Shown here piece after piece: positions 1 to 54,305 of a stretch of 54,305 nt of DNA (positions are counted from its first letter, which is position 1; every line of letters begins with the position of its first letter). The notes beneath the pieces are model-generated. The model saw nothing but the letters and a program-made list of their open reading frames with translations, did not search any database and was not told the origin of the DNA. The translations under genes and the position numbers were made by a program. This stretch comes from Chitinophagaceae bacterium (GTDB taxonomy: Bacteria; Bacteroidota; Bacteroidia; Chitinophagales; UBA10324), in assembly GCA_947474435.1 (NCBI GenBank), contig CANJII010000023.1, positions 1-54,305 of the forward strand. Reading direction: 5' to 3'.

Positions 1-142
1 CTTATTTCTCGAATAAACCAATCGTTTACACATCGTTTACACGACCATAACTATTTAATTATTAAGAAGACAAATGAGCATAATGTACGGCTTGGATGTT
101 TGCGGCGCATTAAAAACGATGCACTAAAAAAAATCCAAACCA

Positions 143-1816
143 ATGAAAACAAAAAAAACAATTGCAAAATTAGTTGCCTCGGCAACGCTTGCCATTGCAT
201 TTGTGTCAACCGGATTTGCTCAGGCAAACCTTGGCGCAAATTGCGGATGCCCGCCGGTGGCATCCAGACCAACAGTTCTTGTATCCACACTTGCAACAAG
301 TGGTGGCGCCCTTGACGGTGAATTGCTCGCATCAAACACCATTTTCACCTGCGACAAAACATGGATACTGGATAAAAAGATTTATGTACCAAACGGAAAA
401 ACATTAACCATTCAACCGGGTACTGTTATTAAAGGAAACGCAGGAACTGCTTCGAATGCAACCGCATTAACAGTGGAAGTGGGAGGAAAAATTTTTGCAT
501 CAGGTACAGAAGATTGCCAAATCGTATTTACTGCTGCTGCTGATAATTTAGACGGAACATATCCTATTGCAAATAATGGGCAGTGGGGTGGTCTTTGTAT
601 TGCCGGAAAAGCTTCAAATAATTTAACGCTTGCCGCTAATGGCCCTTTCCAACCCGGAGTTGGTGATGGTCGCCTTTGCGTAGCTGATGGTATTGGAACA
701 TTTGAAGGTTTCGCATCTTCAAACAGTAAAGATCAGTTCGGTGTAACACCGGCATCTTTTGACGATAACGACAACTCAGGAATTTTGAAGTATGTATCTA
801 TTCGCCACGCTGGTGCTGTTTTGCAGGTTGGTGGTGAGTTGAATGGTTTGTCGCTTGGTTCAGTAGGAAGAGGAACTACTATTGAGCATGTTGAAATTGT
901 TTCTTGTGCCGATGATGGCATTGAGCTTTGGGGCGGAACAGTTGATTTAAAATACATCGATTTGCTTTTCGGAAATGATGACAACCTTGATTGGGATGAC
1001 GGATGGAGAGGAAGAGCACAATTCGTATTTGTTTTGAAAACTGACAACACAGCAAGCGTTGACAGTGACAACGGAATGGAATGTGATGCTGATGATCAAA
1101 AGTCAAACAACACACTGCGTTCTCATCCGGTTATTTTTAATACTACAATGATCGGTAACAGCAAAACAGTTATTACAGCCGACAACAGTTCAATTGCTGC
1201 TATTAATGCTAAAGAGCTTACTGAAGGAGAAATTTATAACTCAGTATTTGCAAACTTTAAAAATGGTTACAACATGGTTAAATCTTTGGGAACAAGAGTT
1301 AACTCAATTAATGGTGTTCCAAGTGAAGCATACCATAACTGGGCTAACACCGGTGGAAACACAACTACTAGTTTAAAGGTAAAGTGTAACACTTTTGTAA
1401 ATTGCACCAACCCATTTACAGTAGGCAGCAGTCCTGCAAATTTTATTTTAACAGACACCGCTCAGTTTTATACTACTGATCATAACACAGCTATTTCAAC
1501 AGTTCCTGGTTTTGATTATGTATTTACTGTAAACAACACCACCAATGCAATTTCTCACAAAGTTGATGCGGTTCCGAATCCAGCTTTAACCGGTACACTT
1601 ATTTCAACTCCGGTTGATGGTTTCTTTACTACTGCTGCGTACAGAGGCGCATTTGCTTCTACAGGTCAAAACTGGTTATCTGCATGGTCTTACAATACAT
1701 TATTAAACACAGTAATCGGAACACAACCATGCCCAACAGACATTAATGGGGATGGTATTACTAATACTGTTGACTTTTTAATATTACTTGGTTCATTTAA
1801 TCAATCTTGCCAATAA
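143..1816 (+). CDS. Secreted beta-helix-like protein with C-terminal dockerin-like EF-hand
   Basis: 557 residues. A Sec signal peptide covers about residues 1-26 (lysine-rich start, hydrophobic core, cleavage near GFA/QA). The body is rich in short Gly/Asn/Asp turns, with phrases such as TLTIQPGTVIKG and GGKIFASGT that are typical of secreted right-handed beta-helix proteins in Bacteroidota. The last 30 residues are unusual: they are Cys-bounded and hold the calcium-loop pattern DINGDGITNTVDFLILL, which matches one dockerin / EF-hand repeat. No T9SS sorting domain is present, so the protein is exported but needs another means of staying on the surface. The next two genes encode cohesin-like modules, which suggests docking (inference). 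The start at 143 gives a complete signal peptide. Function of the beta-helix part is unknown. Confidence 0.8.
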   Translation: MKTKKTIAKLVASATLAIAFVSTGFAQANLGANCGCPPVASRPTVLVSTLATSGGALDGELLASNTIFTCDKTWILDKKIYVPNGKTLTIQPGTVIKGNAGTASNATALTVEVGGKIFASGTEDCQIVFTAAADNLDGTYPIANNGQWGGLCIAGKASNNLTLAANGPFQPGVGDGRLCVADGIGTFEGFASSNSKDQFGVTPASFDDNDNSGILKYVSIRHAGAVLQVGGELNGLSLGSVGRGTTIEHVEIVSCADDGIELWGGTVDLKYIDLLFGNDDNLDWDDGWRGRAQFVFVLKTDNTASVDSDNGMECDADDQKSNNTLRSHPVIFNTTMIGNSKTVITADNSSIAAINAKELTEGEIYNSVFANFKNGYNMVKSLGTRVNSINGVPSEAYHNWANTGGNTTTSLKVKCNTFVNCTNPFTVGSSPANFILTDTAQFYTTDHNTAISTVPGFDYVFTVNNTTNAISHKVDAVPNPALTGTLISTPVDGFFTTAAYRGAFASTGQNWLSAWSYNTLLNTVIGTQPCPTDINGDGITNTVDFLILLGSFNQSCQ

Positions 1817-1908
1817 AAAATGAGAGATAGGATTTAAGGTGAAAGTTTAAAGCTTTCACCTCAAATTCCAAACTCCTTCCTAAACAAAAACAAAAACAAA
1901 AATCTCTA

Positions 1909-4900
1909 ATGAAAAAAATAATACTCGGCATAGTCACGCTTCTTCTGGCGAACTTTGCCCACGCCCAAAACGGCTTAGAAAATATTATTGTTGAAAAATA
2001 CTATGTATCAAATGCAACCGATGGTACTTACAGTTCAGGTACATTGCCTGCAGGTTCAGCAACATTCAGAATATATGCTGATATGTCACCCGGTTATAAA
2101 TTTCAGGCAGCTTACGGTGTGCCAACGCATACTATGACTATCACATCAACCACTTCATTCTTTAACAATACTGATTATGGTTCAATTGCTCCGACATTTT
2201 CAAAAACCAATGCAGCAAAAAATTCTGTTATGCTCGATTCTTGGTTTTCAGTTGGTGCAGCTTGTGCTTCTAACTTTGGTATCCTCAAATCAGAAGATGA
2301 TGGTGTTGCTACTGTAGTGAACAATACACCCGCTGCTCCTGGTGGAAAAATTCTTCAGAATAACAATGCATCAGCAGGCATTCCATTGACCACTCAAGAT
2401 GGTTTGATTGCAGGTGTTCCTGAAGCAGTTACATTCGTTGGTCTTGGCACTCTAACTGACCAATTCGGTGATGGTTCTGTTTCTGGAAATTCATTCATTA
2501 CCTCTAATGGTTCTTGGGCTTCATTGAATGGTTCATTAGGTCCTGTGCCTGCAACTAACAAAGTGTTGATTGCACAAATTACTACTGACGGAGTTTTGCA
2601 TTTTGAATTAAATATTCAAATTGGAACACCTTCAGGCGGGGTACAAAATTATGTATCATCAAATCCAGTTGGAGCTGAAATCACAATTCCAAGTCTCACA
2701 CAAACTTTAAATGCTCCCAACCTGCCTCCTACCATCAGCATTACTGCACCAACAAATGGTGCATCTTACTTAGTTGGACAGACAGTTGGAATTACAGTAA
2801 ATACAGCTGACCCTGACGGAACAGTTGACTCAGTACAATATTATGTTGATGGAGTTAAAAAAGGTTCTAAAGTAGGCGCTCCTTATACAAATACATTTAA
2901 CTGGACTGCAACAATAGGTGCTCATACTTTAACAGCAAAAGCTACCGATAACGGTGGAACAGTAGTTACATCAGCAGGAATAAGCATTACAGTTGGTAAT
3001 GTGATTGCTCCAACAGTAAGTATTACCTCACCTGTAAATGGTGCATCCTTTGTAGCGCCGGCTGGTGTGAATATTACAGCTAATGCGGCTGATGCTGATG
3101 GTACAGTATCTCAAGTTGAATTTTTTGTAGATAATGTTTCAGTTGGTATTGATAATACACTACCTACCTTTAGTTTCAACTGGACCAGTGCCGCTCCATT
3201 CGGTAACCGCCAGTTAAAAGCTGTGGCGACAGATAACAGTGGCGCTTCAACCACTTCAAGTATAGTTACAATAAATATTGCTGATCCAAATGCACTTGCT
3301 TATAAAGTAGTAAATGCAACCAATACCTGTGAGCCTGGTATATTCTGTATGTCTATAGCAGCTGAAGATGCTGTAGCCAATGTAATCGGATATGATTTAG
3401 TAATGCACTACGATTCTTCAAAAGTGGTACCTACAGGAGTGGTGACAGTTTCAAGTGACCTTGTTAGCTCTAATTTAGTTGATGTTGTAAACAGTATTGA
3501 TGCAGTGAACCAAAATGTAAATATTTCATTATTTTTCAACGGTAATGCTCCTGCTAATACCTTTTTCACTGGTACAGGAAATATTTGCTGCATAGAGTTC
3601 AGCAAAACATCAAATTTTGATGCTGTTGATACAGCAGCTTTCAACATTGTTTCTTTGCAGGAAAGTTATATTACTGGTGTGCAGTTGGTTGCGGCTGATG
3701 CAGGTAAGTACAATACTTTCAAAGACACTGCATTTGTAGGTTTACTTACTTATTGGAATCAAAATGGTCCTATTAAATACAATTCGGCTATTCCGAGTCA
3801 ATTTTTGATTACAAATATTTATGGCAACAATGCAAATTGCAATAGCGAATCAGTAACAGCAACTCAACCTGATTTAAACGGTCAATTTACCTTTAACACT
3901 AGCAATGGTGACTATATTACAATAAAGAGAGATATTGCTCCTACAACAAGTATACAGCCTGTTGTAAATGGTTTTGATGCTTACTTGACAAAAAGAGTAT
4001 TGATTAATGATGCTACTTTCACTCCTTCCATTTTCCAATTAATTGCAATGGATGCGAATCTTGATGGTGTAATCAGTGCTGGTGATGTATCTCAAATTAA
4101 TCAAAGAACAGTTTTGATAAACCCTGAAATGAAACAGGCATGGAATTATAGTTCAAATGGTACTCCACTTGGTCCAGTTTCTAAAGATTGGTTGTTTATT
4201 GACTTAACAACATTGAATAATGATGTGGACTACAGAGTTTCACTTACCTATCCTGCTGATGATGGAGTAGGGGCTTTTAAAAACAGAGTACCTGTTGTTC
4301 CTTTTTGTCTTCCGAGTCCAAATACTGCAGATACAACCGGTGGTTGTGTAGTTCTTAATGATGAAACTTATAAAGGTATTTTGATTGGAGATGTAAATGG
4401 TAATTACGCTGGTAATACTGGATTTTATTCACAGGGAAAAATAAGTGGAGATGACAAAGTAGTTTTTGATTTAACAAAATCAGTTACAGGTGAAGGTTAT
4501 GTTGATGTTCCGGTTTATGTTACATCACCAAGTGCAGTTAATTCTCTTGATTTTGCAGTTGCGTTCGATGAAACAAAACTTTCATTTAACTCAATTATTA
4601 ATACTGCCGAAAACATTGAGTCAATGGCAAATTTCAATTCAAATGACAAAACTTTAAGATTCACTTCATTCAGTTTGGATCAATTTGTAAAATGTTTACC
4701 AATTGCGACTGTTCGTTTTAACATTACCAGTCAACTAACTAAATCTGATTTTAATTCGTTGGAAGGTTATTTAAATGGCGATCGCGTTGGATTGGAAATA
4801 AATACAGATGAATCTGCTTCAGATTACAATGTAATTGTTTTCCCAAATCCTGCTAATGAACTATTAAATGTTGTTTCATCTGAAGATGCAACTATACAGT

Positions 4901-5058
4901 TGTTTAGTGTAAATGGAAGCCTCCTGTTTAAATCTGATAATGTTGTTGCTAATGAAAAGCTGCAAATAAACACAGCTAATCTTGCTGATGGCGTTTATCT
5001 CCTTCAGGTTTCAAACGACAACTTTGTATCTACTAAAAAAGTAGTGATTCAGAAGTAA
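1909..5058 (+). CDS. T9SS-secreted multidomain protein: Ig-like, cohesin-like and dockerin-like modules
   Basis: 1049 residues. Signal peptide 1-20 (ends HAQ). After an N-terminal domain of unknown type come two tandem Ig-like repeats (about 273-361 and 368-457), each with 'PTISITAPTNGASY'-like opening and a TDNGG/TDNSG motif. A cohesin-like beta-sandwich follows at about 464-605 (IGYDLVMHYDSSKV). A dockerin-like loop DANLDGVISAGD lies at 715-726 and a second half-loop GDVNGN at 827-832. Another cohesin-like module spans about 848-965. A T9SS type A sorting domain (VFPNPANELLNV to KKVVIQK) occupies about 976-1049. It lies 92 bp after the beta-helix gene and ends before a strong terminator. 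It is probably an outer-surface scaffold or adhesin; the domain calls come from motif reading, and the ligand is unknown. Confidence 0.85.
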   Translation: MKKIILGIVTLLLANFAHAQNGLENIIVEKYYVSNATDGTYSSGTLPAGSATFRIYADMSPGYKFQAAYGVPTHTMTITSTTSFFNNTDYGSIAPTFSKTNAAKNSVMLDSWFSVGAACASNFGILKSEDDGVATVVNNTPAAPGGKILQNNNASAGIPLTTQDGLIAGVPEAVTFVGLGTLTDQFGDGSVSGNSFITSNGSWASLNGSLGPVPATNKVLIAQITTDGVLHFELNIQIGTPSGGVQNYVSSNPVGAEITIPSLTQTLNAPNLPPTISITAPTNGASYLVGQTVGITVNTADPDGTVDSVQYYVDGVKKGSKVGAPYTNTFNWTATIGAHTLTAKATDNGGTVVTSAGISITVGNVIAPTVSITSPVNGASFVAPAGVNITANAADADGTVSQVEFFVDNVSVGIDNTLPTFSFNWTSAAPFGNRQLKAVATDNSGASTTSSIVTINIADPNALAYKVVNATNTCEPGIFCMSIAAEDAVANVIGYDLVMHYDSSKVVPTGVVTVSSDLVSSNLVDVVNSIDAVNQNVNISLFFNGNAPANTFFTGTGNICCIEFSKTSNFDAVDTAAFNIVSLQESYITGVQLVAADAGKYNTFKDTAFVGLLTYWNQNGPIKYNSAIPSQFLITNIYGNNANCNSESVTATQPDLNGQFTFNTSNGDYITIKRDIAPTTSIQPVVNGFDAYLTKRVLINDATFTPSIFQLIAMDANLDGVISAGDVSQINQRTVLINPEMKQAWNYSSNGTPLGPVSKDWLFIDLTTLNNDVDYRVSLTYPADDGVGAFKNRVPVVPFCLPSPNTADTTGGCVVLNDETYKGILIGDVNGNYAGNTGFYSQGKISGDDKVVFDLTKSVTGEGYVDVPVYVTSPSAVNSLDFAVAFDETKLSFNSIINTAENIESMANFNSNDKTLRFTSFSLDQFVKCLPIATVRFNITSQLTKSDFNSLEGYLNGDRVGLEINTDESASDYNVIVFPNPANELLNVVSSEDATIQLFSVNGSLLFKSDNVVANEKLQINTANLADGVYLLQVSNDNFVSTKKVVIQK

Positions 5059-5079
5059 TTTTTTTTAATAATCTTAGTT

Positions 5080-5116
5080 AAACCATCCCGATTAATTAGT
5101 CGGGATGGTTTTTTTT
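5080..5116 (+). terminator. Rho-independent terminator after the multidomain T9SS gene
   Basis: Perfect 12-bp stem (5080-5091 with 5100-5111) around an 8-base loop, followed by a run of eight T from 5109. It sits 22 bp after the stop codon and separates this gene from the next T9SS gene. Confidence 0.9.
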
Positions 5117-5136
5117 AAAACCTAAATTAAAATCAA

Positions 5137-5886
5137 ATGAAAAAACAGATTGTACTTATTGTTACTATAATTTTTTCTTCGTTAATATCATTTGCCCAAT
5201 CGCCAAATGACATGAACATTATTGATGCGCAGGATACCGTTGTTTTTGATATTTCGCACGCAGATTCAGGAATCGGGTATATTGAATTTCCTGTTTATTT
5301 TTTATCGAATGATACAATAAATGCGTTGGATTTTTCTTTCAAATACAATCAGACCAATTTTTCGTATGATACCATTTTGAAGCTGGCAGGTTATTTATCT
5401 ATTACTTCTAATTACAACCTCGGTGATTCAACGGTATATTTCACATCTTTCAGTATTACAACTTTCACCAATAATACTCCAATGGTGAAAATCCGTTTCA
5501 ATGTTTCATCCGGGAAATTCTGCACCGATGATTTAAACAGTGTACTTGTTTATCTGAATGGCGATGCTTGTTCTGCTAAAATTACGGACTGTATTACAGA
5601 TACAGTCAATTCGATAGTTGCACCTGTTAATTATAATGAGTCGGTTGAACTTTTCCCTAATCCTTCAAATGGATTTTTTCAGATGAACTTTAATACTAAT
5701 AGTAGTGAGTCATATCATTTAATTGTTTCTGATGTAAATGGAAAAATAGTTTACAAGCAAAATGCAAATTCTTCAGTAGGTGAAAACGACATGAATCTGC
5801 ATCTGGATTTTCTTTCGAAAGGAGTTTACCTGTTGCAGGTAGTTTTTCCAACTATGAACCTGCACAAGAAAATAGTATTGCAATAA
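5137..5886 (+). CDS. T9SS-secreted single cohesin-like domain protein
   Basis: 249 residues. Signal peptide about 1-20 (ends SFAQ). Residues about 30-150 align over their whole length with the second cohesin-like module of the preceding gene: both share VVFD, GY(V/I), PVY, ALDF/SLDF, FTSFS, (V/I)RFN and VYLNGD/GYLNGD at matching spacing. A T9SS sorting domain follows at about 170-249 (LFPNPSNGFF, GVYLLQV, HKKIVLQ). It therefore looks like a one-module version of its neighbour, probably arising by duplication. The start codon lies 20 bp after the upstream terminator. Role unknown; a surface-anchored binding module is the simplest reading. Confidence 0.85.
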   Translation: MKKQIVLIVTIIFSSLISFAQSPNDMNIIDAQDTVVFDISHADSGIGYIEFPVYFLSNDTINALDFSFKYNQTNFSYDTILKLAGYLSITSNYNLGDSTVYFTSFSITTFTNNTPMVKIRFNVSSGKFCTDDLNSVLVYLNGDACSAKITDCITDTVNSIVAPVNYNESVELFPNPSNGFFQMNFNTNSSESYHLIVSDVNGKIVYKQNANSSVGENDMNLHLDFLSKGVYLLQVVFPTMNLHKKIVLQ

Positions 5887-5950
5887 ATTGAAATAGAAAA
5901 ATAGTTGTCTTTTAAAAAAGCGGTTTTATTTTTTGTAGTTTTATTTTATC

Positions 5951-5981
5951 AGAGGAGTGCTTCGGCACTCCTCTTTTTTTT
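5951..5981 (+). terminator. Rho-independent terminator with UUCG tetraloop
   Basis: A 10-bp perfect stem (5951-5960 with 5965-5974) is closed by the extra-stable C(TTCG)G loop and followed by eight T. It lies 65 bp after the cohesin-like gene. Confidence 0.93.
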
Positions 5982-6001
5982 GTCGAATACTATCTATATC
6001 A

Positions 6002-6030
6002 TTCTTATCAGAATCTTTTACTGATAAGAA
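6002..6030. other. Perfect 10-bp inverted repeat upstream of the GATase-like gene
   Basis: The arm at 6002-6011 is exactly repeated in inverse at 6021-6030 around a 9-base spacer. There is no T-run, so it is not a second terminator. It lies about 95 bp before the next start codon and could be an operator or an mRNA leader hairpin. No regulator can be named. Confidence 0.35.
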
Positions 6031-6125
6031 CTGGTTTGAAAAGCCGATTATAAAAACACATTATCTTTTTATTTCCAATCGATATGAAATTCAATTATGA
6101 TTTTATCTTTCCGCTCAAATAAAAA

Positions 6126-7394
6126 ATGATGATTAAAAATTTTCTGCTCTCAATTTCATTCGTTGCATTGGTTGCAATAAATACTTCAGCACAAACTGTA
6201 AAAATTTTATTTGATGCGTCATCAGCACAAATGGCCGGCAATGCTGATTGGATAATTGATTCTGATTTATTTAATATCGGAACCGGAAGTGGTGGAGTAA
6301 TGGTCGTTGGTTCAGGTAATGAATCGAACCCTCAGCGGTATCCTACACCAACACAAAGTAATATCACTCCTGCAACTACTGAAAACTATTGGAAAGGTGC
6401 CCTTTCTTATTTTGCCATTGATTTAGTGAAACAAGGTTTTACAGTTGAAACACTTCCATACAATGGTCTGATTACCTATGGTGTAACAACCAACTCACAG
6501 GATTTATCGAACTACAAAGTATTTGTGGTTGATGAACCTAACATTCGTTTTACAACAAGTGAAAAAACAGCCCTCATGAATTTCGTTAAAAATGGTGGTG
6601 GCTTAATGATGATTGCCGATCACACAATTAGTGACAGAAATAATGATGGATGGGATTCGCCTGCCATCTGGAATGATTTAATTACAAATAACACTGTGCA
6701 GAATAACGCCCTCGGTTTTGTTTTTGACTTACAAAATTTTTCGCAAACAACTTCTAACATTCCGAATCTTCCAAACGATCCGATATTGCATGGAAGTTTT
6801 GGTAATGTAACTTCAGTTCAATTTAATAATGGGACAAGTATGACTCTTAATCCATCAAACAACTCTACAGTAAAAGGATTGGTTTATAAAACCGGAGCAT
6901 CAAACACAGGCAATACACAGGTTATATTTTGTGCAAGCAACTATATGAGTGGAAAAGTTTGCGCCCTTGGTGATAGTTCACCCCCTGATGATGGCACAGG
7001 AGATACAAATGATAATTTATATTCTTCTTATAGTTCAGCAGTCGGAGGTTCTCACAAAAAGTTATTGGTGAATGCGGTGAAGTGGTTAGCCACTCCCGGT
7101 ACTGCACCGAAAATTGAAACATCATCTCTTTCCGAAAACCTATCATCAATGAAAATATTTCCGAATCCGGTTCATGGAAATGAATTGATGATTTTAACAG
7201 CAACAACTGAAAATGCAAATTGCACACTTACCATTTACAGTTTATCAGGTCAGCAATTGCAAACTGTAAATTTTATTTCCGGAAATTCAATTCATCAGCA
7301 ATCGTTTGATGTTTCATTGCTGAATGCTGGAATTTATATTGTTCGTTTGCAAAACGGAAACGATTGCATCATTGAAAAATTTGTGAAACAATAA
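6126..7394 (+). CDS. T9SS-secreted protein with class I glutamine-amidotransferase-like (IFT52/DUF4350-type) domain
   Basis: 422 residues with a signal peptide at about 1-22 (NTSAQ). The sequence runs VKILFDAS, then a long insert, then YKVFVVDEPN and FVKNGGGLMMIADH. This order of beta strand, 'VxVxDEP' and 'GGGLxxxADH' matches the GATase-like fold in which a gene product tests whether a line of evidence has been crossed by the nucleophile elbow. I see no Cys at the elbow, so amidotransferase activity is unlikely and a sugar- or peptide-binding role is possible. Residues about 345-422 form a T9SS sorting domain (IFPNPVHGNEL, GIYIVRLQNG, EKFVKQ). Two start codons lie in tandem at 6126 and 6129; either gives an intact signal peptide. 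Confidence 0.75.
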   Translation: MMIKNFLLSISFVALVAINTSAQTVKILFDASSAQMAGNADWIIDSDLFNIGTGSGGVMVVGSGNESNPQRYPTPTQSNITPATTENYWKGALSYFAIDLVKQGFTVETLPYNGLITYGVTTNSQDLSNYKVFVVDEPNIRFTTSEKTALMNFVKNGGGLMMIADHTISDRNNDGWDSPAIWNDLITNNTVQNNALGFVFDLQNFSQTTSNIPNLPNDPILHGSFGNVTSVQFNNGTSMTLNPSNNSTVKGLVYKTGASNTGNTQVIFCASNYMSGKVCALGDSSPPDDGTGDTNDNLYSSYSSAVGGSHKKLLVNAVKWLATPGTAPKIETSSLSENLSSMKIFPNPVHGNELMILTATTENANCTLTIYSLSGQQLQTVNFISGNSIHQQSFDVSLLNAGIYIVRLQNGNDCIIEKFVKQ

Positions 7395-7465
7395 CAAACT
7401 CTTTTCTGAAATCTGTTGAAATAAAAACCTCTATTTCAGAATAAAAATTTTTCATCATTCAATTT

Positions 7466-7505
7466 AAAATTGCTTTGTCGATTACTATTTCGGCAAAGCA
7501 ATTTT
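7466..7505 (+). terminator. Probable terminator of the GATase-like gene
   Basis: A 12-bp stem (7466-7477 with 7494-7505) encloses a 16-base loop, and the 3' arm ends in TTTT. It lies just upstream of the transporter start, which argues against extending that gene to its upstream in-frame TTG at 7470. Confidence 0.55.
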
Positions 7506-7526
7506 CATTTATCAATATTTGTTGCC

Positions 7527-8402
7527 ATGACAAAAAAATTATCACCGTATCATCTCTTCATTTATATAGTTCTTGTACTGATTTGGGGAAGCAGTTTTAT
7601 TCTGATGAAAAAAGGCTTAATCGTTTTTTCATCTGCACAAGTTGCAGCAATCAGGTTAACAACTGCATGCCTGGTTTTACTTCCTTTTTTATTGCTTCGG
7701 TTAAAAGAAGTAGAAAAGAAAAAAGTAATTTACATGATATTGATGGGATTAACCGGAAGCGGAATTCCTGCATTTCTTTTTACTGAAGCAGAAACACAGG
7801 TAAGCAGTTCGCTTGCCGGAATTTTAAATGCATTAACTCCATTGTTCGTTTTATTTATTGGAATGATTTTTTTCAAAATGAAATCAAACGCACTGAAAAT
7901 AACCGGGATATTAGTTGGGTTTGGCGGTTCGGTTATGCTTATACTTTTTAATAACGAAGGAGGTACTGAATCAAATATTTATTATGCAACATTGATAATT
8001 ATTGCAACTGCTTTATACGGCCTCAGCAATAACATTATTATAAAACACCTGCAAGGTTGTAATCCCATTTTAATGACAGCTACTGCTATGGCATTCATGG
8101 GTCCTTTTGCATTTAGCTGGTTAATGACTACTGATTTCACTCAGCGATTACACACTGAAGGGGCAATGTATTCATTGAGCAGTTGCATGATACTTGGTGC
8201 TTTCGGAACTTCAATTGCACTGGTTATGTACAATTATTTAATTCAAACAACTGGCGCGTTATTCGGAAGTACTGTAACTTATTTTATGCCCTTGGTGGCA
8301 CTCGGTTGGGGAGTTGCTGATGGCGAAGCAATCGGACTGATTGATTTTTTTGCGCTGGCAATTATTTTATTCGGCGTTTACTTGGTGCGCCGTGGGAAAT
8401 AA
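7527..8402 (+). CDS. EamA/DMT-family transporter
   Basis: 291 residues with about ten hydrophobic helices. The first helix carries the family phrase LIWGSSFILMKKG, and the two halves are related, as in the EamA duplication. Members of this family export amino acids, their analogues or other small metabolites across the inner membrane; the substrate cannot be read here. The ATG at 7527 is preferred because the in-frame TTG 57 bp upstream lies inside a terminator-like stem and adds a non-conserved leader. The gene ends 2 bp before the convergent RidA gene. Confidence 0.88.
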   Translation: MTKKLSPYHLFIYIVLVLIWGSSFILMKKGLIVFSSAQVAAIRLTTACLVLLPFLLLRLKEVEKKKVIYMILMGLTGSGIPAFLFTEAETQVSSSLAGILNALTPLFVLFIGMIFFKMKSNALKITGILVGFGGSVMLILFNNEGGTESNIYYATLIIIATALYGLSNNIIIKHLQGCNPILMTATAMAFMGPFAFSWLMTTDFTQRLHTEGAMYSLSSCMILGAFGTSIALVMYNYLIQTTGALFGSTVTYFMPLVALGWGVADGEAIGLIDFFALAIILFGVYLVRRGK

Positions 8403-8404
8403 AA

Positions 8405-8905
8405 TTACTTTGCTGCAATAACTGAAATTTCAACATTCACATCTTTAGGTAATCTGGATACCTGAACTGTTTCACGCGCAGGAAAATCGCCACTGAAATT
8501 TGAACCATACACTTCATTCACTTTTGCAAAGTCATCCATGTTTTTTAAAAAGATAGAAGTCTTCACAATGTTTTCGAAACCCATTCCTGCCTGCACTAGA
8601 ATTGTATGAATATTTTCCATCACTTGTTTTGTTTCAGCAGCAATATCACCCTTTAAAACCAGTCCGGTTGCAGGAATGATTGCCACTTGTCCGGAAACAA
8701 ATAACAGATTACCAGCCATTACCGCCTGACTATAAGGACCAATTGGTGAAGGAGCTTTGTCGGTTTGAATAATTGTTTTATTCATAGTTGAAGTTTGATT
8801 TTGTTTTTCCGAAATATAAGCATGCTTGTTTTCTGCACAAGAGCAAATCAGAATGCTGAAAAATGCAATCGATGATTTTGTAATGAGATTTTTAATCTGA
8901 AACAT
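8405..8905 (-). CDS. RidA/YjgF-family protein with lipoprotein signal
   Basis: 166 residues. From residue 41 the protein is a standard RidA domain: APSPIGPYSQAV, FVSGQ, and the active-site Arg144 in FPARETVQV. RidA enzymes hydrolyse reactive enamine/imine intermediates from PLP enzymes. Ahead of it are 40 residues with a basic start, a hydrophobic stretch and ILICSC, which fits a lipobox (Cys23, or Cys21), followed by a polar linker. RidA proteins are usually cytosolic, so a membrane-attached periplasmic form is notable. An internal ATG at 8785 (residue 41) would give a normal cytosolic RidA of 126 residues, so both starts may be considered. The gene is divergent from the next one with only 36 bp between starts. 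Confidence 0.85.
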   Translation of the reverse strand: MFQIKNLITKSSIAFFSILICSCAENKHAYISEKQNQTSTMNKTIIQTDKAPSPIGPYSQAVMAGNLLFVSGQVAIIPATGLVLKGDIAAETKQVMENIHTILVQAGMGFENIVKTSIFLKNMDDFAKVNEVYGSNFSGDFPARETVQVSRLPKDVNVEISVIAAK

Positions 8906-8941
8906 AGGTAATGATTTATTTTGCGCCAGTTAATTTGAAAA

Positions 8942-9613
8942 ATGAAAATAGCAGTTGCCGGCGAAGAAAAAAGATTAATGGAATTCAGAAGCATTATTTC
9001 TGCTGAACATGAATTGATTGAAGCAGAAAATTTTAATGCTCAATTTGATTTTGCAACTTTTGATTTAATAGTTGATTTGAATGCTGATGAAAGAGAAGAA
9101 ATTGCAGATTCAGTTTTTACATCGGGTAAATTTGTTTTGTTGTGTGCTGTAAAAAAATCGTTGGTACAATTAACTCATACGAAAAATATTTCTTCAACCA
9201 TTGCCGGAATAAATGCACTTCCAACTTTTCTTATGAGACCACTACAGGAAATTTCTTATTTGAATGATGAGGAAAATCTTAATTGGAAAAATATTTTTGA
9301 TACATTAAAATGGAAAGCCAAACTAGTGAAAGACAAAATTGGAATGGTGACTCCAAGAATTTTATTCATGATTATAAACGAAGCCTGCTTTACACTGGAA
9401 GAAGGAACAGCCTCAAAAGAAGATATTGATTCAGGAATGAAAATGGGAACCGCTTATCCGATTGGTCCTTTAGAATGGGCTGATAAAATCGGATTGAAAA
9501 ATATTTATGAAACATTGAATGCCATACAAACCGAAACTAAAGACAATAGATATAAAATTTGTCCGATTATTAAAAGTATGTTTCTTAATAAAGAGAAATT
9601 CTATTTAGGCTGA
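8942..9613 (+). CDS. Degenerate 3-hydroxyacyl-CoA dehydrogenase-like protein
   Basis: 223 residues. The C-terminal half keeps the 3-hydroxyacyl-CoA dehydrogenase all-alpha signature: RILFMIINEACFTLEEG, then the MKMGTAYPIGPLEWADKIGL stretch. The N-terminal half starts MKIAVAGEE but lacks a full GxGxxG dinucleotide loop and is shorter than the usual Rossmann domain of about 190 residues. It therefore probably does not carry out normal NAD-dependent oxidation and may be a regulatory or specialised homologue. Its stop codon is immediately followed by a promoter-like element for the next gene. Confidence 0.7.
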   Translation: MKIAVAGEEKRLMEFRSIISAEHELIEAENFNAQFDFATFDLIVDLNADEREEIADSVFTSGKFVLLCAVKKSLVQLTHTKNISSTIAGINALPTFLMRPLQEISYLNDEENLNWKNIFDTLKWKAKLVKDKIGMVTPRILFMIINEACFTLEEGTASKEDIDSGMKMGTAYPIGPLEWADKIGLKNIYETLNAIQTETKDNRYKICPIIKSMFLNKEKFYLG

Positions 9614-9621
9614 TAACTTTG
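9614..9621 (+). promoter_or_regulatory. Bacteroidota -7 promoter element
   Basis: TAACTTTG is an exact match to TAnnTTTG. It starts directly after the preceding stop codon and ends 10 bp before the deacetylase ATG, which predicts a very short leader. I see no clear -33 TTG. Confidence 0.5.
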
Positions 9622-9631
9622 CAGTTCCAAC

Positions 9632-10936
9632 ATGATTCTGATTTATACAATTAAAGTTACTCCAAGGCTTCAATACATTGCTGATTTGTTGCTTCGCGAG
9701 CTACTCGAAATTGATTTTGAATTTACCACCAGCACCGATCGTTTTTATCAATTTCAGGGGCCAAAATTAAATTACAGTAAAGACCGACTGGGTTCTGAAT
9801 TATTTATTTCAGCTCATCCTTTGTTATTCGAAAATGAAATAAAACCGCAGCGTACTGAGTATGGTGAATACAATGGAATAGTTACACTGTTCACTTCAAA
9901 AAAAGAAGCTGACTTACCATATGATCCTTTTGCAGCCGCATTCTTTTTAGTTTCAAGATACGAAGAGTACCTGCAATTTAAAGAAGATAATTACGGAAGA
10001 TTTAGGGTTGAAAAAGGAGTTGCTTATTACAAAGCTTTTCATCAAAAACCAGTTGTGAATCATTATGCAATTCATTTAAAAGAACTCATTAATGCAAAGT
10101 TTCCTCAATTAATATTTTCATCTAAAGAATATCAATTCATACTTACCTACGATATTGATCAGGCATTTAAATACATAGAACTACCATGGTATCGGTCGAT
10201 TGGCGGAATGATTAAAGCTTACATACGCCGCGATTGGAAGTATTTAAAAGAACGAAAAAAAGTTTTAAGTGGTGAACAAAAAGATCCATACGATACCTTT
10301 GAAGATCAGCATCGCATCAGTTTGAAGCATCGTATTTATCCAATCTATTTCTTTCTGATGAGCAATTATGGATCAAAGGATAAAAATAATCCGTGGAACA
10401 GTTCGCGCATGCAAGCCATAATAAAAACTTTAGCCGATAAATTTCTGATCGGAATACATCCAAGTTATAAATCATTTAAAAAGCCAAACAAAGTTGAAAC
10501 TGAAATTGCGCGGTTGAATTCAGTTTCAGGAAAACAAATAGTTCGAAGCCGACAACATTTTCTGCAATTGGAATTCCCCTATACTTATCGAAATTTAATT
10601 GAGCAGGGAATTCAGGAAGATTACACAATGGGAAATCCAAAGGTAATTGGTTTCAGAGCAAGCATTGCATCACCGTTTTTTTTCTACGATTTAAAAAGAG
10701 ATGATACTACTGCTTTAAGAATTTTTCCGTTCGCTGCCATGGACAGCACTTTGTATTATTATTTAAAAGTTACAGCAGAGTCAGGACTGGAAGAATTAAA
10801 ACTGATTACCGATGAAATTAAAAAAGTGAATGGAACATTTATTTACATTGCTCATAATGATTTGATTGGTAAAAATTCTGTATGGAAAGGATGGCAAAAT
10901 TGTTTTGAAGAGTTTATTGAGTATGCAAAAGAATGA
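9632..10936 (+). CDS. Polysaccharide deacetylase family protein (DUF7033 + NodB-like)
   Basis: 434 residues. The N-terminal third (ILIYTIKVTPRLQYIADLLL, then PYDPFAAAFFLVSRYEEY) matches the DUF7033 module found before NodB-like domains in Bacteroidota. The NodB-like part begins with LTYDIDQAF, where the Asp-rich motif stands in for TFDDG, and continues with IGIHPSY, a histidine-bearing motif, then GFRAS and IYIAHNDLI near the end. Such enzymes remove N-acetyl groups from cell-wall or extracellular sugars. The last 4 bp overlap the next gene (ATGA), so the two are probably co-translated. The specific substrate is unknown. Confidence 0.8.
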   Translation: MILIYTIKVTPRLQYIADLLLRELLEIDFEFTTSTDRFYQFQGPKLNYSKDRLGSELFISAHPLLFENEIKPQRTEYGEYNGIVTLFTSKKEADLPYDPFAAAFFLVSRYEEYLQFKEDNYGRFRVEKGVAYYKAFHQKPVVNHYAIHLKELINAKFPQLIFSSKEYQFILTYDIDQAFKYIELPWYRSIGGMIKAYIRRDWKYLKERKKVLSGEQKDPYDTFEDQHRISLKHRIYPIYFFLMSNYGSKDKNNPWNSSRMQAIIKTLADKFLIGIHPSYKSFKKPNKVETEIARLNSVSGKQIVRSRQHFLQLEFPYTYRNLIEQGIQEDYTMGNPKVIGFRASIASPFFFYDLKRDDTTALRIFPFAAMDSTLYYYLKVTAESGLEELKLITDEIKKVNGTFIYIAHNDLIGKNSVWKGWQNCFEEFIEYAKE

Positions 10937-11844
10937 AACCTGAATATATCCAGCATAGTGAAATTGACTTTATAAAGTGGGATCGTTGCATTCAATCATG
11001 TGAAAACCATTTACCTTATGGTTATAGCTGGTACTTAAATGTTGTAAGCCCCGGTTGGGATGCATTAGTTAGCGGTGATTATGCAAAAATATTTCCACTC
11101 ACATTCAGAACCAAAGCACGGATTAATTATTTGTATCAACCCTACTTTACCCAGCAGTTAGGATTGTTTGGAGCCAGCATTAAAGACGCTGATGTAACTG
11201 ATTTTTTAAAAGCTATTCCTGAAAAATTTAAATTCATAGAAATTAATTTAAACAGCTATTGTCATCTGAATGCGAAAGATTTTTCAGGCAAATTCAAGAT
11301 TACTCATCATTTGGATTTAACAAAAAAGCATATTGAAATTTTTAATTCTTTTAACGACAATACAAAACGGAATATCCGGAAAGCCGAAAAATTAAATTTG
11401 ATTTTCAGTGACAATGGAAAAATAAAATCGCTTATTAATTTATTTAAGGAAACTACCGGAAACAAAACTGAATTAAAAAAGAAGGATTACCTGATGCTGG
11501 AATCATTGATGAAAACTTCTATCAGTAATACGAGTGGAAAGATTTATGAAGTTCGTGATGCAGAAAAAAATTTACTTGCCGGTCTGTTTTTAATTTCTTC
11601 CCAAAACATATTGATCAATTTATTTAATGCTTCCTCTTCAGAAGGAAAAAAAAAATCAGCTATGTTTTATTTAGTTAACGAAATAATTAAATTAAATGCA
11701 CAGAGTAACAAGACACTCGACTTTGAAGGTTCTGAAATTGCTGAAGTTGCACGATTTTATAAAGGATTCGGAGGGGTTCCGATACAATACCCGCACATAA
11801 AACTAAATCGTTTACCTTGGCCGCTCAAATGGATAAAAGAATAA
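10933..11844 (+). CDS. FemAB/GNAT-like N-acyltransferase
   Basis: 303 residues, starting inside the stop of the deacetylase gene. The first half has the pattern CENHLPYGYSWYLNVVSPGWDAL then YLYQPYFTQQLGLFG. The second half has the GNAT-type core: NIRKAEK, then KIYEVRD...LLAGLFLISSQ, a serine-rich turn and LDFEGSEIAEVARFYKGFGG. This last motif is characteristic of FemAB / BioF2-like acyltransferases that transfer amino-acyl or acyl groups to envelope sugars or peptides. Coupling with a deacetylase suggests that a free amine made by the first enzyme is re-acylated by the second (inference). Confidence 0.75.
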   Translation: MKPEYIQHSEIDFIKWDRCIQSCENHLPYGYSWYLNVVSPGWDALVSGDYAKIFPLTFRTKARINYLYQPYFTQQLGLFGASIKDADVTDFLKAIPEKFKFIEINLNSYCHLNAKDFSGKFKITHHLDLTKKHIEIFNSFNDNTKRNIRKAEKLNLIFSDNGKIKSLINLFKETTGNKTELKKKDYLMLESLMKTSISNTSGKIYEVRDAEKNLLAGLFLISSQNILINLFNASSSEGKKKSAMFYLVNEIIKLNAQSNKTLDFEGSEIAEVARFYKGFGGVPIQYPHIKLNRLPWPLKWIKE

Positions 11845-11847
11845 ATT

Positions 11848-12498
11848 ATGGTTATTAATCTTTCAAAAAACAACTCACTTGTTAATCAGTTTGTATCTGA
11901 AATCAGGGATATTAAAATACAAAAAGACAGGCTTCGTTTTCGTAGAAACATTGAGCGGATAGGTGAAATTGCCGCCTATGAAATCAGTAAAACAATGGAG
12001 TTTTCCAATCGGACTTTTGAAACTCCTTTAGGAACAATTGGTATTCCGGTGTTAAAAGAACATCCGATTTTAGGAACAATATTAAGAGCCGGTTTGCCTT
12101 TACATAACGGCTTGTTAAATTACTTTGATCAGTCTGATAATGCTTTTATTTCTGCCTATCGTCATCATCATGCTGATGGAACATTTGAAATAAAACTGGA
12201 ATACATGGCAAGCAGTTCAATTGAGAATAAAATTTTAATAGTTGCCGATCCAATGCTTGCAACAGGCCATTCAATGGCATTAACCTTACAGGAAGTTTTT
12301 AAATTAGGAAAACCCAAACACACCCACATTGTTTCAGTAATTGCGAGCGAAGCTGGTATTGAGAAAGTAAGAAATTCAATTGATAACTTTACCCTTTGGA
12401 CCGGTGCAATTGATAAAGAACTGAATGCAATGGCGTACATTGTGCCCGGCTTAGGTGATGCAGGTGATTTAGCTTATGGTGAAAAAATACAGCAGTAG
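11848..12498 (+). CDS. upp: Uracil phosphoribosyltransferase
   Basis: 216 residues, a normal length for the family. Converts uracil and PRPP to UMP in pyrimidine salvage. Visible family motifs are RFRRNIERIGEIAAYEIS, the TILRAGLPLHNG stretch, and the PRPP loop VADPMLATGHSM near residues 126-137. The C-terminal uracil-binding GLGDAGD is also present. The gene follows the acyltransferase by 3 bp and may ride on its transcript, but the functions are unrelated. Confidence 0.95.
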   Translation: MVINLSKNNSLVNQFVSEIRDIKIQKDRLRFRRNIERIGEIAAYEISKTMEFSNRTFETPLGTIGIPVLKEHPILGTILRAGLPLHNGLLNYFDQSDNAFISAYRHHHADGTFEIKLEYMASSSIENKILIVADPMLATGHSMALTLQEVFKLGKPKHTHIVSVIASEAGIEKVRNSIDNFTLWTGAIDKELNAMAYIVPGLGDAGDLAYGEKIQQ

Positions 12499-12588
12499 AA
12501 AAAAATAATTGGTTGTTCAGTAAAAAAAATAATACTTTTCCAAATAATTCTAAGTTAATTAACCCGTAGTAAAAACAATTGTAAGACC

Positions 12589-13608
12589 ATGAAATTTTTT
12601 ACTTCCATTGTTTTAATTTTTATTCTGACAATAAATGCCAATGCGCAGGATTGGCATTTTTCGCAATTTTATTATGCACCTCTGACACAGAACCCGGCAT
12701 TGACTGGAAATATGGGAGGAACTGCAAGAATAGGGGCAAATTACAGAAGTCAATGGGGATCAATTACTGCTCCTTCTGTATATTCAACTTTTGATGTATT
12801 TGCTGATTTTCAATTAATGAGAAGTCGTTTTCGCGGTAACTCGTTAGGTCTTGGTGTTTTGATATTAAATGATGTGGCTGGTGATGGAAATCTTTCTACC
12901 TTAAATGCTCAGGGTTCAATTGCATATCATCAATCATTAGACGGAACAAATAATTATCATATCTCTTTTGGCATTCAAGGCGGATTTACTCAAAAAGCAC
13001 TTGACCCTGAAAATCTATTATTTGGAAACCAATTTACAGGTAAAGGATTTAGTTCTGCTATTTGGAGTGGTGAGCGATTACTGAATAGCACTATGTATGG
13101 CGATATAGGAATGGGGGTTGCATTTAATGGTCAGCTTAACAGATATTCTCAAGTGTCATTTGGTTTCGGTGCATTTCACTTAAACAAACCAAATGAATCA
13201 TTAAAGAAAGATGTTTCATTAAATGAATTGTATACCAAAAAAGTAGCTCATGCCAGTGCCACTTTCGGGTTTAACAATAAGGTTTATATGTTTCCTGCCG
13301 CTTCTTATGAATATCAAGGTCCTTCAAAAGAATTTGTCGGTGGTGCTGCTTTTGGTTTAAATTTTACTGAAAACAAGCGGAAAGTTGGTACTGTAATTTA
13401 TATCGGTGCTTTCGCAAGATATAACGAATCAATAATTCCAACAATTGGAATGATTACAAAAAGTTTAAGGGCCGGGGTTAGCTATGATATTACCACCAGC
13501 ACACTTGCGAATCCAACGAATGGTCAAGGTGGTTTTGAATTAGCAATAATTTATAACAATCTGGTTCAGTCAAAGAAAATGCGCAAAACTTATTGTCCTA
13601 AGTTCTAA
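12589..13608 (+). CDS. PorP/SprF-family type IX secretion system membrane protein
   Basis: 339 residues. Signal peptide about 1-19 (NANAQ). The mature start DWHFSQFYYAPLTQNPALTGN and the following RIGANYRSQW are the hallmarks of the PorP/SprF family, outer-membrane beta-barrel proteins that work with T9SS for secretion and surface attachment of particular cargo. Alternating aromatic strands and a terminal barrel-type segment fit an outer-membrane location. It is the only T9SS-associated component in the window, alongside about eight cargo genes. PorP/SprF paralogues often pair with a specific large adhesin, which is not adjacent here. Confidence 0.9.
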   Translation: MKFFTSIVLIFILTINANAQDWHFSQFYYAPLTQNPALTGNMGGTARIGANYRSQWGSITAPSVYSTFDVFADFQLMRSRFRGNSLGLGVLILNDVAGDGNLSTLNAQGSIAYHQSLDGTNNYHISFGIQGGFTQKALDPENLLFGNQFTGKGFSSAIWSGERLLNSTMYGDIGMGVAFNGQLNRYSQVSFGFGAFHLNKPNESLKKDVSLNELYTKKVAHASATFGFNNKVYMFPAASYEYQGPSKEFVGGAAFGLNFTENKRKVGTVIYIGAFARYNESIIPTIGMITKSLRAGVSYDITTSTLANPTNGQGGFELAIIYNNLVQSKKMRKTYCPKF

Positions 13609-14216
13609 GGTTTGCTGATATACTTATTTCCTTTTATATAAAACCTGTAGTAAAGTAAGGCATCTTTTCCAGCATAATCCACTCCAATTCTTTTTGTACT
13701 GACAATGTTTTTTTCGGTAATAAGAATATTTCTGTCTTCAATAAAAATTATATTTCCGGTTAAATCTATTCCTGAATCTGAAACTTTTATTCCGAGTGCG
13801 GCACTCATTGAGCCTGGACCCGAAGTTAAATTTGGTTGAACTGTTTCTTTTTTTCTTCTCTTTATCATTTCATCAATTCCAATAATCGGTTCAATCGCGC
13901 GAATTAAAACTGCGTGTGGATTTTCTTTTTCATTCGTAACTACATTGAAGAGATGATGAATTCCATAACACAGATACACATATGCTATTCCCCCTTTTGA
14001 ATACATGGTTTCTGTTCGTGCTGTCCTTCTTCCACTGAAAGCATGCGAGGCTTTATCCACTATACCGTTGTATGCTTCCAATTCAGTAATCATTCCACCT
14101 GTTTTAATTCCGTCAATATTCGTGATTAAAAATTTTCCCAATAAATCTTTACTTACCTGCACAACATCATTTCTTAAATAGAAATCAATGGGAAGTTTTT
14201 GAAATTTATTTTTCAT
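13605..14216 (-). CDS. DNA-3-methyladenine glycosylase (AAG/MPG type)
   Basis: 203 residues. Excises alkylated purines in base-excision repair. The catalytic Glu is in ITELEAYNG; SHAFSGRRTARTETMY and YVYLCYGIHHLFNVVT form the DNA- and base-binding signature of the AAG fold. PHAVLIRAIEP and LTSGPGSMSAALGI complete the expected order. It is convergent with the PorP/SprF gene, overlapping by 4 bp, and divergent from the methylase gene with 30 bp between starts. Confidence 0.93.
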   Translation of the reverse strand: MKNKFQKLPIDFYLRNDVVQVSKDLLGKFLITNIDGIKTGGMITELEAYNGIVDKASHAFSGRRTARTETMYSKGGIAYVYLCYGIHHLFNVVTNEKENPHAVLIRAIEPIIGIDEMIKRRKKETVQPNLTSGPGSMSAALGIKVSDSGIDLTGNIIFIEDRNILITEKNIVSTKRIGVDYAGKDALLYYRFYIKGNKYISKP

Positions 14217-14246
14217 AATAAGTAAAAAGTTATTTTCATCACCTGA

Positions 14247-14954
14247 ATGAAGAAAGGCACCTTGTTTTTAATACCGGCAACTCTAGGCGAAGAAGGCATA
14301 AATGTAATTTCACAAGAAATAAAAGATGTAGTTCAGCATATAGATTTATTTATTGTTGAGAATGAAAAAAGTGCCAGAAGATATTTGAGAAGCATTGGTT
14401 ATAAAAAAGAATTTTCAGAAAACTGTTTGGTTTTAATGAATAAAAATTTTCTAGAAAAAACCGACCATCGTGTTTTTGATTATTTATTAAACGGGAATGA
14501 TGTTGGCTTGATTTCGGAAGCAGGCATGCCTTGTATTGCAGACCCTGGAAATTATTGGGTCAAGGAAGCACATCAACAAAATATAAAAGTAAAACCCCTC
14601 ACCGGGCCTTCATCAATACTACTTGCACTGATTGCATCAGGATTTAACGGTCAACAATTTCGATTCAATGGATATCTGCCAATAAAATCATCTGAAAAAA
14701 TAAATGCATTGAAAAAGATAGAAGAAATTTCTGCATCTAAAAACGAAACTCAACTATTTATCGAAACTCCATATCGGAATAATGCCATGCTGGATGATAT
14801 TTTAAAAACCTGTTCTTCAAAAACATTATTATGTATAGCTTCTGAATTAACTCTTCCAACAGAATTTGTTAAAACACTTTCAATTGCTGAATGGAAAAAA
14901 AATAAACCAGATCTTCATCACAAGCCAACAGTATTTTTAATTTATTCAAAATAA
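14247..14954 (+). CDS. Short RsmI-like SAM-dependent methyltransferase
   Basis: 235 residues, about 45 shorter than standard RsmI. Tetrapyrrole-methylase fold: FLIPATLGEEG at the N-terminus, IDLFIVENEKSARRYLR, DVGLISEAGMPCIADPG (the SAM-binding loop) and LTGPSSILLALIASGF. This Bacteroidota subfamily differs from RsmI proper, which has TPIGN and EDTR motifs, and lacks the C-terminal extension. It probably methylates RNA, but the target cannot be assigned; 2'-O-methylation of 16S rRNA C1402 is the known RsmI activity. Confidence 0.85.
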   Translation: MKKGTLFLIPATLGEEGINVISQEIKDVVQHIDLFIVENEKSARRYLRSIGYKKEFSENCLVLMNKNFLEKTDHRVFDYLLNGNDVGLISEAGMPCIADPGNYWVKEAHQQNIKVKPLTGPSSILLALIASGFNGQQFRFNGYLPIKSSEKINALKKIEEISASKNETQLFIETPYRNNAMLDDILKTCSSKTLLCIASELTLPTEFVKTLSIAEWKKNKPDLHHKPTVFLIYSK

Positions 14955-14964
14955 AAGTTGAGCT

Positions 14965-15243
14965 CTAATATCTGATTTTGAAATCAGTAAATTCTTTTAC
15001 CGTTCCTTCCTGAATATTTACATCAGTAACTATTGCTCGTGAAGGACCGCGGTTACACCATTCAATAAATTTTGTTAGTTGCTCGGCCGTGCCTTCTGTT
15101 TCAATGAAAACAGAACCATCCTTCATATTCATTACATATCCTTTCAAGCCAAGTTCATTCGCAATTTCATTGGCTGTTGCTCGGTAAAATACTCCTTGAA
15201 CACTCCCTGTCACTTTCAGCATAAGATTTTTCCTGTTCAGCAT
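14965..15243 (-). CDS. acyP: Acylphosphatase
   Basis: 92 residues from the ATG at 15243. Hydrolyses acyl phosphates. The active-site region GSVQGVFYR carries the catalytic Arg, and GYVMNMKDGSV carries the catalytic Asn; VFIETEG and NRGPSRAIV follow in the usual order. The reading frame is open 81 bp further upstream, but that part encodes a non-conserved hydrophobic leader and overshoots the family length of about 90 residues. A start at 15222 (MLKVTGSVQG) is equally possible. Confidence 0.92.
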   Translation of the reverse strand: MLNRKNLMLKVTGSVQGVFYRATANEIANELGLKGYVMNMKDGSVFIETEGTAEQLTKFIEWCNRGPSRAIVTDVNIQEGTVKEFTDFKIRY

Positions 15244-15353
15244 ATTTAAGTTTAGGCGGGTTACAATGTCGGATACTTTAGTGTCAGCAAAAATGAAAAA
15301 CAAAAAATAAAATACTAATACCAAATAATCTCCAAAACCAAACCTCTACAAAA

Positions 15354-15800
15354 ATGACACCTCAACCAAGTTTCGCTACACGAGCAACAAACGCTTTCCA
15401 CAGTCACTTTAGTTCTTTTGCAAAACCTGAATTCAACAAACCAACTGTTGGGTTAACTGATTATGTAGTTTTAAAATCGTTTAAAGAAGGAGCACTCGTT
15501 ATTCCATATAATAAAATAGTAAGAATTGAAGCAGCTAAAAGTTATTCTATGTTTTATTTTGCTGATGGCACTCGCTTTTTCAGTTCTCATAATTTAAGTT
15601 ATCATGCCCGTCAACTCGACAACCGCTTTTTTCAGCGTATACACAAATCACACATTATTAATCTTAGTCAGGTTAAAGAAGTGATTACTGAAAAGGTGAA
15701 GAAAGTAATGTTGTTTGATGGTAGTTTAATTGAAGTTTCAAGAAGGAAAGCCTCATCATTCGTTCGCATGTTCAAATTGATGATGGCAGCAAGTTTTTAA
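15354..15800 (+). CDS. LytTR DNA-binding domain protein
   Basis: 148 residues. Residues about 45-145 form a LytTR domain: VVLKSFKEGALVIPYNKIVRIEAAKSY, then FSSHNLSYHARQL, FFQRIHKSHIINLSQV and SLIEVSRRKAS, all in family order. The N-terminal 40 residues are polar and not a receiver or membrane domain, so this is a stand-alone regulator without its own phospho-acceptor. Such proteins bind direct-repeat promoter sites. A terminator follows, so it is likely a single-gene unit. Confidence 0.93.
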   Translation: MTPQPSFATRATNAFHSHFSSFAKPEFNKPTVGLTDYVVLKSFKEGALVIPYNKIVRIEAAKSYSMFYFADGTRFFSSHNLSYHARQLDNRFFQRIHKSHIINLSQVKEVITEKVKKVMLFDGSLIEVSRRKASSFVRMFKLMMAASF

Positions 15801-15823
15801 TTGGTTTATTGGTTTGAATACTT

Positions 15824-15855
15824 AAAAGGGGTTGAATTTTCAATCCCTTTTTTTT
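15824..15855 (+). terminator. Rho-independent terminator after the LytTR gene
   Basis: A 12-bp stem (15824-15835 with 15840-15851, one G-T pair) closes a 4-base loop and runs into eight T. Confidence 0.9.
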
Positions 15856-15908
15856 ATTGATAAAATTTGAAAATTTATTTCTGGGAATATTTCGGACAGG
15901 AAAATAAT

Positions 15909-17135
15909 TTATTCGAAAGATAATCTTGTTGGGTTATTCATCTTCCTCATCATCGGAATCCATGAAGCCATTATTCCGATAAACATGACTGTAAAAAATA
16001 CCAGCACAAAATCCATCACCTGCATTTTTACCGGATAAGCATTTACTACAAAAGTTCCGCCGCCGATTTCAATCAATCCGAATTTTTGTTGCAGAATAAT
16101 AAGCACCACAGAAAAAACAAACCCTGCAATGCATCCGATAAATGAGAGCAGAACCCCCTCATATAAAAATATTTTTTTTACAGAAGACAAATCAGCTCCC
16201 ATAACACGCAGAATGTTTATGTCTTTTCGTTTATCAATAATTAACATCGAAAGTGAGCCGATAATATTGAATGCGGCAACTATTAAAATGAAAGTAAGAA
16301 CGGCATATACCACCCACTTTTCAATTTTCATAATTGCATACAACGATTTATTTTGTTCGTAGCGATCAAGCACTTCAAAATTTTTTCCGCAAATCTTTTT
16401 GATATCATTTTTTATATGCTCAACATTTGCTCCCGGCTTTATTGAAATGGAAATCCCTGAAACCGATTCAGGTTCGTTTAATAAAGTTCGCATGAATTCT
16501 ATCGGAACAAAAACATATTCCATATCAAACTCCTGTTGTATACTGAAACTTCCGATCGGGCGAATTAATGCGCGGTTAAAAGCATCTTCCGGATTCAATA
16601 CATAACTCACTCCTTTCTTCGGAATATAAATAGATAATTCGTTAAATGGATTTTCATAATTCAATCCCAATGCCTGCTCAATTCCAGCCCCCACAATTGC
16701 GTACGGGTAGCTTCCACTGTGAAGTAAAAATTCGCCATGAAACATGGAACTCTGAACTGAACCTATATTAATGAAATTACTATCAACGCCACGCACAGTT
16801 GCGATGTACTGATTATCTCCATATCGTAACAATGCCTTTTCTTCCAGCTGAAGTGAATAGGCTTTTATCCCATCCACTTTTTTCAACTCATCGTAATGAA
16901 TGGAGTTCTCACTGAAAAATTTTCCGGTGCTGGGAGAAATAATAATCTCCGGATAAAATTTATCGTAAAGCGAAACCACTAAACTTTCAAACCCATTGAA
17001 AACCGAAAGCACCAATACCAAACCCATGCTACCGACCAGCATTCCTAAAACTGAAATGCCACTCAGAATATTTATTGCCTGAGTCGATTTTTTTGAAACG
17101 AGGTAACGGCGCGCAAACAGCGAAGGAAGATGCAT
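15909..17135 (-). CDS. FtsX-like ABC transporter permease (LolC/LolE family)
   Basis: 408 residues. N-terminal FARRYLVSKKSTQAINILSGISVLGMLVGSM is the first helix and its lead-in typical of LolC/LolE. A large periplasmic domain (about 45-270) follows, then three more helices in an FtsX fold near residues 275-400. LolCDE lifts lipoproteins from the inner membrane for transfer to the outer membrane; here a single permease may form a homodimer. No ATPase gene is adjacent. It starts 6 bp after rbfA, in the same direction. Confidence 0.88.
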   Translation of the reverse strand: MHLPSLFARRYLVSKKSTQAINILSGISVLGMLVGSMGLVLVLSVFNGFESLVVSLYDKFYPEIIISPSTGKFFSENSIHYDELKKVDGIKAYSLQLEEKALLRYGDNQYIATVRGVDSNFINIGSVQSSMFHGEFLLHSGSYPYAIVGAGIEQALGLNYENPFNELSIYIPKKGVSYVLNPEDAFNRALIRPIGSFSIQQEFDMEYVFVPIEFMRTLLNEPESVSGISISIKPGANVEHIKNDIKKICGKNFEVLDRYEQNKSLYAIMKIEKWVVYAVLTFILIVAAFNIIGSLSMLIIDKRKDINILRVMGADLSSVKKIFLYEGVLLSFIGCIAGFVFSVVLIILQQKFGLIEIGGGTFVVNAYPVKMQVMDFVLVFFTVMFIGIMASWIPMMRKMNNPTRLSFE

Positions 17136-17141
17136 GAAAAA

Positions 17142-17492
17142 TTATTGCTCCTTATTCTTTTTTAATAATTCTTCCAGCTTGAAAACATTATCAAGTGTAT
17201 CATCTATTCTGAATTCCAGTTCTGGAATGTGACGAACCTGGTGCCGTATTTCGTTGCCCAACTGACCACGGTATTCGTGCATTTTTTCATTCAGGTTTTC
17301 TAAAAACTTTTCTGGGGTTTTTATATTGAATAAGCTGAGATACACTCTGGCAATCATCAAGTCGGGTGTAACATCTACACCTGAAATGGTCACCATGCCA
17401 CCGCCGTGTGTGCTTGTGCCATTGCGCTGAAACAAAGTACTCAGCTCTTTGCGAATCAGTTCGCCTATTTTTTTCTGTCGGATGTGTTGCAT
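17142..17492 (-). CDS. rbfA: Ribosome-binding factor A
   Basis: 116 residues, normal length. Needed for 16S rRNA 5'-end maturation and cold adaptation. KKIGELIRKELSTLFQR at the start, VTISGVDVTPDLMIARVYLS and IRHQVRHIPELEFRIDDTLD are the RbfA signature blocks (KH-like fold). The downstream FtsX permease follows by 6 bp. It diverges from the MsbA-like gene with 49 bp between starts. Confidence 0.95.
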   Translation of the reverse strand: MQHIRQKKIGELIRKELSTLFQRNGTSTHGGGMVTISGVDVTPDLMIARVYLSLFNIKTPEKFLENLNEKMHEYRGQLGNEIRHQVRHIPELEFRIDDTLDNVFKLEELLKKNKEQ

Positions 17493-17502
17493 AATAATTG
17501 GA

Positions 17503-17510
17503 CAAATGTA
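17503..17510 (-). promoter_or_regulatory. Bacteroidota -7 promoter element for rbfA
   Basis: Read on the minus strand the octamer is TACATTTG, an exact match to TAnnTTTG, ending 10 bp before the rbfA start codon. Confidence 0.55.
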
Positions 17511-17541
17511 AAGTTAAACTTAGTGTTAATTTTACCCCCGA

Positions 17542-19365
17542 ATGAAGAAATTGAATTCGCTGCTCAAATATGCCCGACCATACTGGGGCAATATTTTATT
17601 GAATATACTTTTTAATATCATCTCCAATGTTTTTTCGGTTTTCAGCATGGCCATGTTGTTTCCGTTTTTACAAGTGTTATTCAAACAAGTGAACCCTCCG
17701 GTTGATGATCCCGGATTTCATGTTTCAGTAAACGGATTGTTGAATTATTTTAATTATAAACTCGGCGTTATTATCAACGAACAAGGAGCGGTTCAGGCAT
17801 TGGTGTTTTTATGCCTGTGTGTGTTGGTTTTATTTTTTCTGAAAAATTTAGCCCGGTTCGCTGCGCTTTATTTTGTGGCTCCTATGCGGCATGGTGTTAT
17901 CAGAAACATCCGCAATAATATTTTCAATAAAATTCTTGTGCTTCCTGTTTCATTTTTTACTGAGGGAAGAAAGGGTGATATCATTTCAAGATGCACAACG
18001 GATGTTCAGGAAATTGACTGGTCAATAATGAATTTTATTGAAAGTTTATTTAAAGAACCGGTTGCTATTTTGGTTTCACTTGGAGCAATGATTTATATAA
18101 GTCCGCAACTCACTTTGTTTGTATTAATTATTCTGCCTGTTACAGGTTTAATCATTGGCCGTATTGGAAGAATGCTGAAACGACAATCTGTAAAAGGACA
18201 ACAATTGTTAGGCGATTTACTTTCGTTGTTAGATGAAACCATTTCGGGCAACAGAATTGTAAAAGCTTTCAGAGCAGAAAAATATTTAGAAAATAAATTC
18301 GGTGACGATAACATGAAGTATTACCGCTTATCGAAAAGCATGCAGCGGAAAAAAGATTTATCATCTCCGCTTTCTGAATTTTTAGGAATATCGGTGGTAG
18401 TTATGGTTTTGTATTACGGAGGAAAATTGGTATTGGAAAATGATCAATCATTGCAGGCTGCTGCATTCATAAATTTTGTAGTCATCTTTTCTCAAATAAT
18501 TAATCCGGCAAAATCACTTTCAACTGCTTACTACAATATTCAAAAAGGGATGGCTTCAGCCGACCGTATTCAACACATTATGGATGCTGAAATAAAAATC
18601 GTGGAAAAAGAAAATGCTAAAAGTGTTTCATCATTCAATCATAGTATTGAATTAAAAAATATTGGATTCTCTCATGCAGAAGGGAAAGCTGTTTTACACA
18701 ATATCAATCTCACTATTCAGAAAGGAAAAATGATTGCATTGGTTGGCCCGTCGGGTGCAGGCAAATCAACCATTGCTGATATGCTTCCACGGTTTTATGA
18801 TCCGGTGGAAGGAAGTATTTTATTGGATGGAAATGATTTGCGTGATTACAAAATTGCTGACCTGCGAAGTATGTTCGGAATGGTAACTCAGGAAGCAGTT
18901 TTATTTAATGACACTTTATTCAACAACATCGCTTTTGGTTTAACCGGCATTACTGAAGAAGAAGTGATACGCGCCGCGAAAGTTGCCAATGCACATAACT
19001 TCATTGTTAAAAAAGAAACAGGTTATCAAACAATTATCGGCGACAGAGGAAACAGATTGAGCGGTGGCGAACGACAAAGAATTACCATTGCAAGAGCAGT
19101 GCTTCGTAATCCACCGATATTAATTTTAGATGAAGCTACTTCATCACTCGATACTGAATCGGAACAATTGGTGCAGGATGCCTTGAATAATTTATTGAAA
19201 GATCATACTGCAGTTGTAATTGCTCACCGGCTTTCAACCGTGCAACATGCCGATGAAATTATTGTGTTGAATCAGGGAAGAATTGAAGAGCGTGGAACAC
19301 ATGCACAATTGATTTCACAAGCAGGTTTGTATAAAAAATTAGTGGACTTGCAGGCATTTGCGTAG
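17542..19365 (+). CDS. ABC exporter, fused permease and ATPase (MsbA-like)
   Basis: 607 residues. Residues 1-340 form a six-helix type-1 exporter membrane domain. The ATPase domain has Walker A GPSGAGKST (402-410), the Q-loop VTQE (448-451), signature LSGGERQR (506-513), Walker B ILILDE (526-531) and the switch His562. The first 140 residues, with SFFTEGRKGDIISRCTTDVQEID, resemble lipid A / lipid flippases of the MsbA group. Lipid or lipid-linked sugar export is the likely role, but the substrate cannot be proven from sequence. Confidence 0.92.
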   Translation: MKKLNSLLKYARPYWGNILLNILFNIISNVFSVFSMAMLFPFLQVLFKQVNPPVDDPGFHVSVNGLLNYFNYKLGVIINEQGAVQALVFLCLCVLVLFFLKNLARFAALYFVAPMRHGVIRNIRNNIFNKILVLPVSFFTEGRKGDIISRCTTDVQEIDWSIMNFIESLFKEPVAILVSLGAMIYISPQLTLFVLIILPVTGLIIGRIGRMLKRQSVKGQQLLGDLLSLLDETISGNRIVKAFRAEKYLENKFGDDNMKYYRLSKSMQRKKDLSSPLSEFLGISVVVMVLYYGGKLVLENDQSLQAAAFINFVVIFSQIINPAKSLSTAYYNIQKGMASADRIQHIMDAEIKIVEKENAKSVSSFNHSIELKNIGFSHAEGKAVLHNINLTIQKGKMIALVGPSGAGKSTIADMLPRFYDPVEGSILLDGNDLRDYKIADLRSMFGMVTQEAVLFNDTLFNNIAFGLTGITEEEVIRAAKVANAHNFIVKKETGYQTIIGDRGNRLSGGERQRITIARAVLRNPPILILDEATSSLDTESEQLVQDALNNLLKDHTAVVIAHRLSTVQHADEIIVLNQGRIEERGTHAQLISQAGLYKKLVDLQAFA

Positions 19366-19376
19366 CTCGTTTCTCG

Positions 19377-19485
19377 TCCCGACTTCATCGGGATAAAATC
19401 CCGCACGGAGTTCACGGAGAATTATAATTTTCTAAAAATATTCTTAGTGAAACTTTGTGTGCTTAGTGTCTTAATGGTAAAAAAT
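19377..19485. repeat. Intergenic repeat-like segment with hairpin and 'cacggag / cttagtg' motifs
   Basis: A 6-bp hairpin (19377-19382 with 19388-19393, loop CTTCA) is followed by tandem-like phrases: cacggagttcacggag, then cttagtgaaactttgtgtg and cttagtgtcttaatggta. I recognise this wording as a dispersed intergenic sequence in environmental bacteria, where it occurs in many copies; only one copy is in this window. It explains an apparent 16-residue N-terminal extension of the downstream RDD gene. There is no U-tract after the hairpin, so I do not call it a terminator. Confidence 0.5.
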
Positions 19486-19494
19486 AAATTTCAC

Positions 19495-19932
19495 ATGGAA
19501 ACAATTCTCGACTTACCCGAAAACAGAATACTGAATTTCAGATACTCAAATTTCTGGACTCGCTTTGCAGCATTATTCATTGATGCAGTTATCATCAGCA
19601 TTGCATCCTCATTGTTTGCAATAATATTTTTGAATGGCTATTCGTATTCGTCGTTTGCAACCAATCCATTCTCATTGTTAGTTGGCTGGCTCTACTTTGC
19701 CGGAATGGAAAGTTCGAGCAACATGGGAACCTTCGGCAAAATCACTGTAGGAATTATGGTTGTAAGCGAACAAGGCGAACGCATTTCTTTCATGAATGCA
19801 ACGGGAAGATATTTTGCAAAATTTATTTCTTGCATCTTATTATTAATCGGATACATCATGGCTGCATTCGATTCGCGCCACCAGGCATTGCATGATAAGC
19901 TGGCGAAGACTTTTGTTATATATAAAAACTAA
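19495..19932 (+). CDS. RDD family membrane protein
   Basis: 145 residues from the ATG at 19495. The domain opens with NFWTRFAALFIDAVIISI (the Arg-Asp pair that names the family), has SSNMGTFGKITVGIMVVSEQGERISF (the G-K-x-x-x-G motif) and ends DSRHQALHDKLAKTFVIYKN, another family signature. Three to four helices. The reading frame runs 48 bp further upstream, but that part translates a repetitive intergenic sequence. The gene converges on DUF58 with a 4-bp overlap. Function of the family is largely unknown; some members transport ions. Confidence 0.88.
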   Translation: METILDLPENRILNFRYSNFWTRFAALFIDAVIISIASSLFAIIFLNGYSYSSFATNPFSLLVGWLYFAGMESSSNMGTFGKITVGIMVVSEQGERISFMNATGRYFAKFISCILLLIGYIMAAFDSRHQALHDKLAKTFVIYKN

Positions 19933-21260
19933 ATCAGTCCACGGGATTTCAACTCTAAATATTTATTGACTGTGTTGAGTGCCAATTCTTCCGGCCGGGT
20001 TAGAATACTTTGTATGCCATATAAAGTCAGTTGTTGCACAATCTGTAATTTCTCCGCTGAAAATTTTTGTGCGATGGTGTGATTATAAATTTCTTCTAAT
20101 GAATTTGCTTTCTGTTTAGAGTAGTCTTCAATTTCTGTATTCTCAAAAAACACTACTACTAACAAGTGTCGGAGGTTCATTCGGCGTAATAAAGGCATCA
20201 CCCGTTCCATTGCATAATAACTTTCGAAGTTAGTAAACAAAAAAAGTAAACTCCGCTGTGTAATGCTGCTTCGGATAATTGAATACAGATTTTCAAAGTT
20301 CGCTTCAAACATTCGCTCCTTCTCGCGATACAACTGCTCCATAATTTTTCGAAGCTGATGTCCGCCCTTTTCTGCTTTCACAAACACATCGCACTTATCG
20401 GCAAACGAAACTAAACCGGCTTTGTCATGCTTGCGCAAGGCAATATTTAAAATCACGAGCGAAGTATTTATTGCATGGTCAAGCAAACTCAAATCGTTGA
20501 AGGGCATGTGCATCGCTCTGCCTTTATCAATGAGGCAGTAAATCTGTTGTGCGCGTTCATCTTCAAACTGATTCACCATCAGGTCGGCTTTGCGGCTGGT
20601 GGCTTTCCAATTGATGCTTCGGTAATCATCGCCCTGCACATATTCTTTTATTTGTTCAAACTCATAACTGTGACCGAGGCGGCGCAATCTTCGCAATCCC
20701 TGAAAAGTATTGAGCCGCGAGAAAGCCATCAACTCAAATTTTTTCATCTGAATGATGTTCGGAAAAACGGCTGTTGACGATTCGCATTCCACAATAATTC
20801 TTCGTTCAACCAAACTTAAAATGGATTGCAAAAACACATTGATTTTTCCGAATAAATATTCACCACGAGAAAGTGGCCGCACATCGTATTGAATTTTTTT
20901 CTTTTCATTTTCTTCTAAGATTAAATGCAAATGAAAATTCCGTTCCTGCAATTGCTCCGGCAATTCATCAATCAATCTTGCGCGCATTTTCATAGGCGAT
21001 TGATTTTCTATCTGCAATTCCACATGCTGCACTTCGCCAAGTGAAAGCACCGGCTGCACTTTGCGCGATGCTTTAATTTTAACCTGTGAATTGAAGAGTA
21101 AAAAAATGTCAGCAATAAATGCAGTGACGAACAAAACCAAAACCGCATGGCACACATAAAATAAAAACGGATAAGCAAAACTGATGGCATACGCTGCAAC
21201 CATTGCAGCCATCGCCACAAAAAACCGATTGGTGAAAAAAAGTTGCTTAAAGAGTTTCAA
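19929..21260 (-). CDS. DUF58 domain-containing protein
   Basis: 443 residues. Two helices near the N-terminus are followed by a cytosolic part with the DUF58 signature IKEYVQGDDYRSINWKAT, then NQFEDERAQQIYCLIDKGRAM, a vWA-like strand with a partial MIDAS (D-x-G). DUF58 proteins act together with MoxR AAA+ ATPases in envelope-associated complexes. In the same direction, MoxR lies 2 kb upstream, separated by three opposite-strand genes, so this gene was probably once directly downstream of MoxR. Normal length for the family. Confidence 0.9.
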   Translation of the reverse strand: MKLFKQLFFTNRFFVAMAAMVAAYAISFAYPFLFYVCHAVLVLFVTAFIADIFLLFNSQVKIKASRKVQPVLSLGEVQHVELQIENQSPMKMRARLIDELPEQLQERNFHLHLILEENEKKKIQYDVRPLSRGEYLFGKINVFLQSILSLVERRIIVECESSTAVFPNIIQMKKFELMAFSRLNTFQGLRRLRRLGHSYEFEQIKEYVQGDDYRSINWKATSRKADLMVNQFEDERAQQIYCLIDKGRAMHMPFNDLSLLDHAINTSLVILNIALRKHDKAGLVSFADKCDVFVKAEKGGHQLRKIMEQLYREKERMFEANFENLYSIIRSSITQRSLLFLFTNFESYYAMERVMPLLRRMNLRHLLVVVFFENTEIEDYSKQKANSLEEIYNHTIAQKFSAEKLQIVQQLTLYGIQSILTRPEELALNTVNKYLELKSRGLI

Positions 21261-21484
21261 GAGAGTTCAAATATGTATGATTCAGATTTAATGTTCAAAG
21301 TTTATAGTTTTATCTGAAAGTGTTCTCATAAAGTCAAGCTAAGACCACCACTAACTTTTTTGTTTTTCAAGAATTATCTTGTGCAAGGATTAATAATGTG
21401 TATTTGAAAATATCAGGCATAAAAACAAGCAAGAGGAAATGAAAAACAAAAAAGTTAAATCACATTTTTAAAAACCAAACAGCC

Positions 21485-22117
21485 ATGCTACCAGGACCAA
21501 AATACATTTTCAAGTGTACCAATTGCGACAACTTAGTTTCAAAGGAAAGCATCATAAGCGGGAATACTTTCAGAGCAAAAAATTACTCCGATGGAAAAAC
21601 ATTTGCGCCGATGTTTAGAAAATTTCCAAAGATTACAAAATGTAAAAAATGCAATACCATATTTTGGTTAAATGAATCTGCATTAGTTGCAACATTGGAT
21701 TACTTTAGAGAAAGAGATGAAAAATGGAGTAAGGCAGAAGGCGCTGAATTTTTAACCGTATATGAATACTTCAGTGCACTGGAATTGCAAATTGCAAAAA
21801 CAAATGAGCAAGAATTTTATCTAAGAAGAGAAATCTGGTGGGGCTTTAATGACCGGGCTCGTTTTGGTGAAGAACTTTTTACTGCCGCTAATGATGAAAC
21901 TTTATGGAAAGAAAACTCACTCCGGTTAATAGAATTAACTGATGCAGTTGAAGATGAAGAAAAAATTATGCTGGCAGATTTAAACAGGTCTTTAGGAAAT
22001 TTTGATAACTGCCTTACTTTGATAAACAGTATTGAAGATTCTGAATTTGACTGGATAAAAGAATCATTCTACAGAGAATGTGATAAAAAAAATAAAATGG
22101 TTTTTCCATTGAATTAA
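21485..22117 (+). CDS. Unknown protein with N-terminal zinc-ribbon-like CxxC pair
   Basis: 210 residues; I do not recognise the family. Two CxxC motifs, CTNC near residue 11 and CKKC near residue 56, are spaced as in a zinc ribbon. The remainder is charged and alpha-helical with an IWWGFNDRARFGEE segment, and looks like TPR-type helices near the end (IMLADLNRSLGNFDNCLTLI). No signal peptide. It is the first of three opposite-strand genes that separate DUF58 from MoxR. Upstream, 21261-21484 holds no feature I can support. Confidence 0.6.
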   Translation: MLPGPKYIFKCTNCDNLVSKESIISGNTFRAKNYSDGKTFAPMFRKFPKITKCKKCNTIFWLNESALVATLDYFRERDEKWSKAEGAEFLTVYEYFSALELQIAKTNEQEFYLRREIWWGFNDRARFGEELFTAANDETLWKENSLRLIELTDAVEDEEKIMLADLNRSLGNFDNCLTLINSIEDSEFDWIKESFYRECDKKNKMVFPLN

Positions 22118-22235
22118 TATTATAACCTGAGGAATTTAAGATTGAAACTGCATTGACAATAAAATAAATTGATTATCAGGCGACTAACGAGTGTCGAGCA
22201 TAAGAGGAGAAATACAAACAATTAAAAAATAAATT

Positions 22236-22805
22236 ATGTGGAATACTGAAAAAATAATGAATGGAATTATTCAATGGATTAAACAAAATAAAAAAATAAG
22301 TATTACTATTTTGATACTACTCATTTTGAAAATTACAAATCCAACCAGAACTGAATTTAAGAATTATTTAGGAGAGAAGGATGAAGATGGGCTAAAGAGC
22401 AAATCAAATTTTTTCATCTTTTCATTCTTCGCAAAACGAGATTATGATTATATTAATGGTGATCCAATTGAAAATGATAATTATTATTTAGGTATCGCAG
22501 GAAATTTTTTCCATTTACCAAAACATAAAATTGATACTTCTTCAACCGCTAAGAATTTACCCTATGAAATTAGTACTAGAGTTGAAGCAGTTGATTCTGT
22601 AAGTTCTTCATCAGAATCATTTGACGAATATAAAGTTCCAATTATTAGAGAATCGTGGTGGGACAAAGCAATTGATAAATTACAATTTGTACCACCAATT
22701 GACGGAGATTTGACACCTATAAATTTAGAGGATAGTTTGCCAACATTGGAAGAATTAAATTCAAAGACGGTTAGTACCTCGCCAATACCTTCTTCGCCAC
22801 ATTAA
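22236..22805 (+). CDS. Unknown membrane-anchored protein
   Basis: 189 residues. One hydrophobic helix at about 20-32 (ISITILILLILKI) is followed by TNPTRTEFKNYLG and a later DNYYLGIAGNFFHLP. This combination of 'TNP...F..YL' with 'YLGI.GNF' recalls the DUF4359 family, but the resemblance is weak. The last 80 residues are Ser/Pro-rich and probably disordered. An alternative start is the ATG at 22257. It belongs to the three-gene insert between DUF58 and MoxR. Confidence 0.5.
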   Translation: MWNTEKIMNGIIQWIKQNKKISITILILLILKITNPTRTEFKNYLGEKDEDGLKSKSNFFIFSFFAKRDYDYINGDPIENDNYYLGIAGNFFHLPKHKIDTSSTAKNLPYEISTRVEAVDSVSSSSESFDEYKVPIIRESWWDKAIDKLQFVPPIDGDLTPINLEDSLPTLEELNSKTVSTSPIPSSPH

Positions 22806-22934
22806 ATGTAGTGGAGTATTTTTTTCAATTTAAAAAATTCACGCCTATCTATTTTTTAGTGTTAGAAATACTAATGAAATTTGCATTAAACAAATTTTGA
22901 AAGTTGAAATATTTCATAGCAAAAATTAAATAAC

Positions 22935-23213
22935 ATGACTCAAGAATTTATTAAAAAAAGAAATCAGCTAAGTGAAAGGATTTTCGAATCAACTAAGGGA
23001 AAAGTTTCAATAGCTATATGGACAACAGAAGTATCTTCAAAATATAAAACGCTAATTACTCATGCTGGTCATATAGTAATTTCTATTTTGGACAAAGAAA
23101 GAAATCCAGAACATGAAATTGATATATCGACAAATGAATTTGATAGCTCTGATGCTTGTAAAAATTATTTGGAAACTTTTATTGATACCCTCAATTCTGT
23201 TTGTTTTAATTAA
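22935..23213 (+). CDS. Small unknown protein
   Basis: 92 residues; not recognised. Polar, mixed alpha/beta, with no signal peptide or membrane helix: an N-terminal charged helix (TQEFIKKRNQLSERIF), two strands (KVSIAIWTTEV and HIVISILDKE) and a C-terminal helix with two Cys. It ends 73 bp before the convergent MoxR stop. Codon and base use are AT-rich like the two genes before it. Confidence 0.45.
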   Translation: MTQEFIKKRNQLSERIFESTKGKVSIAIWTTEVSSKYKTLITHAGHIVISILDKERNPEHEIDISTNEFDSSDACKNYLETFIDTLNSVCFN

Positions 23214-23286
23214 TTACAGTTTTCGCTATGGAAGCATGTTAGCGTCCTTCGACAAGTAGTATGACAAAACTTGTGACACAACTATT

Positions 23287-24324
23287 TTATCTCGGCACCT
23301 CCACACTCTGCACCACCTGGTTAATGACATCTTCAATTTCTACACCTTCCATTTCTTTTTCAGGTGAGAGAATGATGCGGTGATTGAGTACAGGTGCCGT
23401 AACGAAACGAATATCATCGGGTGTAACAAACTCGCGACCGCTCATGGCTGCCATTGCTTTTGCCGCTTTCATAACTGCAAGTGATGCTCTGGGTGATGCC
23501 CCCAAAAACAAATCGCCGTGGTTGCGCGTGGCCACAATAATTTGCGCGATGTAATTGATGAGTTCATCTTTTATATAAACCTGTTCTACCAGCTTGCGGT
23601 ACTTCATCACCTCCGCCGCATTCATCACCGCTTTAACTTCTGTGGATTGTCGAATGGTGAAATCTTCTTTGAAGCGCTGCAGTATCATCACCTCCTGTTC
23701 TACATTGGGGTAAGTGATTTTGGCGCGGAATAAAAAACGGTCGAGTTGCGCTTCGGGTAACCGGTAAGTGCCTTCCTGCTCAATAGGGTTTTGTGTTGCC
23801 AGCACCATGAAGGGCGCTTCCATCTGATAAGTTTTTCCATCCACTGTTATCTGCAATTCTTCCATCACTTCAAACAATGCCGATTGCGTTTTTGCAGGCG
23901 CACGATTTATTTCGTCAATTAAAACCACATTACTGAACACCGGGCCGCGATGAAAACCAAACTCTGCAGTCTTTGCATTGAACACAGTTGTTCCAGTCAC
24001 ATCAGAAGGCATAAGGTCTGGAGTGAATTGTATGCGCGAAAAATTTACACTCAAAGTTTTTGCAATCAATTTCGCAGTTAATGTTTTTGCAATGCCGGGT
24101 ACACCTTCAATGAGCACATGACCGCCGGAGAGCAATCCGTTTAATAAAAGTGTGACAAGGTTATCCTGCCCAACAATTATTTTACTGATCTCTCTGCGGA
24201 TGTTTAACACTTCGCTGCTGAGGTGTTGCAATTCAGTTTGCAATTGTGTGGGTGGCGGAGTAAACACATTACTATTTGTGCTCTCGTTGTTGGTATCCAT
24301 TGTATTTTCTATATTTTCTTCCAT
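23287..24324 (-). CDS. MoxR-family AAA+ ATPase
   Basis: 345 residues. Walker A variant EGVPGIAKT (73-81), Walker B VVLIDEINRAP (133-143), sensor-1 LATQNPIEQEGTYRLPEAQLDRF, and GASPRASLAVMKAAKA with the sensor-2 Arg. These are diagnostic of MoxR. Such ATPases act as chaperones for protein complexes, usually with DUF58 and vWA partners. It starts 6 bp after the DUF4350 gene, within a tight leftward operon. Confidence 0.95.
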   Translation of the reverse strand: MEENIENTMDTNNESTNSNVFTPPPTQLQTELQHLSSEVLNIRREISKIIVGQDNLVTLLLNGLLSGGHVLIEGVPGIAKTLTAKLIAKTLSVNFSRIQFTPDLMPSDVTGTTVFNAKTAEFGFHRGPVFSNVVLIDEINRAPAKTQSALFEVMEELQITVDGKTYQMEAPFMVLATQNPIEQEGTYRLPEAQLDRFLFRAKITYPNVEQEVMILQRFKEDFTIRQSTEVKAVMNAAEVMKYRKLVEQVYIKDELINYIAQIIVATRNHGDLFLGASPRASLAVMKAAKAMAAMSGREFVTPDDIRFVTAPVLNHRIILSPEKEMEGVEIEDVINQVVQSVEVPR

Positions 24325-24330
24325 GCTTAA

Positions 24331-25602
24331 TTATTTACAGGTATGGTAAAAGTGATCAATGCTTTTGTGAAATTCAATGAGCTCATCGGCGGTGATGTGT
24401 GTGCGAGATGAAATGAGTTTGTAAGAAGTGAAAATATGTTTCACCTCCTTAAAATTTATTTCTGATTTTACAGCGAGGCGATTCAACTCTTCTTCTGAAT
24501 TATTTTTTAAAGTGATTTTGTACTTGTTGCGGATGAAGAGCGAAAACAATTTCATTTTTTGTTTGGCTAACGCGAGGTGATCGTTTTGCAGAAAATATAA
24601 TCTGCTCACAGTTTGCACAAACTCCAGTGAAGTATTTAAGTTGGGTTCAATAACCGGAATGGTTTTTTGCACGCGCTTGGCCCGAAATAAAATGAACAAC
24701 AACATAGCGAACAATAAAACATACCACGCCCAACGCAATGAACGGTTACCCAAAATAAATTTCAACGGACTTTCACCGGCGTATTGTTTTGAGCGGTCAT
24801 CCTGGTAAGGGAGTTTACTTGCTTCGTCCCAGATTATAGTTGCAGGATGAAAATTTGAAAACACATTTTGCAAATACTTAAATCCTTGTTCGTGATTGAG
24901 ATTGAAATTTGTGAACGCAATGGGATTGCTGTGCAGATAAAAATATCCATTTCCATATTTCACCCGAATGAAATTGACATAATCAGTATTGATGGCGCCA
25001 AGCGCGGCAACCGAATCAAGCGATTCTTCGCGACCTTTTTCAAAAAAATAATTCCATTCGCCATTTACAAATTTCCAATTGAAAATATAATTGACTTTGA
25101 AACAACTATCGTTTTGAAATGCAACATGAAGCAACGAAAATGAAACAATGGAATCGCTGAACTGATAAGGTTGGTAGTAGTTGGAATATTCCTCATCCGT
25201 GGAATCAGAAATTTTTCCATTAAGCAAATCATAATAAATATTGTACGGAACATAAGCGGCGGAAATAAAAGCGGTGTTGCCATCACTCACAAAATCCATT
25301 ACTGCATTTTGCGCCGAGCTATCCAAGTACAGCCAACCTCCGGCAATAAAATAAAGTGCATCGTGCTGGTTTTTGAGCACCTCTAAATTTTCGCGAAGTG
25401 GTTTATTGATTTCAACAAAGCGCGAACCGGCATATTCGGTTTTTAATAAATTATAAAGCAACTGAAATCCATACGGCTGATTGCTGGTGCGCTCGTATGA
25501 AACTGACCAATCATATTTTTCCTGCGCAGGAGTCAATAAATAAATAATTACAAAAAGCAGCAATGCTATCCCAACAAAAATTAACCAACCATACTTTTTC
25601 AT
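24331..25602 (-). CDS. DUF4350 domain-containing membrane protein
   Basis: 423 residues. N-terminal helix (about 5-24, LIFVGIALLLFVIIYLL), then a periplasmic domain starting YDWSVSYERTSNQPYGFQLLYNLL, which matches DUF4350 (PYG...LL). A second helix near 283-303 (WAWYVLLFAMLLFILFRAK) is followed by a cytosolic tail with LEFVQTVSRLYFLQNDHLALAKQKM, also typical. Members lie next to MoxR/DUF58 genes in many bacteria. Its ATG overlaps the stop of the upstream gene (4 bp). Confidence 0.85.
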   Translation of the reverse strand: MKKYGWLIFVGIALLLFVIIYLLTPAQEKYDWSVSYERTSNQPYGFQLLYNLLKTEYAGSRFVEINKPLRENLEVLKNQHDALYFIAGGWLYLDSSAQNAVMDFVSDGNTAFISAAYVPYNIYYDLLNGKISDSTDEEYSNYYQPYQFSDSIVSFSLLHVAFQNDSCFKVNYIFNWKFVNGEWNYFFEKGREESLDSVAALGAINTDYVNFIRVKYGNGYFYLHSNPIAFTNFNLNHEQGFKYLQNVFSNFHPATIIWDEASKLPYQDDRSKQYAGESPLKFILGNRSLRWAWYVLLFAMLLFILFRAKRVQKTIPVIEPNLNTSLEFVQTVSRLYFLQNDHLALAKQKMKLFSLFIRNKYKITLKNNSEEELNRLAVKSEINFKEVKHIFTSYKLISSRTHITADELIEFHKSIDHFYHTCK

Positions 25603-26351
25603 GATGGTTGCTTGATTTGGTGAAGGACTTTTTTAAATTCATTCTGATAATCATCAAATGAAATTTTGTTAAGCGTGTATTCGCCATACCAGACCTGATC
25701 GAATGCGAGTGTGAGTTTGGAAAATGATTCGTAATAATTTTTTGTACAGCACTCAATTAAGTATTCACCATTGGTTTTTTCTTTTCTCCACACAACTTGT
25801 TTTTGCAGAGTGAGTTGTTGAATGAGCAACAAATAATATAACCGGAATGCCAATCGAAAATCTTTTTCATTAATTGCTTTTGAAAGATGCGGATCAATAT
25901 CACTCTCAGGTAAATTTTCTTCAAGCCGGGCAATGAGTAAATTTTTATCGTTTACTTTTTTGTTGAATATCCAGTTTGATTTTCGCAGCAATAAAACAAT
26001 AGCCAATATCAAAACTCCAATGACCAATGAAATTAAAATGGTTCGCGCCACATTGGTATCTATATCAAAATTCCATTTCGAAAAATCCTTTTCTTTCTTT
26101 TCGAGGGTATCTTCCTTTTCAATTTTCTTTTTTTTCTCTCCTTCCTTTACATATTGATAATTTTCTTTTTGTTTTTCCCAATCAGTTTTTTTAAGGTCAG
26201 AAGATTTCAGAGTGGAAGAATCATACTTCGCCTGTTCAGTATTTTCTGCATGAACAGAATTGATGGAAATAAAAGTTAAACAGAAACTACAAATAACAAT
26301 TAACCATAAACCAATAACTTTCCCCTTACCGCGCATACTTTCCTTCTTCAA
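25599..26351 (-). CDS. DUF4129-like membrane protein of the MoxR cluster
   Basis: 250 residues. Signal-like helix at about 12-33 (ends HAENTEQ), a highly charged Lys/Glu region at about 50-95, a central helix about 105-125 and a C-terminal domain with AFRLYYLLLIQQL, WRKEKTNGEYLIEC and LTLAFDQVWYGEY. This order matches DUF4129 domains, which occur in similar clusters. It overlaps the 3' end of the SpoIIM gene by 26 bp from its first ATG; the second ATG at 26336 would still overlap by 11 bp. Confidence 0.72.
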   Translation of the reverse strand: MKKESMRGKGKVIGLWLIVICSFCLTFISINSVHAENTEQAKYDSSTLKSSDLKKTDWEKQKENYQYVKEGEKKKKIEKEDTLEKKEKDFSKWNFDIDTNVARTILISLVIGVLILAIVLLLRKSNWIFNKKVNDKNLLIARLEENLPESDIDPHLSKAINEKDFRLAFRLYYLLLIQQLTLQKQVVWRKEKTNGEYLIECCTKNYYESFSKLTLAFDQVWYGEYTLNKISFDDYQNEFKKVLHQIKQPS

Positions 26352-28203
26352 ATTGTTTTATATGCGATAAAAGTTGTGTTCCTTCATTCACTTCACGCAA
26401 CGAAAAATATTGCAATCCAGCTCCGAGTACTAACAATGGAATTAATAAATACAAGCCGAGATAAATTAAAAACACCATTGATAAAGTTAAAATGGTTGAA
26501 ACAGTTTCAGGTTCGAATGGCAAATTCCAGCTCATGACTTCAAAGTACAACCACAACAATGGTGAACCGGTGATGAGAAAAAATAAAAATGTAATCAGTG
26601 CGGTCATTAAATAAGTTTCAATCATTCGCACCCAGCCGCCGCTTCGCAAATATCGAATTGAAAGAATAATTCCATCCATCCAGTTAATGGAATTTATAGT
26701 AACGATGAAAATTAAATTCAATGCAAACGGAACCAGAAACATGGCGAGATAAGAGAACGGAAAGCCAGATGATTGCGTTATGAAGAATATAGAGAACAAC
26801 AGAAAAATAAGTACTCCGCTGTTTAAACTCCGGATGCTGAAAAAGCGAATTGGTTTTCGGTTTTCATTTTTCAAAAAAATGCGAGTCAGAAAAAACTGCG
26901 CGCTGAAAACTGAAAGTGCTGTAACCGCAGTGGTACAAAAAATACTTGCTGAACCATTATCGTATCGGAACAAACCAAAAACATTTTGAATCACTTTGAA
27001 TGAATCGAAAATACTTTGCGCATAATAAAATCCTTTTTCATAATAGCTTTTCGAGAGATAAAAAATAATGGTTGTGACAGTTGCCGATAAAAGCATTCCG
27101 TACTTCCAATGTTTTTTCAGGAATTTATTATACAGGGTAAAAGTTTCGGCAAATACTTCGCTTGATTTTTTTATCAGATGAAAATCAATTATCCGTTTTT
27201 CAGTTGCAGGCAAACGAAACTCAATGAGCTTCGCACTGCGCCCGCTTCGGCTTTTCACAAATGGAAATACAATGAAGTAGCCAATGATAAAGGCGAAACA
27301 AAACAGAATAAAAAATATCCGCACAGCATCCGGTAAATCAGTATAACGGGTTAAAAAACTTTCGATGAAAGCTGCGAGAATAATTGCCGGAGTTATTCCC
27401 AACATCACATTCAAACCTCTTCGTGCTGAAAGTTGAAATGCCTGAAAGCGGGTGTAAGTTCCGGGGAAAAGTAAGCCCTTGCCAAGTGAAACTCCCGCTG
27501 CCCCGGCAATAATGATGGCTGGAATTTCCAAAGAACCATGCATCCAGATAGTCAATAATGATTCGCGCAATACGCCGGGATGGTCGGCATTCATTTGTAA
27601 AAAGAAATATTGAAAAGTTCCAACCATAATTCCGTTGTACAACAGAAAACCAACGGTTCCGATTGACGCAAATAATCCTAATAAAAAAGTGAAGAAGGCA
27701 ACTCGAAGATTGTTGAGTGTGATTCCTAAAAACATATCAATTTGCTGACCGGATTTGTAAACCGCCATCGGGTCGCCGTTGTCAATATTTGTTTTGGTCA
27801 TTTCAATATAACCATCACCCAAAATAAATTTCGGAAAATCCGGATCATAAGCTGAACTCAGCACACCAATTCCCATTGCTATAAAAAACACAATTAATGA
27901 AACATAAAATTCTTTTCGAGCTTCATAAATCACCAATGGCAATTCTTCCAACCAGAAATTGAAAAATGCTTTCCAGCCTGAGAAACGATTGCGGTAAATA
28001 TTTCTGAAAATTTTTTGCGCAAGATTGTTGAGGTAAACTTTTACTGAACGGTTCGGATAAAAAGTTCGTGCATACGATAAATCATCCGTCACCTGAATGA
28101 ACAACTCACTGAGCTTATCAGGGTCGCGGCGCTCCTGTTTGAGAATGGTCTCAAACTCATCCCACTTTTTTTTGTTTTGTTCTATGAAAGAAGTTTCGCG
28201 CAT
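26326..28203 (-). CDS. SpoIIM-family integral membrane protein
   Basis: 625 residues from the ATG at 28203. The N-terminus RETSFIEQNKKKWDEFE, then LSELFIQVTDDLSYARTFYP is the usual cytosolic lead-in. The SpoIIM core follows, with NNLRVAFFTFLLGLFASIGT, LTIWMHGSLEIPAIIIAGAAG and FPFVKSRSG, plus a long additional membrane region at the C-terminus: about eleven helices in total. The frame is open 135 bp further, but a start there would run across the divergent RDD promoter and its start codon. In non-sporulating bacteria SpoIIM-like proteins lie next to RDD and MoxR genes, and their function is not settled. It heads the leftward operon. Confidence 0.88.
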   Translation of the reverse strand: MRETSFIEQNKKKWDEFETILKQERRDPDKLSELFIQVTDDLSYARTFYPNRSVKVYLNNLAQKIFRNIYRNRFSGWKAFFNFWLEELPLVIYEARKEFYVSLIVFFIAMGIGVLSSAYDPDFPKFILGDGYIEMTKTNIDNGDPMAVYKSGQQIDMFLGITLNNLRVAFFTFLLGLFASIGTVGFLLYNGIMVGTFQYFFLQMNADHPGVLRESLLTIWMHGSLEIPAIIIAGAAGVSLGKGLLFPGTYTRFQAFQLSARRGLNVMLGITPAIILAAFIESFLTRYTDLPDAVRIFFILFCFAFIIGYFIVFPFVKSRSGRSAKLIEFRLPATEKRIIDFHLIKKSSEVFAETFTLYNKFLKKHWKYGMLLSATVTTIIFYLSKSYYEKGFYYAQSIFDSFKVIQNVFGLFRYDNGSASIFCTTAVTALSVFSAQFFLTRIFLKNENRKPIRFFSIRSLNSGVLIFLLFSIFFITQSSGFPFSYLAMFLVPFALNLIFIVTINSINWMDGIILSIRYLRSGGWVRMIETYLMTALITFLFFLITGSPLLWLYFEVMSWNLPFEPETVSTILTLSMVFLIYLGLYLLIPLLVLGAGLQYFSLREVNEGTQLLSHIKQFEEGKYAR

Positions 28204-28218
28204 GTAATAGTTCGTGAA

Positions 28219-28226
28219 CGAAAATA
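28219..28226 (-). promoter_or_regulatory. -7-like element for the leftward SpoIIM operon
   Basis: Read on the minus strand the octamer is TATTTTCG (TAnnTTTG with one change). It ends 15 bp before the chosen SpoIIM start. The same TATTTTCG octamer precedes recR and cysS, and an oppositely directed element lies 7 bp away. Confidence 0.5.
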
Positions 28227-28232
28227 GAAATC

Positions 28233-28240
28233 TATATTTC
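28233..28240 (+). promoter_or_regulatory. -7-like element for the rightward RDD gene
   Basis: TATATTTC (TAnnTTTG with one change, followed by G) ends 21 bp before the TTG start at 28262. With the leftward element it forms a compact back-to-back promoter region. Confidence 0.4.
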
Positions 28241-28261
28241 GCAACCGAAAATATTTTTCCA

Positions 28262-28987
28262 TTGCCGACGATTGCCATCAACACCACACAAAATGTAACC
28301 ATTGAATACGAACTGGCATCGGTGCGCGAACGAATCATTGCGTTTCTGATGGATTACTTTATCATCATTGTTGGCATTATACTTTCAATTTTTCTGGTAT
28401 CAATCATTTCACGCGATCAGTTTACTGAATACTTTATTTATTTTTTTATCATTCCGTTTTATGTTTTCTATTCGCTCACTTCAGAAGTAATTGGCAACGG
28501 ACAATCATTGGGAAAAAAAGCATTGGGAATAAAAATTATAAAACTCAACGGCAAGGAACCAACCACAAGTGATTATATGATGCGATGGGCTTTCCGGTTA
28601 ATTGATATTTATGTTTCACTTGGTATGGTTGCCAGTGCATTAATCAGTTCAGGGAATAAAGGACAACGGTTGGGCGATTTAATTGCCAATACAACCGTAG
28701 TTCGGTTGCGACCATCACGCACAGTTTCGCTACGCGAAATTCTTTCCATAAAAACACTGATGGATTATCAACCTGTTTACACCAATGTGCGGTTGCTGCG
28801 CGAAGAAGAAATGATTTTAATTAAACAGGTAATTGAACGATTCAGTAAGTATAAAAATGAAGTGCATCACGAAGCTTTGAACAGAATTGCAATTGCTACA
28901 GCACATAAATTATCAGTGGAAGAACCAAAAGACAAACTTGAATTTCTCAGAACCTTGTTGAAAGATTATGTAGTGCTGAGCAGATAA
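28262..28987 (+). CDS. RDD family protein of the MoxR cluster
   Basis: 241 residues from the TTG at 28262, which gives the N-terminus (M)PTIAINTTQNVTIEYELASV, the customary start of this subfamily. RERIIAFLMDYFIIIVGI carries the Arg-Asp signature, GNGQSLGKKALGIKIIKLNG the GK motif, and GQRLGDLIANTTVVRLRP the closing signature. A 75-residue cytosolic tail follows. A GTG at 28214 would add 16 residues but lies upstream of the promoter-like element, so I reject it. Divergent from the SpoIIM operon, it ends 1 bp before the convergent aminotransferase. Confidence 0.85.
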   Translation: MPTIAINTTQNVTIEYELASVRERIIAFLMDYFIIIVGIILSIFLVSIISRDQFTEYFIYFFIIPFYVFYSLTSEVIGNGQSLGKKALGIKIIKLNGKEPTTSDYMMRWAFRLIDIYVSLGMVASALISSGNKGQRLGDLIANTTVVRLRPSRTVSLREILSIKTLMDYQPVYTNVRLLREEEMILIKQVIERFSKYKNEVHHEALNRIAIATAHKLSVEEPKDKLEFLRTLLKDYVVLSR

Positions 28988-28988
28988 G

Positions 28989-30293
28989 TTATGCTTTTGC
29001 CATTTCAGTAATCGCTTTCACAAACTTATCTAATTCATAAAGTTGTGTGTAAACATTGGGTGTTACACGCACATGTTTGAAATGTTCGTACTCGATATTT
29101 ACGGTGTGAATTTTATACTTATTGAATAGTGTGGCATCAATATCCTTTAATTCCATTCCTTCAATATAAAAAGTGCCAATGCCGCATCCGTACTCGGGCT
29201 TTTGTGAAGTGTAAAGTTTGACTTTTGGAATGTCTTTTACTTTTTCATACCAGTAATTTTTTAAGTAGCGAAGTCGTGCTTCTTTCTTTTGTATGCCAAT
29301 GGCATTGTGAAATTCTATGGCATAACCTATTGATTGCTCAATGGGGAAACTGCGTGTGCCAAGCACTTCAAATTTTCGAATGTCGTCGCTGTCAGGTTTA
29401 TCATTTGCAAAGAGTGGCCAAACATTTTTTATTTTTTCTTTTTTCATCCACAACATTCCTGAACCAATCGGTGCACACAACCACTTGTGAAGCGCGGTTC
29501 CCCAATAGTCGACACCGAGGTCCGGAATTTTAAAATCAATGTGACAAAAACTGTGAGCTGAATCACATACAAATTCAACTGCAGCATTTTTCGCGCGTAC
29601 AGCATCTGTAATTTTTCTTACAGGAATAAATTGTCCGCACCAATTGATGCAATGTGTGAGGTGCACCACCTTAGTTTTTTCAGTAATTGCATCAGCATAA
29701 ATTTTTGTGAAGTACTCGTCGTTCTCCACAGGAAGAATGTGGTCGAGCCACACGAGTTTTATTCCATCTCGTTTTTCTCGTTGACTCCATGCATGCATCA
29801 TGTTAGGATAATCCTGCTTGCACAATACCACTTCATCACCAGGTGCTAAATTCATTCCGAAAATAATGGTCTCTAATGCTTCGCTTGCATTTCGGTTGAT
29901 GGCAATTTCTTCAGACGAAACTCCTGCAAGCGCTGCGAGATTTTCACGCAGTGGTTCCCGACCCATATCCATCACCCGCCACATGTAGTAGGTTGGAGTT
30001 TCGCATGCCATGCGATTGTATTTATCGAGCATGTCCTGCACTATTATCGGCGACGGACTTACTCCGCCATTATTCAGATTGATTATTGATGGTGAAACAG
30101 AATAAGCTAAACGAATCTGCCGCCAGTATTCTTCATCGGTCACCGCATCCATTACAGTTGTGTGGTTGAAAGATTTCAGTTTACCGATTACTTCACAAGC
30201 ATTTGCCTTATTCAGAAACGCAGGAACTGTTACACCAGCCACAGAAGAAAGCGCAGCCGTGCGGATAAAATTTCTTCTTGAATTATTTTCCAT
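28989..30293 (-). CDS. Tat-exported class V aminotransferase-fold PLP enzyme
   Basis: 434 residues. The N-terminus is a Tat signal: SRRNFIRT followed by a moderately hydrophobic stretch to about residue 32. The rest is a class V aminotransferase fold of the isopenicillin N epimerase / cysteine desulfurase type: LNNGGVSPSP, INRNASEAL, VCDSAHS (Asp244, His247) and ALHKWLCAPIG with the PLP Lys at 270. Such enzymes act on amino acids by PLP chemistry. Export of a folded, cofactor-loaded enzyme explains the Tat signal. Substrate unknown. Confidence 0.88.
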   Translation of the reverse strand: MENNSRRNFIRTAALSSVAGVTVPAFLNKANACEVIGKLKSFNHTTVMDAVTDEEYWRQIRLAYSVSPSIINLNNGGVSPSPIIVQDMLDKYNRMACETPTYYMWRVMDMGREPLRENLAALAGVSSEEIAINRNASEALETIIFGMNLAPGDEVVLCKQDYPNMMHAWSQREKRDGIKLVWLDHILPVENDEYFTKIYADAITEKTKVVHLTHCINWCGQFIPVRKITDAVRAKNAAVEFVCDSAHSFCHIDFKIPDLGVDYWGTALHKWLCAPIGSGMLWMKKEKIKNVWPLFANDKPDSDDIRKFEVLGTRSFPIEQSIGYAIEFHNAIGIQKKEARLRYLKNYWYEKVKDIPKVKLYTSQKPEYGCGIGTFYIEGMELKDIDATLFNKYKIHTVNIEYEHFKHVRVTPNVYTQLYELDKFVKAITEMAKA

Positions 30294-30375
30294 CAGCTAA
30301 AATTATTTTGATGGGGTTAATGTAATGGAAAAGACAATTACTAGTCTTAACCATTTAACAGAAATTGGCAGAATG

Positions 30376-30403
30376 AAAAGGCCGCAAAGGTTTTGCGGCT
30401 TTT
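30376..30403 (-). terminator. Probable terminator of the frameshifted T9SS gene
   Basis: An 8-bp GC-rich stem (30381-30388 with 30392-30399) extends through a bulge by AAAA/TTTT. Read leftward, it ends in CTTTT 50 bp after the stop of the minus-strand gene. Confidence 0.55.
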
Positions 30404-30426
30404 AAAAAGCATCTGACTAAAGAAAT

Positions 30427-32354
30427 TTATTCTTTAATAAATTTTTCTACCTCTCCTGTTTTTATATTTCTGATAAACAATATTCCATTGCTTCTTTCAG
30501 GCAGATGAATAAAAAATCCATTTGAAGATTGACTAAAAGTTGCCTGAAGATTTCTTCCGAGGAGATCTGTAACAATTAAATCCGCTGCATTTTCTGCTCC
30601 GGTTATTTCGCAAGTGTTACATGGATTTGGTGTCACCGCCATTTTAGAAACCAAATCATTTTCTACATCTTCTATTCTAAGCAAAGTCGCAAATGTGGCA
30701 ATGGTTGTAAATCCTGAATTAACCGAACCAGAAGAATTGCAATCTGTTCTCATCCGGTATTCGTAAACAGAATTAGCAGTGAGTCCGGTTAAAATTTTTG
30801 TTGTTGTTGGGGCAAGAATAGTTTTTGTCGTCCACGAATTGGTTCCTTGTTTTCGGTATCGTAATCGATATTGATAAGCACAAGAGTTACCGGTCCAGTT
30901 GACTGTTACACTTGTTTGAGAAATATTACCTGTTGCAATATTTGTTGGTTTGGAACAAGTGCAAATTGTTGTAAAAGTTTGAATAGCCGAATAGGAAGAA
31001 AGAGAAGTGCCTGCTGAATTACAATCAGTTCTTATCTGGTACTCGTAAGTACTGTTAGCTGTTAAACCGGTTAGTGTTTTAAAAACTGTTGGTGCAGTGA
31101 GATGGTTTCAGTCCAGGTGGTAGTTCCTTGCTTTCGGTATTGAATTCTGTATTGATATGCACACGAATTTCCTATCCAGTTTATTGTGGCTGATGTTCCG
31201 CTTATAACTGTTGAAGAAATATTTGTTGGTGCTGCACAAATTGAAACTGTAGTGTTAACGGGAGCTGATGATGCATAACAAGCCGGAGCGTTGCTGACTG
31301 TTACACTATAAGTCCCTGCTGTTAAAACCAGAATACTTTGTGTGGTTGCACCCGTATTCCATAAATAAGAAGTCGATGCACTTGAAGTCAATGTAACAGA
31401 ATTTCCCGGGCAAAAAGTCGTGGGTCCGTTTGCTGAAATTACCGGAGTGGTGATATTGCACCCTGAAAGATTTAAATTTTCATGAATCAGAAAATACTTA
31501 AACAATACTGATGCAAGTGAATCGGCAAATACTTTTCGGTTTGCATAACTGCTGCGAACATTTGAATTGCATTCTATCTGCACACCATTCACCGGATTGC
31601 CTGCTGCATGACAGGTGTAATTTGCTGTATTAAATCCGCCATCAAAATATGGGTTTGTACCCGGTGACGGAGTTTGCAAACTTGGTACAGCAGGGAATCC
31701 TGCATTGGCTAACAAAGTTCCTAAAGCAAAATTGCCACGAAGCATATTCGTGTTATTGTACCCATTAACATTTGAAGCCACTAAATTCTTAATTGAACTA
31801 AGGTTAGTGTAATAGGAAGTATTTAAAACACTATCACTATATCCAAGTTGAGTGGATGTATATAAATATCCCAATTCCAACTGCTGAATAGTATGACCAT
31901 GACCATGCAGGTCAATATAAAATGCTTTTCCGGGAAATTGATTTTGAACAATTGATTCCGCTGTATCAATAAAGTGATGAAACTCATTCCATGCTTGTGT
32001 TGCTTCTGCATTTCCGCATGCGCCTTCTACTATTTCTCTGTTGCAATCAATTTTTGTTCGCTTGAGATTACAATAAATAATATGTGGATGCTTGCCTGTA
32101 AGATTGAATAAACTTGAATCAATCTGTTTTGCCAATGAAATGGTATATGCATCAGTAACCAATGTAGGATTGTTGCAGGTGCGATCAGGAATGGATGAAG
32201 GAGTTAAACTTCCACCATGCGGAACTGAAATAATAATGGGTAATGTTCCTTTATGATATTCGATATAACTATTTGCACCATAAATAACCTGAGAATGACT
32301 TTTAAAACAACCGGAAAGAATTAAAATTAAGCAGAAAATTTTTTTCAATTTCAT
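30427..32354 (-). pseudogene. Frameshifted T9SS N-formylglutamate-amidohydrolase-like protein
   Basis: Two minus-strand frames join to one protein. The first (32354-31071) has a signal peptide (ends SHSQ), then an amidohydrolase domain with SVPHGG (His46), NLKRTKIDCNREI, YIDLHGHGH (His150/152/154) and VQIECN. An Ig/SprB-like domain (ISANGPTTFCPGNSVTL) and one fibronectin-III-like unit follow. The frame breaks near 31101-31106. One base appears to be missing there: restoring it gives TETILTAPT, which parallels TKTILAPT in the next repeat. The second frame continues through the next fibronectin-III unit to a T9SS sorting domain (VTPNPCNTCEIT, KFIKE) ending at 30427. The mature enzyme would be a secreted zinc-type amidohydrolase. 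It may be a real pseudogene or a sequence error. Confidence 0.85.
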
Positions 32355-32568
32355 CTTTGGTTTATTTTGTTAAAATTCTTTGAGAGAAGATTTTACGAAA
32401 AGTAGATTGTATTGTTTGTGATTTTTAGTCGGGTGTTATTATTACATTGATCTATTTTATTAAAGGTATGTATTGTAATTGTTGACTGGTTACACCCTCT
32501 TTTAAAACCCGGACTACATCACATATTAAAACAGAGATTACTTTGCAGTCCAATAAATATTTACAAAA

Positions 32569-33768
32569 ATGAATTCACTTCCATCCTATTCAAAATTTGC
32601 AGAACACTGGATGCTTGACCGTAACACTGTGTTTTTAAATCATGGTTCGTTTGGTGGTTGTCCGATTCCGGTATTGAATAAACAAACTCAATATCGAAAC
32701 CGAATGGAACAAGAGCCTGTTCGATTCATGATTACTGAGTTGGAAGATTTATTGTGGAAGAACAAGGAGCAACTTGCCACATTCATTGGCGCAAAAGCAA
32801 AAGATTTAGTGTTTGTGCCCAATGCAACTTATGGAGTGAACACAGTGATGAATAATTTAGAATTGAAAGAAAGCGATGAAATTCTCACACACAATCAAGC
32901 GTATGGTGCGTGCTGGAATGCTGTTCAGTTTTATGCAGAGAAGAGTAAAGCGAAACTGGTGATTGCCGAAATTCCTTTCCCGATAAAATCGGAAGATGAA
33001 TTGGTGGAAGCATTTATGCAGGGTGTAACACACAAAACAAAGTTCGCCATGATTGACCATGTGACTTCAGCAACCGGAATTATTTTCCCAGCGAAAAAAT
33101 TAACTGCTGCACTGCACGAAAAAGGAATTGAAGTTTTAATTGATGGCGCACACGCTCCCGGAATGCTGGATTTGAATATTGATGATATCGGTGCAGAATA
33201 TTACACAGGCAATTGTCACAAATGGATTTGCTCACCCAAAGGTTCGGCACTGTTACATGTGCGCGAAGACAAACAAAAAAACTTTCGCTCACTCATTGTC
33301 AGTCACACTTATGATAAAAAGGTTGGCGAAAAATTATGGTCATCACATTTCTTCTGGCCCGGCACTTCTGATTACACAGCTTATGCCTGCATTGGAGATT
33401 CAATTGATTTCATGGGTTCAGTATTGGGCGATTGGAAAACTTTACGCATGCACAATCATGATTTAATAGTGGAAGGAAGAAAATTATTATTGAATGCGTT
33501 GAGTGCCGAAGCACCTTGTCCTGAAAATATGTTGGGCAGTTTAGCAACTGTTCCATTACCAATTCTATTCAAAGCACCTGAATCGAATTTCAATTACATA
33601 CACCCATTCTGGCAAAAGCTGATGACTGAATATCACATACAAACTCCGGTATTCGGCTGGTCGCGCACAAATCCAAAGTGGTGGTTGCGCATTGCTGGGC
33701 AGGCCTATAATTCCATTGAGCAAATTCAATATTTATCGGAAGTTTTGAAAAAGGAATTTAAGAGTTGA
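32569..33768 (+). CDS. Class V aminotransferase-fold PLP enzyme (isopenicillin N epimerase-like)
   Basis: 399 residues, cytosolic. The first helix and turn FLNHGSFGGCP are typical of isopenicillin N epimerase-like enzymes. FVPNATYGVN, LIDGAHAPG (Asp192, His195) and GNCHKWICSPKG (PLP Lys218) follow, and the C-terminal SRTNPKWWLRIAGQAYN carries the substrate-carboxylate Arg. It is related in fold to the Tat-exported enzyme 2.3 kb to the left, but its N-terminus is different and it lacks a signal. The reaction cannot be specified. A near-match TTACTTTG precedes the start by 23 bp. Confidence 0.9.
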   Translation: MNSLPSYSKFAEHWMLDRNTVFLNHGSFGGCPIPVLNKQTQYRNRMEQEPVRFMITELEDLLWKNKEQLATFIGAKAKDLVFVPNATYGVNTVMNNLELKESDEILTHNQAYGACWNAVQFYAEKSKAKLVIAEIPFPIKSEDELVEAFMQGVTHKTKFAMIDHVTSATGIIFPAKKLTAALHEKGIEVLIDGAHAPGMLDLNIDDIGAEYYTGNCHKWICSPKGSALLHVREDKQKNFRSLIVSHTYDKKVGEKLWSSHFFWPGTSDYTAYACIGDSIDFMGSVLGDWKTLRMHNHDLIVEGRKLLLNALSAEAPCPENMLGSLATVPLPILFKAPESNFNYIHPFWQKLMTEYHIQTPVFGWSRTNPKWWLRIAGQAYNSIEQIQYLSEVLKKEFKS

Positions 33769-33788
33769 TAGTTATTTTGAATTAGTAT

Positions 33789-33796
33789 TATCTTTG
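33789..33796 (+). promoter_or_regulatory. Exact Bacteroidota -7 element
   Basis: TATCTTTG matches TAnnTTTG exactly. A TTG lies about 21 bp upstream at 33766, in the usual -33 zone. Only 4 bp separate the element from the ATG of the amber-interrupted lipoprotein gene, which predicts an almost leaderless mRNA. Confidence 0.55.
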
Positions 33797-33800
33797 AATT

Positions 33801-34433
33801 ATGCAAAAAGTTTTCAAAAAACATATTATTAAACAGATAAACTTCATTGCATTGCTATTTATAGGATTATTTTTCATATTTATTTTTTCTTGTTAGAAAA
33901 AAGATGATGCACCTGTAATCCCTTCAACTAATGATTTGTTAATTCATAGCTGGAATTTAAGTAGTGACAAAATAAATGGTGAAGAATATTTAAATAAGGA
34001 ACTTCTAACTTTCTCGGATTCATTTCTCACAAGTTGTAGCACATTCATAAGTCATAATTTTTATGATTATTCGCTTAATAGTGCTGAAATTATTTTTAAG
34101 AAAGATGGTTCTCTAATAAATAAAGGAAATCAATCTTCAAAATCTTTTGATTATGACAGCTCTTATATTTCATGTACCGCTCAATATTTTATTGGCTATA
34201 ATTCATTTAAATCTAATTGGACATGGCAACTCTCTGCCGATGAGAAGACAATTATTTTAACTGGCCCGCCTTTTTATTGGAATGGTGGAGGTGTTACATA
34301 TAATATTTACAAATTCAAAATAGAAGAAATTAATTATAGTAAAATTATTTTGAAGGGTACATTTACTAATATAGGGTATTTTCACCTTAAATATTTAGAT
34401 TCAGTAACCGAAGAATTAACATTAACAAGATAA
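33801..34433 (+). pseudogene. Lipoprotein gene interrupted by an in-frame amber codon after the lipobox
   Basis: One frame is open from the ATG at 33801 to 34433 except for TAG at 33894-33896. Residues 1-31 form a lipoprotein signal (KKHIIKQ, then LLFIGLFFIFIFSC). The codon right after Cys31 is the TAG, and after it come KKDDAPVIPSTND and LIHSWNLSS...NGEEYL with a lipocalin-like 'LxxxWxLxS' pattern. The usual text here is CKKDD, so TAG could be a mutated AAG or CAG. No RBS-linked start is seen just after the stop; the open frame begins only from a TTG at 33936, which would drop the signal peptide. It is a nonsense mutation, a read-through site or an error. Confidence 0.8.
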
Positions 34434-34542
34434 ATTTCTATTTTTATTTAAAGAAAGTATTTGAATTATCTTCTTGACTATACTGTAAATTATAATTGTA
34501 TTCAATTCTTAATTCTAAAATCATAATTCTAAAATCATCAAC

Positions 34543-34550
34543 TATTTTCG
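34543..34550 (+). promoter_or_regulatory. -7-like element for recR
   Basis: TATTTTCG (one change from TAnnTTTG) ends 4 bp before the recR ATG at 34555, predicting a near-leaderless transcript. The same octamer precedes cysS. Confidence 0.5.
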
Positions 34551-34554
34551 TCGC

Positions 34555-35181
34555 ATGAATTTTCCATCGCGATTGATTGAGGATGCTGTTAGCGAATTTG
34601 AAAAACTTCCGGGCATCGGACGGCGAAGTGCATTGCGCTTAGTGCTTCACCTGCTGCGCCAGAATCCTGAATCGGTCAATCAGTTTTCGAACCGCATTGC
34701 CAAAATGCGCAACGAAATAAAATTTTGTAAAACCTGTCACAATATTTCTGATGGCGAGCAGTGCAACATCTGTAATAGTCACGCACGCAATCGTTCGTTG
34801 GTGTGTGTGGTCGAAAATTTCCGTGATGTAATTGCCATCGAATCTGTGAATCAATACAATGGTTTGTATCATGTGTTGGGCGGAGTCATTTCTCCACTCG
34901 AAGGCATTGGTCCTGACCAGTTGAATATTGAATCGCTCATTCACCGCGCCAACAATAATGAAATAGAAGAGGTGATTATGGCATTGAATGCAACCATGGA
35001 AGGCGACACCACTATTTTTTATATTTCGCGGAAACTGCATCCCTTTCCAAATGTAAAAATTACCACACTTGCTCGTGGAGTGGCTTTCGGCGGCGAGTTG
35101 GAATATGTAGATGATTTAACATTGGCGCGTTCCATTGCCACACGCTTACCCTATGAAAATTATCTTGTAAACCGCGAATGA
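34555..35181 (+). CDS. recR: Recombination mediator RecR
   Basis: 208 residues, normal length. With RecO it loads RecA on gaps. The N-terminal HhH motif KLPGIGRRSALRL, four zinc cysteines (CKTC...CNIC), the Toprim motif LVCVVENFRDVIAIE and GGVISPLEGIGPDQLNI are all present. The last codons TGATTAAACTC overlap the start of the next gene by 4 bp. Confidence 0.96.
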   Translation: MNFPSRLIEDAVSEFEKLPGIGRRSALRLVLHLLRQNPESVNQFSNRIAKMRNEIKFCKTCHNISDGEQCNICNSHARNRSLVCVVENFRDVIAIESVNQYNGLYHVLGGVISPLEGIGPDQLNIESLIHRANNNEIEEVIMALNATMEGDTTIFYISRKLHPFPNVKITTLARGVAFGGELEYVDDLTLARSIATRLPYENYLVNRE

Positions 35182-37145
35182 TTAAACTCTCGGTCATCAT
35201 TGTCAACTACAATGTCAAGTTCTTTTTAGAGCAGGTATTGCTGTCGGTGCGCAAAGCTTCGCCCAATCTTTCAGTGGAAATTTTTGTGGTTGATAATCAT
35301 TCGGTAGATGGCTCAGTGCAGATGGTGAAAGAAAAATTCGCTGAAATAATTCTGATTGAAAATAATGACAACACCGGTTTCGCAAAAGCAAATAACCAGG
35401 CAATTCGATTAGCGAAGGGCGAATATGTTTTACTGCTGAATCCCGACACAGTTGTTGAAGAAGATACTTTTGAAAAGTGTGTTGCCTTCATGGATGCACA
35501 TGCTGATGCAGGTGCACTCGGCGTGAAAATGCTCGATGGTTCCGGTAATTTTTTACCAGAATCGAAACGCGGATTTCCAACGCCTATGGTTGCTTTCTTC
35601 AAAGCGTTTGGCTTCACAAAATTTTTTCCGAAGTCAAAAACTTTTGCGCACTACTATCTCGGAAATTTATCTCCGGATGAAAATCATGAAGTGGAAGTAT
35701 TAGCCGGAGCATTCATGTTGCTCAGAAAAAAAGTATTGGATGAAATCGGTTTGCTCGACGAATCTTTTTTCATGTACGGCGAAGACATAGACCTGTCGTA
35801 TCGCGTAATAAAAGCAGGATATAAAAATTATTATCTCGCCGACACACGCATTATTCACTACAAAGGCGAGAGCACTAAGAAGGGTTCGCTCAATTATGTG
35901 CGCATGTTTTACATGGCGATGATCATTTTCGCACGCAAACATTTTTCGCAAGGCAGCGCAAGTGGATTAATATTTATGCTGAATGTGGCCATTTATTTCC
36001 GGGCAACTCTTGCTCTTATCAACCGGTTACTCAATGCGATTGCGGCACCTGCGCTTGATGCAATTGGCTTGTATGCCGCCATGCTTTTCTTCAAGGAATT
36101 GTGGGAGACAAAAGTGAAAGCAACGGAAGGCGTGAGTTATCCGCCTCAATATATTTTCATCATTGTGCCTGCATATATCATTGTGTGGTTGCTTAGTATT
36201 TTTTTCAGTGGCGGTTACGACCGCAACTCGAAACCAGGAAAAATTATTCGCGGTTTAGTTATTGGCACATTAATTATTGCTGCGGTTTATGGTTTCTTGG
36301 ATGACTCGCTTCGCTTCTCGCGTGGAATGATTTTGCTGGGATTTGTTTTCGGAGTTTTCTTTCTCACTGGCTGGAGATTCATCAGGCATTATTTCCGGTT
36401 CCGAAATTTTGGTTGGGGCGAAGAGTTTCAGCGCAAGATTGTAATAGCAGGCAGTTATGTGGAAGGAAAAAGAGTTTATCAGTTGCTGAACAATGCAAGA
36501 ATAAATTTTCAGCACTTGGGCTTTGTGTTGCCCGATGCAGAATCGTATCCAAACGAACTGCGCGAAGAAGAGCGGCTCGGCCATTTGAATCAGTTGACAG
36601 ATTTGGTGGAACTCTATCGTCCCGATGAAATTATTTTTTGTTCAAAAGACATTTCGTCGCAGCAAATCATCAGTCAGATGGCGGCTATCGGCAGCAAGGT
36701 GGATTATAAAATTGTTCCAGAGGAAAGTTTGAGTGTGATTGGTTCGGGTTCGAAAGACACAAACGGTGAACTCTATACCATTGACATCAGTATGGAAATT
36801 GATTTACCCAATAACAGACGAAATAAAAGATTGCTCGATGTAGTGGTTTGCTTTTTCCTTCTCGTCACTATTCCGTTTCAAATCATTTTTATAAAAAATA
36901 TTTTCGGACTGATTGGAAATCTATTCTCAGTCTTGGTTGGAAAAAAGACATGGGTTGGATATGCTGGCTCGCAATTTTCTTCTCTGCCAATAATTAAAAA
37001 AGGAATTTTGAATTCTTCTGACGGACTTTCTAAAATTCCATCCGAAGATGCGCTTAATCGGTTGAATTTATTGTATGCGAGAAATTATACATCTGCAAAA
37101 GATTTAGAAATTATTCTGAAAGCATATCGGAATCTCGGGCGATAA
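35178..37145 (+). CDS. GT2 glycosyltransferase fused to a membrane and CoA-binding-like region
   Basis: 655 residues. Residues 1-250 are a GT-A family 2 glycosyltransferase of the rhamnosyltransferase type: SVIIVNYNVKFFL, VVDNHSVDGS, LLNPDTVVEEDT and the acceptor-site FFMYGEDIDLSYR. From about 275 to 410 come several helices, then a Rossmann-like section KIVIAGSYVEGKRV with FVLPDAE. This resembles the NAD/CoA-binding domain of polyprenyl sugar-phosphate transferases. A terminal helix near 555-575 and a short tail follow; the catalytic half of a sugar-phosphate transferase is not present. It probably makes cell-surface polysaccharide. The 4-bp overlap with recR suggests co-transcription. Confidence 0.8.
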   Translation: MIKLSVIIVNYNVKFFLEQVLLSVRKASPNLSVEIFVVDNHSVDGSVQMVKEKFAEIILIENNDNTGFAKANNQAIRLAKGEYVLLLNPDTVVEEDTFEKCVAFMDAHADAGALGVKMLDGSGNFLPESKRGFPTPMVAFFKAFGFTKFFPKSKTFAHYYLGNLSPDENHEVEVLAGAFMLLRKKVLDEIGLLDESFFMYGEDIDLSYRVIKAGYKNYYLADTRIIHYKGESTKKGSLNYVRMFYMAMIIFARKHFSQGSASGLIFMLNVAIYFRATLALINRLLNAIAAPALDAIGLYAAMLFFKELWETKVKATEGVSYPPQYIFIIVPAYIIVWLLSIFFSGGYDRNSKPGKIIRGLVIGTLIIAAVYGFLDDSLRFSRGMILLGFVFGVFFLTGWRFIRHYFRFRNFGWGEEFQRKIVIAGSYVEGKRVYQLLNNARINFQHLGFVLPDAESYPNELREEERLGHLNQLTDLVELYRPDEIIFCSKDISSQQIISQMAAIGSKVDYKIVPEESLSVIGSGSKDTNGELYTIDISMEIDLPNNRRNKRLLDVVVCFFLLVTIPFQIIFIKNIFGLIGNLFSVLVGKKTWVGYAGSQFSSLPIIKKGILNSSDGLSKIPSEDALNRLNLLYARNYTSAKDLEIILKAYRNLGR

Positions 37146-37267
37146 TCGTATTTTCAAATTGTTGGTAAGCACGCATTTTCTGTGGATAGCCTGTGATTAA
37201 ATATTTTACCGGCAGAATCTTTTTACTCTAAAACCAAAACTTACATTTGACTTCTAAAAAAAATAAT

Positions 37268-37666
37268 ATGGCACTCGAATTAATTGGAAAACTCATTCAG
37301 GTAAACCAGGAAATAGTCGGCAAAAGCGCGCGTGGCGACTGGAAAAAACGCGATATGATTGTTGAAACAATTGAACAATTTCCTAAAAAAGTATGTATCA
37401 GTTGCTTTGGCGATAAAGCCGATCAGGTAGCAAATTACCAACCCGGAACCGAATTAAGAATTGCTTTCAATCTTGAATCAAGAGAATTTAACAGCAAGTG
37501 GTACTCCGATATCAAAGCATGGAAAATTGATTTGAGCAGCGGTGCATCTTCAAACAGTAGCTCAAACAATAACAGTTACAATCAAGCGGCTCCCTCATAC
37601 AGCAATCAGGCAACTCCGTCATCAATGCCTGCCGCTTCAAACGGCAATGATGATTTACCGTTTTAG
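37268..37666 (+). CDS. DUF3127 protein with SSB-like acidic tail
   Basis: 132 residues from the ATG at 37268; an upstream in-frame TTG at 37247 only adds seven residues. Residues about 1-85 form the DUF3127 domain, an OB-fold-like module common in Bacteroidota: LELIGKLIQVNQEI, GDWKKRDMIVET, WYSDIKAWKI. A Ser/Asn/Gln-rich linker then leads to the tip NGNDDLPF, which mimics the DDDIPF end of single-stranded DNA-binding proteins. That end recruits repair and replication proteins, so a nucleic-acid role is possible (inference). A strong terminator follows. Confidence 0.85.
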   Translation: MALELIGKLIQVNQEIVGKSARGDWKKRDMIVETIEQFPKKVCISCFGDKADQVANYQPGTELRIAFNLESREFNSKWYSDIKAWKIDLSSGASSNSSSNNNSYNQAAPSYSNQATPSSMPAASNGNDDLPF

Positions 37667-37693
37667 TTAAATAAGATTTTTTAGTTTTAAAAG

Positions 37694-37731
37694 AAATTCC
37701 ATCTTGCCAATGGCGAGATGGAATTTTTTTT
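37694..37731 (+). terminator. Rho-independent terminator after the DUF3127 gene
   Basis: An 11-bp perfect stem (37694-37704 with 37716-37726) continues with one T-G and three GC pairs to an AAT loop and ends in eight T. It lies 27 bp after the stop. Confidence 0.92.
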
Positions 37732-37765
37732 AGTACCAGTAAGTCGAGTTAACCTTTATGAATTA

Positions 37766-38852
37766 TTATCGATTAATCAGAATTTTTTTTCTGATAATTC
37801 CACTCGTTGTTTTTATCTGAAGAAAATAAATTCCGCTTACGCCTGATGAAAAATCAATTGGTACTTTGCCATGTTGAGCTTGTTGAAACATAGCAGAGAA
37901 AACTTTTTTACCAACCAGGTTTATGATTTCAATGTTTTCAATTTGCAATGAATTGGAAATTTCAAGAGTGAAAATTCCATTGTTCGGATTTGGAATTACC
38001 TGAACTGATTCATTTGTATTAACCGAAATTATTCCGTCTGCATTTCCTACTACTGCTGAATCGCAAACTGAACAACCATTCGCATCGGTAACACAAACAA
38101 CATAAGTGCCGGGGTCAAGATCGATAATTGGATTATCAATACTACCGATATTCCATTGAATAGTATATGGTGGAGTTCCGCCTCCGGTTATAAAAACAGT
38201 TGCTGAACCATTGTGGCAAGTAGCGCAACTTACATCAACATGACTGACTGTAATTGTTGGCCCTGTTTGTAATGCAAACAGCATTTACCACTGTAGTATC
38301 ATCTGTGCAACCGTGATTATTTGTAACAATTAAAGTTGCGCAAAAACATCCCCCTAATGCCGCATAAGTATGAGTAAAATTTGCACTGGTGATATGCGAT
38401 CCATCACACACATCCCAATCATAACTCAACGATGATGAACCTGCTCCAGCTTGTGAGCAGTTTGAATTAAAATTTATTGGAGTTAACGCACAAGCTGAAT
38501 CGGGACTAACAGTAAAACATGCAACCGGATTACAGTAAATTGGAACAGTTTCGGTATGCGTACAAGCTCCACTATTAATTATCAATGTCACCTGTTGGTT
38601 TACATTGCAATTAGGAAAATTGACGATTCCTGGATTTTGCTGCGAGTGAAATTGAGGTATTGCACCCGGACCAAAATCCCATTGCCAATCGGTTGCGCCA
38701 ACTGATGCATCAGAAAAAATCAATGTAATGCCCGCACAATGGGCAGCACCTACAGGAAATTCAGAATATGTAAAATCGCACGGTTGCGCCATTATATAAT
38801 TCGAAATAAACAGCAACGCAATAATTTTTATTGAAATGTAAAGTGTTTTCAT
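37766..38852 (-). pseudogene. Frameshifted T9SS protein with PKD and SprB-like repeats
   Basis: The first minus-strand frame (38852-38235) has a signal peptide (ends IMAQ) and PKD-type domains (WQWDFGPG, YDWDVCDGS). The second frame (38284-37766) holds an SprB-like repeat (GGGTPPYTIQW, CVTDANGCS) and a T9SS sorting domain (VIPNPNNGIFTL, GIYFLQI, KKILINR) but no signal peptide. They overlap by 50 bp; removing one G from the CCC run at 38261-38263 (plus-strand numbering) joins them smoothly as VCITNRPTITVSHVD. The protein is probably a secreted surface protein. Real pseudogene or one-base error cannot be separated here. Confidence 0.85.
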
Positions 38853-38950
38853 TCGAAGAATTTTATAGGATGAAGAATCAAATTATTCTTCCTAAAGATA
38901 GAATTTATATTAACCGTAGATGAAAATATTTATTCAGAAAATTAAAAATT

Positions 38951-38982
38951 AAAAAGCCACTCTCGTTTTTGAGAGCGGCTTT
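38951..38982 (-). terminator. Terminator of the metalloprotease gene
   Basis: Stem AAAGCC/GGCTTT plus CTCTC/GAGAG with one mismatch between them and loop GTTTTT. Read leftward it ends in a T-run. It lies 52 bp beyond the stop of the T9SS protease. Confidence 0.75.
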
Positions 38983-39033
38983 CAATTGAAAAAATATTTT
39001 AAAATCAGTAGCTAAAACAAAAAACTAAAAAAT

Positions 39034-41418
39034 TTATTCCTTAATAAAACTCTTCACCTGTTTATTTCCATTTTCATCTTGCATTGAAATAAAATAAACT
39101 CCGGCAGTAAGTGCACTCACATCAAATTTATAATTCGTTGAAAGCAATTCAAGATTGGTTGCCGATTGGCTGATAATTATTCTTCCCAGTACATCTGAAA
39201 CTGTAATCATCACCGACAAATCTGTTTTTTCTTTTTGTTTTATAATTAATTGTTGTGTAACCGGGTTCGGATAAAAATCAAAATCCTGTACGATAATATT
39301 TCCTCCTGTTCCACCTTGTGATGTATCTGCAGTTGTGATGAAAACCGATTTAGCGCTGTTAAGCGAACAATTTGCTTTCACGCGCCAGTCATATGAAGTG
39401 CTGGGAATTAATCCGGTCACATATAAATTATTGTAGAACGATGTTCCTGCTAAAATGTAAGTTGGTGTTCCGGTTACACGATAGTAAACCGAATAATAGG
39501 CTGCTCCTGCAACAGCGGTCCACGATAAGTAAGCCCATGTGCCACCAATGTATTGCGCAGTCAATCCTGTTGGCTTAATGCATGATGTTGCAGGAGTTGA
39601 AAATGTTGCAACAGTTGTGTACTGCGAACAATTTGCTTTCACCCGCCACTTGTAAGTTACAGAACCAAATAAACCTGTCAATGCATAAAAATTATTTGTA
39701 GTAACTCCTGCAGTAGTCCAGGTTGAAGTAATTGATAAACGATATTGCACTACATAATTTGTTGCACCAGCAACAGCAGTCCAGTTTAATTGCGCGCTGG
39801 TTGTTGTGATACTTGTTACGGTTAAATTCGTTGGTTTAACACAAGTGTAATTGGTAGTGGTAAAGTTTCCATTGGCTGTAAAATTTGAACAATCAGTTTT
39901 TACATGCCAGTTGTAAGCTGTATTTACATTCAAATTGGTTAATGAAACCGATGTGGAAGAAGTATTGCCGGCAGAAATCCATGAGGTGGAAGCAGCAGTT
40001 TTATATTCAACTGAATAATTGGTTACACCTGCCACAGGGTTCCAATTCAGCGTAGCAGTACTTGCGCTTAAACCTGAAACTGATAAACCTGTAGGAACTA
40101 TTCCGGTGGCACTCACACAATTAGCTGCAATGGTTCTTGCGCGAATTAAATCGCCGGGCTGTGTACCGAATCCATTGTTAAAATTTATTCCTACACCACC
40201 AACTAAGTGACAATAACTCATGACTGTTCCTCCGTTTGTTGGAACCGGGCCATCAGCACAACCACCTTCAGATGGGTAACCTGCAGTTGGCCCGCAATTA
40301 TCAATTGGCCCTCCGGTCCATGAACAATTGTGTGTGTGCGGTGAACCGAAATTGTGTCCCATTTCATGCGTAATAACTTCCACGCTCCACGAATAAGTCG
40401 GAACATTGGAATATGAATTATAAACCATGCTCACTGCAAAATTGGAGTACTGCGAACACAATACATTCAACCATGCAACACCTCCACCCAAACTTCTGGT
40501 ACTTAAAAAATGACCAAGATTAGCTGTAGTGAAAGGTGAATGAGAAGAAGCAAAAGGTGAGAGCAGTGCGCTTGCAGTTGAGTATGAAACAAAAGGGTCG
40601 GTAACTGTCCACACATAAATTGATTGGATGGTTACAACAATATTTTCATTGGCATACATGGTTGCAACCTGACTGAATAAACCTGTTACATAATTTACCA
40701 CATTGGTCACATCGCTTCCTTTATCCAAGTACATCTGGTAGTCGCACTCGAAGTAAACCGATACTTCCTTGCAACCAACTCCGCGGTCAATGGTATTTGT
40801 TTCAATCTGATAATTAGAATCATCGGTTCCGCAATTCATTGCAGGATAATAGTTTGACTTCGTAGAATTATAAATTACATAATCATCAGATTCATCGTTC
40901 AATTTTCCAATGGTAAATGTGCCTTCACTGTTCGTAAACATGCCAATCATTTCATTCCGGAAAATGCTGATGGTTGCGGTTGAATTTTCATCTCCCTTAA
41001 TTATTCCACGATAAAAAACGCCAGGAGAATAATTATATCTCCTCGTTCCACTTGCTGATTTTGTTGCGACATTAAAATCAGAAGTCAGAATATTTACTTC
41101 AGCTAATTGCAGAATAACAGTTGAATTATTGGTGGAAGGAATTTCCAGTTCCATGGTTGCAGGTTCATCGCTCGCAACTGAATTTAGTGCATCGGGCAAC
41201 AATGAAACTTTCACCATCTCACCGAAAATCGGGTCAATTTTTTTTTCGCGTAAATCAGAATTAAAAACTTTGTAAGAAGGAAATACTTCTTCGCGCGGAG
41301 TAGCTGCAACCTGCTGCATCCACTTTGAAATATTATTGGTGTTTTGCGCAAACGAAAAATTAATTGCTACAATCATTATCATGAAAGCAGCAGCAAGTAA
41401 CCGTGTAGTTTTTATCAT
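39034..41418 (-). CDS. T9SS-secreted reprolysin-like zinc metalloprotease with three FnIII repeats
   Basis: 794 residues. Signal peptide 1-25 (ends SFAQ). The catalytic part holds the metzincin zinc motif HEMGHNFGSPH (His351, Glu352, His355, His361) and a Met-turn at GTVMSYC (Met400), as in M12B/reprolysin-like enzymes. Three fibronectin-III-like repeats follow at about 445-525, 530-615 and 620-705, each with an LNW/LSW and Y-W-R-V-K pattern. A T9SS sorting domain (FYPNPVTQQLII, GVYFISM, KSFIKE) is at about 718-794. It is a secreted, cell-surface-attached protease. It has its own terminator and lies opposite to cysS. Confidence 0.92.
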   Translation of the reverse strand: MIKTTRLLAAAFMIMIVAINFSFAQNTNNISKWMQQVAATPREEVFPSYKVFNSDLREKKIDPIFGEMVKVSLLPDALNSVASDEPATMELEIPSTNNSTVILQLAEVNILTSDFNVATKSASGTRRYNYSPGVFYRGIIKGDENSTATISIFRNEMIGMFTNSEGTFTIGKLNDESDDYVIYNSTKSNYYPAMNCGTDDSNYQIETNTIDRGVGCKEVSVYFECDYQMYLDKGSDVTNVVNYVTGLFSQVATMYANENIVVTIQSIYVWTVTDPFVSYSTASALLSPFASSHSPFTTANLGHFLSTRSLGGGVAWLNVLCSQYSNFAVSMVYNSYSNVPTYSWSVEVITHEMGHNFGSPHTHNCSWTGGPIDNCGPTAGYPSEGGCADGPVPTNGGTVMSYCHLVGGVGINFNNGFGTQPGDLIRARTIAANCVSATGIVPTGLSVSGLSASTATLNWNPVAGVTNYSVEYKTAASTSWISAGNTSSTSVSLTNLNVNTAYNWHVKTDCSNFTANGNFTTTNYTCVKPTNLTVTSITTTSAQLNWTAVAGATNYVVQYRLSITSTWTTAGVTTNNFYALTGLFGSVTYKWRVKANCSQYTTVATFSTPATSCIKPTGLTAQYIGGTWAYLSWTAVAGAAYYSVYYRVTGTPTYILAGTSFYNNLYVTGLIPSTSYDWRVKANCSLNSAKSVFITTADTSQGGTGGNIIVQDFDFYPNPVTQQLIIKQKEKTDLSVMITVSDVLGRIIISQSATNLELLSTNYKFDVSALTAGVYFISMQDENGNKQVKSFIKE

Positions 41419-41620
41419 GTATTAAAATTTGTTTTTAAAAATTCAGATTGAAAACAGTACTAATCTTTATTAATTACTATTTCAAGTTTAGAAAATTTTT
41501 CAGCGCAACAACAATGTTTTGTATTAACGGAAAAAATAAGAATGAGGCTTATTACGAACAAACCGAAACTTTTGTTTTGTATTTAAAGAGGCAGAATATT
41601 TTCTGCTCGCAAAACCGAAT

Positions 41621-41628
41621 TATTTTCG
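41621..41628 (+). promoter_or_regulatory. -7-like element for cysS
   Basis: TATTTTCG ends 8 bp before the chosen cysS ATG at 41637, the same octamer and near-same spacing as at recR. Its position inside the apparent 189-bp N-terminal extension of the frame supports the downstream start. Confidence 0.5.
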
Positions 41629-41636
41629 CAACCGAT

Positions 41637-43133
41637 ATGAGTCAACTTACCATCACCAATAGCTTCACAAGAGCGAAAGAAATTTTTGACCCGTTACACG
41701 CGCCTCATGTGGGCATGTATGTGTGCGGCCCCACTGTGAGCGGCGAAACACACTTGGGTCACGCGCGACCTTACATCACTTTCGATGTGGTGTTTCGTTA
41801 CCTGAAATATCTCGGATACAAGGTGCGCTATGTGCGCAACATTACCGATGCCGGTCACTTTGAAGAAGAAGGTCGCGAGGCAGAAGATAAAGTAGCCAAC
41901 AAAGCGAAGCTCGAAATGCTGGAGCCAATGGAGCTCGTTACTAAGTACACCAACATTTATCACGACATGATGGCGCTACTCAATACCGAGCGACCATCCA
42001 TTGAGCCAACTGCAACCGGACACATTGTGGAGCAGATTGAAATGATAAAAGATTTAATGGCGAAAGGTTTTGCCTATGAAGCAAACGGCTCGGTTTATTT
42101 TGATGTGCTGAAGTATGCGAAGACAAATGATTACGGAAAACTGAGCGGACGAATTCTGGATGATATGATTGCCGGTTCGCGCGAACTGGAAAATCAGGAG
42201 GAGAAAAGAAATGCCGCCGACTTTGCGCTCTGGAAAAAAGCAGCACCCGAACACATCATGCAATGGAATTCGCCGTGGGGAATGGGTTTTCCCGGATGGC
42301 ACATTGAGTGCTCGGCAATGGCAACGAAGTATCTCGGAACCACCTTCGATATTCATGGCGGCGGAATGGATTTACAATTTCCGCATCACGAAAGTGAAAT
42401 TGCGCAATCGAGTATTTCGAACGGAAAACCGCCTGTGAAGTACTGGATGCACAATAACATGATTACCGTAATGGGTAAAAAAATGGGGAAGAGTTATGGC
42501 AACACCATTACCCTGAACGAAATGTTTACTGGTGCACACGCTTTGCTCGAACAACCCTATTCTCCAATGACGGTTCGCTTTTTCATTTTGCAAACACATT
42601 ACCGCAGCACACTTGATTTCACCAACATGGGATTGCAGGCAGCGGAAAAAGGTTTGCAAAGATTGATGAATGCAAATGCGATTTTGAAAGCGATGAATTA
42701 TGATGTTGTTGGTCAGGCGACCAACAACGGCGGTAGCGCGGAAGATGAAGCAGTAAAAAAATTAATTGCCGACCTGCACGACCAGATGAATGATGATTTG
42801 AACACGGCAATGGTGATGGCAACGCTGTTTGAACTGAGCGGAAAAATAAATGCGTGGAAGAATGGGCAGCAGCAAATGAGTGTTACACCTGAAACTTTCC
42901 AATTGCTGAAAAAAACTTTTTATGATTTCACCGAAGTGATTCTTGGTTTGAAGGATGAAACCGCCGCCGACAATTCGAACATGGATGATGTGATGCAGTT
43001 GGTTATCTCTCTTCGCAAGCAAGCGCGTGAGAAAAAAGATTTTGCCACCTCCGATATTATTCGTGATGAATTATTGAAAGCAGGCATTCAACTGAAGGAT
43101 AGCAAGGATGGAACGAGTTGGGGGAAGAGTTAG
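41637..43133 (+). CDS. cysS: Cysteine--tRNA ligase
   Basis: 498 residues from the ATG at 41637. Charges tRNA-Cys. Class I signatures: HLGHAR (HIGH box, from residue 39) and KMGKS (282-286). The four zinc ligands are Cys30, Cys225, His250 and Glu254, in family spacing. The open frame extends 189 bp further upstream, but those 63 residues are not family-like and include a promoter-like element. The C-terminal [21 protein letters not shown] is the normal end. GC content is higher than its neighbours. Confidence 0.96.
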
Positions 43134-43157
43134 GATGATTCGTAATACATTAGATGT

Positions 43158-43916
43158 ATGAGCAGCGCGACAATCCGGAAATATTTTTCAGCAGCGATAT
43201 TATTTTCTGTGCTTGCATTTTTCAATTCGTGTTCGGTGCATTATTTCTCGCCTCAGCGCATTGATGTTTATGGGTTCGATACTTCGAAACAAACAAAAGG
43301 AGTAATTGAACCTTACTTCAATATGCTGAATCTGCATCTTGCGATTGCGCATAGTTTTTCAAAACATATTTATTTCGGAGTTGGAGCACAAGGTGATATG
43401 AAATGGTTGCCTAAGAATTATCAACCAGATACAGCAAGCAATTATTCATCCGGCTCTGTAAATGCATTGGCGGGCTATTTTAAAAAAACAAAGAGTGGTA
43501 ATCTGATTGATATATCAGGCGGATGGGGGTATGAAAAAATGTATTTTGAGAGATCAAAATCATCTGATGGCTGGGGTTATTATGGATACTCTAAAACTTA
43601 CCGAGCACAATACCAAATTCCACATATTCAATTCAGTTATTGCTTTAAAGGAAAATCAAGTGATACTTATTTCACTTTAAGAACTTCCGGAATTTTCAGA
43701 GCTGAAGAAAAGGAAGTTTTTACTGCTACTGAAGCAATTTTATATCGTGTTTATATACCTTATGCCTTGTTGTTCTCTCCTTGCATTCAATTCAATTTCA
43801 GGAATGCAAAAGCAGTTCCTTTTTTCATTACGGCAAACATCAGCACTAAAAAAGGTGAAGGCTCTGTCTTATTTGCGCCTCCCTTTCAAGCAGGAATAAA
43901 ATTTATGATTCATTAA
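43158..43916 (+). CDS. Outer-membrane-type lipoprotein of unknown function
   Basis: 252 residues. Lipoprotein signal: basic start, hydrophobic stretch AAILFSVLAFF, and NSC with Cys25 as the lipid site. The remainder is rich in aromatic and alternating strands (VGAQGDMKWLP, IQFSYCFKG, PCIQFNFRN), like a beta-barrel or beta-sandwich. I do not recognise the family. It follows cysS by 24 bp and precedes another lipoprotein by 9 bp, so these two may be co-expressed. Confidence 0.7.
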   Translation: MSSATIRKYFSAAILFSVLAFFNSCSVHYFSPQRIDVYGFDTSKQTKGVIEPYFNMLNLHLAIAHSFSKHIYFGVGAQGDMKWLPKNYQPDTASNYSSGSVNALAGYFKKTKSGNLIDISGGWGYEKMYFERSKSSDGWGYYGYSKTYRAQYQIPHIQFSYCFKGKSSDTYFTLRTSGIFRAEEKEVFTATEAILYRVYIPYALLFSPCIQFNFRNAKAVPFFITANISTKKGEGSVLFAPPFQAGIKFMIH

Positions 43917-43925
43917 ACAGCATTC

Positions 43926-44594
43926 ATGATAAAAAAAATATCCCTTCTGTTGTTTTCTTTTTGTTTCATTTTTCTTTCGTGCAGAAAGGAATTGGGACGC
44001 GGACCTATCGCCTACATTCCTCAGGAGGTGAAAACATTTTTCAATTATAAACCAGGCAGCTATTGGGTTTATCAGGATAGTATTTCAGGAGATTATGATT
44101 CAGTGGAATGTCAGGAAGTAATTGTTGATACACTTATGTTTACTTATCACGATTGGAAGAATGATGGTAAGTTGAAAGTTGAGTCTTACGAGCTTATGCA
44201 ATTAAACAATATTATTTATCATCCTGATAATTCCTATACTCCCTATAATGGAATAAATATTTCATCGAAATCTGATAGGGCAGTTGATGGTGTTTTTCAA
44301 ATTAAAAGAGAAGATTTTTATGGCCAAAGTTGGTATCTCATTTATCCATTTACTGTTGGAAATCACTTTATTAACGATCAGGCTGATACAGTTGTAATTT
44401 CTGCATTACTCGATCATTACTCAATCAATTCAATGACCTTTGATAGTGTATTGGTTTCTGATGTTCTCTTGAAGCATAATAATTCAGAAAGAAATATGCG
44501 GTACTATTCTGTAAAAGGTATTGGTATTATTCAGATTAAAAGCAGGTATGATACAACCAATTACAAACTGGTGAGTTATCATATTGAATATTAG
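43926..44594 (+). CDS. Lipoprotein of unknown function
   Basis: 222 residues. Lipoprotein signal ISLLLFSFCFIFLSC with Cys20 as the lipid site. The mature part begins with RKELGRGPIAYIPQEVKTFFNYKPGSYWVYQDS, a pattern seen in Bacteroidota lipoproteins of unknown role ('PGSYWVY'). It holds mostly beta strands and a short C-terminal strand SRYDTTNYKLVSY. It lies 9 bp after the preceding lipoprotein gene. Confidence 0.7.
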   Translation: MIKKISLLLFSFCFIFLSCRKELGRGPIAYIPQEVKTFFNYKPGSYWVYQDSISGDYDSVECQEVIVDTLMFTYHDWKNDGKLKVESYELMQLNNIIYHPDNSYTPYNGINISSKSDRAVDGVFQIKREDFYGQSWYLIYPFTVGNHFINDQADTVVISALLDHYSINSMTFDSVLVSDVLLKHNNSERNMRYYSVKGIGIIQIKSRYDTTNYKLVSYHIEY

Positions 44595-44622
44595 TTCTGT
44601 TTAAAATTCAATTTCAGAATTC

Positions 44623-44796
44623 ATGCGCACCATCACCTTCAAATCTTCTTCTGATAAAAAAATGAATCTGCTTATTCGACTGGCGCATGAAATGGGTGTT
44701 GAGATTGTTGTTCCTGATTTGGATGAAGAAGATTTAAGCTGGCTGTTAAAAGACCGGAAGAAAAAACCGGCGAAGAAGGAAAAGAAGAGCAATTAA
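44623..44796 (+). CDS. Small antitoxin-like protein
   Basis: A 57-residue ORF, too short for most gene callers. It reads MRTITFKSSSDKK, then LLIRLAHEMGVEIVV, an acidic DLDEEDL turn and a strongly basic tail. This 'strand plus K/D-rich link plus amphipathic helix' layout resembles small antitoxins of Bacteroidota type II systems, but no toxin follows on the same strand. The minus-strand open frame over the same bases is a shadow. It ends 3 bp before the convergent phosphatase stop. Confidence 0.5.
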   Translation: MRTITFKSSSDKKMNLLIRLAHEMGVEIVVPDLDEEDLSWLLKDRKKKPAKKEKKSN

Positions 44797-44799
44797 ATA

Positions 44800-46248
44800 T
44801 TAATGCTCTATCCTGATTCCCATCACCAGTATATCATCAATCTGATCAATGGTGCCTTTATAGGTTGTATGAAAACTGAGGAGGTTGGTATGTTGATCGG
44901 CTAATGATTTTCCGCGCTGCTCCATTAATAATTCTTTAAACTTTTTCCGTGTCAGTTTTTTTTCGTGCCCGCCGCCGAACTGATCGGCATATCCATCACT
45001 GAAGAGATAAAGTATATCGCCCTTTTTTATTTCTATTTTGTGATTGTGGTAAGTGTAACGGTTTTCCACCTCGCCTATCGGTTGTTTGTCTGGTTTAAAT
45101 TCGAGCAGTTCGTAAAAAGCAGTTTCGCGTGCAATCCACAGCGGAAGATTGGCACCCGCCCAATACAATTCGCGTGTGTTTTTATTGAAGGCGCAAACAC
45201 TCGCATCCATTCCGTCCTTCACTTCGTGATTCATGCCCAGACTTTCCAACATCAGTTCCGCCACTTTATCCAGAATTTCCGAAGGACGAATAATACCATA
45301 CTCCTTCACCGCACGATTCAATGCATTATTACAAACAATGCTGATCAACGCGCCGGGAACTCCATGCCCTGTGCAATCGCACACCGCAAAAAACATCCAC
45401 TCATTCACCGTTTCCGCCCAGTAAAAATCGCCCGACACAATATCTTTCGGAAGAAACAGAATAAAACTTTCGCCCAGCTTCTGTTCAATCAATGCGTGCG
45501 ATGGAAGCAGTGCAGTCTGAATCCGTTTTGCATAATTAATGGAATCGAGCAGTTCATTTTTCTCTTCTAATATTTCATCTTTCTCGCGGCGCAAATCGAG
45601 CGTGCGTGTTTCCACCTGCGACGACAGGTACTGTTGTTGCACAATGCTGAACAGTTCTTTAAATTTTATCTGCAAGCCACTCGACGAAATATTTACCGGC
45701 GAACCGCTGCGGCGATTTTCCAACCACATCCACACGCGGTTAAACAAATTGCCCTCGCGCAAAATAAATTTTTGCGGATGATGAACTTTCACCTGCACGC
45801 AATCAGAAAAAATAATTTTACTCGTATTTATTTCTTCCACTTCCGACCAAAGAATAGTGCCCGACGGAACAATGCCAGAGTTATCAATGATTCCATCGCG
45901 GTTAATGACCAACCCAAAACCTTTATCGAACCACCGCTTGATGGCAAAGCCGGCAACGGTTCCGAACACCACCAAGAAAGCAATATCAAAAACCGAATTG
46001 AAAAGAAGTTGAAACGAAATGCCCGATTCGTCAATCACATTCTGATAAATACTGCGCATTGATTCATACGAAATAAAACTTGACAGCAGCAGAATGAACA
46101 TCAACATCCGCTTGCGCGCTTTTATTATTATTTCTTTTGGTGGAGTTGTTTGCTTAATCACTTTGGGGAGTTGTGACAAATGTAATAATGTGAGAAATCT
46201 TCTTTTAGAGTAATGTTTTCTTTTCTGGTGTTTCTCTTTTGTAATCAC
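44800..46248 (-). CDS. SpoIIE-family (PP2C-type) serine phosphatase with membrane/PH-like N-terminus
   Basis: 482 residues. Two helices near 50-65 and 85-105 are followed by a PH-like segment (GLVINRDGIIDNSGIVPSGT, ILWSEVEEI) like the STM3941 family, then a coiled coil (RREKDEILEEKNELLDSI). The C-terminal SpoIIE domain has FLPKDIVSGDFYW, CDCTGHGVPGALIS, KDGMDASVCAF and LFSDGYADQFGG, all with metal-binding Asp. It would dephosphorylate a partner (often an anti-sigma-antagonist) in response to a membrane signal. No partner is adjacent. The start may be at the ATG near the first helix. Confidence 0.9.
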   Translation of the reverse strand: MITKEKHQKRKHYSKRRFLTLLHLSQLPKVIKQTTPPKEIIIKARKRMLMFILLLSSFISYESMRSIYQNVIDESGISFQLLFNSVFDIAFLVVFGTVAGFAIKRWFDKGFGLVINRDGIIDNSGIVPSGTILWSEVEEINTSKIIFSDCVQVKVHHPQKFILREGNLFNRVWMWLENRRSGSPVNISSSGLQIKFKELFSIVQQQYLSSQVETRTLDLRREKDEILEEKNELLDSINYAKRIQTALLPSHALIEQKLGESFILFLPKDIVSGDFYWAETVNEWMFFAVCDCTGHGVPGALISIVCNNALNRAVKEYGIIRPSEILDKVAELMLESLGMNHEVKDGMDASVCAFNKNTRELYWAGANLPLWIARETAFYELLEFKPDKQPIGEVENRYTYHNHKIEIKKGDILYLFSDGYADQFGGGHEKKLTRKKFKELLMEQRGKSLADQHTNLLSFHTTYKGTIDQIDDILVMGIRIEH

Positions 46249-46361
46249 GATTTATGAATGGTGAGATATAATCGGAACAGATATGACTCTATTCTTTTAG
46301 CAATTTGAACAGGAAGACTTTGCGGAGTCGAAAAGAAGTTAAAGAATCAGATGAACAAAAT

Positions 46362-46369
46362 TAGTTTTG
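46362..46369 (+). promoter_or_regulatory. Exact Bacteroidota -7 element
   Basis: TAGTTTTG matches TAnnTTTG exactly, 17 bp before the ATG of the secreted protein at 46387. I see no clear -33 TTG. Confidence 0.5.
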
Positions 46370-46386
46370 CTATATCATAACTCTGT

Positions 46387-47160
46387 ATGTTTAAACGATA
46401 CCTTATCATTTACTTTTTATACACTGGTATTGCACATGGTCAATCGAAAACCGAGCTGAGTATTGCTGCAGGAATTTCTGTTTCTCAATTGCATTGGTTA
46501 GAAAATGATTACTATAACACTTGTCTCGGATGCGGGTTTTATCATTTAGATCATTTTAAAAGTCATTATCCTGTTGGCGCTTCAATTTCCTTTCAGCAAG
46601 CATTAATGCCAGAGAGAAGAATCTCATTTCTTTTTTCTGAAAAGATTAATTATAACACAGCTGGATATGATTTTATTTCAAGATATATTGATAGAGTTAC
46701 TTCAACAGGTGCTGGTTCTGTGCTTGTTTCAAAGAGTTGGTTTTATGACGGAACTATTAATTACAATGTGATTTCTTTTAGTCCTGCAACAGGAGTAAGA
46801 TTAAACTTTCTTCATCACCGCTTTAATTTTCATACTCTTCTTCAACCGGAAATAAGACTCGTGAATTTAAGCACAAGTGATTACATCAATGAATACATAA
46901 AATCGGAAACACAGGATTCAGCCAGGAAAATATGGGCCGTAACTCAAGATGTGATTATACAAGTTCATGAGAAAACTGTAATGAGTTTAGTAAGTTTGAA
47001 TTTAGTAGGAGGTATTGGTTATCATTTTCACACTAAAAAAGAACAGGAAATAACCATTGAGCTAAATGCTTTGAAGGGAATTTCAAGACTTTCTGGAAAT
47101 ACTGATGATCTTCTTATTTACAGATCGGCAATTGAATTAATGATTGGAATTGTTCTTTAG
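46387..47160 (+). CDS. Secreted outer-membrane beta-barrel-like protein
   Basis: 257 residues. Signal peptide about 1-19 (ends AHGQ). The mature part alternates hydrophobic and polar residues in short strands: SIAAGISVSQLHWL, GASISFQQALMP, ISFSPATGVRLNF, SLNLVGGIGYHF, and ends with a strand and ELMIGIVL, as in outer-membrane barrels. An HPLGxC-like pair CLGCGF near residue 47 is notable. No sequence family is recognised; no T9SS domain. The kbl-tail relic begins 12 bp after its stop. Confidence 0.65.
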   Translation: MFKRYLIIYFLYTGIAHGQSKTELSIAAGISVSQLHWLENDYYNTCLGCGFYHLDHFKSHYPVGASISFQQALMPERRISFLFSEKINYNTAGYDFISRYIDRVTSTGAGSVLVSKSWFYDGTINYNVISFSPATGVRLNFLHHRFNFHTLLQPEIRLVNLSTSDYINEYIKSETQDSARKIWAVTQDVIIQVHEKTVMSLVSLNLVGGIGYHFHTKKEQEITIELNALKGISRLSGNTDDLLIYRSAIELMIGIVL

Positions 47161-47172
47161 CTTTAATCATTA

Positions 47173-47255
47173 CACCCCCACCTTCTCCTTAATCACTCCC
47201 AACTCTTTCCAGATTTTTGCAAAAGCAGCAATGGCTTTATCGAGGTGGTGCTGTT
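47173..47255 (-). repeat. Relic copy of the 3' end of kbl
   Basis: 76 of 83 bases match the true kbl end at 47992-48074 in the same orientation, with no gaps. In frame it encodes [17 protein letters not shown] and a stop, against [17 protein letters not shown] in kbl. Weaker similarity continues to about 47282. Upstream the frame is broken, so this is a 27-codon relic. Confidence 0.9.
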
Positions 47256-47301
47256 GTGTGCGGCGCTAATTTACATGAATGAAATTGTAAATGAATGGAA
47301 A

Positions 47302-47763
47302 CTACTCCGGTTCTTTAAAGAGATATTTCTCGTCGTACTCCACTTCAAACTTTTCCAGAAACTCCTTGTACTCTTCCGCAAAAGTTTTCTTCCGGTGATG
47401 CTCTTCTTGCTTCAGAATATAATTAACCACTGCATCCACCTGCGACTTCGCATACGAAAAAGCACCATACCCTTCCTGCCAGTTAAATTTTGTGCGGGTC
47501 AATTTCTCCTTGTTAATCCATTCCGACGATTCGCCTTTCACCTTCTTCATCAAATCTGAAATGGATTGGTGCGGCCGCATTCCAAAAAATAAATGCACAT
47601 GGTCGGGCATACTGTTTATCGCAATCATCTTATGGCCTTCACCTTGAACAATGCCGGTTATGTATTTATGCAATCGCTCCTGAAATTCTTTGCCAATCAT
47701 TGCTTCCCTGAACTTTACCACGAAAACACATTGAATATGAATTTGCGTATAGGTGTTCGACAT
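47302..47763 (-). CDS. REP-associated / IS200-type HUH tyrosine transposase
   Basis: 153 residues, the usual length. The first residues MSNTYTQIHIQCVF belong to the Bacteroidota branch of the Y1 transposases. The HUH motif is PDHVHLFFG (His55, His57), and the catalytic Tyr is probably Tyr115 in AVVNYILKQEEHH, with Gln119 four residues on. WINKEKLTRTKFNWQEGYGAFSY is a typical middle block. It cuts and joins single-stranded DNA at palindromes; the REP-like palindromes directly upstream of it fit a RAYT (REP-associated) type. No TnpB partner is present. The gene looks intact. Confidence 0.9.
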   Translation of the reverse strand: MSNTYTQIHIQCVFVVKFREAMIGKEFQERLHKYITGIVQGEGHKMIAINSMPDHVHLFFGMRPHQSISDLMKKVKGESSEWINKEKLTRTKFNWQEGYGAFSYAKSQVDAVVNYILKQEEHHRKKTFAEEYKEFLEKFEVEYDEKYLFKEPE

Positions 47764-47799
47764 TTTATTCGATTATTTTTTTGATGCGCGCAAATTGCA

Positions 47800-47975
47800 T
47801 TGTCCCGATGGGACAAAATGCATCTGAATTATTTTTTCTACCAACGCTTTGTCCCTATGGGACAACATCAATGCATTATCCAATCAGAGTATCTTCTTAT
47901 TGACAGACATGTCCCGTAGGGACAAAGTGTTGGTAACACAGACACTATGCAAAATTCTTTGCCCCAAAGGGGCAA
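47800..47975. repeat. Four REP-like palindromes (GTCCCnnnGGGAC type)
   Basis: The copies are at 47800-47816 (TTGTCCC-GAT-GGGACAA), 47849-47865 (loop TAT), 47910-47924 (loop GTA) and 47959-47975 (TTGCCCC-AAA-GGGGCAA). The second is preceded by TACCAACGC and the third is followed by AGTGTTGGTAA, its inverse, so these two form a larger inverted pair. The fourth is also followed by TTGGTAA. This layout matches the BIME-like REP pairs that RAYT transposases act on. Confidence 0.85.
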
Positions 47976-47988
47976 TGCATTGGTAACC

Positions 47989-49188
47989 TCACACCCCCAC
48001 CTTTTCCTTAATCACTCCCAACTCTTTTCCAATTTTAGTAAAAGCAGCAATTGCTTTATCGAGGTGGTGCTGTTCGTGCGCGGCACTTATCTGCACACGA
48101 ATGCGCGCATTGCCCTTCGCCACCACGGGAAAGAAAAACCCGATGGCATAAATGCCTTCGGGCAGCAGACGCTCAGAAAACTTTTGCGCAAGCACGGCAT
48201 CGTACAACATGATGGGCACAATGGGATGTTCGCCGGGCTTAATATCGAAACCCGCGGCAGTTATCTTGCTGCGGAAGTAAGCCGTATTATTTTCGAGCTT
48301 GTCGCGCAGCGCGGTGGTTTGGCTCAGCATATCGAGCACGGCAATGGAAGCGCCTGTTATACTTGGAGCAAGTGCATTCGAAAATAAATATGGCCGCGAC
48401 CGCTGACGAAGCAATTCAATAATTTCTTTTTTACCCGAAGTGAAACCGCCCGATGCGCCGCCAAGCGCCTTGCCATAAGTGCCCGTAATAATATCAATGC
48501 GCCCCATCACGCCACGGTGTTCGTGCGTGCCGCGCCCGGTTTTTCCCATGAAGCCGCTCGCGTGGCATTCATCAATCATCACCATCGCATTGTATTTGTC
48601 GGCGAGGTCGCAGATTTTATCTAACTGTGCAATGGTGCCATCCATACTGAACACGCCATCGGTAATAATTATTCTGCTTCGTGCGCCGGATGATTCTTTC
48701 AGTTTCTCTTCCAGGTCGTTCATTTCGTTGTGCTTGTAGCGAAGGCGCTGCGATTTGGTGAGGCGCACACCATCAATAATACTTGCGTGATTCAGCTCAT
48801 CACTTATCAATGCATCTTCTTCATTGAACAAAGGTTCGAACACACCGCCATTGGCATCGAATGCGGCGGCATATAAAATGGTGTCTTCTGTACCCAAAAA
48901 CTCCGAAGTTTTTTGCTCCAGTGTTTTATGTGAATCCTGTGTTCCGCAAATGAACCGCACACTGCTCATGCCGTATCCATGTGTGTCAATCGCCTCCTTG
49001 GCCGCCGCAATAACTTTCGGATGCGAACTCAATCCGAGATAATTGTTCGCACAGAAATTTAAAACGGTTTTTCCGCCAACAGTAATCTCTGCTCCCTGAG
49101 GAGAAGTGATGATGCGCTCGTTCTTAAACAAGCCGTTGGCTTTTATTTCCTCCAGTTCTTTCTGCAGTCTGCTTTGAATCGAGTACAT
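47989..49188 (-). CDS. kbl: Glycine C-acetyltransferase (2-amino-3-ketobutyrate CoA ligase)
   Basis: 399 residues. PLP enzyme of threonine catabolism that turns 2-amino-3-ketobutyrate and CoA into glycine and acetyl-CoA. Signatures: [44 protein letters not shown] and [14 protein letters not shown] with the PLP Lys240. It ends [16 protein letters not shown] followed by the shared 3' end. The partner gene tdh is not in the window. The leftward gene end borders the REP palindromes and has a second, relic copy 819 bp away. TATCTTCA lies in the leader, 21 bp before the start. Confidence 0.96.
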
Positions 49189-49301
49189 AGACAGTTGGGT
49201 TTTGTGCGGTGAAGATAATTCGAAACTGTTCGAAGAAAAATCGGATTACTTTTCTCGCAGAAAAAACAGTCTGAAAGTTAAATTTGCTTAAAAGAAAAAT
49301 C

Positions 49302-49496
49302 ATGAAAGGAATTTCATTCATCACTGATGAAAAAAATAAAAAGACAGCCATCGTTATTGACTTGAAAACAATGGAATCAAAAAATGAAGAAGTGCATGAA
49401 TACCTCGATGTGTTGATTGCTGAATCAAGAAAAAATGAACCAACTATAAATTGGGAAACTGCAAAAAAACAATTGAAGAAGTCGGGTAAACTATGA
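49302..49496 (+). CDS. Antitoxin of a type II toxin-antitoxin pair
   Basis: 64 residues from the ATG at 49302; an in-frame TTG 18 bp upstream is rejected. The N-terminal strand GISFITDEKNKKTAIVIDL (a Phd/DUF2281-like or YefM-like strand pair) is followed by an acidic helix region and the basic tail WETAKKQLKKSGKL. Its stop overlaps the next ATG by 4 bp, a layout typical of toxin-antitoxin pairs, in which the antitoxin binds the toxin and represses the operon. Confidence 0.8.
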   Translation: MKGISFITDEKNKKTAIVIDLKTMESKNEEVHEYLDVLIAESRKNEPTINWETAKKQLKKSGKL

Positions 49497-49756
49497 GTTT
49501 CCAGATTGTTATTGCAAGAAAAGCATTGAAGGAATTATCATCTCTTCCGAAAAATTCGGTTCGGAAAATTTCTGCATCCATTGAAAAACTTTCTTACAAC
49601 CCAAGACCGGTCGGATGTAAAAAATTAAAAGGAGAAGAAGAAATACTCTGGAGAATCCGTTCGGGTGATTACCGCATTATCTATTCTGTTGATGATACTG
49701 TGCGGATTGTTGAGGTGAGAAGAATCGGACATCGGAAAAATATTTATGATTTATAA
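49493..49756 (+). CDS. RelE/ParE-family toxin
   Basis: 87 residues. MSFQIVIARKALKELSSLPKNSVRKI at the start, then PRPVGCKKLKG, LWRIRSGDYRIIYSVDD and VEVRRIGHRKNIY: this is the RelE/ParE fold order, with the basic Arg/His cluster at the end typical of ribosome-dependent mRNA endonucleases. It overlaps the antitoxin stop by 4 bp. The system is probably plasmid-like or chromosomal stress-related; activity cannot be assumed. Confidence 0.92.
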   Translation: MSFQIVIARKALKELSSLPKNSVRKISASIEKLSYNPRPVGCKKLKGEEEILWRIRSGDYRIIYSVDDTVRIVEVRRIGHRKNIYDL

Positions 49757-49782
49757 AATGTTGTTTAAAATCTCAGAAGAGC

Positions 49783-51588
49783 ATGAGTAAGAAACAGGAG
49801 AAACCGAAAAAGAAAAATCAGCAGCAGCAGCAACCATCGTTTCAGAAATGGATATGGCTCGCCGTTATCTTGATTCTCACTTACATTTCTTTTGCGCCAT
49901 CAATGGACAACGAGTGGACCAACTGGGATGACCCGGTTTATGTTTTAGAAAATCCGTTGATCACCAATCCGAATACTCCCACTAAGGATATTATCACCAA
50001 ACCTGTTTCGCTCAACTATCATCCGCTCACTATGCTGAGCTTGAAATGGAATTACGAGAGCGTGAAAACAGAACCACATGCTTATCACTTAACGAATGTA
50101 CTGTTACACCTCATTAACACGGCGTTGGTTTTCTTTTTCATTCTGATGCTGAGCGAAAGTTTAGTGATGGCGGTGTTTGTTTCGGCGTTGTTTGGTGTTC
50201 ACCCCATGCATGTCGAAAGTGTGAGTTGGATTTCGGAGCGAAAAGATGTGTTGTATGTTTTGTTCTTCGTGCTCGGAATGATTTCATATTTAAAATATCT
50301 CGACACGAAAAAAATATTCTGGATGATATTTACTGTAACTGTTTTTATTCTTTCGTGTTTATCAAAAGCAATGGCGGTTGTGTTTCCTGTAGTGTTGCTG
50401 CTGATTGATTATTTAAAAAACAGGGAACTGAATTGGAAAGTGGTGTTGGAAAAAATTCCGCTTTTTATTATTTCGTTGATTGTCGGTATAGCCGCATTTA
50501 CCATTCAGGCAACTGATGCCATTGCAAAACCTGAAACCTTCACCATCCTGCAACGAATCATGTTTGCATCTTACGGAGCGTGGTTGTATGTGGTGAAATT
50601 TTTTGTTCCGATAAATCTTTCTGCATTTTATCCTTATCCATTATCGGATAACGGAGTTTCTGTTTCCATTGAATATTATCTCGCGCCTGTTGCGTGGCTC
50701 GCTGTTGCAGCCATTGTGTTTTTCTTTTTCAGAAAACATAAACCCGTTGTGTTCGGGTTACTTTTCTTTTTTGCCACTGTGATTCTGGTGTTACAGTTTA
50801 TTTCTGTCGGTAGTGCCATTGCGGCCGATCGTTACAGTTATCTTGCTTACATCGGGTTGGCTTACATCATTGGCTGGTTGTTGAATCAGTTTTTTATCAA
50901 GGGAAATAAATTATACAACATGCGGATGATTGCCGCTTCAGTTGCTTCCATTTGCATTCTCGTTTTTGCGTATCAGACAAATGCACGGACAAAAGTTTGG
51001 AAGAACACTGAAACACTTTGGACAGATGTCATCAATCAATATCCTCATCGAATTGAAGTGGCTTACAAGAACCGCGGCAATTATTATGGAAAGGAAAAAG
51101 GAATGTTGAAAGAAGCAATGGCTGATTACAAAGTTTTGCTCGCCATGAAAACCAAGGACAGTAAAATTTACAGCAACCTCGGAAATATTTATGGCTTGAT
51201 GAAGAAAGGCGACAGCGCCATTTGGGCTTATGGTGTGGCACTATCAATGGATGATAAAAACACGGATGCTTATGTGAACCGCGCCATTACTTACAGCATG
51301 GCAGGGCGATATGATCTCGCTTTTCCTGATTACACAAAAGCATTGCAGATTGATCCCACTATGTATTCTACTTACATCAATCGCGGATATGCATATCTCG
51401 CTTCGGGCAAACTGAATGAAGCGCTTGCCGATTTCAATTACTATTTAAACTACGATCCAAACAATGCTGCGTGTTACTATTATCGAGGACTCACTTACAC
51501 TTCACTTGGAAATGCTGCAAATGCAAAAAATGATTTCCTCAGAGCGCAGTCGCTTGGTTACAAAGTGGAACAGAAATATCTGCAGTAA
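49783..51588 (+). CDS. Polytopic membrane protein with C-terminal TPR repeats (TMTC-like)
   Basis: 601 residues. A basic Gln-rich N-terminus leads to about eleven helices. Early motifs WTNWDDPVYVLENP and NYHPLTMLSLKWNY, then HLTNVLLHLINT and GVHPMHVESVSWISERKD, match the TMTC/GT-C family of O-mannosyl-like glycosyltransferases, in which D and E residues in the first loop are catalytic. Residues about 425-600 hold five TPR-type repeats. It follows the toxin gene by 26 bp. The acceptor substrate is unknown. Confidence 0.88.
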   Translation: MSKKQEKPKKKNQQQQQPSFQKWIWLAVILILTYISFAPSMDNEWTNWDDPVYVLENPLITNPNTPTKDIITKPVSLNYHPLTMLSLKWNYESVKTEPHAYHLTNVLLHLINTALVFFFILMLSESLVMAVFVSALFGVHPMHVESVSWISERKDVLYVLFFVLGMISYLKYLDTKKIFWMIFTVTVFILSCLSKAMAVVFPVVLLLIDYLKNRELNWKVVLEKIPLFIISLIVGIAAFTIQATDAIAKPETFTILQRIMFASYGAWLYVVKFFVPINLSAFYPYPLSDNGVSVSIEYYLAPVAWLAVAAIVFFFFRKHKPVVFGLLFFFATVILVLQFISVGSAIAADRYSYLAYIGLAYIIGWLLNQFFIKGNKLYNMRMIAASVASICILVFAYQTNARTKVWKNTETLWTDVINQYPHRIEVAYKNRGNYYGKEKGMLKEAMADYKVLLAMKTKDSKIYSNLGNIYGLMKKGDSAIWAYGVALSMDDKNTDAYVNRAITYSMAGRYDLAFPDYTKALQIDPTMYSTYINRGYAYLASGKLNEALADFNYYLNYDPNNAACYYYRGLTYTSLGNAANAKNDFLRAQSLGYKVEQKYLQ

Positions 51589-51621
51589 ATTATTAAAGAC
51601 CCTTTTTAATAATTCAGTCTG

Positions 51622-53436
51622 TTAATGCTGAACAATAACCTGTTTAATCAGCTTGCTTTCTGAATCATTGATTAATAAAAGGTATGAACCATTGCTTAAC
51701 AAACTTGTCTCAATTTTTATTTCATCAGTATTCATTTCAGTTTCAAAAACAATTCTTCCTGTAATATCTGTCAGTTTGATTTTATTATTCTTTTGCATAG
51801 CAGTAGATTTTATAATCAAATAATTATCAGCTGGCATCGGGTATAACGAAATTTTATTTTCAATTTTATTTTCAGGAAATCCAACATCAAAAATCTGAAC
51901 CGAAAAAGTATCAGTACAGGTTCCATAATATACAACCAGAGTGATAGTGTCGTCACTGCCTCCCGCAAAGGTGTGAGTTGGATTATTCTGGTTGCTTGTA
52001 GCTCCATCACCGAAATCCCAGCTAAGCGAATCAATATAATTGGAAGATGGTGTAAATGTGTAATCAAAAATATTGGAAGAAAATGTGAATGCAGCATCAG
52101 CATCCTGAGGAGGATTCATGGTAAATCTTCCCCAATAAGTAATCATTGGCATTCCTGATGGCAGGTTTAAACAATCCCAAGATGTATTTGAAGATGGTTT
52201 TCCGCTCACCCAAAAATCTCCAGAGGAATTTTGTGCAACACCTAAAAGTGGACCATCAGCAGGTGCACTGCTGTGAAACTTTGTCCAGTTAGCATTTCCC
52301 TGAGAATTAAATGAAGCTATATATCCACCTGAACTTACACTCGGACCCGAGTTTGTTCCTATAGTTACAGAACCATCATATGAACCAACCACAATAATAT
52401 TTCCGGTTCCATCGCCACACATGTATTGTGTATTTCCGTTTCCAGAAAATGAAATTGGCTTTGCCCAAATTGCATTTCCATTTACATCATATTTTAAAAC
52501 ACCAGCTACACCAAAAGCCCCTAAAACTTTTATGGTATCATTTCCATGAATGAAATCCTCAGAACTATGAGCACCTACATATACATTTCCTGAAACATCA
52601 ACCTGAATACTTTGAGCATATTCAGTAGTACCATTTCCTGAAGGTGATCCATCGGATGCTCTTGCCCACAAAGCAGAACCACTGATATCCATTAAAATAA
52701 TTCCGAACTGATCAAAACCTGCTCCGGTCCATGGCAATGTAACAGTATCAATTGCAGTTAATGTGGAAGAGGAAAATCCCTCAAAAATTGAGAGTGCTAA
52801 ATAATTTCCGTGACTGGATATAGCATTTCTGTTTGAAACAAAACTTGTTTGAAGCGGAGAAAAGCTTTTAAACCAAATAACATTGAAAGCAGAATCAAGT
52901 TTAGTCACACCCGCATTATTTGTGAAATAAACATCTGTTCCATTAGCAGTAATATAAGTGACATCACCCGTTGAATATGAATGAACAAAATGACCATTGC
53001 TGTTAATTTTAATAACCTGGTAGGCTAAGGAAGCAGTATAGGAAGTGTCATCCGTAATGGTAAATCCTCCTTGAAGGTAACAACTAATTATAACATTGCC
53101 TTCTGCATCAACACATATATCAGTTGCTGCATCAGAGATAGTACTTCCAATTGCTTTTGTCCAAATATGATTACCATTACTATCTGTCTTTACAATCATT
53201 AAATCAGAACCTCCTGCTATACCCCCAATTGTATCATTGGCAGTAATTGCACCAACGCCATAATCATTTAATGTATAACAATTGCTTTTATGATCAGTTG
53301 CTATTAGTGAAGTTGAAGCAAAGCCAGGTCCACCTGGAACTGTTTGTGTGTTTCGCAACCATTCAACACGCTGTGCATTTGTAATTAAGGTAAAGAGTAA
53401 AAATGCAGATGTAAAAATTGATTTCATTTTTTGCAT
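51622..53436 (-). CDS. T9SS-secreted SBBP-repeat and PKD-domain protein
   Basis: 604 residues. Signal peptide about 1-21 (ends TNAQ). The body carries repeated blades with phrases GSDLMIVKTDSNGNHIWTKAIG and GVLKYDVNGNAIWAKPIS, which match SBBP beta-propeller repeats of surface proteins. A PKD domain with SWDFGDGATSNQNNPTHTF lies near residues 470-520. A T9SS sorting domain (LYPMPADNYLII, GSYLLLIND, KQVIVQH) is at the end. The stop lies 33 bp from the convergent TPR gene. Confidence 0.9.
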   Translation of the reverse strand: MQKMKSIFTSAFLLFTLITNAQRVEWLRNTQTVPGGPGFASTSLIATDHKSNCYTLNDYGVGAITANDTIGGIAGGSDLMIVKTDSNGNHIWTKAIGSTISDAATDICVDAEGNVIISCYLQGGFTITDDTSYTASLAYQVIKINSNGHFVHSYSTGDVTYITANGTDVYFTNNAGVTKLDSAFNVIWFKSFSPLQTSFVSNRNAISSHGNYLALSIFEGFSSSTLTAIDTVTLPWTGAGFDQFGIILMDISGSALWARASDGSPSGNGTTEYAQSIQVDVSGNVYVGAHSSEDFIHGNDTIKVLGAFGVAGVLKYDVNGNAIWAKPISFSGNGNTQYMCGDGTGNIIVVGSYDGSVTIGTNSGPSVSSGGYIASFNSQGNANWTKFHSSAPADGPLLGVAQNSSGDFWVSGKPSSNTSWDCLNLPSGMPMITYWGRFTMNPPQDADAAFTFSSNIFDYTFTPSSNYIDSLSWDFGDGATSNQNNPTHTFAGGSDDTITLVVYYGTCTDTFSVQIFDVGFPENKIENKISLYPMPADNYLIIKSTAMQKNNKIKLTDITGRIVFETEMNTDEIKIETSLLSNGSYLLLINDSESKLIKQVIVQH

Positions 53437-53507
53437 GAGTTTATTATGGCTATAAATTTAATATTAGCTGATTATAGTTTTAATAAAGAAGCAAAAGAAT
53501 TTATAAT

Positions 53508-54305
53508 TTATTCTTTCACCAATTTGATATTCACCTGACCATTGCCTGAAATAATTCTTAGGAGATAAGTTCCGGCTGCCATTTGTTCAGTGAAACTGAT
53601 ATTTAATTCATGCTTACCAGCAGCTTGATTTTCAGATTCAAAAATGGGTGAAACCAATTTACCCTGAACATCCAATAACTCAACTGATACTGTTGCGGCA
53701 TTAGTTAATTCATATTCAAGATGAGCGCAATTGCTTACCGGATTCGGATAAATTAAGTAAGAGTTAATTGGTGAACCGAAATCAAGTACACCAACATTAT
53801 CATCAGTCAGGTAACGGGCAATTGCAAAATCATAATTACCATTATCTGTTGCACCTGCTACCACAATCTTTCCATCGGATTGAATTTCTGATGCATAAAT
53901 TTCATCATCGCTTCCATTGATATCAGTTGTAACCAAACCATCGCCACTAAAATCTGTATCTAAACTTCCATCTGTATTATACCTTGCCAATGCAAAGTAG
54001 TACTGAGTGTTATCGTATGCTGTGCCTGATGCAATAATTTTTCCATCCTGCTGAAGCTTAACTGAAAAAACATCTTCATCACTTGAGAAAAATAAATCGG
54101 TTGTTTGAATTCCATCACCATCAAATGTGTCGTCAAGAGTTCCATCAGTATTATATCGAACCAAAGCAAAATCATCATCTGAATCATTATTGGCAAAACC
54201 ACCTGTTACTATTTTTCCATCTGTTTGTAAAACCAAAGCATTCAGGCATTCATTGTAACCATCAATATCAGTTACAACTTCCCCTGTTGAGTTAAAAGTA
54301 TTGTC
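53508..54305 (-). CDS. T9SS-secreted delta-60 repeat protein (5' end beyond the window)
   Basis: Incomplete: the frame stays open from 53508 through the last base, 54305, and no start is seen, so the true start is outside. The visible 265 codons carry delta-60-type repeats: QTDGKIVTGGFAN, LVRYNTDGTLDDTFDGDG, KLQQDGKIIASG and LARYNTDGSLDTDFSGDG, separated by about 50 residues, then a T9SS sorting domain (IYPNPVSNCAHLE, GTYLLRI, IKLVKE). These repeats probably form a beta-propeller. Same direction as the preceding T9SS gene, 71 bp apart. Confidence 0.9.
   Translation of the reverse strand, partial: DNTFNSTGEVVTDIDGYNECLNALVLQTDGKIVTGGFANNDSDDDFALVRYNTDGTLDDTFDGDGIQTTDLFFSSDEDVFSVKLQQDGKIIASGTAYDNTQYYFALARYNTDGSLDTDFSGDGLVTTDINGSDDEIYASEIQSDGKIVVAGATDNGNYDFAIARYLTDDNVGVLDFGSPINSYLIYPNPVSNCAHLEYELTNAATVSVELLDVQGKLVSPIFESENQAAGKHELNISFTEQMAAGTYLLRIISGNGQVNIKLVKE

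Follow-up and report, generated by a model that had tools for sequence, protein, structure and literature searches.

The 3′ end of kbl lies on both sides of a Y1 transposase

The window, i.e. the whole stretch of 54,305 nucleotides that was analysed, carries an intact kbl gene, a group of palindromes, a transposase gene and a second copy of the kbl end (the relic). The features of this region and its surroundings are as follows.

41448–43133, plus strand: ORF (cysS) that we take to be cysteinyl-tRNA synthetase-like, start codon unsure; its 3′ end lies next to that of kbl in the congener G003
43158–43916 and 43926–44594, plus strand: two ORFs of the variable cysS–kbl stretch, missing between cysS and kbl in G003
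44800–46248, minus strand: SpoIIE-type phosphatase (profile match), in the same variable stretch
46387–47160, plus strand: ORF adjoining the relic, with a 62% relative in one of five congeners searched (G004, on another contig)
47169–47281, minus strand: relic of the kbl 3′ end, from 20 bp past the transposase stop to the kbl stop codon (repeat and congener matches)
47302–47763, minus strand: Y1 (HUH) transposase, 153 aa, with the Y---Q--HH signature of subclass 1.2 (PF01797, E 3e-29)
47800–47816, no strand: palindrome TTGTCCC-NNN-GGGACAA (pattern search, as for the next three)
47849–47865, no strand: palindrome TTGTCCC-NNN-GGGACAA
47909–47925, no strand: palindrome with one mismatch to the pattern
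47959–47975, no strand: palindrome TTGCCCC-NNN-GGGGCAA
47989–49188, minus strand: kbl, glycine C-acetyltransferase, intact, 399 aa (ORF; NCBIfam TIGR01822, 677 bits against a cut-off of 493)
47991–48103, minus strand: kbl 3′ end that has a second copy (113 columns with gaps; repeat and alignment)
48250–48309, minus strand: divergent tract within kbl (57–73% identity to four congeners)

Directly upstream of kbl, at 49284–49756, a small ORF (no Pfam match) is followed by a ParE-type toxin gene (PF05016); the two are likely to be a toxin–antitoxin pair.

The top and longest repeat family listed for 45.5–50.5 kb was a direct repeat of 84 nt (47172–47255 and 47991–48074), 92% identical, on the same strand and with a spacing of 819. 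A repeat of this length and identity rules out chance similarity of the two kbl ends. When gaps were allowed, the kbl end and the relic aligned over 113 columns at 86.7% identity (E 3e-33), and the kbl ends of four congeners placed the bounds of the relic at about 47168 and 47281. The same-orientation duplication described in the original prediction is thus confirmed. The relic had also been described as still in frame: it keeps an in-frame peptide of 17 letters, but two small gaps lie further upstream, which indicates that it is decaying. Between the kbl 3′ end and its copy (47172–47281) are 709 bp that hold the four palindromes and the transposase.

Properties of the transposase and its palindromes

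The unit between the copies had been named a RAYT gene with REP palindromes. A Y1 transposase and four palindromes are indeed present, but the RAYT name does not fit well, as the protein scored 31.5 bits with the curated NCBIfam REP-associated model NF047646 (cut-off 80). It passed the curated IS200/IS605 model NF033573 (81.4 bits, cut-off 55). Its motifs DHVH, WQ and Y---Q--HH match the signature given for subclass 1.2 of the Y1 enzymes (DH[IV]H, WQ, Y---Q--HH; PMC6006769), and by its sequence the enzyme fits this subclass. With regard to the C-terminal domain that is specific to this subclass, the C-terminal stretch was conserved in five of six aligned proteins, in a comparison among these six alone.

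The copy number in the window genome is low. We observed two Y1 matches at E ≤ 0.001, the second of which is only 34% identical and sits on contig C83 with a different flanking repeat; a third, weak Y1 match is on contig C60. The palindrome pattern, allowing one mismatch, was found nowhere in the 3.5 Mb genome except at the four kbl-locus sites, so no spreading is visible; together with the 34% identity of the second Y1 gene, this led us to reject a mobile unit dispersed in the genome. Two traits of RAYTs were looked for in vain: two inverted REPs flanking the gene (palindromes lie upstream only, with none within 120 nt past the stop) and, for the searched pattern with up to one mismatch, abundant genome-wide REPs.

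Several ORFs and a Y1 transposase of a second kind are preceded by a repeat of about 110 bp (L002 926–1473 and 2134–2245 on C83; L139). Eight further similar places were found in the window genome, and by eye this repeat also lies near a Y1 gene of G005. This series is possibly a cassette-like array.

Insert-free sites in related genomes

An empty site at kbl, which the original prediction had asked for, was found in G003, where the kbl and cysS ends are 23 bp apart; hence the stretch 43134–47988 of the window is extra. Directly behind kbl, each of the five genomes compared has different DNA (G005, G004 and G001 are each distinct). Likewise, the DNA polymerase gene of one of the survey cases described below has an insert-free counterpart in G058, where it lies about 37 bp from a flank that in G070 follows only after transposase, relic and two additional ORFs. 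In both testable cases (kbl and dnaE), the relic is followed by further genes that are missing at the empty site, and not by the ancestral flank. No other window matches were found within 3.3 kb around the G004 relative of the ORF at 46387.

Gene-end integration by an integrase was considered and rejected, as none was noticed among the ORFs listed from 43 kb to kbl. A solitary cysS end of ~150 bp was noticed in G004 (L033 12180–12335), next to two palindromes and a SpoIIE-type gene; that contig stretch lacks the full cysS, and the end may be a relic.

Survey of related transposase loci

We surveyed 203 distinct transposase genes, including that of the window, drawn from three samples: the best 80 of at least 464 transposase loci, 120 stretches taken down a ranked match list (matches near contig ends were mostly left out), and loci of the window genus. 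As genes we took simple ORFs with a minimum length of 80 or 100 aa. A translated search (leaving out 40 loci) and gene-end DNA searches (leaving out L036, L037, L040 and L041, which the translated search covered) were used. The minimum match was 45 nt in the first gene-end screen and in the control screen described below, and 35 nt in the second gene-end screen. Ends with more than two matches were dropped in the first and with more than three in the second gene-end screen; the control screen dropped none and printed at most three per gene. Flanking DNA of 1.5 kb was available on each side at only 171 of the 203 loci, so that the screens may have overlooked some relics.

A clean gene-end copy across the transposase was observed at four of the 203 loci: kbl in the window and the following three.

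L076: pyruvate carboxylase (pyc), 2338–2433 copied at 4472–4567, 96.9% identity
L223: DNA polymerase III alpha (dnaE), 4588–4657 copied at 5566–5635, 92.9% identity
L190: RNA 2′-phosphotransferase (kptA), 4744–4826 copied at 5908–5990, 88% identity

All four share the order intact gene, transposase unit, and then a relic of 70–113 bp of the gene end. The transposase is oriented with the gene in three cases and opposite to it in L190; in the three same-strand cases, the relic starts 20, 6 and 64 bp past the transposase stop. The kptA gene is carried by two of 18 genomes of its genus, the other copy at 61%, and no close relative with kptA for an empty-site comparison was found among these 18. 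The looser form of the subclass 1.2 motifs ([DE]H.H, WQ, Y...Q..HH) was present at 187 of the 203 loci.

The remaining 199 loci, among them the Y1 gene on C83, yielded no gene-end copy in these screens; the C60 match lay outside the screen. The expectation that other copies of the transposase also sit between duplicated gene ends was therefore borne out at four loci, with unrelated genes, and most copies lack such duplications, which the original prediction had named as evidence against itself.

At L294, fragments that are presumably Rhs-like lie on both sides of the transposase (4749–4814 and 7920–7985, 97% identity; the fragments lie at 2097–2499, 4749–4814 and 7472–8062). This locus may be a fifth case; we did not count it, since its repeats do not reach the gene stop.

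Other repeats were screened out. By eye, the direct repeats at L059, L061, L064, L074, L077, L078, L079, L082, L087, L090, L092, L098, L103 and L135 were palindrome arrays rather than gene ends; L127 was a short match far from the transposase and L139 an unrelated 110-bp repeat. From the result table alone, L063, L226, L228, L247 and some others were put down as repeat arrays, and L090, L107, L184 and L225 as low-identity paralogues. L062 and L218 were palindrome arrays including a gene end, L264 a tandem pair of whole paralogues (81%), L295 and L298 palindromes, and L271 and L116 simple repeats; L216 and L269 had the look of protein repeats or of paralogues. Many further rows, such as window 30842–30906, were repeats internal to a single ORF. 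None of the matches at L177, L220 and L292 spans the transposase.

The same anatomy without a transposase

The control screen covered twenty 20-kb stretches of the window genome, the window and four congener loci (511,581 bp, 377 ORFs). It returned four rows: kbl, an internal repeat of one window ORF (30842–30906), an inverted short match in L318, and L313. The last one has the following features.

L313 5178–5879: response regulator
L313 4226–5227: ORF of the cargo, which we assume from its sequence to be FISUMP-like
L313 4109–4200: relic of the regulator end

Here, the relic starts 25 bp past the stop of the cargo gene. No Y1 transposase match was found on the L313 contig or on its counterpart contig in G001, and the loose hairpin rule (see below) gave a single hairpin in the insert. 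The congener G001 repeats the order of L313 with a decayed relic of its own (L323 435–2199), whereas G002 has other DNA behind the regulator. As this case lacks a transposase, the gene-end-relic anatomy does not need one. The rates are four in 203 transposase loci against one clear transposase-free place among 377 ORFs. Transposase neighbourhoods thus look enriched in gene-end copies, for which the fair control would be other inserted genes.

According to the original prediction, the element itself could make the copies. This proposal was not supported, because no copy was found at 199 loci and because the same anatomy surrounds a non-transposase gene in the window genome.

Hairpins beside the transposases

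A GC-rich hairpin within 120 nt past the transposase stop (stem of 5) was observed at 161 of 200 loci, against 135 of 1193 control pieces; these thresholds had been loosened after a first look from a stem of 6 within 100 nt, and the stricter rule (stem of at least 6, 100 nt) gave a hairpin behind 90 of 200 transposases. Among 196 loci (L051–L130, L172–L251 and L262–L301), a GC palindrome lay within 120 nt behind the gene at 159 and within 150 nt before it at 147. In all four relic cases a perfect hairpin is missing from the 120 nt behind the transposase (hypergeometric 0.0013); by eye, imperfect palindromes occupy the expected position in L190.

The same-strand relics begin where the 3′ palindrome usually stands. 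This place could be the site of a DNA break, which keeps a role of the transposase possible. Palindrome arrays that are tandemly repeated together with the transposase 3′ end or the end of a neighbouring gene were seen at L221, L229, L237, L090, L235 and L062.

Descent of the two copies

The kbl relic is 87.5% identical to the kbl of its own genome, 89.4% to that of G001, 89.4% to G005, 88.5% to G004 and 74.3% to G003, the last figure being low because the G003 gene end is shortened. Such differences in identity are small, one or two bases in about 112. Judged by eye, three variable sites (AGC, ACA and ATT) join the relic to the congeners and none joins it to the window kbl alone.

The tract at 48250–48309, 260–320 bp before the kbl end, diverges from all four congeners, which among themselves are 87–100% identical there (four pairs). 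Of the 32 singletons found only in the window kbl, 17 fall within 120 bp, and none of 2000 shuffles reached that clustering; in the same test, 84 (G005), 1899 (G004) and 182 (G001) of 2000 shuffles did. The G003 kbl has a similar clustering at the gene end, which we put down to its early stop. By its sequence, the tract in the window kbl has a foreign look.

Over six gene/relic pairs, we counted 23 synonymous and 21 other codon changes. These counts are compatible with copies that diverged as working alleles but not decisive, because every pair includes a functional gene. For kbl and dnaE, gene and relic cease to resemble each other within the stop codon, the outcome to be expected from the joining of two alleles that were followed by different DNA. 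Judged from these comparisons, the differences between the copies would fit two alleles united by recombination; single duplications made in place, pyc for example, are compatible as well.

Probable origin of the gene-end relics

We lean towards the kbl relic being a recombination scar, in which the resident gene end was displaced by either single-crossover or homology-facilitated illegitimate recombination, and consider this, with both routes taken jointly, moderately probable. DNA of a related strain, having a kbl 3′ end directly before the palindrome–transposase unit, would have entered the cell. A homologous junction inside the resident kbl would leave the gene intact, and at a non-homologous junction the DNA just past the transposase would be joined about 110 bp before the resident gene end. 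The resident end, together with its old downstream neighbour, would then be left behind as the relic. Either of two published routes might have led there: the single crossover of a fragment that had lost part of its length and closed into a circle again, a process that yields duplications, or homology-facilitated illegitimate recombination. The kbl locus has homology on one side and an abrupt non-homologous junction on the other, as a product of recombination should. No resident DNA is deleted at the illegitimate junction, as would be typical of the second route; the resident end is duplicated instead, which favours the single crossover. In favour of a scar are the like anatomy with other cargo at L313, the slightly closer match of the kbl relic to three congeners, the tract of foreign look in the window kbl, the similarity that ends in the stop codon of kbl and dnaE, the variable DNA behind kbl in the five genomes, the published duplications and displaced effector ends described below, and the fragments at L294. 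The anatomy, its recurrence, the insert-free sites, the transposase-free case and the divergent tract are observed; who the donor was, how the events followed each other and which route was taken are inferred, and no donor strain was found for the kbl scar. By itself, the start of the unit at the stop codon says little, because REPs are reported to lie within 20 bp of ORF 3′ ends in other bacteria (PMC3733652). The suggestion that gene ends are landing sites which restore the gene agrees with the intact kbl, but it describes an outcome and no mechanism.

Several points speak against a scar, among them the missing donor, the small identity differences of the kbl relic and the apparent enrichment beside transposases. 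Another is the pyc copy, identical over its last 81 bp, which is equally explained by a simple duplication in place. In such a duplication, the unit would have been inserted at a staggered break of 70–113 bp at the gene end, fill-in would have copied the end, and only insertions whose duplication reaches the stop would leave the gene intact and survive. The relics 6 to 64 bp past the transposase stop in the same-strand cases, the occurrence of both transposase orientations and the intact genes agree with it, as does dnaE, where by eye the relic carries the changes and the gene is like that of G058. However, the copies range in length from 70 to 113, in two of the four cases their boundary falls in the stop codon, the kbl relic is no clear sister of its own kbl, and the kptA pair differs by four synonymous and five other codons. 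We regard this explanation as unlikely. A further point against a scar is that the perfect 3′ hairpin common at the surveyed loci is missing from every relic case. It would be accounted for if the transposase cut at its 3′ palindrome and the free end became linked to the end of the orthologous gene in a new host, the explanation nearest to the original prediction, and the relic starts 6, 20 and 64 bp past the stop, together with the recurrence at four of 203 loci, point the same way. Against such a homology-guided insertion are the transposase-free L313 with its relic 25 bp past the cargo stop, the palindromes that have not spread in the genome, the 199 loci at which no relic was found, and the imperfect palindromes of L190; it seems to us quite improbable. 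We hold the broader proposal, that subclass 1.2 enzymes cut at their own 3′ palindrome and spread between orthologous gene ends of related bacteria with the attached host end as homologous guide and the 70–113 bp relic replacing the 3′ palindrome, to be highly doubtful. Finally, the gene end, palindromes and transposase might have been duplicated in tandem, with the second unit then lost and the second gene end kept. The six arrays named above do duplicate with adjacent gene ends, but by eye no second unit is left behind the relic in any of the four cases, the young case L076 included, and the loss would have to stop at the relic boundary every time, making this course very improbable.

If they are recombination scars, displaced gene ends would be readable marks of DNA import beside housekeeping genes; they would reveal the homologous side of the insert, and a census over many genomes may be feasible. 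From an isolated case beside a transposase one is easily led to the wrong mechanism, which the transposase-free case in the same genome illustrates. Should the missing 3′ palindrome prove general, the spread of these little-studied Y1 enzymes would become testable.

Comparison with known systems

Among the titles and abstract openings searched, which mostly excluded subscription journals, none named gene-end copies flanking Y1 transposases. The window transposase shares the motifs DHVH, WQ and Y---Q--HH, a low copy number and occurrence in Bacteroidetes with the subclass 1.2 enzymes (Quentin 2018, PMC6006769). That source reports that typical terminal structures are generally absent from this subclass, whereas palindromes were common beside the gene in our survey. 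A single Y1 gene with a local palindrome array is shared with the RAYT/REPtron system (Nunvar 2010, PMC2817692), from which the window differs by its score below the curated cut-off and by palindromes that lie on one side and whose pattern is nowhere else in the genome. IS200/IS605 elements make no larger target site duplication, as stated in the same paper, and we do not read the ~110 bp duplication around the unit as one. According to PMC8266576, evidence that the RAYT gene itself is mobile is lacking. REPIN tandem clusters (Bertels and Rainey 2011, PMC3116915) likewise copy flanking DNA with palindromes, but those are tandem arrays and kbl has no second unit; they cover the array cases of the survey and not the kbl case.

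In connection with homology-facilitated illegitimate recombination, the 3′ ends of T6SS/Rhs effectors are reported to be displaced downstream by new modules (PMC5361080). As proposed for kbl, a new gene with its cargo pushes the old 3′ end and the neighbour downstream; here, however, housekeeping genes are concerned, with no obvious selection and with a duplication in place of a deletion. The genes at L294 are of the kind for which such displaced ends were proposed in that paper. The recombination scar favoured here has its nearest likeness in the single crossover of re-circularised fragments at lacZ of Escherichia coli (PMC3240628), where 56 of 60 clones gave a PCR product of the lacZ-end duplication and the 14 that were sequenced measured 109 to 950 bp. 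According to this report, homology-facilitated illegitimate recombination usually deletes resident DNA rather than duplicating it. In both lacZ and kbl, an insert is flanked by a partial copy of the gene end, of 109 bp upwards in the experiment; the former arose with a laboratory plasmid, and the cases described here are natural, with relics of 70–113 bp.
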